This document shows, in pieces, positions 1 through 48,528 of a stretch of 48,528 nt of DNA. How positions within the stretch are numbered: the stretch's first letter is position 1; every line of letters starts with the position of its first letter. The notes beneath the pieces are model-generated. The model saw only the letters and a list, made by a program, of their open reading frames with translations. It had not been told where the DNA came from and ran no database searches. Source of the stretch: a virus; the IMG/VR virus record IMGVR_UViG_3300025632_000023, positions 1 to 48,528 of that record; one strand, 5' to 3'. A program made the position numbers and the translations under genes.

Positions 1-23
1 AACAACCCTCGGAGTAATTTTTA

Positions 24-31
24 TATATTTG
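24..31 (+). promoter_or_regulatory. -7 promoter box TATATTTG, leaderless start
   Basis: Exact match to the Bacteroidota -7 consensus TAnnTTTG. Only four bases separate it from the ATG at 36, so transcription would begin at or within a base or two of the start codon. The -33 region cannot be judged because the window begins 23 bases upstream. Confidence 0.75.
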
Positions 32-35
32 CAAT

Positions 36-479
36 ATGATGAACAATATGATGAACGGCGGACAACCACAAGGCGGACAACCACAAGGCGACCAGCCTAA
101 AGAGTCAATTAAGATTGCTGGACAGTACGCTGTTACACCGATCCAACAAACCCAAGACGGGAACCAGTTTGTAGAAATGGAACTCCCAGATGGAGAGGTA
201 GCACCAGTCTTTGGTGATTGGGAAAGCTACGGCAATCCAGACCAAGAAGGACGAATCGAAGATCTCGATTACAGAATCTATCCACTCGGTGACGGCACAT
301 ACGCCTTGGATGCTGGAGAGATGGAGAGCGAGATGCTAAGAGAAGAGAACAGAGAATTTGCTAGAGATACTCAAGGCGGACCTGGAGCCTCCAGAATGGA
401 AGACCTTCTTGAAAAACTCACTCAAAGCAAAGGAATGGGTCAGATGCCAGGAGGGGGTATGAGACCAGTCAAGAGATAA
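36..479 (+). CDS. Acidic protein of unknown function, possible virion component
   Basis: A 147-residue acidic protein that I do not recognise. It opens with a Met/Asn-rich stretch, then a short Gly-Gln-Pro repeat (two copies of GGQPQ, residues 8-17). A middle part (about 25-100) alternates acidic and hydrophobic residues, and the tail is Gly/Met-rich and ends in basic residues. Start: the first ATG lies four bases after a perfect -7 box. A nearby Met at residue 2 or 5 is possible. The gene is joined to the next by TAATG, so the two are probably co-translated. Low-complexity ends with a structured middle would suit a virion or assembly protein, but this is only inference. Confidence 0.8.
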   Translation: MMNNMMNGGQPQGGQPQGDQPKESIKIAGQYAVTPIQQTQDGNQFVEMELPDGEVAPVFGDWESYGNPDQEGRIEDLDYRIYPLGDGTYALDAGEMESEMLREENREFARDTQGGPGASRMEDLLEKLTQSKGMGQMPGGGMRPVKR

Positions 480-1051
480 TGCCAAATAGACGCTACATAT
501 CGCTTTATAACCTTTTAAAGTCATCCGCTGAAAGGCGTGCGCCTAAAGAGGCCGATAGAATTGCTCGAAGGCAACTTAGAAACCCAGAAAAATACGGGAA
601 CCTAGACAATGCCTTACAGATGGGTTTTACCTCGGCTAAAGACAAGGACGCCGCCAAACAATCAGCTGATGCGGCTAGAGCTGGTGGTGCAGGAGGAGAT
701 GACTGGCTGGCTAACCCTGCGGTAAGAGAAAGCAACCGAGATGCTGGTGCTAACCCCGATAAGGCTTATAAGCAAAACGTGAGGGATGCAGACATACCAA
801 AAACATTGTCTGATAGGCTTGAAGCGCTTGCCTCTATGATTCAGCAACAAAAAGCAAATAAACTTCATAGACTGAAGGGAAGAAAAGACTACCTAGAAGA
901 TCATGCCTTTTGGTTTGGAAACCCAGAAAAAGAAAGCAAGGTCAATCTATTGATGAGAAAACTCAATCAGGCTAAGCAAACTAAACTTACCGACAAGTAT
1001 GACCTTAAAGGTGTAAGACCGTCTCATCGCACCACACGAGCAAGTTTCTAG
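479..1051 (+). CDS. Basic protein of unknown function
   Basis: A 190-residue protein rich in Lys, Arg, Ala and Asp. I recognise no domain. The N-terminal 45 residues are strongly basic and look helical. The centre has an Ala/Gly-rich linker (residues 61-75), and the C-terminal third is again basic. Its ATG overlaps the stop of the preceding acidic gene in a TAATG junction, so translation is probably coupled. An acidic-basic gene pair may mean the two products interact, which I infer only from charge and position. Confidence 0.75.
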   Translation: MPNRRYISLYNLLKSSAERRAPKEADRIARRQLRNPEKYGNLDNALQMGFTSAKDKDAAKQSADAARAGGAGGDDWLANPAVRESNRDAGANPDKAYKQNVRDADIPKTLSDRLEALASMIQQQKANKLHRLKGRKDYLEDHAFWFGNPEKESKVNLLMRKLNQAKQTKLTDKYDLKGVRPSHRTTRASF

Positions 1052-1118
1052 TTGGGAAGTAAAAACTACTTTAACCCAAGAATTAAAAGAATTGACCCAT
1101 CTTGGGTCGCAAATCGAA

Positions 1119-1580
1119 ATGAAGTTAAGCAAAAACCTAACACTAAAGGAGGCTCTAAGGTCAGACACAGCGACCCGCCTCGGAATAAAAAACGAGCCTG
1201 ATCAGTGGGAGATAAACAACCTGATAGCTATTGCTCAGAACGTGTTTCAACCTATGCGAGATCACTTCGGTATACCTATCGGAGTAACCTCTGGTTATAG
1301 ATGTAAAGCATTAAATACAGCTATCGGGGGAAGTAAATACTCTCAGCATATGATTGGAGAGGCGCTCGACATAGACGCGCATATGTGCGGCGGGGTTACA
1401 AACAAAGAGCTCTTTAACTATATCAAAGATAACCTTGAGTGGGACCAGATGATATGGGAGTTTGGGGATGAAGAAGAGCCAGATTGGATCCACGTCTCGT
1501 ACAAAGAAACAGGCAAGAATAGAAAACAGATTAAGAGCGCTCACCGAGACGAAAAAGGAGTCTATTATAAGAATATGTAA
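1119..1580 (+). CDS. Peptidase M15A-type cell-wall peptidase, probable endolysin
   Basis: A 153-residue zinc peptidase of the M15A (D-Ala-D-Ala carboxypeptidase-like) family, single domain, as in many phage endolysins. Visible motifs: SGYRC near residues 58-62; SxHxxGxAxD with S75, H77, G80 and D84; and WIH with H125. The expected zinc ligands are therefore H77, D84 and H125. It should cut peptide cross-links in peptidoglycan. No signal peptide is seen, so it would reach the wall through the holin encoded at 37975. I chose ATG 1119 over a TTG at 1092 because the family N-terminus (LTLKEALRS) starts here. It lies unusually far from the holin. A virion-entry role is the alternative. Confidence 0.88.
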   Translation: MKLSKNLTLKEALRSDTATRLGIKNEPDQWEINNLIAIAQNVFQPMRDHFGIPIGVTSGYRCKALNTAIGGSKYSQHMIGEALDIDAHMCGGVTNKELFNYIKDNLEWDQMIWEFGDEEEPDWIHVSYKETGKNRKQIKSAHRDEKGVYYKNM

Positions 1581-1714
1581 TGGCGAAGCAAGTAAACAAC
1601 TATGCTCCAGCGGCCAACAAGGTTAGCCGACCAGGAGTTCACGCTAAGACTAAGACGTCGATCAATAAGCGCAGTAAAAACTATAAAAAATCTTATCGTG
1701 GACAAGGCAGATAA
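1580..1714 (+). CDS. Small basic protein, 44 residues
   Basis: A short gene whose ATG overlaps the stop of the M15 peptidase gene as TAATG. The 44-residue product is very basic, rich in Lys, Arg, Asn and Tyr. Residues 16-24 read SRPGVHAKT and the end reads YRGQGR. From memory, marine phages carry similar tiny proteins with a SRPGVH..KT.....KNYKK.YRGQGR pattern, often beside structural genes; a profile search would settle this. It could bind DNA or a virion surface, but the function is unknown. Its last 17 bases overlap the GTG start of the next gene. Confidence 0.72.
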   Translation: MAKQVNNYAPAANKVSRPGVHAKTKTSINKRSKNYKKSYRGQGR

Positions 1715-2468
1715 GAAGTCTGTTTGTTTTTTTATGGTGTATTACAGGCGTCCTGAACTAACCAGGATGTCTATGTGGCACATGGCTAAGGTTATAAAAA
1801 AGTTTACCGAAGCGGGCCACGAATGTTGCGGTATTGTAATAGGCAACGAGCCAGAACAAGCTGAGTATTGCGAAAGCCTTGGGTTAGAGCATCTGGAACA
1901 CGGTAATGCGGACCTTTCGAAGAAGTTTGAGTTTGCTTGGAAAGAAGCCATGAAGAAAGAAACCAGCTACATATGCTGGCTTGGCAGTAACAACGTAAAC
2001 TCCGATGATTTCTGGGATAAAGCCTTAGAAAAAGTAAACGGGCAAGCCGTAGTTTCCTTTGGGTCTAAAAACTTTACGATCGTTGATCTAAACAAAGAGA
2101 ACCAGAAGACAATGGCGTGGACTAGAAGAAGCTTTCATTTATGTTCTTGTGGTCAGTTCTTTTACAGGTATACACTAGCAAAGACTGTAAATTTCTCTAC
2201 CGTTTTTCAAAAAACCAAAAACAAAGAAGGCCGCAATGACTTCGACGGCAGCATGAATCACACCATTGTAAGCAGGTGGGGGAAAGAGTCTTTTGAGCCA
2301 CTAGAATCTGATCCACTAGACTGCATAGACGTCAAGTCTGACATCGACATTCATCCTTTTAAAAGATACGAGACTGGAACGTATCCTCAGCACTACAGTA
2401 GAGATGAGATCTTTGAAAAATTCGAAGAGCTAAAAATGCTAGAGGATGGCTACTTTAACAGACTGTAA
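1698..2468 (+). CDS. Glycosyltransferase-like protein with degenerate DxD
   Basis: A protein of about 256 residues with a GT-A-type opening: a beta-strand followed by YYRRPELTRMSMWHM, as in GT2 enzymes that read 'yxRPE'. Around residues 100-120 comes ICWLGSNNVNSDDFWD, where GT2 relatives place the metal-binding DxD (commonly MGSDD); here Asn replaces Asp, so metal binding may be altered. Start: open frame extends to 1602, but that stretch duplicates the tiny basic gene in another frame. GTG 1698 keeps the first beta-strand intact; ATG 1734 is the alternative. Probable role is modifying host or virion glycans. The 3' end overlaps the convergent gene at 2450 by 19 bases. Confidence 0.65.
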   Translation: MDKADKKSVCFFMVYYRRPELTRMSMWHMAKVIKKFTEAGHECCGIVIGNEPEQAEYCESLGLEHLEHGNADLSKKFEFAWKEAMKKETSYICWLGSNNVNSDDFWDKALEKVNGQAVVSFGSKNFTIVDLNKENQKTMAWTRRSFHLCSCGQFFYRYTLAKTVNFSTVFQKTKNKEGRNDFDGSMNHTIVSRWGKESFEPLESDPLDCIDVKSDIDIHPFKRYETGTYPQHYSRDEIFEKFEELKMLEDGYFNRL

Positions 2469-2872
2469 AAACGCTGCACCGCTAGCCTACCTTTCTGCGA
2501 CATCGCATAGCGAACTCTGTAGTTATATTTTGTTTCATCACGGAATAGATGATCCTCTAGCGTCTGAGAAGGCGTAAGCTTATCGAAGTGCTTGTATAGG
2601 TAGCCAGAAGCAACCAGCGGGTATATCATCCTGTCGGCTAGGTTCTTTTTGTACATACCATAATTCTCAGCCACCCAAGATATAGTAAAGAACTCTAGAT
2701 CGTATAAGAACAATAGTAAGTTAAGATACGACCTGGTAAGGTCTGGGTTGCTATCCAGGAAGCTGTCTGTTGCGCTGCGTAAGTTTTTTAGGTGGTTGCT
2801 CTTTACGTACTTACCTGATAGTTTTGACACCTCTCTAAATAACTTTGTTTTTTTGACCGTTGACTTGGGCAT
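2450..2872 (-). CDS. Winged-helix-like protein, candidate transcription regulator
   Basis: A 140-residue basic protein, the only leftward gene in the left 39 kb. Residues 60-100 look like a helix-turn-helix (LEFFTISWVAENYGM...) followed by a 'wing' and a last helix near YAMSQKGRLAVQRFYSLL, as in MarR-like winged helices, where 'Y.LT.KG' precedes the final helix. It is transcribed divergently from the gene at 2913, and the two -7 boxes sit only seven bases apart. That is the typical place for a gene controlling the switch between promoters. The fold is inferred from pattern only. Confidence 0.7.
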   Translation of the reverse strand: MPKSTVKKTKLFREVSKLSGKYVKSNHLKNLRSATDSFLDSNPDLTRSYLNLLLFLYDLEFFTISWVAENYGMYKKNLADRMIYPLVASGYLYKHFDKLTPSQTLEDHLFRDETKYNYRVRYAMSQKGRLAVQRFYSLLK

Positions 2873-2885
2873 CCTAATTGTTTCG

Positions 2886-2893
2886 TATATTTG
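2886..2893 (+). promoter_or_regulatory. -7 promoter box TATATTTG for 2913 operon
   Basis: Exact -7 match with TTG at 2865-2867, an 18-base spacer, which fits a -33 element. The first ATG is at 2913, so a short leader of about a dozen bases is expected. It faces away from the leftward box at 2901-2908. Confidence 0.75.
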
Positions 2894-2900
2894 ACTTAAA

Positions 2901-2908
2901 CAAATTTA
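2901..2908 (-). promoter_or_regulatory. -7 promoter box TAAATTTG for the leftward regulator gene
   Basis: On the minus strand this reads TAAATTTG, an exact consensus match, 28 bases before the regulator's ATG (2872). No clear -33 TTG is seen. It lies downstream of the rightward -7 box, so the two transcripts overlap at their 5' ends (face-to-face arrangement). Confidence 0.55.
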
Positions 2909-2912
2909 CATC

Positions 2913-3209
2913 ATGAACCCTAAAGACACCCTCTTCTTTGCCGAAATGTACTCTCTCGTCAAAAAGATGGAGGAGACAATCGAGGAGTTTGAAATGAAAG
3001 ATCGCACCCTAGCCTCTATAGTAGTAGGCGTTATAGACTTTGATGCTATGGAAGAGGGTGATGAGAGCGCAGAAATGAAAACAATGTATAGCTTCAATCT
3101 AGAAAGTAGGTCTGAGCTAGAAACGTTAATGCAGGTCATGGACGGAGCCTTTCAGGAAAGCGATTCATTAGACGATCTCCTTGGTGATTTAGGTATATCC
3201 CTAAACTAA
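2913..3209 (+). CDS. Small acidic protein of unknown function
   Basis: A 98-residue, strongly acidic protein, Met- and Glu-rich, with helix-strand alternation. No family is recognised. It is the first gene of the rightward transcription unit starting at 2886, followed after one base by the gene at 3211. Its acidity and position beside a regulator would suit a small host-takeover or DNA-mimic protein, but nothing specific supports that. Confidence 0.75.
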   Translation: MNPKDTLFFAEMYSLVKKMEETIEEFEMKDRTLASIVVGVIDFDAMEEGDESAEMKTMYSFNLESRSELETLMQVMDGAFQESDSLDDLLGDLGISLN

Positions 3210-3210
3210 A

Positions 3211-3447
3211 ATGGAAGGACTTATTAGAAAAATTGTAGTAGGCAAGGAGCCTAAAGACGGCATGGCTTACTACATTGGAATGCGAGCAGGAAAAGGCGAG
3301 GTGTCTGCAATCTTAGAGGATGATCATCACCTTCACAAATTTGGTAAAAAGCGATACCTTGTATATATTGAAAACGATGAAGGCACGCTCCTTTGGAAAT
3401 CCATCGATGAGATGCCCTGCATGCTTGAATTTGATTTAAACTTTTAA
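3211..3447 (+). CDS. Small protein of unknown function
   Basis: A 78-residue protein of mostly beta character (KKRYLVYIEND, TLLWKSIDEMPCMLEFDL) that I do not recognise. It begins one base after the preceding stop and ends three bases before the co-chaperonin gene, so it is part of the same operon. No signal peptide or membrane segment. Confidence 0.72.
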   Translation: MEGLIRKIVVGKEPKDGMAYYIGMRAGKGEVSAILEDDHHLHKFGKKRYLVYIENDEGTLLWKSIDEMPCMLEFDLNF

Positions 3448-3450
3448 TTA

Positions 3451-4035
3451 ATGAGAACATTTGATTTGTTTGTTGTCGAGCTAAAAAAGCTTGTTAACGA
3501 CACGATCACGACCGACGGCGGTTTAGAACTCTACATAGATGCTAAATTCAATGAATTCAAAAACAGAACTACAGAAGGCCCCGTGGTGGCGACGCCTTTT
3601 AAGTACGATACAGGGGTGGAAGTTGGGGACACGCTTTATTTCCATCATCTTGTTGTTATTAACGATGGTCAGCCTCTTACTGGAGAGGATGATAACTATC
3701 TTGTACGGTACGATCCTAATCATACCATTAATAATCAGGCTATTGCTTACAAGTCTGCAAAGACTGGGGACATACATCCGCTTGCGGGCTGGGCTCTTCT
3801 CGAAGGAGTGGAGGTTGACGAGGAGCAACAGTCTTCTATTATCGATGTTGTTAAACTTAAGGAGAACCCTGTCACAAAAGGGAAGGTCTCTTTTACGCCG
3901 CCTTGGGTAGAAGAACTAGGGTTAAAAGTTGGCGACGTGGTAGGATTTGCTAAAAACATGGATTATCGCATCACCATTGATGGGACTGAGTACTATAGAA
4001 CCCGCGCAGAAGACTTAATGTATGTCGAGAAGTAA
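3451..4035 (+). CDS. GroES-like co-chaperonin with duplicated barrel
   Basis: A 194-residue protein. Residues about 113-193 align with a whole GroES domain: WALLEGVEVDEE at the first strand, a short loop, GKVSF, then LGLKVGDVVGFAK and a C-terminal DGTEYYRTRAEDLMYVE, matching the GroES 'VGD.V.F.KY...DG.EY...RE.D..AV' signature. Residues about 43-100 carry a second VGDTLYFHH motif with a long insert, so the protein looks like two GroES barrels in tandem; GroES itself is about 97 residues. No GroEL is encoded here, so it would work with host GroEL, probably in folding the capsid protein. The following gene overlaps its 3' end by 14 bases. Confidence 0.78.
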   Translation: MRTFDLFVVELKKLVNDTITTDGGLELYIDAKFNEFKNRTTEGPVVATPFKYDTGVEVGDTLYFHHLVVINDGQPLTGEDDNYLVRYDPNHTINNQAIAYKSAKTGDIHPLAGWALLEGVEVDEEQQSSIIDVVKLKENPVTKGKVSFTPPWVEELGLKVGDVVGFAKNMDYRITIDGTEYYRTRAEDLMYVEK

Positions 4036-4315
4036 AAAGTTTACTACAATAAGCGCCGCCGAAAGGCTTATGAACAGCATGGAGGTTGCTATTGACAACA
4101 TGATTGAAGAGGTTAAAAAGCCCGTTGATCCTGAAGCTGGTGGCTCCTCTAGGAAAGCTGAACTTCAATCCATAAAGCAGACAGCTATTGACTGCAAAGA
4201 ACTTCTGGTAGAGCGCCAGAGATTAGAACAAATGGTTAAAGACCTTAGAAGTAATGGAGAAATCAAACAAGAAAAAGACTACTCAGGCGGATTCGCCGAG
4301 CGTTTCTCAAAATAA
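4022..4315 (+). CDS. Helical protein, possible small terminase subunit
   Basis: A 97-residue protein predicted from its heptad-like pattern to be mostly helical (residues 45-75 are rich in Lys, Glu, Leu and Arg with ERQRLEQMVKDL). Its ATG overlaps the co-chaperonin gene by 14 bases. Terminase large subunit begins 1 kb downstream and no other small-subunit candidate is visible, so a role in packaging is possible. Size and helicity fit, but no sequence motif proves it. An internal chaperone or scaffold-like helper is the alternative. Confidence 0.68.
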   Translation: MSRSKKFTTISAAERLMNSMEVAIDNMIEEVKKPVDPEAGGSSRKAELQSIKQTAIDCKELLVERQRLEQMVKDLRSNGEIKQEKDYSGGFAERFSK

Positions 4316-4345
4316 CGCCAGTGGATTGATATACTGGGATGACTA

Positions 4346-4353
4346 TAACTTTG
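4346..4353 (+). promoter_or_regulatory. -33/-7 promoter for the tRNA region
   Basis: TAACTTTG matches the -7 consensus exactly, and TTG at 4326-4328 gives a 17-base spacer, one of the best full promoters in the window. Transcription would start near 4358 and run through tRNA-Arg into the glycosyltransferase gene. Confidence 0.7.
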
Positions 4354-4395
4354 ATAATCAAAACAATACAGCGGGTTACTTAAAGATAAATATAT

Positions 4396-4469
4396 GCACC
4401 CGTAGCTCAGCTGGATAGAGCATCTGCCTTCTAAGCAGACGGTCACAGGTTCGAGTCCTGTCGGGTGTA
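4396..4469 (+). tRNA. tRNA-Arg (anticodon TCT)
   Basis: A 74-base cloverleaf with all four arms: 7-bp acceptor stem (4396-4402 with 4462-4468, first pair G-U), D-stem GCTC/GAGC, anticodon stem TCTGC/GCAGA with loop CTTCTAA and anticodon TCT at 4430-4432, and T-stem ACAGG/CCTGT with loop TTCGAGT. CCA is not encoded. It reads AGA, which is the common arginine codon throughout the phage genes here, so it probably supplements a codon less used by the host. It has its own promoter at 4326-4353. Confidence 0.96.
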
Positions 4470-4482
4470 CTAATTGAATAAA

Positions 4483-5139
4483 ATGAACGTTTACGGAACT
4501 ATGTGCATGATGCCAGACAGATACCCTCGGTCTTTGTCGTGCGTGATGTCCTTGAAAGATCAGGTCGAAAAACTATACCTATGCCTTAATGGGTTTAATG
4601 ACATTCCAGAAGAATTAAAGGAGGACTGGTTAGAAGTTGTTCATGTAGGTGAAAACATAGGGGCTGTTGGTAGATACACAAAGCTGCCAGAGATTGACGG
4701 CCATCTGATTTCGTGTGATGACGACCTCATATACCCGCAAACGTATGTCTCAGACTTCTTAAAAAGATACGAGAAGGAAGGAGCCTGCATGCTGTCTCAC
4801 CACGGAAAAATTGTAAAAAACAACAGAATACGCAATTTATCTCACTGCCTTAGAGATAGCGTATATACAGGGCCTTTAGATATTCCTGGCGCTGGGGTTT
4901 TATTTGTTCCGTTTGAGCTTAACGGATGGAATAAAATGGTCCTAGGGTCACCTAAAAATCCAACTGATATTTACGTAGGCTGTATAGCGAAAAAAATGAG
5001 CTATAGAATTCTTTCTATGGCCCACCAAGAGGGATACCTTGAATATGTTGATCCTCCAGAAGGAACAACCATCTGGGACCAGGAAACTCAATATCAAGAT
5101 ATACCTCATATCTTTGAAGAAATCTTAAATAGAATTTAA
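4483..5139 (+). CDS. GT2-like glycosyltransferase
   Basis: A 218-residue GT-A-fold candidate. N-terminal strand VYGTMCMMPDRYPRSL, then strands around LYLCLNGF and VVHVGENIGAVGRY, and a clear DxD-type motif in LISCDDDLIYP (about residues 76-86) that should bind the metal and sugar nucleotide. This is the intact counterpart of the degenerate copy at 1698. Start: ATG 4483 fits the first strand; a TTG lies three codons upstream. It sits just after the tRNA and before packaging genes. Likely targets are virion proteins, host surface glycans or modified bases; the sequence does not choose among these. Confidence 0.78.
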   Translation: MNVYGTMCMMPDRYPRSLSCVMSLKDQVEKLYLCLNGFNDIPEELKEDWLEVVHVGENIGAVGRYTKLPEIDGHLISCDDDLIYPQTYVSDFLKRYEKEGACMLSHHGKIVKNNRIRNLSHCLRDSVYTGPLDIPGAGVLFVPFELNGWNKMVLGSPKNPTDIYVGCIAKKMSYRILSMAHQEGYLEYVDPPEGTTIWDQETQYQDIPHIFEEILNRI

Positions 5140-5328
5140 ATGCCAGATCTAATTTGCAAAAAATGTAAGACTGAAAAGTCGGTTCAGACTTTAAGTATGA
5201 AATTTAGAAACGGGGATGTCTATTATCCTGAAGGTCAGTGTGATTGCGGTGATCAAATGGAGCTGAAGAACCCTAAAAAAGGAGTACCTTCGTTAGGTAG
5301 AATGACAAGGCACGGACAGAGCTACTGA
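5140..5328 (+). CDS. Small zinc-ribbon protein
   Basis: A 62-residue protein with two paired-cysteine knuckles: CKKC at residues 6-9 and CDCG around 34-37, giving the four ligands of a zinc ribbon. The C-terminal third is basic (KNPKKG...GRMTRHGQ). It starts right after the glycosyltransferase stop, and its own stop overlaps the terminase ATG (TGATG). This placement suggests a packaging- or nuclease-associated DNA-binding helper, by position only. Confidence 0.78.
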   Translation: MPDLICKKCKTEKSVQTLSMKFRNGDVYYPEGQCDCGDQMELKNPKKGVPSLGRMTRHGQSY

Positions 5329-7472
5329 TGTCCAACGTAATAGACATAAAAGGATATGAAACTAAGGGGATTAAGATCGACCCTAACGGTACAGAGGGAG
5401 AGGTTATCGAGCTCCACGGGTTACTCGCTGTACTACCGAAAAAACCAAAACGATCGGAGATTCTCTTCCATGACAAGCCAAAGGCAATGCAGATGTGGCA
5501 ACGCATTCCTATGCCCGAAGAACTGCAAAGGATTCGCAGTATGGATGAGTGGCTCGAAAAGCCTGCCGAGTTTCGAAAAAAGTTTCATTCTTACATCGAA
5601 CAAGAGTTTCAGCGTAGGCGTGACGGTGTTTGGTTTTACAATAATGGGGAACCTACGTATATTACAGGGAGACATTATATGTTTCTACAATGGTCTAAAA
5701 TTGATATCGGATATCCATCATACCTTGCTTTCCAGAAAGAAATCTTTCTCCACATGGCTGCGTGCGAAGCTGATCATCGTTGTTTCGGTCAGCTATATAC
5801 TAAGTGTCGTCGTTCTGGCTACACTAATATATGCTCTTCTGTTCTTGTGGACGAAGCTAGTCAAGTTAAAGAGAAGCTTTTGGGTATTCAGTCAAAGACT
5901 GGTAAGGACTCTCAGGAAAACATCTTTATGAAGAAAGTGGTTGCGATCTTTCGCGGCTACCCGTTCTTCTTCAAGCCAATTCAGGATGGTACTACAAATC
6001 CCCGTATGGAGCTCGCTTTCAGAGAGCCTTCGAAGAGAATTACTAAAAATAACAAAACCTCAAACCGAGGAGATGCGCTGAATACAGTAATAAACTGGAA
6101 AAACACTACGAATAATGCATACGACGGCGAAAAGCTGCATATGTTGTATCTGGATGAGGCTGGAAAATGGGAGAAACCAGCAGATATCCGTGAGGCTTGG
6201 AGAATCGAAAGAACTTGCCTTATTGTAGGTAAAAGAGTTGTTGGAAAAGCTCTAGTTGGCAGCACTGTCAACCCAATGGGTAAGGGCGGCAAAGAGTACA
6301 GGGATTTATGGGCTGATTCCGACCCAAACGAAAGAAACAATAATGGACGTACAAGATCAGGTCTATATAGAGTATTCATTCCAGCCTACGACGCTCTTGA
6401 GGGTTTTTTCGACAAGTATGGAAACCCAGTGGTTGATGACCCTTCCCAAAGCGTACACATACATGGTGACGTAATAGGTATTGACGGCGAAGCTATTGAT
6501 CAGGGTAGTAAAACCTATCTTAAAAACGAAAGACATTCATTTAAAGATGACCCGTCAGAACTAAACGAAATTATTCGTCAGTTCCCATTCACTGAAGATG
6601 AGGCTTTCAGGGATAGCATCGAAGGCAGTTTGTTTAATATTGGTAAGATCTATCAGCAAATTGAGCACAATGACAGCCTATACCCTAGCCCAATAGTTCA
6701 AGGTAATTTTGTATGGAGAACCAAAGACGAAGAGGTTGTCTTTTCTCCAGACCCGAACGGAAGATTCCGTGTTGCTTGGCTTGCTCCAAAGCATTTAAGA
6801 AACATCAAGGCAGAAGACAGGGGCAAGAAAGTGGCTCCAAACGGACACATCGGTGTGGGTGGAGTTGACTCCTATGACTTAGACGCTACGGTAGACGGCA
6901 GGGGATCGAAGGGTGCATTGCACATGTACAATAAGTTCAACATGGATGTACCAGGGAATACGTTTGTTGTGGAGTACGCTTCCCGCCCAGACTTAGCTAG
7001 CATCTTTTACGAAGACGTTCTTATGTGTGCTTTTTTCTATGGTTATCCAATACTAATAGAAAACAATAAGTATGGTATTGCAAGGTACTTTGAATCAAGG
7101 GGTTATGACGGGTATTTGATGGATAGACCAAGCCACCTTAGAAACAACAGCTCTAATTCTAATGTAAGAACAAAGGGAATTCCATCCAATTCTCAAGATG
7201 TAATTCAGGCCCACGCTCACGCTATTGAAGCTTACATACACGATCACGTTGGCATTAACCCCGAAGAAGGTGAAATGGGGAAAATGATGTTTAACAGAAC
7301 GCTTGAAGACTGGATTGGGTACAAAATAGACAAAAGAACTAAGTTTGACTTGACTATTAGCTCTGGTTTAGCTTTGCTTGCAGCTCAAAAATCCAAGAAG
7401 GAAAAGCCCCGCACCTCCTTTGATAACAGGAAGTTTTTTAGAACCTACAAGCCAAAAGCTTGGCACTCCTAG
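5328..7472 (+). CDS. terL: Terminase large subunit
   Basis: A 714-residue DNA-packaging motor. ATPase part: a Walker-A-like segment CRRSGYT (residues 160-166; the usual GKT/S is replaced, as in many TerL proteins), Walker B LYLDEAGKW with D276 and E277, and a coupling-motif candidate LVGSTVNPMG shortly after. Nuclease part: an RNase-H-like core beginning GVGGVDSYDLD with D514, a second strand near VVEYASRPD, and late Asp/Lys residues in LEDWIGYK. It is longer than typical TerL (450-600) because of an N-terminal extension of about 100 residues. It is translationally coupled to the zinc-ribbon gene. It should assemble on the portal encoded next. Confidence 0.93.
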   Translation: MSNVIDIKGYETKGIKIDPNGTEGEVIELHGLLAVLPKKPKRSEILFHDKPKAMQMWQRIPMPEELQRIRSMDEWLEKPAEFRKKFHSYIEQEFQRRRDGVWFYNNGEPTYITGRHYMFLQWSKIDIGYPSYLAFQKEIFLHMAACEADHRCFGQLYTKCRRSGYTNICSSVLVDEASQVKEKLLGIQSKTGKDSQENIFMKKVVAIFRGYPFFFKPIQDGTTNPRMELAFREPSKRITKNNKTSNRGDALNTVINWKNTTNNAYDGEKLHMLYLDEAGKWEKPADIREAWRIERTCLIVGKRVVGKALVGSTVNPMGKGGKEYRDLWADSDPNERNNNGRTRSGLYRVFIPAYDALEGFFDKYGNPVVDDPSQSVHIHGDVIGIDGEAIDQGSKTYLKNERHSFKDDPSELNEIIRQFPFTEDEAFRDSIEGSLFNIGKIYQQIEHNDSLYPSPIVQGNFVWRTKDEEVVFSPDPNGRFRVAWLAPKHLRNIKAEDRGKKVAPNGHIGVGGVDSYDLDATVDGRGSKGALHMYNKFNMDVPGNTFVVEYASRPDLASIFYEDVLMCAFFYGYPILIENNKYGIARYFESRGYDGYLMDRPSHLRNNSSNSNVRTKGIPSNSQDVIQAHAHAIEAYIHDHVGINPEEGEMGKMMFNRTLEDWIGYKIDKRTKFDLTISSGLALLAAQKSKKEKPRTSFDNRKFFRTYKPKAWHS

Positions 7473-7478
7473 TTTTAC

Positions 7479-7486
7479 TATATTTG
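7479..7486 (+). promoter_or_regulatory. -7 promoter box TATATTTG for portal gene
   Basis: Exact -7 match; TTG at 7460-7462 gives a 16-base spacer. The portal ATG is 30 bases downstream, so this gene has a short leader. No ribosome-binding site is seen in that leader. Confidence 0.7.
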
Positions 7487-7516
7487 CATTGAGTTAAATT
7501 ACTCCACTCATTGCAG

Positions 7517-9964
7517 ATGCACAGTACAAACAAAAATTCTTCCAGCTTCCCAGATCCACTGGCTTCTTCTGAGGTGAAGCAGGGCAAGGAGTATGGTCTG
7601 AAATACGCTAAGTCGATTTATCGGCAGTGGGGAAAGATAGATCAGCAAAATTCCGTATACGGCAACAGGAAGAAAACCTTCGAAAAAAACAGACGTTACG
7701 CAAACGGCACGCAAGACACCGCTATTTATCGGTCTCTTCTTAGTTCCCTTGATCCTAATAACGGCGATGGAAGCATGCTTAACCTGGATTTCACTCCAGT
7801 TCCTATCCTCCCTAAATTCGTCAGGATCGTTGTAAACAAGATTCTGTCTTCTTCTCCATACCCTAATCTTGAGGCAATTGACCCGATATCTTCTTCTGAG
7901 AAAGACTTAAAAAGAAAGAAGATCGAGTTGTCAGTAAAGTCAAAAGAATCACTAAAAAGTATTGAGCAGAATCTTGGGGTTCAAGTTGCGGGCCCACAAA
8001 AAGATATTCCAGAAACCCTTGAAGAGGCTGAGATATTTATTGAAAACAATATTAAGTCTAACTCAGAGATTGCAGCTCAGATAGCAACAAATCTTACTTT
8101 AGAGTGGAATGACTTCAATGATTCCATTCTTAGAAGGTGTGTAAATGACTTGACTGTCCTTGGGCTTTCTGTAGTGAAAAGGGATAATGACCCTAACTAC
8201 GGTATCCACACTTCTTACATCGATCCAGTAAACTTTGTTCATAGCTTTACGGAAGACCCTGGCTTTAACGACTTGGTTTATGCTGGACATGTAAGGTACG
8301 TACCCATTCAAGAGCTAAAGAGAATGGCTGGCGATCAGTTTAGCGAGGAGGATTTCAAGCGGATTGCTCAAAAGGCGCAGAAAAAATATGGGTATGATGC
8401 GTCAAAGCTCACTCAGTCTTCTTACGACAGAGTGAACAACATATCTAGCTTCGGTTACGATGAGTACATGATTGAAGTTTTAGATTTTGAATTCACGTCT
8501 GTAGACAGTGAATACTACGAATCTAAAGAGAGTCAATACGGAAACGTTGGGTTTTACCCCAAGGGCGAAAATTACAAAGCCCCAAAAAATTCTGTATTTA
8601 ACAGAGAGGTCACTAAGTTTGAGAATGCAACTGTCTACGGCGGTTGTTATATCCTAGGAACTGATTACATCTTTAATTACGGAAAGAAGACAAACGTTCC
8701 CAAGAATGTATACGATATAAGCAAGGCCAATCTATCGTACTCTGTTTGCGCTACAAACATTTTAGATATGATGCCGAAGTCTCTGGTTGATAGCTGTATT
8801 GGTTTTGCCGACCAGCTTCAGCTTACGCATCTTAAGCTTCAGCAGGCAGTGGCAAAAGCTAAGCCTGATGGTATTATCATTGATATTGAAGGCTTAGAAA
8901 ATGTTCAACTAGGTAAGGGTGGTGAACTTCAACCGCTTGATCTCCACGATATCTACGAGCAGACTGGTGTATTTTACTACAGGAGTAAGAACCCAGAGGG
9001 AGGATTTCAGAACCCTCCAATTAGAGAAATAGGAAATAGCATTCGGAATGTAAACGAATTGATTGGACTGTATAATCACTACCTCAGGATGATCCGTGAC
9101 GCTACGGGAATCAACGAGGTAATGGATGCGTCATCCCCAAAGACAGACGCTCTTGTTGGTGTCCGTCAACAAGCTATTGCGGCGGCTAACAATGCGATTT
9201 ATGACATCACAAACTCTTCTATGGTTTTGTACAAGAAGGTTTGCACTGACATCGTTAAGTGCCTTCAGGTTATTCACCCTGAGTCTATTCTTTACCGCAT
9301 TTATGAAAACGCCGTTGGTAAAACAAATATGAAGGTTCTTAATTCATTCAAAGACCTTCCTATGTACAACTTTGGTGTAAGGGTGGTTAAAGAGATGGAG
9401 GAGGCAGAGAGAGAGTACCTGGAGCAGAATATTCAGATTGCTCTTAGTCAAAAGGAAATCGACCTAGAGGATGCTATCGCTATTAGGCAGCTTAAAGACT
9501 TGAATCAGGCTGAGCGTTTACTGGTTGTAAGAAGAAAAAAGAGGATTGCATCAAACCAGCAAATTGCTATGCAGAACTCTCAGCAGCAAGCTCAGATTCA
9601 ACAGCAATCAGCACAAGCTGCTTCTCAGGCTAGACAGCAAGAGATGCAAATGGAGGCTCAGCTCAAATCGCAAGAAATGCAACTTAAAATGCAGTTAGAC
9701 TCTAAGCTAGAAGAAGTAAAGCATGGATTCAGAAAGGAGATCGAAATGATTAAAGCTCAGGCGCTTCTTGGTGTTAGATCTGATGATCAAGAATTCAAAG
9801 AAAAGCTTGAGGTTTTGAAAGAAGACAGAAAAGACGACAGGGTAGAAAAGCAAGCAGTCGAGCAAAGCAAGCTTATTGCACAACGTCAAGGCGATCAAGA
9901 CCAAATGCAGATGCCTCCACAACCACCTCAAGGCGAGGATTTATCACAAATGTTAGGACTATAA
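7517..9964 (+). CDS. Portal protein
   Basis: An 815-residue protein with portal-like order: N-terminal clip/wing regions (FVRIVVNKILSSSPYP near residue 105), a middle part with a repeated 'YIDPVNFVHS' pattern found in large podovirus-type portals, a long helix-rich stem near NELIGLYNHYLRMIRD, and TDALVGVRQQAIAAANNAIYD. The last 150 residues form a Gln-rich coiled coil with heptads in Lys/Glu, ending in a Pro/Gln-rich tail. Position directly after TerL supports the call. ATG 7517 is preferred to a TTG two codons upstream. The Gln-rich coiled coil may form the barrel that extends into the capsid. Confidence 0.87.
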   Translation: MHSTNKNSSSFPDPLASSEVKQGKEYGLKYAKSIYRQWGKIDQQNSVYGNRKKTFEKNRRYANGTQDTAIYRSLLSSLDPNNGDGSMLNLDFTPVPILPKFVRIVVNKILSSSPYPNLEAIDPISSSEKDLKRKKIELSVKSKESLKSIEQNLGVQVAGPQKDIPETLEEAEIFIENNIKSNSEIAAQIATNLTLEWNDFNDSILRRCVNDLTVLGLSVVKRDNDPNYGIHTSYIDPVNFVHSFTEDPGFNDLVYAGHVRYVPIQELKRMAGDQFSEEDFKRIAQKAQKKYGYDASKLTQSSYDRVNNISSFGYDEYMIEVLDFEFTSVDSEYYESKESQYGNVGFYPKGENYKAPKNSVFNREVTKFENATVYGGCYILGTDYIFNYGKKTNVPKNVYDISKANLSYSVCATNILDMMPKSLVDSCIGFADQLQLTHLKLQQAVAKAKPDGIIIDIEGLENVQLGKGGELQPLDLHDIYEQTGVFYYRSKNPEGGFQNPPIREIGNSIRNVNELIGLYNHYLRMIRDATGINEVMDASSPKTDALVGVRQQAIAAANNAIYDITNSSMVLYKKVCTDIVKCLQVIHPESILYRIYENAVGKTNMKVLNSFKDLPMYNFGVRVVKEMEEAEREYLEQNIQIALSQKEIDLEDAIAIRQLKDLNQAERLLVVRRKKRIASNQQIAMQNSQQQAQIQQQSAQAASQARQQEMQMEAQLKSQEMQLKMQLDSKLEEVKHGFRKEIEMIKAQALLGVRSDDQEFKEKLEVLKEDRKDDRVEKQAVEQSKLIAQRQGDQDQMQMPPQPPQGEDLSQMLGL

Positions 9965-9966
9965 AA

Positions 9967-10362
9967 ATGGCAACAACTATAAACTTAGACACCTCACAAA
10001 GGGTTGACATCATCTGCAAAAGAGGTGACACGTTCGATCTTAGGTTGACGCTAACCACCTCATCGGGCGCTGCTGCCTTTACTGCGGATGACATTTTCTT
10101 GATGCAGGTTAGGGATTCTGACCTAAACGACTCGGCGACTGCCGCCGACATTACTCTTGCGACAACGGTTAATTCCGTTGATCCAACTACTCAAACGTAT
10201 GTTGACTTTTCGTTCGATTCTGCCACAATGAAGGGCATCCCTTCTGGTTTGTATGTGTACGACATTGAACAACAAGCATATGACGGAGCTACAGGCCCTA
10301 CAGTCAGCACTTTAATTTACGGTACACTTAAAGTTAACGAAGATGTTTCAATAACAGCTTAA
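9967..10362 (+). CDS. Structural protein, probable fibre-attachment or adaptor subunit
   Basis: A 131-residue beta-rich protein with a RGDTFDLRLTL motif (residues 19-29), then alternating strands ending in SGLYVYDIEQQ and LIYGTLKVNEDV. The RGDTF...G.Y.YDI layout is common in small phage proteins that sit at the base of fibres (BppU-like N-termini). It lies between portal and the collagen-like fibre gene. Exact role unproven. Confidence 0.7.
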   Translation: MATTINLDTSQRVDIICKRGDTFDLRLTLTTSSGAAAFTADDIFLMQVRDSDLNDSATAADITLATTVNSVDPTTQTYVDFSFDSATMKGIPSGLYVYDIEQQAYDGATGPTVSTLIYGTLKVNEDVSITA

Positions 10363-10371
10363 CGATGAACA

Positions 10372-12069
10372 ATGCCGATAAGTGTAGACCAACCATCAAG
10401 TATAGCTGTATCAAGCTCTAGCGGAGGAACAATAAGAGTATCCATCGTAAGTTCTGCGGAGACCAAAGTGGTTTCCCTGACTTCTGTTGCTGAAAATAAT
10501 ATCTCAGTAGCTGGTGCTATCGGCGCTGGACCTGCTGGACCAACAGGTCCTACAGGCCCTACGGGTGCCACAGGAAATACAGGAGCTACAGGTCCTGCTG
10601 GGCAAGGTGTACCTACAGGTGGTGTTGAGCGTCAGGTCATCGTTAAGCAGAGTGGAACTGACTACGATACTGCGTGGGACTATGTAGAGGCTGTATACCT
10701 TCAGATTCAGAACAACGAGGGGAGCACTCTTTCCGCTGGTACGCCTTTGTATGCTAAAGGTATTTCTGGAGCAAGCATCCTAGTCGGCGCTGCGTGCGCT
10801 AATGACTCCGCTAAAATGCCAGTTGTTGGTGTTCTGCTCGAAGAAACTTTAGACGGAGCAAATGGTGAAGCGATTGTGGCTGGCCTGTTTAATAAAACTA
10901 TTACGGGGCTTACTGGTGTTTCTGTAGGGGATATAGTATACGTTAACGGTACGGGTGGTCTCACAGCAACAAAGCCCTCTGCCTCTACAGATCTTATTCA
11001 GAACGTAGGCATTGTGCTTCAAACCAATGGAACCAACATCCAGAAAATGAAGGTTTCTGCTATCGGTAGGTCAAACGACATACCGAATCTAGCAAGCGGT
11101 AAGTTCTTCATTGGCGGCACTACGGGTCAGGTATCTCCATACACTCTGCCTATCGCTGACGGAACCAACGGTCAAGCCTTGGTTACTGACGGTAGCGGTG
11201 CGCTTTCTTTTGGTGATGTAGATTCCACTCTTGAGAATGCAATCACAATATCTAATACAGATGCTGCATTCAGCCACATGACGTCTCCTATAACCGCTGG
11301 GACGTCACTTGAAGCTGTCCTCAGAGACATGCTTGAGAAATACAACATTACGAGCATTAGCCTTACTAATATTAGCAGGGCGCTTCAGAATCCAAATGGC
11401 ACCTACGGTTCGTTTGCTAATGACACGAATGGCGAAACCGTAGAGGTTGGGCAAGGTGTTAGGATTCAGGGGTTTGACTACAACATTGTAGATAACACCC
11501 AGACTGGAGACACGTCGGTTGCATTTTTAGAAAACAACGCCGCAGTTGAGAGTGGCTTCGCAGACGACAACGCCGCAAAGACACTGGCAACCACCATTGA
11601 AAGAGATCTTACCTCTCAGTCTACCAGGACCTACAAGGTGACGGCTATCGATAATGGAGGTAGTGGTAACGAAACTATCTCTAGTGGTACTCAAACATAC
11701 AGGTGGTACTTTAGGGTGCGGGTCGGATCTAGCACAACCCAATCCATCACTAATGATACTGAGGCTGATACGTTGTGGGATTCTCTCACGGCTCCTTTCA
11801 ACGACTTAATTGCTCAAGGGGACTTTACTACTATTGCCGACTCTGGCATGGACACGCAGCTTAATTACACCTGGATTGCATACCCTGACGCCTGGGGAGC
11901 ACCAAATCAAATTCTACTTGACGGTTCTACTAACGTGCTAAGCGACTTTGAGTCACCAGTCACGTTCGATCTCACGAACCCATATGGCGTAACAACAACA
12001 TATCGCTTTTACAGAAGCACATATGATGATGCTTTTGCTGTCAATCAAACCGTTAAAGTAGACTTCTAA
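10372..12069 (+). CDS. Fibre or decoration protein with collagen-like repeats
   Basis: A 565-residue protein. Residues 51-79 are collagen-like Gly-X-Y triplets rich in GPT/GAT (coding bases about 10522-10608), which would trimerise the protein. Downstream, residues about 85-260 read like a repeated beta-sandwich with GTPLYAKG and GDIVYVNGTGGL, a pattern seen in surface-exposed phage proteins. The C-terminal 250 residues are Thr/Ser/Asn-rich and beta-predicted. The stop overlaps the next ATG (TAATG). It is probably a trimeric fibre or head fibre that contacts the host. Confidence 0.78.
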   Translation: MPISVDQPSSIAVSSSSGGTIRVSIVSSAETKVVSLTSVAENNISVAGAIGAGPAGPTGPTGPTGATGNTGATGPAGQGVPTGGVERQVIVKQSGTDYDTAWDYVEAVYLQIQNNEGSTLSAGTPLYAKGISGASILVGAACANDSAKMPVVGVLLEETLDGANGEAIVAGLFNKTITGLTGVSVGDIVYVNGTGGLTATKPSASTDLIQNVGIVLQTNGTNIQKMKVSAIGRSNDIPNLASGKFFIGGTTGQVSPYTLPIADGTNGQALVTDGSGALSFGDVDSTLENAITISNTDAAFSHMTSPITAGTSLEAVLRDMLEKYNITSISLTNISRALQNPNGTYGSFANDTNGETVEVGQGVRIQGFDYNIVDNTQTGDTSVAFLENNAAVESGFADDNAAKTLATTIERDLTSQSTRTYKVTAIDNGGSGNETISSGTQTYRWYFRVRVGSSTTQSITNDTEADTLWDSLTAPFNDLIAQGDFTTIADSGMDTQLNYTWIAYPDAWGAPNQILLDGSTNVLSDFESPVTFDLTNPYGVTTTYRFYRSTYDDAFAVNQTVKVDF

Positions 12070-12560
12070 TGCCAATTTTTCCAGGACCAGTATCGCACAA
12101 CAATCCTAACGCACCTATTGTAAACGCAACGGGCAATCAGATTGTGGGCTTTGGTTTCTTTGACACCACTGGCGATAGAAACAACCTTGCTAATGCGCTT
12201 CAGACAGACGGATACCTAGCCATTGTTGGTACGACCACGTTAACAGCTTACGTGTTCCAAGGAGGCACATGGAATGACCCAAACGACTGGTCTGAGGTTG
12301 GTTCTGGTTTAGACAATACGGTTGATGACCTAACACCTCAGCTTGGTGGTGATCTCGATGTGTATGACGGTGCCGCCACTCACAGCATTACCAACTCAAA
12401 TAGTGGTGCTGATATCCAGTTTACCCCTACTGGAACAGGCCACATAAACCTAGACGGGCTTGTAGAGTTTAAGCGGTTTGACCCAGCTTCACCTCCTACT
12501 GCTTTTGAGGGGGGAATGTATGCCGACACGGATGATAACCTGTACTTCGGAGTAAGCTAA
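12069..12560 (+). CDS. Tail-fibre-like protein
   Basis: A 163-residue beta-rich protein. Around residues 88-100 it has LTPQLGGDLDVYDG followed by ITNSNSGADIQFTPTGTGHINLDG, a repeat typical of phage fibres ('TPQLGGdLDvnG..I....G.DI..tPtGTG.I.LDG'). It begins at a TAATG junction with the collagen-like gene, so the two probably function as one fibre. A transcript boundary follows, since a promoter lies at 12572. Confidence 0.8.
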   Translation: MPIFPGPVSHNNPNAPIVNATGNQIVGFGFFDTTGDRNNLANALQTDGYLAIVGTTTLTAYVFQGGTWNDPNDWSEVGSGLDNTVDDLTPQLGGDLDVYDGAATHSITNSNSGADIQFTPTGTGHINLDGLVEFKRFDPASPPTAFEGGMYADTDDNLYFGVS

Positions 12561-12571
12561 TAAAAACGTTG

Positions 12572-12579
12572 TATATTTG
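12572..12579 (+). promoter_or_regulatory. -7 promoter box TATATTTG for fibre block
   Basis: Exact -7 match in the gap between two fibre genes, 31 bases before ATG 12611. The leader is A-rich and has no clear ribosome-binding site. Confidence 0.68.
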
Positions 12580-12610
12580 CTCAAAATATTTACAAAAAAA
12601 ATAACAGATT

Positions 12611-13591
12611 ATGGCAGAATGGAGAAAAGTAATAGTTGAATCCTCTGCGGACAACATTGCTGAAAACGCGGCAACGGCAACAGCCCTAGCAACCGCACGA
12701 GATTTTTCTATCACTGGAGAGGTAACAGCATCAGCTGTTTCCTTTGATGGAACAGGTAACGTAGCTCTTAGCGCTACGGTAGCCAACGACATCATTGATG
12801 AGGCCAATCTTAAGGTCACAAACGCTCCAACTGATAATTACATCCTTAGTTACGATGATGCAAGTTCGGGCTTTACGTGGGTTGCAAATACAGCGTCTGC
12901 AAACGACGCTACTATTACGCTTGCTGCTGGTACTGGTTTATCTGGAGGTGGCGACTTTACCACCAACCAATCAGGCGCCGAGACGATTACTTTCAACCTG
13001 GATCTTCAAGAAGCTCAGGAAGCGGTAGTCGATGTGGCCGCTGATTACTTTGTATTTCTTGATGGTGGCGCAACAGGAACCACAAGAAAAGAAAGCATTG
13101 CTGACCTTGTTTCTGGTGTTACTGGTGCAAACCTGGCCTCTCAGAATGGTGTCCTCAAGTTAACCCCAAATCCAGACATTGAGGGCACTCTTGATGTGAC
13201 TGGCGTGGCTACTTTCGACAACAACGTAATTGTAACTGGTGACTTGACCGTTAATGGTAGTACTACTACCCTAGACACCACCAACCTATTGGTCGAGGAT
13301 ACGTTTATTTCCTTGAATAGCGGTGGCACTACCAACGTAGATGCTGGTATCGTTTTCACTGGTCTTGCCAATAAGGTGTTTGGATGGGATCAGTCGCAAG
13401 AGTCTGGACGTTTTGGTGTTGACTACGCGGGCGGCGACGCCTCTGTTGCTGGTGGTGGATTCTCTCCTGATGCTTGGGTTTCTACAGTGCATACAGCGGC
13501 TGGAGATGATGCAAACGCTACAGCGTCTTTGGAGCAGATCGGAAACTTGTATATCAATTCGAGCAATTCAGATATCTACATCTGGGCTTAA
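12611..13591 (+). CDS. Tail-fibre protein
   Basis: A 326-residue fibre protein, Ala/Thr/Gly/Asn-rich. The segment near residues 210-235 (VTGDLTVNGSTTTLDTTN and then LLVEDTFISLNSG) is a hallmark of T4-like and marine phage fibres. Its first residues, MAEWRKVIVESSADN, match the start of the gene at 13968 (MAGWNKILVEGDAVAN), so the two share an attachment head. The end, NSDIYIWA, is short and suggests that another chain completes the tip. Confidence 0.85.
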   Translation: MAEWRKVIVESSADNIAENAATATALATARDFSITGEVTASAVSFDGTGNVALSATVANDIIDEANLKVTNAPTDNYILSYDDASSGFTWVANTASANDATITLAAGTGLSGGGDFTTNQSGAETITFNLDLQEAQEAVVDVAADYFVFLDGGATGTTRKESIADLVSGVTGANLASQNGVLKLTPNPDIEGTLDVTGVATFDNNVIVTGDLTVNGSTTTLDTTNLLVEDTFISLNSGGTTNVDAGIVFTGLANKVFGWDQSQESGRFGVDYAGGDASVAGGGFSPDAWVSTVHTAAGDDANATASLEQIGNLYINSSNSDIYIWA

Positions 13592-13592
13592 T

Positions 13593-13766
13593 ATGGGAAT
13601 TCTTGGTAAGGGCAGGGATGTCGGCGGGTTTACCACTGACACCCTGACCCAGCAAGAGCTTTCGTTTATCTTAAAGTGCCTTCATGATGGTACTTTTGAA
13701 GGAAAAGACGTACTTTTGCTGGCAGACGTAGTAAACAAACTTCAGAATCAACTGAAGGCTAAATAA
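13593..13766 (+). CDS. Small helical protein between fibre genes
   Basis: A 57-residue protein. It reads LTQQELSFILKCLHDG followed by a helix LLLADVVNKLQNQL. A second small gene at 13791 has a similar length and pattern (helix, loop, KLLDKLEKEFGRLQ), so the pair may be diverged duplicates. Both lie between fibre genes and start with no ribosome-binding site. They may be fibre chaperones or accessory subunits. Confidence 0.72.
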   Translation: MGILGKGRDVGGFTTDTLTQQELSFILKCLHDGTFEGKDVLLLADVVNKLQNQLKAK

Positions 13767-13790
13767 TTTCAAACCTTAAATTCAATTCAA

Positions 13791-13961
13791 ATGAAATTAG
13801 AAATCAATGAAGTCTACTTCTTACATGAGGTAGCGAAGTCAGCAAGCATTAAGGCTTCCGATGCTCACACTGTAGTGAAGCTATTGGACAAACTTGAAAA
13901 AGAGTTTGGAAGACTTCAAAGCATTCAGGATAAAAAAGAGCCAGAATTAAAGAAGACTTAA
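13791..13961 (+). CDS. Small helical protein between fibre genes, second copy-like
   Basis: A 56-residue protein (MKLEINEVYFLHEVAK..., ending in a Lys/Glu coiled coil). It ends six bases before the next fibre gene. It resembles the product at 13593 in length, in the aromatic-hydrophobic first helix and in the amphipathic last helix, though identity is low. Not recognised as a known family. Confidence 0.7.
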   Translation: MKLEINEVYFLHEVAKSASIKASDAHTVVKLLDKLEKEFGRLQSIQDKKEPELKKT

Positions 13962-13967
13962 ACTTAA

Positions 13968-15095
13968 ATGGCGGGTTGGAATAAAATATTAGTAGAGGGT
14001 GATGCGGTAGCTAATAATCTGGCTACCGCTGACCTTACTCAGCCGTCTAGCACGAATAGAGTATACAATTTAAACGGCAATACCAATCGCATAGCATTTA
14101 AAGATGGTATAGTGCAGTTTTCAAATTCTTCTAATAGCGTGAGTCACCAGTTCGACAACGCTAACGGAGTGTTTGATGCTAGGTCAGCAAACGGGATTAG
14201 GTTGAGCGATGGTGATAACGGTCAATACTTAGATTTAAAGCCTAAGTCTGAAATTTCTGCCAGCTACACTATTACCTTCCCCAATGCTGCACCAGGCGCT
14301 GCAAACAAAATTCTTGAGGCTAACGCTACTGGTGATCTATCTTGGATCGATACGCCGTCTGGAGGTGGTGGCGTAAGCATAGACAGCTACTCTGCTCAGG
14401 GGGAAATGTTAGTGGCTGGAGACAGCAGCAGCAATATAGACGCAGAGTCAAACGTAACTTTCTCAAGTAACATCCTGACTGTTACAGGAAGGATTGCATG
14501 CAGCGACTTAATCACCCTCTCTACCAACAACAAGTCTCTTAATGGGACGGCAACTATCGGGTCAGGCACTAGAGCCCTTATAAAGTGCAATGGAAGCGAT
14601 AACACTGAGGTTGGAAACAGTACCGAAAAAACAGTTTTAAATGGATCGTCTGTCGATGCGGGGGCTTTACAGTTCAGTTGTGGTCCAGCCACTATGGATC
14701 AGATTCTAGAGACAAACGTTAGTCTTAGCTCCGTAGGGGATCACGGAGATGGCGCAGTGGTTACCTACTTCGATACAGGCGGTGCAGGCGCCACCACAGC
14801 AGGAAGGGTTTACTACTATACAGGCACTGCATGGGCTTTTGCTACTAGCTCCGCCGAGGCTGGAAACAAGGCTTTAGTCGGTATGGCTCTTGGTTCTACC
14901 GAGGCTTCTGGGTTTTTACTTCGAGGTTTTGTAAATCCAGGGATCACAATGACCGCAGGTTCGCAGTGTTTTTTACTTACTAATGCTTCCATCACCAACA
15001 CTGTTCCTACTAGCGGATTTTCTAGGGTTATGGGTCATTCCGTAACTACAACCGTTATGTACTTCAATCCTTCTGGGGATTACATCGACCTCTAA
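13968..15095 (+). CDS. Tail-fibre protein with shared attachment head
   Basis: A 375-residue fibre protein. The N-terminus MAGWNKILVEGDAVAN parallels the fibre at 12611. Residues about 90-125 (YLDLKPKSEISASYTITFPNA... ANKILEANATGDLSWIDT) form a beta-helix-type repeat common in phage fibres. The C-terminal third (about residues 265-375) has YYYTGTAWAFATSSAEAGNKALVGMALG, similar to surface domains in other marine phages. Likely receptor-contacting. Confidence 0.8.
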   Translation: MAGWNKILVEGDAVANNLATADLTQPSSTNRVYNLNGNTNRIAFKDGIVQFSNSSNSVSHQFDNANGVFDARSANGIRLSDGDNGQYLDLKPKSEISASYTITFPNAAPGAANKILEANATGDLSWIDTPSGGGGVSIDSYSAQGEMLVAGDSSSNIDAESNVTFSSNILTVTGRIACSDLITLSTNNKSLNGTATIGSGTRALIKCNGSDNTEVGNSTEKTVLNGSSVDAGALQFSCGPATMDQILETNVSLSSVGDHGDGAVVTYFDTGGAGATTAGRVYYYTGTAWAFATSSAEAGNKALVGMALGSTEASGFLLRGFVNPGITMTAGSQCFLLTNASITNTVPTSGFSRVMGHSVTTTVMYFNPSGDYIDL

Positions 15096-15097
15096 TC

Positions 15098-15955
15098 ATG
15101 GCGTTTGAAAAAATAAACGGTACAGCATTTGCGGATATAGCAAAACTTTCTGGGGTGGCTAACGCGGATATAGCAAAATTTAATGGGTCTGATAAGCCAT
15201 CGTCTACACCGACTATAGTTACTGACAACCTATTTTGCTGGTTCGGCCCTGACGACGTTACTGGGAGTACCGCAAACGACAAGAATGGAGGCTCTGTTGG
15301 CGCTGTAATGTCAAACGGAGCTTCGGTTGTGACTAGCCTTAGAAGCGATGGATCTTTTTATTCGGACGGCGTTAACGACAAGATACTTGCAACGTTTTCC
15401 TCATCCCAACTCCCATCCACTACAACCTGGCCCGCAACAATCGAAGCCTGGATGTACCCCTCTAATGGGGGTAACAACCTTTGCATTCTCACCATCAATG
15501 ATGATAACAGCCCTGTTGATTGGTTAAGACTTATGTTGGACAAAAGAAACAACAACGAAATAACTTATCATCAGTTCTACTCAAAGCATGGCGGGTATTA
15601 TCAGTGGGTCAAAAGAGATGTTGACTTTCCTACCGTAAACGGAAGCGATTGGGTTTATATGTCCGCTACATTTGAGTTGGTTAACAGTAGAACCCTTATT
15701 ACAGGATATATAAATGGGACAGCTGTGGGAACCGCAACCACATCGTTTACCTTCTCTAATGAGCCGCCTTGGGCTAACCAAAACACACCACTTAACGTAG
15801 GTATAAACTACATGACAAAAGTATATAGGGGTAGCCGACTACAGAGTTATTATGGTCAATCCCACATGGGTGATGTCCGTATTTACACGGATAAGCTTAC
15901 AGCGGCTGAAATATTAAATAATTACAACGTTCAAAAAACCAGTTATGGCCACTAA
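15098..15955 (+). CDS. LamG/concanavalin-like lectin domain, probable receptor-binding protein
   Basis: A 285-residue protein. The N-terminal 35 residues hold a tandem ADIAK..G motif (15-base identical DNA repeat at 15131 and 15164). From residue 45 on it is a LamG/concanavalin-A-like sandwich: LFCWFGPDD, a strand ending IEAWMYPSN, WVYMSATFE, YINGTAVGT, and the typical closing strand GDVRIYTDKLTAAEILNNYN. Such domains bind sugars, so this is the best candidate for the tip that recognises host polysaccharide. It overlaps the next gene by 11 bases. Confidence 0.85.
   Translation: MAFEKINGTAFADIAKLSGVANADIAKFNGSDKPSSTPTIVTDNLFCWFGPDDVTGSTANDKNGGSVGAVMSNGASVVTSLRSDGSFYSDGVNDKILATFSSSQLPSTTTWPATIEAWMYPSNGGNNLCILTINDDNSPVDWLRLMLDKRNNNEITYHQFYSKHGGYYQWVKRDVDFPTVNGSDWVYMSATFELVNSRTLITGYINGTAVGTATTSFTFSNEPPWANQNTPLNVGINYMTKVYRGSRLQSYYGQSHMGDVRIYTDKLTAAEILNNYNVQKTSYGH
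15131..15178 (+). repeat. Two 15-base direct repeats inside the lectin gene
   Basis: GCGGATATAGCAAAA occurs at 15131-15145 and again at 15164-15178, 33 bases apart and in frame, encoding ADIAK twice. An internal tandem duplication of an attachment motif is the simplest reading. Confidence 0.85.
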
Positions 15956-16205
15956 GTACTTGACGTTTAATACCTCAGAACTTGCCTCTGTTGATTTTAC
16001 TCAAATTAAAGATGACTCATCTGAGACAATTAGAAAAAGTCTAGATGGGTTAAAGTGTTTGTGCGAGTACACAACTCCAATGCCCAGCACAATATTATCG
16101 TTAAAGACTAGATCTATAGCGTACACCCTTTCTGAGGTCCAGCCAATTATCGCTGGTCCAGAGTGGAGAGCAGAAGAGGAATACGAAGGTATGGACCCAC
16201 TTTAA
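15945..16205 (+). CDS. Small protein of unknown function after the lectin gene
   Basis: An 86-residue acidic protein that overlaps the lectin gene by 11 bases. No domain is recognised. The end is acidic (AEEEYEGMDPL). It may be a fibre accessory or chaperone by position. Confidence 0.65.
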   Translation: MATKYLTFNTSELASVDFTQIKDDSSETIRKSLDGLKCLCEYTTPMPSTILSLKTRSIAYTLSEVQPIIAGPEWRAEEEYEGMDPL

Positions 16206-16259
16206 TTCTATTCAGCCAACCTGAATTTGACGCCCCGTAACGGCTAGTTTTGTTTTTAT

Positions 16260-16267
16260 TATCTTTG
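16260..16267 (+). promoter_or_regulatory. -7 promoter box TATCTTTG, leaderless start
   Basis: TATCTTTG matches TAnnTTTG and is followed after four bases by ATG 16272. There is no convincing -33 box at normal spacing. Confidence 0.6.
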
Positions 16268-16271
16268 CTTT

Positions 16272-16559
16272 ATGGCTGAAGACGTAAAAAAGAAACTTAA
16301 GCGATTTGGTCTGTCTGGGCTTAACAAACCCAAGCGGTCTGCTAGTGGTAAAAAGTCGCATATTGTTGCGGTACGCGAAGGCGGAAAGGTAAAGATTATT
16401 CGCTTCGGGGAGCGAGGGGCAAGCACTGCGGGTAAGCCAAAGGCTGGGGAGAGCGCTCGCATGAAGGCGAAACGCAAGTCGTTTAAAGCCAGGCATAGAA
16501 AGAATATTGCCAAAGGTAAAAGCAGTGCAGCTTACTGGGCTAACAAAGTCAAGTGGTAA
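16272..16559 (+). CDS. Small basic phage protein, DUF6321-like
   Basis: A 95-residue, very basic protein. Its C-terminus (RKSFKARHRKNIAKGKSS followed by AAYWANKVKW) matches a conserved family in marine phages that I recall as DUF6321; the number is from memory. Function unknown. It opens a run of three basic proteins just before the scaffold and capsid genes, so it may bind DNA inside the head. The leaderless start supports ATG 16272. The stop overlaps the next ATG (TAATG). Confidence 0.85.
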   Translation: MAEDVKKKLKRFGLSGLNKPKRSASGKKSHIVAVREGGKVKIIRFGERGASTAGKPKAGESARMKAKRKSFKARHRKNIAKGKSSAAYWANKVKW

Positions 16560-16744
16560 TGAATACTGTAAAACAAAACAAGGGCGGTAAGCTCAAGGTT
16601 AGTTCTGACACAAAGTCTGTTCCTGCTCCCGCTGGTTTTCACTGGATGGAAGATCGAGGTAGATACTTTCTTATGAAGGGTGATTATAAGCCTCACCCTG
16701 GAGCCGTAAAAGAAGCTAAGTTCAAGCTAGTTAATCATGGCTAA
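16559..16744 (+). CDS. Small basic protein, middle of three
   Basis: A 61-residue basic protein. The start is ATG 16559, within TAATG; an upstream GTG at 16553 is less likely. It has PAPAGFHWMEDRGRYFLMKG, a short aromatic module seen in many small phage proteins. Its stop region overlaps the next start by eight bases. Function unknown. Confidence 0.75.
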   Translation: MNTVKQNKGGKLKVSSDTKSVPAPAGFHWMEDRGRYFLMKGDYKPHPGAVKEAKFKLVNHG

Positions 16745-17120
16745 AGTTGCGACTAAAAGAGACCCAGCTAAATGGGCCGCAGCTAAGGCAAGAGCAAAAG
16801 CAAAGATGGGTGGAAAGCACTCAGCTCGTGCTATGCAGCTTGCCGTAAAGTATTACAAAGACGCTGGAGGTACATACTCTGGCAAGAAGTCTAGTGGCAA
16901 CAAGCTGTCTAAATGGACCAAACAGGACTGGGGAACAAAGTCTGGCAAGAAATCAAGTGAGACTGGAGAACGCTACCTGCCTAAAAAAGCCAGAAAAGCT
17001 TTGAGCTCGGCAGAGTATGCAGCAACAACTAGAGCAAAGAGAGAGGGAACTAAGCAAGGAAAGCAGTTTGTCCCTCAACCAAAAAAGATTGCCAAGAAAG
17101 TTGTAAAGTACAGGAAATAA
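16737..17120 (+). CDS. Basic phage protein, DUF5872-like
   Basis: A 127-residue, strongly basic protein with the order DPAKWAAAKARAKAKMGG, SARAMQLAVKYYKD, then KWTKQDWGTKSGKKS and TGERYLPKKARKALSS followed by EYAATTRAKR. This is the pattern of the phage family listed as DUF5872 (number from memory). Function unknown. DNA or capsid-interior binding would fit its charge and its place before scaffold and capsid. Confidence 0.85.
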   Translation: MAKVATKRDPAKWAAAKARAKAKMGGKHSARAMQLAVKYYKDAGGTYSGKKSSGNKLSKWTKQDWGTKSGKKSSETGERYLPKKARKALSSAEYAATTRAKREGTKQGKQFVPQPKKIAKKVVKYRK

Positions 17121-17128
17121 ATAAGTTA

Positions 17129-17136
17129 TATATTTG
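17129..17136 (+). promoter_or_regulatory. -7 promoter box TATATTTG for scaffold-capsid operon
   Basis: Exact match 18 bases before the scaffold ATG; TTG at 17101-17103 is 25 bases upstream, longer than usual. It should drive the scaffold and capsid genes up to the terminator at 19677. Confidence 0.72.
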
Positions 17137-17154
17137 CACTTAAATTAAATTCTA

Positions 17155-18231
17155 ATGGAGGAAAATACCCAACCAATCGATCAGCAGCCCGTCGAAGAAA
17201 GCCCATCATTTAGCTTTGTTTCTGACGAACAGGTAGCTGAAATGCAACAACCACAAGTTCAAGAACAGCCTACACAAGAGGCTGCTCAAGAGCCACAAGA
17301 AGAAACCTATAATGAACCTCAGCCTGATCAGCAAGAGGTTCAACAAGGATATGTGTCGGAAGAAGTTGAAGGCGCAGTGTTTGAGTTCCTTAGCGAAAGG
17401 CTTGGGAGAGACATTGCTTCCTTTGAAGATCTTCAGGCGCAACAGCAGTTCGAAGAACGCGAAGAAATTGACGAAAGAATTTCGGCTATAGCGGATTTTG
17501 TCTCAGAAACTGGGCGAGATCCGCAAGACTGGTTTATTTACCAGCAGTTAAACCCCTCCGAAATGGATGACATGACTGCGGTGCAAGTACATCTTGCAAC
17601 ACAATATCCCAATTTGTCTCAGGAAGAAATTCAAACGTTAACTTCTGGTAAGTATAAGCTTAACCCCGAAGTATATTCAGAGGAAGAGGTTCAGCTTTCG
17701 CAACTGCAAGTTAAGATTGACGCTACTAACGCTCGTCAAGAAATTGATAACCTTCGATCACGTTATCAAGCTCCTGAGCGTAAGCAAGAAGAGTCTGAGG
17801 ACTTTGAAGACATCTTGACTGAAGACTGGGTTAATAACATGAAGTCTGAGCTTGACGCTCTCGAAGGTATCGAGTTTGATCTCGGTAACGGAAAGAGTTT
17901 TACGTTCGGAATGAATGAAAATTACAAAGGTCAACTCTCTGAGAAAAACGCTCGCCTTGACGAGTTCTTCAATCCTTATGTGAGAGAAGATGGGAGCTGG
18001 GACTATGATACACTAAATATGCACAGAGCGTTAATTGATAATGCTGATTCCATTGTTCAGTCCGTGTACAAGCAGGGACTTTCTGATGGTCAAAGAGGCA
18101 TTGTTGAAAGAAGTGCTAACATGACACCCACGTCTCCAAATCAAGGAAGACAACCAAACGGACCTGATCCTCTTGTCGAGCAACTAAAACAAGCGCTTGG
18201 ACAAGGTGGTAGCGGGTTCGGATTTATCTAA
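17155..18231 (+). CDS. Capsid scaffolding protein (probable)
   Basis: A 358-residue acidic protein directly before the major capsid gene. Residues 1-70 are Gln/Glu/Pro-rich and disordered, 95-130 and 185-210 look coiled-coil, and the last 60 residues carry Gly/Asn/Pro with a hydrophobic tail ending GSGFGFI. Acidic, Gln-rich, coiled-coil proteins in this slot are usually scaffolds. No sequence motif proves it. Confidence 0.82.
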   Translation: MEENTQPIDQQPVEESPSFSFVSDEQVAEMQQPQVQEQPTQEAAQEPQEETYNEPQPDQQEVQQGYVSEEVEGAVFEFLSERLGRDIASFEDLQAQQQFEEREEIDERISAIADFVSETGRDPQDWFIYQQLNPSEMDDMTAVQVHLATQYPNLSQEEIQTLTSGKYKLNPEVYSEEEVQLSQLQVKIDATNARQEIDNLRSRYQAPERKQEESEDFEDILTEDWVNNMKSELDALEGIEFDLGNGKSFTFGMNENYKGQLSEKNARLDEFFNPYVREDGSWDYDTLNMHRALIDNADSIVQSVYKQGLSDGQRGIVERSANMTPTSPNQGRQPNGPDPLVEQLKQALGQGGSGFGFI

Positions 18232-18251
18232 ACTTTTAAAAACAAAAAAAA

Positions 18252-19661
18252 ATGGCTATTAATTCTGGAAACACTACAAACGTTGCTGATGCTTCAGTAA
18301 CTGGTGGTGGTTTGCAAGCTACGCCACAGAACTATACTTCTCTGGCGAATTTGATTGATCCTACGAAGCCCGACGTAAGAGATCTTTATGTAAAAACTTA
18401 TGGTGATCAGGGCATCACTGGCTTCTTGGAGCTCACTGGCGCTAAGAAGAATGCAGGTACCTCTGACAAAGTTGAGTGGTACGAAGAAGGACGTTTGCAC
18501 AAGACTGTAACTGGTGTGTATGATGCGTCCGCTGCTACTATTCAGCTTGAAGCTACTGACCTCAACGCAGTTGATGTGACTGGTGTAGCTCGTGTAAACG
18601 ATGTTCTGCTCTCTCCTAACGGATTGAGATTGTTGGTTACTGCGGTTAACGCTGACGCTAACGGTGCGACAACACCTGGTGCTACTTTGACTGTCATTGA
18701 TATGGCGGCATCTGACTCTTCTACAGATGAGGGTACTATTGGTGCTTCAGACGTTTACACTGGCGCTGTTACCTTTGCTATCATTGGTAACACTCACGCT
18801 CAAGGCACTGAGCAACCATCAGCTTTCTACCAGACTGGTTTGATTAAGAGAACTAACCCATACATCATCGTTAAGGAGATGTACGAAGTGAACGGCTCTC
18901 AAGCTACTAACATCGGTTGGTTGAACGTGAACGGTCAGTACATGTGGTACTTGAAGAACGAGATGGATGCTCGTAAGCGTTTCATGAACGAAAGAGAAAT
19001 GATGTTGTTGTACTCTCAGAGTAACAGCGACGCTTCTTTCACTGTTGGTGGAGGCAGCATTGTTCCTTCTGAAGGTTACTTTGACGCTGTTGAGAAGAGA
19101 GGTATCACAACTACTGGCTCATTTGCTGCTGGTAACTTCGATGATATCGATCATTTGATTCTTGAATTGGACAAAGAAGGAGCTCCTAACGAGTACGCTA
19201 TGTACTTGAACCGTGCGACTTCTTTGGATATTGATGATATGCTCGCTAGCGGTAGCGCAGGATCAGTAACTTCTGGTTTGGCGTCTCAGTTTGGTGCTTT
19301 CAACAATAGCGAAGACATGGCTGTAAAGCTCGGATTTAAGAGCTTTACTCGTGGTGGATACACTTTCCACAAGCACGACTGGAAGTTGCTGAACGACCCA
19401 TCATTGGGTGCTATCGGTGGACCAAAGGGCGCTATGATTCCAATGTCACAGGTAGCCGACGCTAACACTGGCGTTAAGTCTCCTGCTTTGGAAATGAACT
19501 ACAAAGCTGCTGGCAACTACTCTCGTGAGATGGAGCACTGGGTAGAAGGTGGTGGTGTCCTTGGACACGTAACTAGCGGTAAGGATACCGTGAAGTTCAA
19601 CTACCGTTCTGAGTGCAATCTAGTTACTAGAGCTGCTAATCAGCACATCTTGTTGAAGTAA
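18252..19661 (+). CDS. Major capsid protein
   Basis: A 469-residue protein placed after the scaffold gene. It is Gly/Ala/Thr/Asn-rich with a long N-arm, then EWYEEGRLHKTVTGVYDAS, a glycine-rich insertion near 270-290, and the end FNYRSECNLVTRAANQHILLK, as in large HK97-like capsid proteins of marine podoviruses. Codon choice here is tighter than in its neighbours (ttg for Leu, gct for Ala, aac/gac/tac preferred, cgt as well as aga for Arg), as expected of the most expressed gene. A strong terminator follows. Confidence 0.87.
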   Translation: MAINSGNTTNVADASVTGGGLQATPQNYTSLANLIDPTKPDVRDLYVKTYGDQGITGFLELTGAKKNAGTSDKVEWYEEGRLHKTVTGVYDASAATIQLEATDLNAVDVTGVARVNDVLLSPNGLRLLVTAVNADANGATTPGATLTVIDMAASDSSTDEGTIGASDVYTGAVTFAIIGNTHAQGTEQPSAFYQTGLIKRTNPYIIVKEMYEVNGSQATNIGWLNVNGQYMWYLKNEMDARKRFMNEREMMLLYSQSNSDASFTVGGGSIVPSEGYFDAVEKRGITTTGSFAAGNFDDIDHLILELDKEGAPNEYAMYLNRATSLDIDDMLASGSAGSVTSGLASQFGAFNNSEDMAVKLGFKSFTRGGYTFHKHDWKLLNDPSLGAIGGPKGAMIPMSQVADANTGVKSPALEMNYKAAGNYSREMEHWVEGGGVLGHVTSGKDTVKFNYRSECNLVTRAANQHILLK

Positions 19662-19676
19662 TACTTATAGGTAATG

Positions 19677-19703
19677 GGGAGGGGGAAAGGCCCTCTCCCT
19701 TTT
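19677..19703 (+). terminator. Intrinsic terminator after capsid gene
   Basis: A 9-bp stem GGGAGGGGG (19677-19685) with CCCTCTCCC (19691-19699), one G-U pair, 5-base loop, then TTTT. Ends the scaffold-capsid transcript. Confidence 0.88.
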
Positions 19704-19731
19704 ACTACTAACAATTTTAATTTTATTTATT

Positions 19732-20562
19732 ATGCCTACAAAAAACAAGCGGCCTCAAGGAAGGCCAAGAAAAGACGTCAGTGAAGTCGTCATGGAGTCA
19801 CCAGCAATAGAAGAGGTGATCACCCCAAAAAAACCACGAATTAAAAGAGTAGAGATTAAAACCTCAGCAAAAGAATACAAGGCTGTTTCTTCTGGGGCCG
19901 TTCTCATGATAATGCAGAGCGGGATTACCGTTTTTGACGAAGACACCAAGATGGTGAGAGAAGTTCGTTACTGTCAGAATGAGCACTCTATTTTTAAAGA
20001 CGAACAAAACGAGCGGTCTGTAAAAACCCCAATCATCTTTAGAATGGGTAGGCTGTTTGTTAAGGACGACCAGCCAAACCTTCAGGCGTTTCTTGATGTA
20101 CACCCAGAAAACAGGGCAAACGGAGGTAATACGTTTTACCTAGTAGACAAGAAAAAGAACGTAGAGAAAGACCTTAGTCAAGACTTCTTGGTTAACGACG
20201 CTATCTCGATGCTTAGATCTAAGCCTATGGATGAGTTGCTAGCGGTAGCTATCGCTCACGGAATCGACATCAATAGAGACTCTTCTGAGATTAAGCATGA
20301 CCTTCTTCAAAAAGCGAAGAAGTCTCCCAAGCAATTTATTGGTTCGTTTGACAACCCAGTTGTCCTTATGAAGGCTAAAATCAGACAGGCTATTTCGTTC
20401 CAGATCATTAAGGTAGATAGCGCTGCTGTTAAATGGTTTGACACAAACAAGTTAATTATATCGGTCCCTGCGGGGCAAGATCCTGTTGATGTTTTCGTGC
20501 GCTACTGCATGACAGATGCGGCTTCACCCGTCGTATCTGAGATTGAACGTCAGCTGGATTGA
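19732..20562 (+). CDS. Protein of unknown function with AT-hook-like N-terminus
   Basis: A 276-residue protein. N-terminus KRPQGRPRKD contains the GRP core of an AT-hook, which binds the minor groove of AT-rich DNA. The rest is mixed alpha/beta with NTFYLVDKKKNVEK and a C-terminal acidic helix. It lies alone between two terminators, so it is either read through from the capsid transcript or uses a weak promoter in the AT-rich gap (TAATTTTA near 19710 is one base off consensus). Likely a virion DNA-binding or head-completion protein. Confidence 0.72.
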   Translation: MPTKNKRPQGRPRKDVSEVVMESPAIEEVITPKKPRIKRVEIKTSAKEYKAVSSGAVLMIMQSGITVFDEDTKMVREVRYCQNEHSIFKDEQNERSVKTPIIFRMGRLFVKDDQPNLQAFLDVHPENRANGGNTFYLVDKKKNVEKDLSQDFLVNDAISMLRSKPMDELLAVAIAHGIDINRDSSEIKHDLLQKAKKSPKQFIGSFDNPVVLMKAKIRQAISFQIIKVDSAAVKWFDTNKLIISVPAGQDPVDVFVRYCMTDAASPVVSEIERQLD

Positions 20563-20582
20563 TTTCTATACATATACAGTTG

Positions 20583-20615
20583 AAGGAGCCTCCAAATGGG
20601 GGCTCTTTCTTTTTC
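20583..20615 (+). terminator. Intrinsic terminator before the connector genes
   Basis: Stem GAGCCTCC (20586-20593) with GGGGGCTC (20598-20605), one G-U pair, extended by three A-U/G-U pairs, followed by TTTCTTTTT. An ATG at 20596 lies in the stem and is not used as a start. Confidence 0.85.
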
Positions 20616-20616
20616 G

Positions 20617-20624
20617 TATATTTG
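20617..20624 (+). promoter_or_regulatory. -7 promoter box TATATTTG, leaderless start
   Basis: Exact match just after a terminator; four bases to ATG 20629. Confidence 0.78.
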
Positions 20625-20628
20625 CTTC

Positions 20629-21375
20629 ATGGCACAAGCATACGGAGCTAGCGTACAAACGGTATACAATACCTTGCAGGACCTTACCAACAAGGACCAG
20701 CAGGGATTCATTACTGAGCTTGAGTTTAACAGGTTCGCGCCAATAGCTCAACTAAACATCTACAATAGGTTTTTTGATGAGTTAAAAGACTCTAACAGAA
20801 TGTCTCGTGCTGGGTTTAACCCAGTTAGAGACAAGCAAAGAACTAAGAGAATCCTTGAGGATCTTTCCTACTTCTCAAAGAAGCAGAACGTCACGAAAAA
20901 CAGCACTCTACTTGCTTTTGAGAAACCGACTGATCTTTCTAGAATCATCAGCATGAGCACGTTTGGCGACGTGCTGCTAGATCAGAGCACAAAGTCACCA
21001 ATCGAACTCTGCTATGACGAAGAGAAAATAGACAGAATATTAGCAAACAACCTAAGCGCTCCGTCTGAAGACTTTCCCGTTGCATTGATTTCTGATCACA
21101 TACACGTCTTTCCAACGGTAATTAAGAAGATCGAAGTCAGATATTACAAGTACCCAGGATCAAGGGGTGTAGACGGCTCTAGAAACGTCAATTCACTGCC
21201 TCCTATTTACGATACAAGCGCTAATACCTACAGGGATTTTGAACTCCCTCAGCACTACACTTCAGATTTGGTGTATGAGATTGGAAAGATGGCTGGCCTT
21301 AACCTCAGAGACACAGACGTAATCAAGGTGACTGGCGAGGAAATGACACTTAGACAACAAGCAGAGACATTCTAA
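20629..21375 (+). CDS. Head-tail connector or structural protein
   Basis: A 248-residue protein. Helical N-half (FITELEFNRFAPIAQLNIYNRFFDEL), mixed C-half with IKKIEVRYYKYPG and ending in a helical TLRQQAETF. No firm family. Its place after capsid and before the adaptor and nozzle genes suits a connector ring. The ATG at 20629 is chosen over 20596 because the latter lies in a terminator and the former sits four bases after the -7 box. Stop overlaps the next start (TAATG). Confidence 0.75.
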   Translation: MAQAYGASVQTVYNTLQDLTNKDQQGFITELEFNRFAPIAQLNIYNRFFDELKDSNRMSRAGFNPVRDKQRTKRILEDLSYFSKKQNVTKNSTLLAFEKPTDLSRIISMSTFGDVLLDQSTKSPIELCYDEEKIDRILANNLSAPSEDFPVALISDHIHVFPTVIKKIEVRYYKYPGSRGVDGSRNVNSLPPIYDTSANTYRDFELPQHYTSDLVYEIGKMAGLNLRDTDVIKVTGEEMTLRQQAETF

Positions 21376-22220
21376 TGGCTAGAAACACAGTACCACTTAA
21401 CCAAATTATTAGCGACTTTGTTATCACCGTTGCTGAGGACGACTATGCTGGAACTGCTTCTGACGTCCAGTTGAGAACTCACGCTCTCCGAGGAATCAGA
21501 GAGATGGGGTTTGACATGTCTAAAAAAATACGTTCGATTAAGCTTACTGTAGACGCAGCAACCAATACCATTGAGTTGCCAGATGACTACGTGGATTGGA
21601 GTAAGGTTGGCGTGGTCGGTTCCGATGGGATCGTGTACGTGCTTGGTGAAAACAAGAACGTGAACTACTCTCAGGCTTACGCTGATCAAAACGGGAACAA
21701 GGTTGGCACGGCGGCGCAGGCTGTTGATAGTGACGGCGATGGCGTATACGACAGAATCGACTCGAAGACCGCTACAAATAGCGGCTCACCAGCGAGCTCG
21801 GATGACGTCACCCAAGGGTTTAACTCATATATCTTCCGAAACTACGTCTATGGGGCCTCAAATGGCTTGTACGGTATGGGAGGCGGACATCTCTACGGCA
21901 ACTTCAGAGTAAACCTTGATCAGAACAGAATAGAACTTGAGCTTAACGATCAGATTCAAGAAGTCGTTATTGAGTATGTGGCTGACGAAGCTAGGTCTAA
22001 AAACCCTTTTGTTCATGTCTATCTAGAGGAGGCTTTGATGTCTTATATGTATTATAAGATTATTGAGCGTAAAGCATCGGTTCCTGCAAACGAAAAAGCA
22101 AGAGCCAGACAGGAATACTACAACGAAAGAAGAAAAGCAAACGCTAGAATTAAGTCGTTCGGAAAAGAAGAAGCACTGAGAACTATCAGAAAGAACTACA
22201 AGCAATCTCCTAAGTTCTAA
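21375..22220 (+). CDS. Head-tail adaptor or tail tube protein with Ca-binding loop
   Basis: A 281-residue protein. N-half: LNQIISDFVITVAEDDYAG... GIREMGFDM, strands ELPDDYVDWSKVGVV. A loop DSDGDGVYDRIDS (residues about 117-129) matches a calcium-binding EF-hand or thrombospondin-type-3 repeat, unusual in this protein class. C-terminal third is helical and basic. Coupled to both neighbours by TAATG. The role is inferred from order: connector, adaptor, nozzle. Confidence 0.75.
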   Translation: MARNTVPLNQIISDFVITVAEDDYAGTASDVQLRTHALRGIREMGFDMSKKIRSIKLTVDAATNTIELPDDYVDWSKVGVVGSDGIVYVLGENKNVNYSQAYADQNGNKVGTAAQAVDSDGDGVYDRIDSKTATNSGSPASSDDVTQGFNSYIFRNYVYGASNGLYGMGGGHLYGNFRVNLDQNRIELELNDQIQEVVIEYVADEARSKNPFVHVYLEEALMSYMYYKIIERKASVPANEKARARQEYYNERRKANARIKSFGKEEALRTIRKNYKQSPKF

Positions 22221-25200
22221 TGACTATTGATAAGATAAAACTTAGAGCCCTTGCCAAAGACAGGGATGAACGTTTTTTTGACGAGGGGGATTACCTGGAC
22301 GCTCTTAACGTATTTACTGGCGGCACGGGTGAGTCTGCTGAAGGCGTAATTAAGAACGTTAAAGGGACCGTCGCGGCTAGCCCTCTCGCGACGGCTGACG
22401 GAGTTCCGCTATCCGATGACGCTCGCGTTATTGGAAGTGTTTCCGACTCCAAGAGGGGTTACGTCTACTATTTTGTTTGGTCTAACACCCCTGCTAATCA
22501 CGCTATATACAGACATAAGATATCGAACAACACGTATCAACTTGTGCTGCAAAGCTCTGTTCTTGCTTTTCAGCAGTATAGTTTTGTGAACGCCGAAGTA
22601 ATAAACGGAGAGTTTGAAACAGATTCTGAAACACAGACAATTCTGTACTTCACGGATAACATCAACCCTCCCAGAAAGATTAACGTAGATAGAGCCTTAG
22701 AAAACAACAATTTTGTTTTTTATAGTAACGACGAATTAATCGAGGCGCTTTCTGTGGCTAAAACACCTAATTTGTTTCCGCCTGAAATCCAAATGGATAC
22801 AGATGCGGCCAAAACCACAAATGATCTTTACGGGAAAACCTTTCAGTTTGCCACTCAGTATGTTTATGTAGACGGTGAGCACTCTGCTTTGTCGCCGCAC
22901 TCGGATATCGTGTACACAAAATACATGGCTTTTCAGGGTGTAATTGATACGAACATTACGCAATCTTTTGTTCAGGAAGAGAACTTAGCCCTCATCAACA
23001 CTAGGTGGACGGACCTTAACGCATTCTTTAGCTCCCCGCAAAGAGAGATATCAAAACTTAGGCTGTTAGGTAGAACCAACAATGTTTCTCCTTGGTTTTT
23101 GATTGACGAGTTTAACCCAAACGTTGACTTAGTGAAGGCGGACATGACCGACGCAACCGACTTTACGTACTACACGGCTGCGGATGGCGTTTATAGGTTC
23201 TATAATAACGGTCTCTACCCTAGCGTTTCTGGATCTGTAACAGACAGGGTTTACAATGACGTCCCCCAAAAGGCTACCAGCCAAGCCATTGTAGGAAACA
23301 GACTAATGTACGCGAGCCCAAATAGCGGTTACGGAAACGTTGACGTATCAGCTACTCTTGGTGTTACGTATCATTCAGCGCCAGATACTGGAACGTACTT
23401 GAGTAGCTCTATATACAACGTAATGAGTGTGTTCCATGAACCGTTGTCAATGGGGCAGACTGGCGATGGATACTTGGTGTTTTTGTTCGAAGGCGCACCT
23501 TCAGTAATCCAACCCAACACTCAGCTGACGCTTACATTCACCTACAAGCCGCCTAACTTTACCCAGGGCGGTACCTATGATTCTGACGGAGACTCTGGTA
23601 CGGCTGACGTTGACGCCCCCATATTCCGACTGGAAACAACAAACGGGACCTATTACGGTGGCTTTGGTACAGATCCCATCGAGGTAGATGCTGGTACTCA
23701 TCACGAAGATGTGAACTGGGCTACACTGTCTGCCACAATATTTGTCACAGAAGAAACCACAAAGGCAGATTACCTGAATCTTTTGAATGACGAAATAGAA
23801 CAACAGGTTCTTAACTATGAGTTTACTAGCGACGGATCCGCTGAAATGTCGTTTGATGTAAACACAGAGAATGACAAGACAGGAACCGACTACGCGCTCA
23901 ACACCTTTAGGCTGTCGTGGGATATGGCGTTTGTTTACAATACCGTTGTTGACACCAGTACCTATGGCGGGGGAGGGACAAATGACGCTATACTCCTTAA
24001 ACCCAAAGCGTCTAATTTCTCGGTTCCTTTGGCTCCGCTTAGCACTCATACAGCTAATCAGAGCGGCCTTAATTCGTTTGAAGCAGACACGGTGTTTACG
24101 TCTCTCAGAACGTCTCAGACCACAGGCGACTTCGGAACTGTTATTAGCGCCGCTGATTACTATGTTGGTTATCCTACCTTATATGACCCTAGGTTTATCA
24201 ATACGTTTAACTTAGATGTCGGGGTTGATTTTGTAGCAGAGGGCTATACCCTTTCTCCTATACAGTTAAACGGAGCAAAAGACGACAGTTTGGTTTTGCT
24301 TCCTTTGTCATCCAGAAGGACGTTTAAGGCGGGCTGCACTCATGACCTTGGAATCGTATACTTCGATAGACATGGAAGGCCAGGATACGTAAACGAGTTA
24401 GGTACGGTATACGTGTCTCCGTTTGGAGATGTAGCTGCTCGTCTAGACGGTTCTGTCTACAATAACGGCCCCTGTGATATAAACGTAACGATGACCTCAG
24501 ATCCCCCAGATTGGGCGGCAGCATATCAAATCGTTTATGCTGGAATGGGATCCTTCGAAAGATTTGAGTCGTATACTGTTGGTGGGGCGTGGACAGAAGA
24601 AGGTGATAACCTTACTTCAGATCCTTTTTACGTTAGCCTTAACACGCTCGTTGGTTATCAGAATAGCGGAGCGCTAAAAGATTACAGCTACACCCCAGGA
24701 GATAGGCTTCGCATTGTAAGCTACGTAGATGTAACTGACGGAAGTACGGTTCTTTACCTTGATGATGAGGTTGTTTTTGATATTGTCGGCCTAGAGGTGA
24801 AAACGGATGGAATTGATGTTAACGCTACTGGAGGTTATCCAGATGCGCTCGATCCTGGAACCAGCAACCACATAGGAACATTCCTTAAGCTTCGCAGAAT
24901 TGACACCAATAACTACGACGAATTTGATGGAAGCTCAGACAACCTTTGGAAGAGTCAAGTAGTCGTTGAGCTTCTTACACCAAGAAAAACTGTTGGCAAT
25001 AAGATATATTACGAGATAGGAGAGGCAAAAAGAATACTATCTGCTGGCGAGTTAGAATCAACCGCGACGGATTTACACAACAACGGCAACCCGATTGTCT
25101 TGACTGAGGGCGATGTTCATTACAGGCCGATGGGTATGCTCTCTCCGAATTTTGAAACAGACCCTTCCAACCACTTTAACGGAGACTCACTGGACGACTG

Positions 25201-26722
25201 GACTTTTGTGGCTAAGAACGCAGAGTCTATGGATGCTTGTGACTTTGTGCCTTCTAGGGCGTGGAGTAAAGGCAGGGCTCACGTAAAGTTTGAGGACGCA
25301 CAAAACATAACCTACTACAACAGAGTATCTTACAGTGAGGAGAACGGAGACGATATTGGTGATTTTAAGCTATCCTCTTTCAATCCAGATGCGTTCTCGT
25401 GGAACAACTTCCAAAAAAGAAACGGCGCAGTCAACTTTATTGGGGAGTTAAATCAAAACCTGGCTGTACTGCAAGAAAACAAACTAACAATAGTTCCTAT
25501 AAACAGGAATGTCATTGAGTACGCTGATGGCGACTCTAACCTTACCGTTAGTAATAACGTTTTTGGAAGCCCTCAAGAGTCCAACGGAGACTTTGGTTGT
25601 GGTAACGATCAGTCATCCGTACTTCTCAAAGATGGGTTCATGTTCTTTGCAGATAGATCAAGACAAAAGATACTTATGAGCAACGGGTCTGAAATGGTTG
25701 CGATCTCAGATATTGAAATGTCGTCATACTTCGAGGGCGAGTTCGATGCTTTAGCTAATGCTAACGGAGCTAACGGAAGAATTGTAAGCGGATTCGACCC
25801 AGAAGAGAATATGTATCTAGTGACCATTGAACCAAGAGGTCATGATACTGATGCGTATCCTTTTGCAAATGGTGCTGCATACAATGGAACTACCGTTGGC
25901 TACTCTATAGGTGACAAACGATGGATAAGCAGATACAGCTTCCTTCCGTCGAACTACGCTAACATCGATAACAATCTTATATCTTGCAGTTACGACTCCG
26001 TTAGAGATACTATATTTCACGTTCATAACGGAACTACGCAGGGCGCATACAATACGTTCTATGGTACGGTATACGATTCAACCATCACGGCTGTCTCTAA
26101 GATATCTCCTTCTGACGTGAAGGTTTTTAATGCCGTTTCTTATGAGGGGGAAGACTTGGGCGCAGCAGGCGCGGGGCTGTGGCAAATAGGCGCTGGAGAC
26201 ATAAACACCAATCTAGGGGTTGTAAGCGGTAATGTAACGTTTATCGAAAAAGAAGGGTCGTTTTACTCTAAAATGCCAAGAAGCGGAGTTGGAGGTGCGG
26301 ATAAGTCTCAATACATAAACTTAGGTTTGCTTACTTTCGTCCCTGGTTCCGCCTCACCAATTTATACCGCCTCTTTAAACTTGTCTGCTCTTCCACTTCC
26401 TTTAAGTAAGACAATATCGTTACTCGTAATGACTACACCTTCTGCTACTTACGAAGGAATTGTAATAGAAAGCATTGTGGGTAATACGATTACTTTTGAC
26501 TTTAGCTCGGTAAACCCAGCCTTAGCTAATAATGGTCTTGAAGGGTATCAGGTTTACGTTGGCTTAGACGCTGCTGAAAACGGGGACAGCATCAGAGGAA
26601 ATTGGGCTGAAATAAAATTTACTTTGGACTCTGTTCCTGCATCGGCTCAAGAAAGACAGCTGTACTGTATTAACACTCATTTATCTAAATCTCAGTTGCA
26701 CCACCCGAAAGGCCAACAATAA
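22220..26722 (+). CDS. Large tail protein, probable nozzle/stabilisation (P22 gp10-like)
   Basis: A 1500-residue beta-rich protein. Residues 60-110 (DDARVIGSVSDSKRGYVYYFVW followed by AIYRHK and YQLVLQ) look like the start of the beta-propeller/nozzle proteins of podoviruses, and residues about 1130-1190 (DRSRQKILMSNGSEMVAISDIEMSSYFEGEF) repeat that style. The length is far above P22 gp10 (about 470), with extra beta domains in the middle, perhaps carbohydrate-binding. It forms the short tail tube tip. Coupled to the preceding gene by TAATG. Confidence 0.72.
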   Translation: MTIDKIKLRALAKDRDERFFDEGDYLDALNVFTGGTGESAEGVIKNVKGTVAASPLATADGVPLSDDARVIGSVSDSKRGYVYYFVWSNTPANHAIYRHKISNNTYQLVLQSSVLAFQQYSFVNAEVINGEFETDSETQTILYFTDNINPPRKINVDRALENNNFVFYSNDELIEALSVAKTPNLFPPEIQMDTDAAKTTNDLYGKTFQFATQYVYVDGEHSALSPHSDIVYTKYMAFQGVIDTNITQSFVQEENLALINTRWTDLNAFFSSPQREISKLRLLGRTNNVSPWFLIDEFNPNVDLVKADMTDATDFTYYTAADGVYRFYNNGLYPSVSGSVTDRVYNDVPQKATSQAIVGNRLMYASPNSGYGNVDVSATLGVTYHSAPDTGTYLSSSIYNVMSVFHEPLSMGQTGDGYLVFLFEGAPSVIQPNTQLTLTFTYKPPNFTQGGTYDSDGDSGTADVDAPIFRLETTNGTYYGGFGTDPIEVDAGTHHEDVNWATLSATIFVTEETTKADYLNLLNDEIEQQVLNYEFTSDGSAEMSFDVNTENDKTGTDYALNTFRLSWDMAFVYNTVVDTSTYGGGGTNDAILLKPKASNFSVPLAPLSTHTANQSGLNSFEADTVFTSLRTSQTTGDFGTVISAADYYVGYPTLYDPRFINTFNLDVGVDFVAEGYTLSPIQLNGAKDDSLVLLPLSSRRTFKAGCTHDLGIVYFDRHGRPGYVNELGTVYVSPFGDVAARLDGSVYNNGPCDINVTMTSDPPDWAAAYQIVYAGMGSFERFESYTVGGAWTEEGDNLTSDPFYVSLNTLVGYQNSGALKDYSYTPGDRLRIVSYVDVTDGSTVLYLDDEVVFDIVGLEVKTDGIDVNATGGYPDALDPGTSNHIGTFLKLRRIDTNNYDEFDGSSDNLWKSQVVVELLTPRKTVGNKIYYEIGEAKRILSAGELESTATDLHNNGNPIVLTEGDVHYRPMGMLSPNFETDPSNHFNGDSLDDWTFVAKNAESMDACDFVPSRAWSKGRAHVKFEDAQNITYYNRVSYSEENGDDIGDFKLSSFNPDAFSWNNFQKRNGAVNFIGELNQNLAVLQENKLTIVPINRNVIEYADGDSNLTVSNNVFGSPQESNGDFGCGNDQSSVLLKDGFMFFADRSRQKILMSNGSEMVAISDIEMSSYFEGEFDALANANGANGRIVSGFDPEENMYLVTIEPRGHDTDAYPFANGAAYNGTTVGYSIGDKRWISRYSFLPSNYANIDNNLISCSYDSVRDTIFHVHNGTTQGAYNTFYGTVYDSTITAVSKISPSDVKVFNAVSYEGEDLGAAGAGLWQIGAGDINTNLGVVSGNVTFIEKEGSFYSKMPRSGVGGADKSQYINLGLLTFVPGSASPIYTASLNLSALPLPLSKTISLLVMTTPSATYEGIVIESIVGNTITFDFSSVNPALANNGLEGYQVYVGLDAAENGDSIRGNWAEIKFTLDSVPASAQERQLYCINTHLSKSQLHHPKGQQ

Positions 26723-26723
26723 C

Positions 26724-26731
26724 TATATTTG
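26724..26731 (+). promoter_or_regulatory. -7 promoter box TATATTTG, leaderless start
   Basis: Exact match, two bases after the end of the 1500-residue gene and four bases before ATG 26736. TTG at 26696-26698 is 25 bases upstream. Confidence 0.78.
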
Positions 26732-26735
26732 CATT

Positions 26736-27821
26736 ATGGCTACCAAAAAAAATCTCACAGCTTTAAATAAGATCCTCCAATCTGGGGCGTTGAAAGACGC
26801 GCTTGCGATTAGTCAAAAATACACACCAGAGGATAGCGTTTACAAAGCAGACCAAACAAGAATAAACGATGCGATCTCTAATCTTACCAGAGAGCGATTC
26901 CCTGAGTTTGAGAAAGCACGTATGTCGGCATCTGGGCAATTCCTAGCGAATGAGTCTAAGAGAAACCTAGTGGAAGGAGAGCAGCGAGAAGCAAAGAGAA
27001 ACTTTCTTGGCGCTCTTGGCACTGCTGGAAGAACAAAAGGCGGCCTCAGGGGGTTAGCTAAACTGCTGGGTAAGCAATCAGACATTGAAAGTAAAATCGG
27101 AACGGAAGGAAGAAGAGAGCAAAGGCAGGCGGCAGCAGCGGCTCAGCAAGAACAAAAAATGGTTGGAGATTACAATCGAGGTTTAAGCGATCAGGAGAAG
27201 ATCTACGACTTTACAAAAGATAGAGACATCGACGCCCTGAAAAGCGAGAAGACAAGAGTTCAGGGTCTTTACGGTGACACTAGGGGCAGAAAGATGGGGG
27301 ACATCATGGAGATGGTTAGTAAGCTCGGAACATCAAGCAATGACGACAAAAAACAAGACAGTAGTAGTGTTGGTCAAGAAACGACTGATAGATTAGCTAC
27401 CTATGGGCCAGATAACACGGAATTACCCGATGGTGCTACAAAAGCTGGCGGCAAAACTCAAGCTGAAATTGACGCAATCAAAGCTGAAATAATCAAAAAG
27501 CAGAATACAGCGCAATCACAGCAGAATACAGCGCAACCACAGCAGAATACAGCGCAATCACAGCAGAATACAATTAATCAATTGGCTCAACTGACTAACA
27601 GGAGTGGATCGATGCCTCTAAATACATCACAATCTGCTGGCCCATTGGCAACATCTTCTTCGGGCTCCGCCCCAACAGCACAGCAGGAGGCAGCAGCAGC
27701 TTTATCTCAGCCTGGCGCAATGCAAAATGCTGTACAAAACATTCAAAACATTCAGGATTCATCAAAAAGAGCTCAAATGATTAATAATATCAGAGCTCTA
27801 AAGAGACTAGCATTCCCTTAA
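26736..27821 (+). CDS. Internal virion or ejection protein (probable)
   Basis: A 361-residue protein, highly charged and helical in the first 190 residues, Ala/Gln-rich, with a Gln-Asn-Thr-Ala repeat (unit QNTAQSQ, three copies plus a part, residues about 256-279). The end is basic-hydrophobic (IRALKRLAFP). Helix-rich, low-complexity proteins next to the giant gene are typical of ejected virion proteins. No homology recognised. Confidence 0.72.
   Translation: MATKKNLTALNKILQSGALKDALAISQKYTPEDSVYKADQTRINDAISNLTRERFPEFEKARMSASGQFLANESKRNLVEGEQREAKRNFLGALGTAGRTKGGLRGLAKLLGKQSDIESKIGTEGRREQRQAAAAAQQEQKMVGDYNRGLSDQEKIYDFTKDRDIDALKSEKTRVQGLYGDTRGRKMGDIMEMVSKLGTSSNDDKKQDSSSVGQETTDRLATYGPDNTELPDGATKAGGKTQAEIDAIKAEIIKKQNTAQSQQNTAQPQQNTAQSQQNTINQLAQLTNRSGSMPLNTSQSAGPLATSSSGSAPTAQQEAAAALSQPGAMQNAVQNIQNIQDSSKRAQMINNIRALKRLAFP
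27501..27572 (+). repeat. 21-base tandem repeat
   Basis: Three copies of cagaatacagcgcaatcaca-g (21 bases, one with tca to cca change) at 27501-27521, 27522-27542 and 27543-27563, plus nine bases of a fourth. In frame, encoding QNTAQSQ units. Confidence 0.9.
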
Positions 27822-27823
27822 TC

Positions 27824-29584
27824 ATGGCAGAAAATCAACAAAGCGGGCTCTTCTACAACAAAGAAGCCGATAGAGTACTAGGTACTGTTCATGATGACTT
27901 GTTAAGAGCTCAGCAGCAATCTAGGGCAGATCAAACCGCGCTCCAAGAACAAAAGCAAGCCGTTATTGACGCCGAAACAAAAGCCTCTACTGACAGAGAT
28001 AAGTTTATGGCAAAAGCGCTTAAAGAGCAGCTTGAGCTTGAACGAAAAGCCGCTGAGAAAAAAGCTAAGGAGGCTTCAGATGCGCGGGGCAAGATCCCAA
28101 CTTTGGCAAGCGCTCAGTGGGGAGGTCAAGGTGAGGCGTTGCAGATGTCGGCCATGTACCTCAGGGAAAACTTAGACAAAGGTGACAACCTCATCGAAAC
28201 GCTAGGAATAGAAAAAACTCAGTATTTAATAGCCCAGCTGGATGAAGCTTCGAAAAACATGCACAGCAGTTACGAGAAGTCTAGCCAGTTGGGTAGAAAA
28301 AACAACACCAGCTACAACTCTAGGCAAGAAGGCGATAAGGAATTTGTTGATTTTAATGATGAACAATACTATGCTGCTCAGGATGAACTTAATGCTAGAG
28401 GGCAATTCAAACCTTTTGTAAACCTACAGGCAGGAGAGTGGGACTTTGGTGGAGTACCTATCGGTCAGTGGGTTACAGATCAGGATAAGAGGAATAAGGA
28501 TATGATGTCAGCCGCTAAAAAGGCTGGATATCCTGCCACTGTTAAGACAGCCTGGGATCTTGATGGTAAATCGTATCTTACTCAGACCCCTGAAGGGATG
28601 CTAGAGACGCTGGACGATATCCTTGGGACCACCCCAGTAGAAACGGAAGATGGGCAGTTAAGGTATCACCCATGGCAATTGACAGCCATGAATGTAGCAT
28701 ACGATGACTATGTGGTCAACGGAGAGGGTGAACCTATGACGTATGACAGATACTTCAATGACGGACCAGCTGCGGCAGAAAACAGACAGAACGCATACGA
28801 GAACTTCGAGAACGAATGGATGAGGATTTTTAACCAAGAACAGAAGTACAAAAATAGAAAAAGGAGTGGCGGTAGTGGAGGCGGTAGCGGAGGCGACTCC
28901 AGTGCTCAAGACTTTGTAGAAAGTGCTACAATCGGTCAGATGCAAGAGAATAACGAAGTAAAAAAGACCCTTTATAAAGTCTTCTACAATTCTGAGATGG
29001 ACCCGCCATTTGGGTATGATACGGCAGAGTTTGAAGAGACTTACGGCATTAGAGGTCTTACGTCCAACCTGGGGCTGCCCCTTGACTTGACTGGTAATTC
29101 TAGAGGTATCAATTTTTTCAATATTACGCCTGAAGACCCTTCCGTTAAAATCAAAGCAGCGGCTTTATCCAAAGAAGGTAACATGTTTGTGGCTTATAGT
29201 GGACGAATCGATAGGACCGATCCAGAAAAAATCAGAGCCAACGATGACATTATGGGTGCTCTCGGAATAACGAATGAATCAGAAGGGGATAGACCTGATG
29301 TCTCTGTTGATGTCAGAGTTATTCCTTTTGGATCCAGACAATGGAAGAATGTTGTCATTGAGACTGGAAAGAGAGTAGCAAGGTTGAAGACGGACAGAAC
29401 CGCACTGAAAAAAGCTTTCAGTGACATCAAGGGGAATGATCAGGCTGTTTATTTTTATGTGGGCATGATGGCCCTGTCCAACCAGACCAACAGCTTATTT
29501 ATGGAAGAGATCAAAGCCGACCTTAAGGCTGACGGGCTGACTGAGGCTGAAATCGACTCGATCGCCTCGATCACATTGCCTTAA
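27824..29584 (+). CDS. Internal virion or ejection protein (probable)
   Basis: A 586-residue protein starting three bases after the preceding stop. N-terminal 90 residues form a charged coiled coil (ELERKAAEKKAKEASDA), then mixed domains, and a flexible linker at about 345-360 (RKRSGGSGGGSGGDSS), followed by a C-terminal globular part. This coiled-coil, linker, globular layout fits a virion protein that unfolds on ejection. No family recognised. Confidence 0.72.
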   Translation: MAENQQSGLFYNKEADRVLGTVHDDLLRAQQQSRADQTALQEQKQAVIDAETKASTDRDKFMAKALKEQLELERKAAEKKAKEASDARGKIPTLASAQWGGQGEALQMSAMYLRENLDKGDNLIETLGIEKTQYLIAQLDEASKNMHSSYEKSSQLGRKNNTSYNSRQEGDKEFVDFNDEQYYAAQDELNARGQFKPFVNLQAGEWDFGGVPIGQWVTDQDKRNKDMMSAAKKAGYPATVKTAWDLDGKSYLTQTPEGMLETLDDILGTTPVETEDGQLRYHPWQLTAMNVAYDDYVVNGEGEPMTYDRYFNDGPAAAENRQNAYENFENEWMRIFNQEQKYKNRKRSGGSGGGSGGDSSAQDFVESATIGQMQENNEVKKTLYKVFYNSEMDPPFGYDTAEFEETYGIRGLTSNLGLPLDLTGNSRGINFFNITPEDPSVKIKAAALSKEGNMFVAYSGRIDRTDPEKIRANDDIMGALGITNESEGDRPDVSVDVRVIPFGSRQWKNVVIETGKRVARLKTDRTALKKAFSDIKGNDQAVYFYVGMMALSNQTNSLFMEEIKADLKADGLTEAEIDSIASITLP

Positions 29585-29596
29585 GCGATATTTTCG

Positions 29597-29604
29597 TAAA
29601 TTTG
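29597..29604 (+). promoter_or_regulatory. -33/-7 promoter TAAATTTG, leaderless start
   Basis: Exact match; TTG at 29576-29578 gives an 18-base spacer. The giant gene's ATG is four bases downstream. It drives the 8.4-kb gene and probably the lysis cassette. Confidence 0.8.
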
Positions 29605-29608
29605 CTGT

Positions 29609-32600
29609 ATGGCAAACAATCTCATTGAAGAACAGATCCTTAAAGGTAGGGGTCGAATTTCCCTTTTAGCAGATGGTCACGACATCGAAGAAATAAACGA
29701 TTCGTTAGAGACCATTGAAAAAAAAAATCCCAGTCTAACCGAAGTCAATCTCGGAGCCACAGACGTTCGACCAGTAGAAGATTCGGCATCCACCTTGGAC
29801 GCTGGTTCTTCGGGTTCGTCATTAACTAGCGAGCCTACAAGAGTTATTGGGTTTTTTGATGAGCCAATTGAAGGTTCAGATGAAGATTCAATCCCTCTTC
29901 CTACAGTCGAAGACAGGGCGTTTTTTGATTCTGTTGGTTCTATAACTGAGAAGGTTATGAACGCAACCGAACGAGCTAATTATCTATATCAGTTCGGCCA
30001 GCCAATAACAGAGGGGATTGAGGGGAGACCACAAGACTTAACAGACCCCAGTAAAGTTTTAGAAGCGGCTAGAAGGATGAAGCCCGAAGAGCGTAAGTTT
30101 TATGCAAGCGCTAGATTGGATATTGCTCTTAATCTTAGAGCAAGTGAAGACCAAGACTACTTAGACAGAATTGAGCCTATTGACACTGAAATAAAATTCC
30201 TGCAAGAGAGGATTGATGCAGACGATTATCAACCTACCGTGGTCGGCGGCATGGCAGGTCCCACTTCGGTTACTTCAGGGATCGACAAAAAGAGAAAAGA
30301 TCAAGAGCAAGTAGAAGCGCTGTACCATGACAAAACAAGGATAACACATCTTACAAAGGCTCGGTATCAAGCAGACGATTTAGAAGAAGCGTATAGGCTT
30401 ATAACTGAGGAGCCTGAAAAATGGACCAAAGCGAAAAGAACTAGGTTTGGTCTGCCTAGAGAAACAGAAACCACAAAGTGGTTGGACTGGGCCTCTAAGG
30501 TTCAAGAGCTCGAAGAAAGTCTTTTCAATCACGGTCATGGTATTGCTATTGACATTGATGATGACGGCAAGACAGGGCTTGTCCATAGAGGTAGAGACAC
30601 CATGCTTGCTCTTGAGTTGATGGGCCTTACAACCCTAGACATAGCTATGTATACTGCGCTCACTGTTCAGGAGGTTAAAGGTGGCGTCTTTGACGCTCTG
30701 AGCGGAGGCTATTACGGAGAGGCTTTTGGAGATATAAACAAAACTCAAGAGGATCTCACAAAAAACTATGCTAACTGGAGCGACAGAACGAGAAAACAAA
30801 TAAGATCTAGATACACTAAAGATATGGTAACCTTCGAGGAGGAGCTCCTGATGGGGGACGCTGAATGGTATGAAGGGCTAGCCAGGTGGCAAAACCTTTT
30901 TAACGCCATAGAAAGCTCACCGTACTCAGCGATTGCTTTGACGACATTGGCTACAACTGGAAACCCATATTTGTCTGCTGGAGCCGTCTCAAGTATTAGC
31001 GCTATGGTAGAGTGGCAAGGCGCTAAAAAGATGCCTGTGTTCGATTCATTTTACATTGGAGGTGACAAGATCACGACATCCACCGACCCAGAGGTTTTCA
31101 AGCAAATCTATAAAGTGTACGAGGCAGGTGATGCCCCAGAGGATAACGGAAAGATTACACTTAAGGACGGAAGAGTGGTCAGGGTTGAGAGAAATGATTT
31201 TGCTAGGTTTGGCTATTCGTTCAACCAGGGCGTAACTGAGGGTGTTCCAGAGGTTATGGGGCTCGGAATGCTTGGCGGGCTGGTAAAGAGTGCCGCAAAA
31301 GGATCCAAGGCTGGACTGAAAGGATTCATAAAGGGTTGGGGTTTGGCAAGCGCTTATGGCTTTACAGAAGAAACACTTGAAGAAGCAACGACTGCCGTAC
31401 TTCAGGCGTGGAATAGAGGACAGTTTCTAGACGAACACTTGTCTTCCTCTGAGTACATAGCTAGGGTGGTCGAGCAGGCTGGTTCTGGAGGTATAGGTGG
31501 TGTCGGACTTGGCGGTGCTGGATATGTTGCAGCTAGAGGCAAGCAAGCGTATGACCTTGGAGGTTTGTTGGGATCAGAGGGTGGTGTTTACACCAGGATC
31601 AAAACTGGCCTGAGCGCTCAGGAAATGCTTGATTTGGTTGATATCAATGGGTTGCCTGTGGACTCAAAGTCGTTAAGAGAGGCCAAGAAGAAGTACGACG
31701 AGCTCAAAAAGAGCGGCGAAGACGTTAACGCAATTAACAACGCAAGAGCTGAGTTTGAGCAAGAGCTGAGAGACGTCTCTAATAAAATGAAAAACGGGAA
31801 GGACTTGGTTAACACCTTGATAGAGAAAGGAGAGCTACAGATTGCAGAAGACATAATGACGGCGTCCTTTTTTATGGATGAGGCTAGGAAGCGATTACAA
31901 GGGATCGATCAAGGATCGGTTGGACTTGGTGCTTTGAACCTTCAGGAAGCTGAAAAAATGCTTAAAGAAGCTCTAAAGAAAGCAGAGACTGTCTTGGCTA
32001 CTGAAGAGAAAATTACAGAAAACATAGACGGATTTAAAGCTTTAGACGAATTTGAATCTTTTCAGCTTGAGCGCTTAGAAGAGATTCGTGGGTACTTGGA
32101 CCTTAATAACGAGGGGATAGCTTCTGATCTTGGAGTGACTGTAGAACAGCTTAAAACCTTTACGGAAAAAGCTGGATTGGGGGCATTGGCCGCAGCTATG
32201 GCCGCTTCTAAAAACACTAACGGTGTTGTAAAGATTTTTGAAACATCAGAGGAGTACAACGCTGCCGTGCCGCTAGAAATACTGGCAGACAGACAGAAGA
32301 GTTTGGCTCAGTTTGTTACCACTACAAATGAGGACGGGACTACCAGCGTAGAAATCCACTTGTCTCCAAGCGCTAGGGCTGTTGACATTTTTGAGGAGGT
32401 GATTCACTACCAGGTGAAAAAAGCTGGATACACAGATGAGCAGCTGAGGGCCATGGCGGATGAGCTCCTTGCTCACGAAGATCAAGGAGTTAGACGTATC
32501 GCTGAGCAGAGAAAGGAAGAGTACGGCGATGATGCAGAAGAGATAGTAGCTGGCGTATTGAGGTCTAATCCACAGGTTAAGTTTGACAATAAAGATATTG

Positions 32601-35600
32601 CCAATCTAAACAGTGCGTTAGCCGAGAACTACACCGAAAGTAAGCTCATGGAGATTTTGCAGAAGCAATCTATCGAAAGCTTTGAGGATGTAAACCAATA
32701 CATGAAGGAATACAATGAGATGCAGCAATTGCTGGCTACTGCTGCGGTTACAGACTTAGCAGAGAGGTACTCAAGTTTAGATAACCTGACCTCTATATCA
32801 ATGGTTGAAGCTGCGGACGAGCTTGGGTTTGACTTAAATACGATCACTCTAGATCAAGTCGGAGAGCTAACAAAGTATCTCAACAACCAGGTTGGTGTTT
32901 CTACATCCTCTCTAACAAAGGGGATGTCTGCCAGTAGCTTTCCTCACCCTGAAATTATTGAGGTTCTAGACAAAGCAAAATTGCTGACCAAAGGCGGTAA
33001 GCTTCGACACGACGTAGCCGTAATAGTCATGAAGGTTGACGAAACGGGGACTAGCCCTATAGAGTACACTGATCCCACTACTGAAAAAAAATCTGAGATT
33101 ATGTTTATGGGCGGTGTCGACATGGAAAAAGCCATGGCTCAAAACCTCGCCCCTGTTTTAATTGCTGGCTCAAACCCGCAAACAGCCTCAAGAATGGAGG
33201 GCTCTCTTAGAGAGAAGTCCGAGAATGGTTATGTTGTCGTTTTGTATATGCCTATGGGTGTTGATGCCGTTAAAACTAGTGAGAAGCTGTATACTTACTC
33301 TTTAAACGAAATAAACAACAGCCTGATTAATAAAGAATACGATACTGCCACAACAGCTAAAGCTCTCATCAAAGCTTTTGAGCCATACGCTCCAAACGAT
33401 GGTACGTTTTCCGTAAGGTTTTCGGAGACTCGTTACAACGACAGGGGAGAGAAATCTGTCCGAAGGCAGACTGAATATTTTGAGACCGAGGAGGCGGCCA
33501 ATGATTTTATAAAGGAAAATAAAGCTGAATCAGAGAAGAAAAGAAACAAGTTTAATAATCCTCAAGATCAATACGATGTAATCAGAACTGCGTGGGTTGA
33601 TGGAGAATACACTGTACAGGAGACTGAGAATACGGGGTTTTATTCCAAAATGAAAAACCTCGAAGCCAAAATGCTTAAGCTTGAGGGATTAGGCCCATAC
33701 AGCAAGAAAAAATCCGATTTAGAAAATGAGGTGTTCCAACTCACGACAGAAGTGTTAGGTGACATGATCGGTGAGCGGAAGTACTACAAGGCCGATTTTT
33801 TAACCACAGAATCAAGAGAGGCTATACTTAAGAGTCTCGAAAAAAGCCTCGGTATTGACCTTACCGCACATATAGATGCAATAAAATCAGATGCGTTTAA
33901 AGGAAGAGAAAGAACAGAGTACCAAAGACAAATATTTTCTATGGCTATAGGCCAGCTGGCTAACAACCCAAAAGAAAAAGGAAGAAGTTCTTCGATGGTG
34001 CCGACTAGGTTCGGACGAACGCAATATGAGCACGGGATTTCTTTCAAGCAGGGATCCGTTACTTACAGGCAATTCACCGAACCTATCAATCCAGCCGATC
34101 TTGGCTTTACAGACGAAATACTGAACAAACCCCAAAAGCACAACAACGAGATCATTGATCAATGGTCGATACGGCAAGGAGCACAAGACAAGGTTAACAC
34201 TAAGTCTTCTAAGTTTATGGGATTGCCAGAAGGTCAGTTTACTGTTGCATGGACCGAAACCAGAAACGTAGGACACAAAGGTCTTTACACGACCCATCAA
34301 AACCACACCAAAACCTTTAATGATGGGTGGCATTTCTGGAATTGGTGGGTTTGGTATACAGGTAACGGAAGCTCAAGAGCAACCAGCGTCCTGGGAGGAT
34401 GGAACTACAGAGACCAGAGCGGAAAGAAAATCTACATTGAGGAGAACAGAAAAATACCTCAGAAGAAGCAGGCAAGATATCAAGACATGGAGCCTGGGTA
34501 TAAATCTTGGGAGCAACAAGCCACTGAAAAAAACAAAAGAGAAATTGAGGGCCGCCAAGAAAGACAAAGATCAGATGAAGTAAGGTACGATATAGCTAAG
34601 ACTCAACTGGACGAAAAACTAGCGGGAACCAACTTGACATACAGGTTGCTTGACAGCTACGTTGGCGCCTCCCGTGAGGCCGCTATCGATAATAGTTTTT
34701 ACGGGAGAAGGACAGCTGATTATGTTCAAACCGCTGAGAGATTGGGCAACGTCATGATTGGTGTTAACGAGCTATCAGAAGGAGAAATTATTTCTTGGTA
34801 TCCGAAGACATACGATTTAGCTGGGGCTCCTCTTGATGTCTACTCCAATGACTACACGTTGATGGAGGTTGCATTCAAGGAGATTCAAGGAGAAAAAGCC
34901 ACTATCCATGATGTTCGTGGGTGGCTACAGCGATACGCAAGGTTCGAGAACGAAACAGACGCGCTGGTCCACACCGTTCAGAAAACAACGGATGGCTTTA
35001 GGGTTTCCGTAGGGCTAAACGTTCACAACTCTATTGTTGATGATATGGGCCAGGAGTACGATTTTTCAAGGGGGTACAAGAGCTTCCATGAGATGATGGA
35101 AATCATTTACGATTCTAAGAATGGGGTGTACGGAGACCCATTGGATTTCTCGGAGAGTGCAAAAACAGAAGCGAAGTCGTCTCGCATTCTGCCTAACAGG
35201 TACTACGACCTGAAGGGGCAGATAGGAGCCTGGCCTGCATTTAGCAAGTGGGCCTACGGGTTTTTTGTCAACGACAAGAAGCCTATCCTAGATATTCAGC
35301 AAGAGATCTTGGAGGAGTACGGAACGATACCAGAGGAGTACAACTTCGAAGAAATAGAACAGCTTATGTACGGTCGAACACGATTCGCTATGGAAAACCT
35401 TGACGAAAAGATGCAGACCGCTAAGGAGTTTATGTTGAATGGCAACATTTCTCATATTGATCTGAGTCAGTTTATGTACGCTCTTCACGCTCAAGAAAGA
35501 AACCAAAAGATCTCAAAGACTAGACCAGACATGGAAAACGGATCTGGTATGTACGACGAAGACGCTTCTGAAATAATCAGACAGTTGGACTCCCCTGAGA

Positions 35601-37975
35601 TGCGTCAAGCAGCTAAGTTCTTCTACGATATCTTGGACGACACGAGAACTACGATGCTGGAGTACGGCCTTGAAACTCCAGAGCGGGTTGCCGCATGGAC
35701 CGAGATGTACCAGAATTACGTTCCACTACAAGGATTTGCTGAAGACGAAATGGACCCTAATTCTAATGCTTATCCAAACGGAGGGGCTGGGATGGGTATA
35801 TTCGGAAGTAAGGTAAAAGCAGCATATGGTAGAGAATCCGAAGCTTCTAACGTGTTGGCAAACATTATCATGCAGAACGCACTAGTGCATCAGCAAGCAG
35901 AAAAAAACAAAGTAGTTACATCGCTTCACGGGCTGTTCTCTTCGTTTGAAACCGATCAAGCTGCTATCCTCAACATGGAAGCACCGCTGACCAAGATGGA
36001 TCAGAACGGAGATCAGGTTGCAATGACTATGCTTGAGATGCAGTCAGACCCACACACGGTTCCAGTTAGGATAAACGGTAAGCAAGAGTTTGTTTGGTTC
36101 AAAGACCCTTACTACGCTCAATTGCTTAACGGCGCTACAAAAGAGGATATGAACACGTTTATGCGTGTTATGCGAATTCCAGTACAATTCCTTAGAGGTG
36201 TTTACACTCAATGGAACCCCGAATTCTTCATCCCTAACTTTAGCCGAGACATCCACGGTGCTGTATACAATGCGGCATCAGACCTGGAGCAAGGAAAGCT
36301 GGAAGGAGTTGAGATGAAAGGATTCAAGAGAGAAATGATATCTAACACTTTCTCTACACTAAACGTGCTGCTAAACGAGAAAGCCCTTGGCAGAGAGATG
36401 GACCCAGAAATGCAGGGGTGGTACAGCGAATGGAAAGAAGACGGAGGCCAGACTGGATGGAACTACATCCAAGATATAGGCCAGATAATGAATGCCATAT
36501 CAACTGATTCATCTGATCTTAGTGCTGGGCAGAAAGTAGGATCAAAAATATTTGAATCAGCTAAGAGTACGTTACAGTTCGTAGAAGGTGTAAACGATGC
36601 CTTTGAAAACAGCATAAGACTATCTTCATACATAACCGCCAGAAAGAGAGGGGCGTCGAGACAGCAAGCTGCTGTATTCTCAAAAAACATAACCGTAAAC
36701 TTCAACAGGCAAGGAGAGGCAGGCCCAGCAATCAACACGATGTACCTCTTCTTTAACGCTGCCGTTCAGGGTACAGCTAGAACGGGCAAGTCCCTCATTA
36801 CACCAAAAACGATTGTTGGTAAGGATGGCAAAAAGACAAAGGTTATGTCAGACACACAGAAGATAGCTGCGTGGATGGCTGGATTCTCTGGCATGTTGAC
36901 AATGGTAAACTTAGCGGTAAGCGGAGAAGATCCAGACGATGGAGTTTCTTGGTACGACAAGATTCCAGACTACGAGAAGCAGAGAAATATGATAATCTGT
37001 TATGGTCCAGAGCGGAACGACTTTATTAAGATTCCTCTCCCTTACGGATTTAACTTAGTTAACAACGTGGGTAGCACTACGGTAGAGGCGGCTACTGGAC
37101 ATAAAAGCCCTGAAGAGGCCCTTATGTTTATGGCTGGGTCTACAATATCTTCTACCTCTCCAATTACTATCGGAGGCGATCCTAGCGACCCTGTTGATAT
37201 GGCGATTAGAACAGTCGCTCCGACGATAGCTCAGGTTCCGCTGGATATAGCTATGAATAAGAGTTCGTTTAGCGGGGCTCCAGTGACTAAAACACAAAGT
37301 CCATACGGAGCACCAAAGCCAGACTCTGAAATGATGATGAGATCTCCAGAATGGCTACAACAGATTGCCAGGGACCTCAATTACGAGACTGGAGGGTCCG
37401 AGTTTGTTCCTGGAGGTGTAGACATAAACTTTGATCCTATGGTGTACGCCTTAGACCAGTACGGAGGCGGACCTCTAAGTATCCTTACCGATATGTTTAA
37501 CATAACAGAGCAAGTAACTGCAAACATTGGAGCTGGGGTCGAGAAAGCCATTGAAAACAAAAGCCTCAGAGAGCTTGCAGTAAATCCGCTCGAAAACATA
37601 AAGGCTAAGGATGTACCGATTGCTGGAGTTACCTCAACCGAGGCTAGCGAATACTACGACTTCAACGAGTTCTATGACAATAGAGACGTTGTAGAGCAGC
37701 TCTATAAAGAGCTAAGAGAAGTGCAGCAAACTGGACAGGTAATACAAGAGGAGCCAGGCAGATACAATGGTATTCAAATCCTAAAAGATCAATTAAAAGA
37801 AACAGACAAGCAGTTAAAGCTAATCCGAGAAAAAGAAAGAGAACTTCAATCTACTCTATACGATGCTGAAAACTTCGTCGATTTCCAAGGAAATTTGATC
37901 AAACTAAAGGAGTTAAGAGAAGCTAAGAGAAGGATAATGGCAAGATGGAATAAACAATATAACAGTTTTAGATAA
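29609..37975 (+). CDS. Giant polyvalent virion protein, probably injected (LPD38-like)
   Basis: A 2788-residue protein, the longest in the window. Residues about 2190-2420 hold an LPD38-like large-polyvalent-protein domain: FLRGVYTQWNPEFFIPNFSRD, later RKRGASRQQAAVFSKNITVNF with GEAGPAINTMYLFFNAAVQG. Before it, residues about 1940-2060 have SQFMYALHAQERNQKISKTR and NGSGMYDEDA, usual in such proteins. EEVIH at 929-933 looks like a zinc-protease helix whose first His is Glu, so it is probably inactive. A Trp-rich patch lies at 1572-1585. Polyvalent proteins enter the cell with the DNA and protect it or alter the host. The stop overlaps the holin start (TAATG). Confidence 0.82.
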   Translation: MANNLIEEQILKGRGRISLLADGHDIEEINDSLETIEKKNPSLTEVNLGATDVRPVEDSASTLDAGSSGSSLTSEPTRVIGFFDEPIEGSDEDSIPLPTVEDRAFFDSVGSITEKVMNATERANYLYQFGQPITEGIEGRPQDLTDPSKVLEAARRMKPEERKFYASARLDIALNLRASEDQDYLDRIEPIDTEIKFLQERIDADDYQPTVVGGMAGPTSVTSGIDKKRKDQEQVEALYHDKTRITHLTKARYQADDLEEAYRLITEEPEKWTKAKRTRFGLPRETETTKWLDWASKVQELEESLFNHGHGIAIDIDDDGKTGLVHRGRDTMLALELMGLTTLDIAMYTALTVQEVKGGVFDALSGGYYGEAFGDINKTQEDLTKNYANWSDRTRKQIRSRYTKDMVTFEEELLMGDAEWYEGLARWQNLFNAIESSPYSAIALTTLATTGNPYLSAGAVSSISAMVEWQGAKKMPVFDSFYIGGDKITTSTDPEVFKQIYKVYEAGDAPEDNGKITLKDGRVVRVERNDFARFGYSFNQGVTEGVPEVMGLGMLGGLVKSAAKGSKAGLKGFIKGWGLASAYGFTEETLEEATTAVLQAWNRGQFLDEHLSSSEYIARVVEQAGSGGIGGVGLGGAGYVAARGKQAYDLGGLLGSEGGVYTRIKTGLSAQEMLDLVDINGLPVDSKSLREAKKKYDELKKSGEDVNAINNARAEFEQELRDVSNKMKNGKDLVNTLIEKGELQIAEDIMTASFFMDEARKRLQGIDQGSVGLGALNLQEAEKMLKEALKKAETVLATEEKITENIDGFKALDEFESFQLERLEEIRGYLDLNNEGIASDLGVTVEQLKTFTEKAGLGALAAAMAASKNTNGVVKIFETSEEYNAAVPLEILADRQKSLAQFVTTTNEDGTTSVEIHLSPSARAVDIFEEVIHYQVKKAGYTDEQLRAMADELLAHEDQGVRRIAEQRKEEYGDDAEEIVAGVLRSNPQVKFDNKDIANLNSALAENYTESKLMEILQKQSIESFEDVNQYMKEYNEMQQLLATAAVTDLAERYSSLDNLTSISMVEAADELGFDLNTITLDQVGELTKYLNNQVGVSTSSLTKGMSASSFPHPEIIEVLDKAKLLTKGGKLRHDVAVIVMKVDETGTSPIEYTDPTTEKKSEIMFMGGVDMEKAMAQNLAPVLIAGSNPQTASRMEGSLREKSENGYVVVLYMPMGVDAVKTSEKLYTYSLNEINNSLINKEYDTATTAKALIKAFEPYAPNDGTFSVRFSETRYNDRGEKSVRRQTEYFETEEAANDFIKENKAESEKKRNKFNNPQDQYDVIRTAWVDGEYTVQETENTGFYSKMKNLEAKMLKLEGLGPYSKKKSDLENEVFQLTTEVLGDMIGERKYYKADFLTTESREAILKSLEKSLGIDLTAHIDAIKSDAFKGRERTEYQRQIFSMAIGQLANNPKEKGRSSSMVPTRFGRTQYEHGISFKQGSVTYRQFTEPINPADLGFTDEILNKPQKHNNEIIDQWSIRQGAQDKVNTKSSKFMGLPEGQFTVAWTETRNVGHKGLYTTHQNHTKTFNDGWHFWNWWVWYTGNGSSRATSVLGGWNYRDQSGKKIYIEENRKIPQKKQARYQDMEPGYKSWEQQATEKNKREIEGRQERQRSDEVRYDIAKTQLDEKLAGTNLTYRLLDSYVGASREAAIDNSFYGRRTADYVQTAERLGNVMIGVNELSEGEIISWYPKTYDLAGAPLDVYSNDYTLMEVAFKEIQGEKATIHDVRGWLQRYARFENETDALVHTVQKTTDGFRVSVGLNVHNSIVDDMGQEYDFSRGYKSFHEMMEIIYDSKNGVYGDPLDFSESAKTEAKSSRILPNRYYDLKGQIGAWPAFSKWAYGFFVNDKKPILDIQQEILEEYGTIPEEYNFEEIEQLMYGRTRFAMENLDEKMQTAKEFMLNGNISHIDLSQFMYALHAQERNQKISKTRPDMENGSGMYDEDASEIIRQLDSPEMRQAAKFFYDILDDTRTTMLEYGLETPERVAAWTEMYQNYVPLQGFAEDEMDPNSNAYPNGGAGMGIFGSKVKAAYGRESEASNVLANIIMQNALVHQQAEKNKVVTSLHGLFSSFETDQAAILNMEAPLTKMDQNGDQVAMTMLEMQSDPHTVPVRINGKQEFVWFKDPYYAQLLNGATKEDMNTFMRVMRIPVQFLRGVYTQWNPEFFIPNFSRDIHGAVYNAASDLEQGKLEGVEMKGFKREMISNTFSTLNVLLNEKALGREMDPEMQGWYSEWKEDGGQTGWNYIQDIGQIMNAISTDSSDLSAGQKVGSKIFESAKSTLQFVEGVNDAFENSIRLSSYITARKRGASRQQAAVFSKNITVNFNRQGEAGPAINTMYLFFNAAVQGTARTGKSLITPKTIVGKDGKKTKVMSDTQKIAAWMAGFSGMLTMVNLAVSGEDPDDGVSWYDKIPDYEKQRNMIICYGPERNDFIKIPLPYGFNLVNNVGSTTVEAATGHKSPEEALMFMAGSTISSTSPITIGGDPSDPVDMAIRTVAPTIAQVPLDIAMNKSSFSGAPVTKTQSPYGAPKPDSEMMMRSPEWLQQIARDLNYETGGSEFVPGGVDINFDPMVYALDQYGGGPLSILTDMFNITEQVTANIGAGVEKAIENKSLRELAVNPLENIKAKDVPIAGVTSTEASEYYDFNEFYDNRDVVEQLYKELREVQQTGQVIQEEPGRYNGIQILKDQLKETDKQLKLIREKERELQSTLYDAENFVDFQGNLIKLKELREAKRRIMARWNKQYNSFR

Positions 37976-38406
37976 TGAGCGAAAAAATTAAAGACACAAG
38001 GCTAGGGGATTGGCTCAAAGAAAAAGCGCCAGGCATACTAGATACCGTTGGTGACTTGCTTCCAAATCAAGGTGGCCTAGGTATAGTAAAAAATTTGCTA
38101 GACAGAGACCCTGACGTATCTCCAGAGGAAGCTAAGGCAATCGTTGATGCAGAGATCGCTTATCAAAGCAATGTTACGGAAAGATGGAAGGCAGATATGG
38201 AGAGTGATGTAAAACTAGCCAAGGTTATAAGACCGTCAATGTTAATTGCTTTGGTTGTTGTTTTTATTACTATTATGCTCTTAGACAGCCTTGATAATCA
38301 ACCATTTAACGTTAAAGATAGTTACGTATCTTTGCTAGAAGTATTAATGTTAACTGTATTCGGGGCCTACTTTGCTGGAAGGACCGTAGAAAAAACCATG
38401 AGGTGA
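37975..38406 (+). CDS. Holin, GTA_holin_3TM-like
   Basis: A 143-residue protein with two clear membrane segments, about residues 88-105 and 117-135, and an amphipathic N-part (10-45). The order WKADMESDVKLAKVIRPSML, two hydrophobic helices, then FAGRTVEK matches the holin family of gene-transfer agents and phages ('W..DM.SDS.L...VRP', 'YF.GR..EK'). It should make the lesion through which the endolysin passes. Coupled to the giant gene by TAATG and to the next gene by TGATG. Confidence 0.85.
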   Translation: MSEKIKDTRLGDWLKEKAPGILDTVGDLLPNQGGLGIVKNLLDRDPDVSPEEAKAIVDAEIAYQSNVTERWKADMESDVKLAKVIRPSMLIALVVVFITIMLLDSLDNQPFNVKDSYVSLLEVLMLTVFGAYFAGRTVEKTMR

Positions 38407-38615
38407 TGGTGGAAAATGTAAGCCACATTGAGTTTATAGGCGTGGCAATGGCACTTATAGGGGGGTGGATAAAATTTCAGGCTGAATACAATAAACTTTC
38501 TGCTAGGGTAAAATCTTTGGAGCTGGAGAACGGTGAGTTTAAGGCTGACGTAAGGCAGATGATGAAAGACATCCAGGAGATTAAACTGTTGCTTGCGAAG
38601 AACCAAGTACAATAA
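38406..38615 (+). CDS. Small membrane protein with coiled coil, lysis accessory
   Basis: A 69-residue protein: one membrane segment (about 8-24, IEFIGVAMALIGGWI) then a coiled coil (25-66). TGATG junction supports ATG 38406 over a GTG three bases upstream. The layout resembles XhlA-type holin partners and small spanin-like proteins. Sits in the lysis cassette between holin and protease. Which role applies is open. Confidence 0.75.
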   Translation: MVENVSHIEFIGVAMALIGGWIKFQAEYNKLSARVKSLELENGEFKADVRQMMKDIQEIKLLLAKNQVQ

Positions 38616-38620
38616 AAAAT

Positions 38621-39760
38621 ATGCAAATATGGATAGTAACAATTGCCCTATTGCTATCATCTTGGGCGACTGCCCAGTATGCAACAGATAGTTGTGTAGT
38701 ATTTGAGGTAGACGTACCCGCTGTAAAAATGATGGGCTATATGCCCACCAACCCAGAGTGGACGGAGATAAACTACGTCATTCACATCCATCACACTGAC
38801 AGCTTTCCAGATAGTTACCTTCCTGAAACGGTGGTATACGATGCTCATGATCACTTAAACCAAGAGCTAGAAGAGGCTATGTTTAGCTTTAATCTTATGG
38901 ATGTTGAGTATCATGACTTTGATGAATTTGAGTTGGCCCCACTGCTGGTGCAGGAGTATCTAACGTGCATCCCATACAGCTATATGGGATGGGCAAACAT
39001 GAACCAATATGTAGAGGATTTAGTGTGGGATCGTGAGATCGTCATGAATGTGCATGTGTTTCCTCAATTCTGTGCAGGGATCCTGGGGTTTGCTTGGACA
39101 GCATACTCAGAGAACACACCCATGGAGGGTGTTTGGGTAAGAACAGATGTATTCGGAAGGGTAGGCGATCACTTAACATACCCAAGGAACGAGAATAAAA
39201 CTCTGATACATGAGGTAGGCCATTACCTGGGGTTGCATCATGTGTTTAGAAATGTGGAGTATTGTGGTCAGAACCTTGGTGACTGCGAAGAATCTGGCGA
39301 CTACGTATGCGACACACCGCCCACCAAGATCAACTGGAGCTGCGAAAATCCCATATGTCCTCCTGGTTTGTACAATTATACGCCAAACAACCACATGGAT
39401 TACTACGTTGATTCTTGTAGAACAAACTTTACCGAAGGGCAGATAGAAAGAATGCACGACGTGCTCCCAGTTACGCGACCAGGCATGGTTAGTAACCCCT
39501 ACTGTGCTGGAGATATCAGTGGTGACTTCGTGGTAGGAATGAATGACATGCTTATGATGCTGGCAAACATCCAGAATCTTTACTGGGAGGAAGGCGATCT
39601 AAACGATGACGGCATCCTTAATGTTTACGACCTACAGATAATTTTAGTCAACTGGGGTAACGTATGCTTTGGCGCTGAGATAGACCCATTCTACAGAGAA
39701 GAGCAGTTTAATTACCCCAAACAAGAAAGGGGCCGAAGCCCCTTCCCGTCTAGGTGGTAA
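38621..39760 (+). CDS. Secreted M43-type metalloprotease with dockerin-like tail
   Basis: A 379-residue exported protease. Signal peptide: residues 1-18 (hydrophobic core, AXA-type site ATA before Q19). Metzincin zinc motif HExGHxxGLHH at 197-207 (H197, E198, H201, H207) and Met-turn NHMDYY with M259: the pattern of the M43 (pappalysin/cytophagalysin) family. About 13 cysteines suggest disulfides outside the cytoplasm. Residues about 297-348 carry two GD(I/L)(S/N)xDxxV dockerin-like calcium loops, common in secreted Bacteroidota proteins. It follows the holin and membrane accessory genes. Its last codons form a leftward terminator. Likely host-derived. Probable role: cutting envelope or extracellular proteins during lysis or spread. 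Confidence 0.88.
   Translation: MQIWIVTIALLLSSWATAQYATDSCVVFEVDVPAVKMMGYMPTNPEWTEINYVIHIHHTDSFPDSYLPETVVYDAHDHLNQELEEAMFSFNLMDVEYHDFDEFELAPLLVQEYLTCIPYSYMGWANMNQYVEDLVWDREIVMNVHVFPQFCAGILGFAWTAYSENTPMEGVWVRTDVFGRVGDHLTYPRNENKTLIHEVGHYLGLHHVFRNVEYCGQNLGDCEESGDYVCDTPPTKINWSCENPICPPGLYNYTPNNHMDYYVDSCRTNFTEGQIERMHDVLPVTRPGMVSNPYCAGDISGDFVVGMNDMLMMLANIQNLYWEEGDLNDDGILNVYDLQIILVNWGNVCFGAEIDPFYREEQFNYPKQERGRSPFPSRW
39715..39744 (-). terminator. Leftward terminator inside the protease gene end
   Basis: Read on the minus strand: AAGGGGC, TTCG loop, GCCCCTT, then TTTCTTGTTT-like tract. Seven paired bases (39727-39733 with 39738-39744) around a C(UUCG)G tetraloop, the classic extra-stable loop. On the plus strand no T-tract follows, so it works for the leftward ribonucleotide-reductase transcript. 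Confidence 0.8.
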
Positions 39761-39791
39761 AGCTGGGATATCCAGCACTGATCAATCCTCT

Positions 39792-41684
39792 TCATCGTAC
39801 TGGGCATGCGCCTCCTTCGCAGTCATCAATCTCAACCTCATCTAAATCTAGGTGGTCTATAGATGTGATCGGAGTCACAGTCTTTCTCATGTCTAGATAT
39901 GTCCCCTCGTCAATCTCTTCGAGAGGAGCTTGCTTGAATCCATGCTCATTGTGAAGCAAAAAAGAAACAGACTTGACGTTCTTGAAGTTTAAGTCCAGCC
40001 ACTCCTTGATTCCATCGAGCTCTTCTTTACGGTAGTAAATGGTAACCGACACAGCATTGTCTGACCATTCAGCTTGCAATCGCTTGATCACTTCTAATTG
40101 ATCTAAAGCTGTCATGTCGTTAGCAAACATAGTTCCTTTAGGGAACTTGCAAGGGAAGCTAACAACGATAGTAGACTTATCTTCTGTACCGTCAAAGTTT
40201 AGCACGAACTCCACAGGGTACCCGTGCTTCCTGGCGGCATGTGCCAGACTGCTATCAGCTGACATGCGGATTCGTCTAATGTAGTACTCGCTGTATCCAG
40301 GGTGAGCTCCTGGTGTAACGCCAGCAAGAAGACTAAGCGTTCCAGATGGCTTAACCGTTGTAAGTTTAATGGATGCTGGATATCCTGCCAGTCTAGAGTA
40401 TTCTTTGTCATATGATCGTAGGTAATCATAGCAATCAGCTAACCAAGAACGCTGTTCTTCAGTCGCCTGCAAGTATCCAGTGACTCCGATACCCATACGC
40501 ATATTCTTGTGTACGATATCCTCAGTCTCTTTTACGGCACACTTGATAGCTAAGCTATGTTTGTTAATTCTATAAAGGTAACGCGCTACCTTTTTAAGCT
40601 CTTCGTAATGCTCAATATTAGGCAGGTAAATCTCAGCCAAACAGCAGGTCTCAAAGTTGGCTAGAGATTGTTCAGCGCATGGGTTGAACCCTTGGACGTC
40701 TGGGTCTGGGTACTCTACCTCAAATGTTCGTCCCATTTTTCGGGATGCCTCAAGGTTGATGAGTCCATAAGGCTCTCCGTTACCGTTGTACCCCTCCCAG
40801 AACTCAGCTGGCAGCTTTGATATATCGTCGCAGACAACAGAGTTGTTGCTCATCGCTCTCCAGTTAGGGATACCTCCTAGGTCCCAACGCTTTGCTTGCA
40901 AGTACTCTAGGTCGTCGCAGTCTCCGATAGCGATCTGTGCTGACCTGCGAACGTTACCAGCTACAACGATTCGACCGATGATATTCATTACATCGAGGCA
41001 GTCAACAGGGCTGAGGCGTTGACCTGATTTCTTGTTTAAGATTTCATTGATCTCTTGCATTCCCCAAACCAAATCCTCAGGTCCTGAAGCTGTCCCTCCG
41101 AATCCTTTGATGGCAGAGCCTTTAGACCGAATGAGATGTGTAGCATATGTAAAGTCCTCGCCTGTCACGAACGAAGCCTCTAATACGCGCTTTAAAAGCT
41201 CTACCCATCCCTCACGGCTATCAGGCACAATGAAGTCTGCGTCGTTAACGTCTGTCCTTTCTACCTTCACTCGGTTCTTAACCTTAGGTAGTTGATAGAC
41301 ATTCTCGCGCTGGATGTTAAACCCTACGCCTGAACCAAGCATGAGCATCTCGAAAGCCCAGGTAAATGGTCGGATAGGATCGTCTACCACTACGAAAGCG
41401 CAGTTCTGTAGAGACGGAAGACCTAATCGGTCAACTGTCTTCGTCCCTAGTTGCCAGAGAAACCTCCCCGCTACGGTGCCTTTCAGCTCCATCATAATTT
41501 TCTTCAGCTCACCCTCTTCGAATTTGGTGAAGCCTACGTTTAATTGGTCGCGACACGCATCGATCACACGATCAACGGTGTCCTCCCACTCTTCTGTTTT
41601 GCCATCGGCAGTTTGTCTGGAATAGGTACGCTTATAGACAGCATACCCTACCTCGCCCCAAGGGACAAGTGAAGGATCATACAT
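39792..41684 (-). CDS. nrdJ: Adenosylcobalamin-dependent ribonucleotide reductase, class II
   Basis: A 630-residue monomeric class II enzyme, similar to Lactobacillus RTPR. Key residues align in spacing: C95 and C347 (redox pair), C336 in NPCAEQ (thiyl radical), E338, and the C-terminal redox pair C622/C627 (CEGGAC). KPSGTLSLLAGVTPGAHP marks the substrate site. It reduces ribonucleoside triphosphates to deoxy forms, needs vitamin B12 from the host, and needs no oxygen. It is shorter than the Lactobacillus enzyme (739). Last gene of the leftward operon, ending before the terminator in the protease gene. TAACTTTT upstream is one base off a -7 box. Confidence 0.93.
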   Translation of the reverse strand: MYDPSLVPWGEVGYAVYKRTYSRQTADGKTEEWEDTVDRVIDACRDQLNVGFTKFEEGELKKIMMELKGTVAGRFLWQLGTKTVDRLGLPSLQNCAFVVVDDPIRPFTWAFEMLMLGSGVGFNIQRENVYQLPKVKNRVKVERTDVNDADFIVPDSREGWVELLKRVLEASFVTGEDFTYATHLIRSKGSAIKGFGGTASGPEDLVWGMQEINEILNKKSGQRLSPVDCLDVMNIIGRIVVAGNVRRSAQIAIGDCDDLEYLQAKRWDLGGIPNWRAMSNNSVVCDDISKLPAEFWEGYNGNGEPYGLINLEASRKMGRTFEVEYPDPDVQGFNPCAEQSLANFETCCLAEIYLPNIEHYEELKKVARYLYRINKHSLAIKCAVKETEDIVHKNMRMGIGVTGYLQATEEQRSWLADCYDYLRSYDKEYSRLAGYPASIKLTTVKPSGTLSLLAGVTPGAHPGYSEYYIRRIRMSADSSLAHAARKHGYPVEFVLNFDGTEDKSTIVVSFPCKFPKGTMFANDMTALDQLEVIKRLQAEWSDNAVSVTIYYRKEELDGIKEWLDLNFKNVKSVSFLLHNEHGFKQAPLEEIDEGTYLDMRKTVTPITSIDHLDLDEVEIDDCEGGACPVR

Positions 41685-41726
41685 TGTAAAATAATTAAAA
41701 AGTTAAAAAACGGACTACTAATATAC

Positions 41727-42227
41727 TCAATAGCCCTTGAAATATCGCCACACCCTGTACGTATCTAAAGACTTGAGGTCCAATAACTTAAGAGTAGTTA
41801 TCACGTCCTGTCTGTCTTTTCGAGTGTACTTTTTCTTGTATGAATCTCTTTTGTCAGAGACAAATACATCTTCCACGTTCTTCTCGCAGTAAGACGCTAG
41901 GTCTTCGCGGTCTACGATACTGAATCCACCCTCTTCTGGCATGTCGAATGCTATAATTTCAGCACCTCCATACATCCATCCTGGGTTACCAGCTACGTTC
42001 TTAAACTCACACCAGATTTCATCTGGCAGGTTATTTCCTTTTACGTCTACACCCCACTTCCCGTCGATTCCTTCGTATTGCATCCAGTAGTCAATATGCA
42101 TGTGCATATCGTCTTTCCTTCCTGACTTTACTACTTGGAACCCAAGGTGTGTGGCAGCCCGCTGAAAGCGAACTTCAGCTACTCTTCCCGTCGCTGAAGA
42201 GTATCTCCGCCTGTTCTGATTGATCAT
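41727..42227 (-). CDS. PD-(D/E)XK-like nuclease (probable)
   Basis: A 166-residue protein with HIDYW (residues about 44-48) and later WGVDVKGN and EIWCEFKN, the D...(D/E)xK spacing of a restriction-like nuclease, then NPGWMYGGAEIIAF. Similar proteins occur in marine and T4-like phages. It may trim or resolve DNA during replication. Overlaps the next upstream gene by 53 bases. Confidence 0.72.
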   Translation of the reverse strand: MINQNRRRYSSATGRVAEVRFQRAATHLGFQVVKSGRKDDMHMHIDYWMQYEGIDGKWGVDVKGNNLPDEIWCEFKNVAGNPGWMYGGAEIIAFDMPEEGGFSIVDREDLASYCEKNVEDVFVSDKRDSYKKKYTRKDRQDVITTLKLLDLKSLDTYRVWRYFKGY

Positions 42228-42456
42228 AATTGGCCTCGAAGTGTTGTGACGAAGCCTCCTTTATCAGGTCGAGTTCGTGGTTAATTAACGTCCTCACTAC
42301 TGATATCATATTTGATACCAGCCCTGGGTGGATGCACGGCGACCCATCGGCCTCGTGCAGTCCTTCATAGAACTCCGTAACGAGGTTGTGCATGCGAACA
42401 GTCGCTATGCTGTAGCTCTCGCTAAGCTGTTCTTTTGTTAGATCTCTTTTTGCCAT
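42175..42456 (-). CDS. Helical protein of unknown function
   Basis: A 93-residue acidic, helical protein with no recognised domain. Its 5' end overlaps the endonuclease gene (42422) by 35 bases and its 3' end overlaps the nuclease gene by 53 bases, so all three are tightly co-expressed. Confidence 0.7.
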   Translation of the reverse strand: MAKRDLTKEQLSESYSIATVRMHNLVTEFYEGLHEADGSPCIHPGLVSNMISVVRTLINHELDLIKEASSQHFEANYDQSEQAEILFSDGKSS

Positions 42457-42904
42457 ATCCTAGTTCTTTTAGTTTTACTATAGCCTGCTCAATCTGGTGT
42501 TTGTTCTTACAGATGAACAGAGCTGGGACTGGTTCTCCTGAGTCTACCAAGTGATTAAGGAACAGCTTCCAACGCATCGGGAAATCATGATGCGAAGGAG
42601 TGTACCCTTTGGTTTCGATAATCCATTCTCCGCTTGGTCCAACGAAGTCTGGAGTGTATTTAATAGGAAGGACTACCGCACCAGTACGATCCGATAAGTC
42701 TTTCTTCTTGCTAGTCATTTTTAGGTATGTTCCTGGATATCTGAATTTATCCATGAGCATGTATTCATGAGTTTCATAGGTAAAACTTAGCCCCGATTCA
42801 GACAACATATCGGCACAGGTTTTCTCTAATCCGCTTTTATACTTACCTAAATTACGTTTCTTAGCTGATTTACGCTTAGGAGTTCCTTTTTTGCTTTTCT
42901 TCAC
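42422..42904 (-). CDS. Endonuclease I-like (T7 gp3 type) resolvase
   Basis: A 160-residue basic protein. SGLEKTCADML near residue 24 gives the Glu, KYTPDFVGPSG near 82 gives Asp, and WIIETKGYTP gives the ExK, the order of T7 endonuclease I-type Holliday-junction resolvases. N-terminus is Lys-rich. The start is GTG at 42904: a perfect leftward -7 box (42910-42917) lies five bases before it, so the message is leaderless. It should cut branched DNA before packaging. Confidence 0.8.
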   Translation of the reverse strand: MKKSKKGTPKRKSAKKRNLGKYKSGLEKTCADMLSESGLSFTYETHEYMLMDKFRYPGTYLKMTSKKKDLSDRTGAVVLPIKYTPDFVGPSGEWIIETKGYTPSHHDFPMRWKLFLNHLVDSGEPVPALFICKNKHQIEQAIVKLKELGYGKKRSNKRTA

Positions 42905-42909
42905 TAAGG

Positions 42910-42917
42910 CAAAGTTA
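42910..42917 (-). promoter_or_regulatory. -7 promoter box TAACTTTG in a 17-base gap, leaderless GTG start
   Basis: On the minus strand TAACTTTG lies between the primase-helicase stop and the GTG of the endonuclease gene, five bases from that start, the same geometry as the plus-strand leaderless genes. No clear -33 box. Confidence 0.65.
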
Positions 42918-42921
42918 CAGC

Positions 42922-44739
42922 CTAATTTTCTAAAAACGAAGAGTTAATTGGAAACTCGAAGTGATTCTGTTCACCTTTTTGTAAATCAACACTTTGAAAC
43001 AGATTCTCCTGTGTTCTTTGAACCCTGAATGATGTTCTCGACGTGTCCATTTCGAAGCAAACAGGGCTGTCAAGAGACGTTGGCTCACCTCCAGTCTCTA
43101 CATCCCGCACTTTACGTATGTGAACCTCGGTAACTTTACGTTGCGCGAAGTCAGGATGCTGTACTTTACGGTGAATAGTTATGAAGCAATCCGCTCGATT
43201 CACGAATTTACCACCGCCTTCTGTATCCTCTGCGTAAGGAGCGACAGGTAACCCGTCTGCACCCTTTCGGCGCTGAGCCTCCGTTACAGCGTGCATGTTA
43301 AGCCATACGGCTACGTTATTTGCTGTAGAGAAGGTTAGAAACTCCGAAGCTGCCTCGTAGTGGTAGTCGTGAACACCGATCGAGCTGTTAGCCATATCAA
43401 GCTTTAAGCTGTTGTAAGGGTCTACAAAAACAGCATCAACTTCTTGTTGCTTCATAATCTTCTCAAGGAAGACAATGATGTCTGAGTAGCTGTATACCTG
43501 CTTGTTGCTAATCACGGTGAAGTGCTTGCCTACCCACTCGTAAGCTCGCTTCCGCTCCATGTGATTCATGGAAGACACAGGTTTCTTCATAGCAAACTGA
43601 ATGAGTGTCATCTTCAATGAAGCTGTGCGATTCTCTGATGAATACACTACCCATTTCCATCCGTGCCTTACTGAAGCGTTTACCATCAGGTACAGAGCCA
43701 TAGTAGTCTTACCCACGTTGCTGTGTCCGTTCATAATAGTAAACTCTTTCTTGTACCGAAAGTATTTGTCGAAGTCAGGGTCTCCTGTATCTAGACCTAC
43801 GGGGATCCGACCATTCGCATAGTCGTCTATCCATCGAAAGTCCTCATCGTCAGACGATATGAAAGACATGTCGCCGTCATTGATTAAAAGCTGTCTTTGG
43901 GCTTTCTTTTCGTCATCGATAGTAGTTCGGATAGGGTCTTGCTTACCCTTCTCCATAGCTTCCCTAATGGTGCGTATAGCTTGCTGTTCGTCTTCTACGT
44001 CCCGCTTAAGTATTTCACGGGCCAAGACACGCACAACCTCGTCTTCTTCCATCCTCCCCGCTGAAACGAATCCACCGCACAGCCTAGCCGCCCTCAACAA
44101 GGTGTTATGCTTCTCTCCGTCATCGCACTGACGTATCATACGTGCAGCTAGATTTAACTTTAAGTAATCGGTGTAAACAGCTGATTGTGAGACAGCTACC
44201 TGAGATTCACTCTTCTCTGTAGCAAAAGCCCCGAAGGGATTTGAGTCCTCGTTGATTACAATGTCAGGATCGTAAGACTCAAAGCATGCGCGAGACTCAT
44301 TGATTCCCGACTCGTCTACCTCTAGGTCGTATTGCTTATGGAAGTACGTGCGAAGCGCACGGAAGTGGTCCCTGTGCCTTTCTGGGTTCGTTATCTTAAC
44401 GAGCGCCTTAAGTCCGTCACCACTCGGAGAAACCCAGCAGCTATAAACATAAGGATCCGTGGATAGAAGCGCCTTGGATGCCTCAACATCAATGTGGTCG
44501 AAATCCAGAACAATGAACTTGCTGTGGTTCTCAAGCGCATCATCATAACGCCCTTTAAATTCACCGCTGAAAAGAACAACGGGGAGCTTTTTCTTGAATT
44601 CTTTCGTTCCATTCCGTATGGCTTCAATCGTGGTTGCAGAATTCCCTTCCTGTATCCTCTTTAAGGCAGTCGCAATCTGCATTACATGAGCATCCTGAGC
44701 TTCCTTTTTGTACAGGTCTTTGAAGATCGTTACTTTCAT
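42922..44739 (-). CDS. Primase-helicase with VirE_N/BT4734-like N-terminus
   Basis: A 605-residue replication protein. N-part (1-170): BT4734/VirE_N-type, LPVVLFSGEFKGRYDD, FIVLDFDHID (78-84) and SPSGDGLKALVKI (104-116), matching the catalytic strands of archaeo-eukaryotic-type primases. C-part: RecA-like helicase with Walker A GHSNVGKTT (338-346), Walker B VDAVFVDPYN (D440), and GGGKFVNRADCFITIHR plus HIRKVRDVETGG as in DnaB-type C-termini. It should prime and unwind DNA at the phage fork. Overlaps the DUF3310 gene by 116 bases. No DNA polymerase is encoded in the window. Confidence 0.88.
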   Translation of the reverse strand: MKVTIFKDLYKKEAQDAHVMQIATALKRIQEGNSATTIEAIRNGTKEFKKKLPVVLFSGEFKGRYDDALENHSKFIVLDFDHIDVEASKALLSTDPYVYSCWVSPSGDGLKALVKITNPERHRDHFRALRTYFHKQYDLEVDESGINESRACFESYDPDIVINEDSNPFGAFATEKSESQVAVSQSAVYTDYLKLNLAARMIRQCDDGEKHNTLLRAARLCGGFVSAGRMEEDEVVRVLAREILKRDVEDEQQAIRTIREAMEKGKQDPIRTTIDDEKKAQRQLLINDGDMSFISSDDEDFRWIDDYANGRIPVGLDTGDPDFDKYFRYKKEFTIMNGHSNVGKTTMALYLMVNASVRHGWKWVVYSSENRTASLKMTLIQFAMKKPVSSMNHMERKRAYEWVGKHFTVISNKQVYSYSDIIVFLEKIMKQQEVDAVFVDPYNSLKLDMANSSIGVHDYHYEAASEFLTFSTANNVAVWLNMHAVTEAQRRKGADGLPVAPYAEDTEGGGKFVNRADCFITIHRKVQHPDFAQRKVTEVHIRKVRDVETGGEPTSLDSPVCFEMDTSRTSFRVQRTQENLFQSVDLQKGEQNHFEFPINSSFLEN

Positions 44740-44944
44740 CGGGGTATTTGTATTCGAGTAATAAATTTAAGTAGTGGATAGCCTTTAAGACATCCTCTTT
44801 CCCGTTTTTAAACGAGTGTCGGCACACATATTTGATTACATTACCCTCTATGAAGGGGATACTGTTTGCGGCTATGAAGTCCGTAGGCTGAATCTTCATG
44901 CTCTTGTAGTGGCTTCCGCCAATTTGTTCGTCGCTATGTTTCAT
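44624..44944 (-). CDS. DUF3310 protein (T7 gp1.7-like)
   Basis: A 106-residue protein. QIGGSHYKSMKIQPTDFI and NVIKYVCRHSFKNGKEDVLKA are the DUF3310 signature, which includes T7 gp1.7, a nucleotide kinase. It may raise dNTP supply together with the ribonucleotide reductase. The ATG is at 44944; a TTG at 44965 is less likely. Its last 38 codons, Cys-rich (CSCNADCDC), overlap the primase-helicase gene, an unusually long shared stretch. Confidence 0.85.
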   Translation of the reverse strand: MKHSDEQIGGSHYKSMKIQPTDFIAANSIPFIEGNVIKYVCRHSFKNGKEDVLKAIHYLNLLLEYKYPDESNDLQRPVQKGSSGCSCNADCDCLKEDTGREFCNHD

Positions 44945-45182
44945 GAGGTCGTGATGTTGTTCCAACTTGCACCTTCGAAGTTATAGAATCAATTACAATT
45001 GCTTTATTCTTGGCTCTTGGTGTAAATAGCTCTTGTTGGAGTCTAAACATTGTTTTTGTGTCATTCTTCATTATGTCCAGAGGGTCGTCATAAGTGCTAA
45101 CAATCCAAACGTCCCTGCTTTGAGGGTTCTTGTTCTTGATGATAGTGACCCTAGCGGTCATGGAGTATATAGGCTTTCCCAT
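44934..45182 (-). CDS. Small protein of unknown function
   Basis: An 82-residue protein, beta-rich in the first half (ARVTIIKNKN, VWIVSTYDDP) with a Lys/Thr-rich tail. No family recognised. Starts 20 bases after the leftward terminator at 45203 and overlaps DUF3310 by 11 bases. Confidence 0.68.
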   Translation of the reverse strand: MGKPIYSMTARVTIIKNKNPQSRDVWIVSTYDDPLDIMKNDTKTMFRLQQELFTPRAKNKAIVIDSITSKVQVGTTSRPHET

Positions 45183-45202
45183 TGATCAGTTTTTAAAGGG
45201 GA

Positions 45203-45234
45203 AAGAAAAGGGGTGAGGCTTGCGCCCACACCCC
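45203..45234 (-). terminator. Leftward terminator after SSB-like gene
   Basis: GGGGTG at 45210-45215 pairs with CACCCC at 45229-45234 (plus a short inner GGC/GCC), and on the minus strand a TTTTCTTT tract follows. Partly symmetric: the plus side has GTTTTC, so weak bidirectional action is possible. Confidence 0.75.
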
Positions 45235-45260
45235 GTTTTCCCACAAGAAACACACAAATA

Positions 45261-45566
45261 CTAGAATGGAATATCCGAAGACTCCTCCGTCTTAGCTGTG
45301 TTGTTGCGCCGCTCTTGCGCCGCTTCACTGTTAGGATCCCACACGCTCAGGCATGGCTTCCCGTTCTTAGACATAAACATTCGGAATCGAACGTTTCCTC
45401 CTTGACCCTGTGCATCACGCTTGGTGGTGTACTGGTCGATACAATCTTTCAGCTCGTTGTCTTTGAGGCGGAAACTCCACCCCATCAACTCGCCATTGTC
45501 ATTGTAGCTTGGCTCATCAGCCCAGCCTACGAGAACGCTCTCGTACTTTTTGTTTTGATCACTCAT
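45261..45566 (-). CDS. SSB-like protein with canonical SSB tail
   Basis: A 101-residue protein. The body is beta-rich (SVLVGWADE, LMGWSFRLKD, GNVRFRMFMS), compatible with a single-stranded-DNA-binding fold. The end is acidic and closes with ESSDIPF, essentially the DDDIPF tip that SSB uses to recruit host repair and replication proteins. It is between the exonuclease and the terminator, in a replication arm. The fold is inferred, the tail is seen. Confidence 0.75.
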   Translation of the reverse strand: MSDQNKKYESVLVGWADEPSYNDNGELMGWSFRLKDNELKDCIDQYTTKRDAQGQGGNVRFRMFMSKNGKPCLSVWDPNSEAAQERRNNTAKTEESSDIPF

Positions 45567-45574
45567 GGTGTTAA

Positions 45575-45582
45575 AAAATATA
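45575..45582 (-). promoter_or_regulatory. Weak -7-like box TATATTTT for the SSB gene
   Basis: On the minus strand TATATTTT, one base off consensus, lies eight bases before the SSB-like ATG. An AT-rich 77-base gap surrounds it. Confidence 0.4.
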
Positions 45583-45643
45583 GATTAAAAAAATTTGAAT
45601 TAAAATAGCCTTAATAGCTAAGCTTATTAGGTGTTCGTTGTAG

Positions 45644-46426
45644 TTAGACTTCATAGTTTAAATAGTCTTTCTGTGGGTTATACCCCTGCTCAAGAAAGTT
45701 GGTTATACGCTTTATAGCGTCATGGAACTTCATCTCTCCTGTAAACAAGGTAGAGTCAGAACACTTAACGAGAGCTGGAAGGTACGGATAAGTTTTCTCC
45801 TGTACAACCCAATAGAAATCTTTTATTCCAAAAACCTGTGTGTAGATGTAGGCTTGGATATCATACGAAAAATCCTTGATGGCATAACGGAACTTCTCGG
45901 AGCTTCTCGCTGACTTACTATCGCTAATGAATCCATCGCCTAAGCAGTCGAGAAACCCTTTGACTTGTACGCCGTGCAGTTCCTCTAGGAACCCTACCTG
46001 ATAATCACCCTTGAGGTGAGAGTCAAGCAAACCACACGTAGCTAGCCTGTCGATCATATCGTTAGCCATCTGCCACTCTTCGTGCGACACGATTGACTTG
46101 CCTTCTTCTTCCGCTTCCTCTTTGACTTCCTTCAGCTTAGCCTTGTATTCGGCAGTTAGCGTAGGTTTCTTAGAAGCTTGAGCCTTGTCTGATAGCGTGG
46201 ATACAATAGCAGATGGGGACATAACGGTGTACTTTTCGAAGGCTTTGTCCCGTTCGAACAACAGCATATCGTACATAGTACCAAAGTCTAGCGCATCTGA
46301 TTTGTATTTAACTTCTCCCTTCATGTAGCGATCGAACTGAGCCATATCGCCTAGGGCTTGCTTGAGGGATGAGTACGACAAGTGAGACTTGCCATACCGC
46401 TCCATTAATTTATCTGATATATTCAT
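45644..46426 (-). CDS. RecE-like exonuclease (PD-(D/E)XK, DUF3799-like)
   Basis: A 260-residue nuclease. LSYSSLKQALG near the start, DFGTMYDMLLFE, then VKGFLDCLG and FISDSKSA, the D...DxK core, followed by YDIQAYIYTQVFG and WVVQEKTYPY. This is the RecE/exonuclease-VIII layout, which degrades one strand at double-strand ends. With the annealase at 46721 it forms a RecE/RecT-style recombination pair. ATG 46426 gives a 17-base overlap with the next gene; ATG 46462 would overlap by 53. Confidence 0.85.
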   Translation of the reverse strand: MNISDKLMERYGKSHLSYSSLKQALGDMAQFDRYMKGEVKYKSDALDFGTMYDMLLFERDKAFEKYTVMSPSAIVSTLSDKAQASKKPTLTAEYKAKLKEVKEEAEEEGKSIVSHEEWQMANDMIDRLATCGLLDSHLKGDYQVGFLEELHGVQVKGFLDCLGDGFISDSKSARSSEKFRYAIKDFSYDIQAYIYTQVFGIKDFYWVVQEKTYPYLPALVKCSDSTLFTGEMKFHDAIKRITNFLEQGYNPQKDYLNYEV

Positions 46427-46724
46427 CGTATATAGGTGTTCCGTCTTCGTGTTTGTATTCATACGTCTCTATCTCAGCCCATTGCACTGGAGGTTCGGGA
46501 GTCAGCCAGAACTGTTTTCCTTTGCTATTGACAAAGAATTCAGCTACATCAAACTCCCCAGGAGAGTCTGGATGCTTGACAAAGAACAACCCTGAAAAAT
46601 CAGGGGGTTCCTTATCTGTATCAACCCAGTACTTAGGCATATTCGCTTTAAGGCACTGGCTTCTGAACTGAGCAAACTTCCTTCCGTTCGTGCGGCGCTG
46701 ATCAAGCTTACGACCACCCGTCAT
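46410..46724 (-). CDS. Protein of unknown function, DUF551-like pattern
   Basis: A 104-residue protein with basic N-part and a C-half reading YWVDTDKEPPDFSGLFFV...QFWLTPEPPVQWAEI, loosely like DUF551 proteins ('WI...LP....V', '...W.PLPEPP'). The match is weak. Overlaps the annealase gene by four bases (ATGA) and the exonuclease gene, so it belongs to the recombination operon. Confidence 0.65.
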   Translation of the reverse strand: MTGGRKLDQRRTNGRKFAQFRSQCLKANMPKYWVDTDKEPPDFSGLFFVKHPDSPGEFDVAEFFVNSKGKQFWLTPEPPVQWAEIETYEYKHEDGTPIYDEYIR

Positions 46725-47287
46725 CGAACAAACTTTTTGAGTCCAGCGATTTGCTTTTCAGTAAGAGAAGACTCGTACTTAGACATAATGCTGTCGAAAG
46801 CTTTCTTCTTGTCGGTCTGAGACTTGATGTAAGCAACAGCCTTGTCCATGATGTTTTCAGGCGGGTCAGTATCAAACGTCTCTTGCACTTTCTTTATCAT
46901 CTTCTCCGACTTGGTTGGTGTAGATGACTCCTGCTTGGCGATAGCATCAGACACTTCGTTAGCAGAAGCGATAGAGGTGTCGATCCCGATTCCTAGCATG
47001 GCTAATGCACGACCGATAGCCGATGTCTCACAGTTTTCTACATAGCTAGTCTTGTTGATGTTGCTACTGCCTTGCACTTCGTGTGCATGACCTACCGATA
47101 TGATTCGACCCTCAGCATCTACGATTGATGCCCTGCATACACACTGTTCGCTATCTAGGACGGTAAACTCCGTGATAAGACTCCAGTTTTTGTACTGCTC
47201 CTCCTGTCGGAAGAACTTGATTCGTTCGTTGACTTCAACGTACTGCTTGCCACGAATGTTCGTGGTCTTGAATTTGTAATTACTCAT
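46721..47287 (-). CDS. Single-strand annealing protein (Rad52/Erf-like)
   Basis: A 188-residue protein. RIKFFRQEEQYKNWSLITEF, VCRASIVDAEGRIISVGHAHE and YVENCETSAIGRALAMLGIG (about 82-101) form the signature of phage annealing proteins of the Rad52/Erf-like group. The C-terminal tail is helical and basic. It should pair single strands produced by the RecE-like exonuclease. Linked to neighbours by ATGA overlaps at both ends. Confidence 0.83.
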   Translation of the reverse strand: MSNYKFKTTNIRGKQYVEVNERIKFFRQEEQYKNWSLITEFTVLDSEQCVCRASIVDAEGRIISVGHAHEVQGSSNINKTSYVENCETSAIGRALAMLGIGIDTSIASANEVSDAIAKQESSTPTKSEKMIKKVQETFDTDPPENIMDKAVAYIKSQTDKKKAFDSIMSKYESSLTEKQIAGLKKFVR

Positions 47288-47652
47288 ACGAGTTCTTGTT
47301 TTAGATTTTCAGCTAGACGCTCTAGCCTTTTGATTTGTACTTTAATGCTCGTTAGCTTGTTTTCAATAGTGTTGTACCTAAGGTGTGTATCGCACATCCT
47401 TTCTGCTAACAGGTACTTGTCTTTGTATCCACCCCACGAGAATAGATTGGCTTCGTGCTGACCTTCGTGATGCACAATCGTGCTGTGGTCGTATCCAAAG
47501 ATTTGACCTACCGCTGTCTTGGTCATGTGTTTAGCCATAGCAACCATCAAAGCGGCTCGCGCTTGGACTTGGGGTGCTTTTCTAGACTTGTCGGGGGTGA
47601 TTTTGAGTACGGAATAGTACTCGTCTATTAGCCTTTTGGTGTTATCATTCAT
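47284..47652 (-). CDS. DnaA-domain-IV-like HTH protein
   Basis: A 122-residue protein. QARAALMVAMAKHMTKTAVGQ, then FGYDHSTIVHHEGQH (about 52-66) matches DnaA domain IV, whose box-binding helix reads 'FGGRDHSTVIHA'. Domains I-III are absent; a C-terminal coiled coil (IENKLTSIKVQIKRLERLAE) follows and may dimerise it. It probably binds an origin or promoter. A -33/-7 promoter lies 14 bases upstream, and a structured element upstream of that. Confidence 0.82.
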   Translation of the reverse strand: MNDNTKRLIDEYYSVLKITPDKSRKAPQVQARAALMVAMAKHMTKTAVGQIFGYDHSTIVHHEGQHEANLFSWGGYKDKYLLAERMCDTHLRYNTIENKLTSIKVQIKRLERLAENLKQELV

Positions 47653-47666
47653 TGGGTTTGCTGGTT

Positions 47667-47674
47667 CAAATTTA
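47667..47674 (-). promoter_or_regulatory. -33/-7 promoter TAAATTTG for the DnaA-like operon
   Basis: Minus-strand TAAATTTG, 14 bases before ATG 47652, with TTG at 47695-47697 and a 20-base spacer: a full promoter. Drives the DnaA-like, annealase and exonuclease genes. Confidence 0.75.
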
Positions 47675-47702
47675 AAGTTTAATTGTGATTAATGCAAGGA
47701 AA

Positions 47703-47793
47703 GGAGAGACTTTGTTTCTCAATGCTCTCAATGGTGCTTATCGCTAGGCAACTGGCACGTTGCAGGATCTCCCTGCACACCATTCGTCTCTCC
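47703..47793. ncRNA. Structured intergenic element, possible RNA or origin
   Basis: A nested fold: outer stem GGAGAGAC (47703-47710) with GTCTCTCC (47786-47793), inner stem AATGGTG (47730-47736) with CACCATT (47778-47784), and hairpins GCAAC/GTTGC (47748-47763) or, exclusive with it, TGCAGG/CCTGCA (47761-47777). A CTCAATG direct repeat lies on the left side. Not a tRNA (no T-loop). It sits between the stop of the gene at 47799 and the -33 box of the DnaA-like gene. Could be a regulatory RNA, an operator, a terminator or part of the origin; strand unknown. Confidence 0.55.
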
Positions 47794-47798
47794 CCCTG

Positions 47799-48089
47799 TC
47801 AGCGTTCTGACAATTGCTCGTGGAATTTTACGTAGTGATACATAGATTCTGAAACGTCACACAGACCGACCCTTAGCTCTTCAGCTGTTGCTCCGTTACC
47901 GATGAGGTCGGAAGCTAAATCCCTTGCTACGTCTGGGAACTGCATGAGGTGTTCTGATACTTTTGAACCTAGCCACACTTCTATGTCGTCAGCGATGATG
48001 TCATCACACGCAAACATAGCGGCTAACTGCTGTGCTTTACTCACTGGTTTTTCTTTTAAAATCAATTTAACTGCTTGTTCGTTAGTCAT
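47799..48089 (-). CDS. Helical acidic protein of unknown function
   Basis: A 96-residue acidic helical protein (WLGSKVSEHLMQFPDVARDL, ending SMYHYVKFHEQLSER). No family recognised. Its start is joined to the gene at 48089 by TAATG and its stop is six bases from the structured element. Confidence 0.72.
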   Translation of the reverse strand: MTNEQAVKLILKEKPVSKAQQLAAMFACDDIIADDIEVWLGSKVSEHLMQFPDVARDLASDLIGNGATAEELRVGLCDVSESMYHYVKFHEQLSER

Positions 48090-48268
48090 TAAAATCCATA
48101 TTTTTTTCCGTCTTGGTATAACTCTTTTAGCTTGGTATCAATCTCTCCGCTGAAATGGAGACTCGATGTACCCATCAGCTTCATGTACCTCTGAAACAGT
48201 TTCTCTGCATCGGCCTGTTTGGTTAGCTTGCTATGCACGTCTGGGTATTGTTTTTCTAGCGTTGTCAT
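48089..48268 (-). CDS. Small basic-helical protein
   Basis: A 59-residue protein (MTTLEKQYPDVHSKL..., ending ELYQDGKKYGF). Starts at ATG 48268, stop within a TAATG junction with the next gene. Helical and charged. No family recognised. Confidence 0.75.
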   Translation of the reverse strand: MTTLEKQYPDVHSKLTKQADAEKLFQRYMKLMGTSSLHFSGEIDTKLKELYQDGKKYGF

Positions 48269-48333
48269 TTGTTTCCGTTTTTAAAGAACCATCCAAACTT
48301 GTTGTTAAACCAAGTCGGAAGATCCACACTCAT
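48265..48333 (-). CDS. 22-residue micro-protein
   Basis: A possible micro-gene, MSVDLPTWFNNKFGWFFKNG plus two residues. Its stop overlaps the next ATG as ATGA, which supports translation, and the aromatic 'W..NKFGWFF.NG' string resembles tiny phage proteins. It overlaps the end of the gene at 48305 by 29 bases, which counts against it. Confidence 0.42.
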   Translation of the reverse strand: MSVDLPTWFNNKFGWFFKNGNK

Positions 48334-48528
48334 AAGCGTCACCAACCACCCATAGAGTTCTGTCATTTGTGAAAAGTATTTCGTATTCGTTACCGCTAAC
48401 TACGTTGTTGTATCCGTCAGTCCATTCAGGGTTTTGACGCGGGTTGAACTTGATGCGGTAGTCTTGTTCGTTTGGCTTAAGTCGGTTGACCTCTAGCACT
48501 TGGACAGACTCGCACTCTATCCATGCAC
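48305..48528 (-). CDS. Partial protein of unknown function, 5' end off the window
   Basis: The frame is open from the right edge to the stop at 48305 (at least 74 residues). A GTG at 48499 could start a 64-residue product, but the open reading continues through WIECESVQ, so the real start is likely outside. The product is acidic and beta-rich (YEILFTNDRTLWVVGDAYE). No family recognised. Confidence 0.6.
   Translation of the reverse strand, partial: AWIECESVQVLEVNRLKPNEQDYRIKFNPRQNPEWTDGYNNVVSGNEYEILFTNDRTLWVVGDAYECGSSDLV

Follow-up and report, generated by a model that had tools for sequence, protein, structure and literature searches.

The last gene of the late operon in an uncultured virus contig encodes a predicted secreted M43 metalloprotease, and genes of this kind recur in the lysis cassettes of different phages. 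The contig, 48,528 nucleotides long, is referred to below as the window. With somewhat better than even confidence, we propose that the product is made late, leaves by the Sec pathway as a latent envelope protease and, at lysis, helps to take apart the outer envelope or debris. How Bacteroidota phages open the outer envelope is poorly known. That many uncultured phages carry in their lysis cassettes a conserved and common secreted protease, catalytically intact as judged from its sequence, points towards a further, proteolytic step and suggests that these phages digest envelope proteins besides the cell wall on exit.

A lower pappalysin with a candidate latency switch

The gene and the elements that could be recognized in its product are as follows.

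38621–39760, + strand: secreted M43 (lower pappalysin) metalloprotease gene, 379 aa, at the end of the late operon (PF05572, PDB profile, AF2 and Foldseek)
38621–38677, + strand: signal peptide, about residues 1–19 (by eye; hydrophobic stretch ending A-T-A-Q)
38693–38695, + strand: Cys25, candidate cysteine switch of the zymogen (position relative to promirolysin Q20-R-T-C23)
39209–39241, + strand: zinc-binding motif H197-E198-x2-H201-x5-H207 (direct reading; intact in 64/64 relatives)
39299–39316, + strand: D227 and T232, candidate catalytic-domain calcium residues (five-residue spacing as in cytophagalysin D251/T256)
39395–39403, + strand: Met-turn M259 and tyrosine-switch Y261 (direct reading; M/Y spacing as in cytophagalysin M284/Y286)
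39503–39667, + strand: dockerin-like double EF-loop domain, residues 295–349 (loops D298–D309 and D326–D337)

The preliminary description had assigned the protein to the M43 metzincins, and the profile search stays within that group: the Pfam family PF05572 (Peptidase_M43) matches with E = 2.8e-17 and 63.5 bits, against a curated cut-off of 23. A phmmer search of the PDB returned mirolysin, ulilysin and pappalysins, and a profile of the family reached mirolysin/ulilysin at E of about 1e-53. The AF2 model built from a 79-row alignment has a mean pLDDT of 86.6 (an earlier model from 17 sequences was poor, with a pLDDT of 63). Foldseek with this model retrieved PAPP-A, mirolysin and ulilysin at E-values of 1e-12 to 1e-9, with TM-scores of 0.57–0.68 when normalized by mirolysin or ulilysin. 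On the strength of these matches we assign the protein to the M43 metzincins as a ‘lower pappalysin’ (LOPAP) of the mirolysin/ulilysin type, and we predict it to be proteolytic. The zinc motif of the window protein reads HEVGHYLGLHH (residues 197–207) and fits HExxHxxGxxH with G204, a glycine that is replaced by serine in some relatives; the zinc ligands and the catalytic glutamate (HExxHxxxxxH) are intact in all 64 distinct full-length copies. Across the 79-row alignment Y261 and T232 are invariant, and D227 is conserved in at least 90% of the rows. The signal peptide, H197, E198, H201, H207, M259 and the two dockerin-like loops that had been read at the outset are thus borne out by direct reading, with the Pfam dockerin profile sub-threshold in the window protein, whereas the count of about 13 cysteines has to be corrected to 11.

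The signal peptide, MQIWIVTIALLLSSWATA followed by Q, was read by eye in the window protein and has an equivalent layout in the relatives. Behind it lies Cys25, which is invariant in a 17-member viral alignment. The mature N-terminus is Q-D-S-C in most viral copies, matching Q20-R-T-C23 of promirolysin; the pattern Q-x(1–8)-C fits 58 of the 64 copies, and five of the remaining six have S-Q-C. Cys23 of promirolysin was demonstrated by mutation to be a latency (cysteine) switch (PMC8259862), and cytophagalysin has C24 at the equivalent place (PMC11674741). Since the conserved viral cysteine sits where the switch cysteine of promirolysin does, the product is likely to be exported as a latent zymogen with its zinc blocked by the candidate switch Cys25; both Sec export and latency are predictions from the sequence. 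The prosegment is a low-confidence region of the AF2 model.

The C-terminal tail contains two complete 12-residue EF-like loops by direct reading, and C295, D302, D309, D326 and D337 are invariant in the 17-member viral alignment. The Pfam type I dockerin profile PF00404 is sub-threshold for the window protein (E = 0.12 with the whole protein and 0.017 with the tail alone; 13–16 bits versus 22.9) and above the cut-off for one relative (L090; 27–29 bits). Moreover, the family profile found a solved dockerin (PDB entry 2y3n) at E = 1.8e-6. Neither TIGR04183 nor PF18962, the profiles of the type A sorting domain of T9SS cargo, matched the window protein. Longer M43 homologues of 632–709 aa occur in or near the same locus in L033, L034, L043, L044, L054 and L058, five of the six on the opposite strand and facing the holin. 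In L044 and L054 the C-terminal segment aligns to the final portion of the T9SS sorting domain of type A (TIGR04183, E = 0.015–0.021; PF18962, E = 0.03–0.07), every match falling below the curated cut-offs; because of this sub-threshold likeness in two longer homologues, an extracellular role is kept in consideration.

Genomic setting and recurrence in lysis cassettes

One structural protein of the window is about 30% identical to cultured relatives from phages of Cellulophaga, Flavobacterium and Maribacter, and another window protein carries a crAss-like muzzle C-terminal domain; the hosts of these uncultured viruses are most likely to be aquatic Bacteroidota. The window also contains a tRNA-Arg gene (anticodon tct, 4396–4470) and encodes a Cpn10 (GroES) family protein. 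The late operon ends, in order, with a gene for a 2788-aa protein, a holin gene, a 70-aa coiled-coil gene and the M43 gene, on which a class II ribonucleotide reductase gene converges from the other strand. A scan for sigma-70 promoters gave fewer sites than in shuffled sequences. The genes with a possible part in lysis are the following.

37975–38406, + strand: holin, 143 aa, with C-terminal membrane segments (phrog_3427, E = 2.6e-17; weak GTA_holin_3TM)
38403–38615, + strand: 70-aa protein with a short hydrophobic N-terminus and a coiled coil, possibly inner-membrane spanin-like (bZIP_1 coiled coil, E = 0.0017; phrog_739)
1092–1580, + strand: Peptidase_M15_3, 162 aa, candidate endolysin far from the holin (PF08291, 1.6e-18 among the window ORFs scanned; ORF assigned by the motif SQHMIGEALD)

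The position directly behind a holin and a membrane/coiled-coil gene, which the preliminary description had pointed out, is thereby confirmed. A hydropathy scan places the hydrophobic segments of the holin at residues 88–106 and 117–135; in the same kind of scan the 70-aa protein did not reach the membrane-segment threshold. Its match to the Rz-like spanin family phrog_739 is weak (E = 0.006, and 0.002 for its relative in L019). The start of the 70-aa gene overlaps the holin stop by 4 nt, the M43 gene starts five bases after the 70-aa gene, and the latter is kept beside the holin in many relatives. The 2788-aa protein (29609–37975), directly upstream of the holin, carries an LPD38 large polyvalent domain towards the C-terminus, and its relatives in L002 and L005 share only about 38% identity over the aligned part. 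The separate M15_3 peptidase is likely to be the endolysin of the window phage. The M43 protein itself contains no peptidoglycan-cleaving domain, and we rejected it as an endolysin; the existence of a separate M15_3 candidate argues that it is not a peptidoglycan enzyme.

Searches of IMG/VR found 17 viral stretches with relatives of the M43 protein, and 244 with a broader alignment. Among 50,697 deposited phage records there was no close relative, only one weak partial match. A genome scan with the close alignment found no cellular relative; the broader alignment retrieved cellular M43 proteins, mostly from Flavobacteriales MAGs, with at most about 42–45% identity over the catalytic domain. 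In a careful tree computed from a better alignment, all viral proteins lie on one side of a branch that separates them from the cellular ones (support 98/80). A quick tree had split off the long viral forms, as if phages might have captured M43 genes twice independently; the careful tree did not, and we do not argue for two captures. The gene had been described as captured from a Bacteroidota host. A source in this phylum is likely, the nearest cellular homologues being mostly from Flavobacteriales, but recent capture by the window phage does not hold, the gene falling on this tree within a separate and diverse clade of viral copies.

To avoid circularity, the association with lysis genes was assessed in two independently chosen sets of loci, one selected by M43 similarity alone (52 after dereplication) and the other by holin similarity alone (60 dereplicated loci with enough sequence). 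Recognized lysis genes lie near M43 in 40 of the 52 M43-selected loci: a phrog_3427 holin in 36, an unrelated holin in two and an Amidase_2 or DUF5675 gene in 15, the last two families being confirmed by Pfam. The unrelated holin that precedes M43 in L188 belongs to phrog_2359 (E = 5e-12). Conversely, M43 follows within 4.5 kb downstream of the holin in 33/60 holin-selected loci and is missing from the other 27/60. In six loci (L015, L025, L031, L062, L064 and L235) M43 is flanked by the holin on one side and by a DUF5675 or Amidase_2 gene on the other, which makes it internal to the cassette rather than just terminal in an operon; in L234 it lies upstream of the amidase. Where a close upstream gene is present, M43 overlaps it by 1–4 nt in 36 of 44 copies. 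M43 is thus a recurrent lysis-cassette gene across different phages.

The gene is nevertheless accessory. On the holin tree M43 appears or disappears about ten times, and supported branches force at least five of these changes, which indicates that it has repeatedly been gained or lost here. Broken frames occur: the gene is split in L022 and L066, and L005/L020 show a one-base difference in the signal-peptide codons, in a contig nearly identical to the window. Given the holin loci devoid of M43, the ten or so changes and the broken copies in L022 and L066, M43 is not essential for lysis. Pairwise dN/dS values between M43 copies are 0.07–0.22, indicating purifying selection; together with the 64 distinct intact copies they rule out a one-off insertion or a decaying gene. 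The synteny recurs under this selection, and the lysis cassette first described in the window is genuine.

In 12 of the 52 M43-selected loci there are no recognized lysis genes near M43, and a subset of these lies beside GroEL/GroES. L240–L248 and L017 form a viral M43 subgroup with no recognized holin nearby; M43 directly precedes the phage GroEL and GroES genes in L248 and directly follows the GroES gene in L017. The lysis cassette is therefore the usual but not the sole home of viral M43.

A proposed role at lysis and its alternatives

In the mechanism that we favour, the protease would be co-expressed with the holin from the end of the late operon and exported by the host Sec pathway to the periplasm as a latent zymogen, in which Cys25 would block the zinc. 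It would fold with disulfides and bound calcium into a metzincin domain followed by the dockerin-like tail. The holin would then trigger and the separate endolysin would open the peptidoglycan; the zymogen would be activated by prosegment cleavage or by contact with outside calcium, and the active enzyme would cleave proteins that keep outer envelope and debris connected, so that virion release would be accelerated or completed. The timing, activation trigger, substrates and effect on lysis are all proposed from the genomic context. This role is consistent with the locus counts in both sets (40/52 and 33/60), the two unrelated holins and the position between holin and cell-wall gene. It also agrees with the short overlaps (36/44), the intact catalytic residues (64/64), the low dN/dS, the signal peptide with a promirolysin-like Q-D-S-C and the phage having an M15_3 endolysin candidate of its own. 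In addition, there is a precedent in Listeria, a secreted metzincin of phage origin with a TIMP-like partner (PMC8235301). The family has no cultured member, however, and the 27/60 holin loci without M43, the broken copies in L022 and L066 and the 12/52 M43-selected loci away from recognized lysis genes all count against a role in lysis, as does the position in the window, where M43 ends its operon and a convergent one follows, a usual place for accessory genes.

We may wonder whether the protease does the work of spanins, by cutting the proteins that tie the outer membrane to the cell wall. This is a special case of the role in lysis, with which its likelihood overlaps, and we hold it only tentatively. 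The same low confidence applies to protease-assisted lysis as a strategy of Gram-negative Bacteroidota phages, in which a latent pappalysin stored in the periplasm and switched on at lysis would perform the outer-envelope step of spanins. By its own architecture M43 is not a spanin: it has an M43 domain and no lipobox, and Cys25 lies several residues past the expected cleavage site. A simple pattern scan found a lipoprotein spanin candidate near the holin in 0/34 M43-positive loci, as would be expected if M43 took over this step, but 26 of 27 M43-less relatives also have none nearby and the other has one weak candidate. With 0/34 against 1/27, the comparison is uninformative on replacement. 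The slot occupied by M43 is filled in four M43-less relatives by an exported, barrel-like protein of 375 aa, which favours the spanin-like reading; against it, many M43 copies have a coiled-coil spanin-like gene (70 or 95 aa) alongside. This 375-aa protein, found behind the holin in L042 (10457–11584), L047, L061 and L063, has an aromatic barrel-like C-terminus (..GRAGFNYLFF) and is followed by a coiled-coil gene and then by a small exported protein. It gave no family or PDB match, and may be another outer-membrane lysis factor. A further recurrent pair within these lysis cassettes, in L009 (1516–2120) and about ten relatives, consists of a 90–95-aa membrane/coiled-coil gene and then a signal-peptide protein of 104–123 aa; a thioredoxin-like identity for the latter, suggested by a likeness seen by eye, found no family or PDB support and was dropped.

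Rather unlikely, in our view, is an extracellular matrix or biofilm protease, acting outside the cell after lysis or secreted during infection via the host type IX system, with the effect that virions can move through the matrix or neighbouring cells are exposed. The long homologues with a T9SS-like tail near the same holin (L044 and L054) would fit such a protease, as would the facts that host mirolysin is a T9SS cargo (PMC8259862) and that a different metalloprotease, of Maribacter phage Molly, has been proposed to act on the extracellular matrix (PMC8776804). The T9SS matches are all under the curated cut-offs, however, the window protein has none, and the coupling to a holin agrees more readily with release at lysis than with secretion beforehand.

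It is still more doubtful that M43 is an accessory gene unrelated to lysis, serving for instance in the shaving of surface receptors or in superinfection exclusion and placed by chance at the end of the late operon. Frequent gain and loss, the terminal position in the operon of the window and the holin-free loci with GroEL/GroES are what such a gene would show, but its placement between holin and cell-wall enzyme, its association with two unrelated holins and the 1–4 nt overlaps speak for a link to lysis, and a gene expressed late could no longer serve in superinfection exclusion. Finally, a virion-carried protease used on entry is highly improbable: the gene does belong to the half of the genome that holds the late, structural genes, but a Sec signal peptide is normally absent from virion proteins assembled in the cytoplasm, and a cysteine-rich protein with calcium loops has the make-up typical of exported proteins.

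If the protease does act at lysis, viral lysis would release extracellular protease into the environment. Viral M43 also offers a concrete gene with a predicted latency switch.

Comparison with known systems

The lower pappalysins mirolysin (Tannerella forsythia), ulilysin (Methanosarcina acetivorans) and cytophagalysin share with viral M43 the zinc motif, the Met-turn with a tyrosine at +2, the paired calcium residues and the fold, as well as, by prediction on the viral side, an N-terminal prosegment with a cysteine soon after the signal peptide. The viral proteins differ from them in being phage-encoded, in forming a separate clade (98/80), in their dockerin-like tail and in a short form without the T9SS sorting domain. 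The M43-type ‘ulilysin’ of giant viruses (Tupanvirus, mimivirus) belongs to the same fold family, but these are viruses of eukaryotes, and the protein has another domain architecture and no phage lysis cassette around it.

With canonical Gram-negative lysis (holin, endolysin and spanin) viral M43 shares the neighbourhood, where holin, Amidase_2 and coiled-coil genes belong to the usual inventory, whereas a secreted endoprotease is not among the standard components. A 2025 survey of viral lytic proteins (PMC12596118) does not use the term M43 in its main text.

In the Maribacter phages Molly and Colly, a zinc metallopeptidase has been suggested to serve in matrix degradation or progeny escape (PMC8776804). 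Like viral M43 it is a metzincin-like protease in phages of marine Flavobacteriia, but it is matrixin-like and only 199 aa long; the Colly_1 protein is only a distant fold match (8.4e-5), and there was no tblastn match.

The closest experimental parallel comes from Listeria, where Mtz-Tim, a secreted metzincin of phage origin with a TIMP-like partner, is often found downstream of the prophage holin-lysin genes, sensitizes cells to phage lysis and raises virion release (PMC8235301, a paper whose main text does not use the term M43). The preliminary description knew of no standard phage lysis system with a protease of this kind. That remains correct in so far as M43 is not a standard component, but the novelty is tempered by this phage-derived metzincin, which lies downstream of holin-lysin genes and enhances lysis. 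The Listeria system belongs to Gram-positive prophages and its metzincin cleaves the paired TIMP-like lipoprotein, a partner that we have not identified with viral M43; what the two have in common is a secreted metzincin encoded beside lysis genes.
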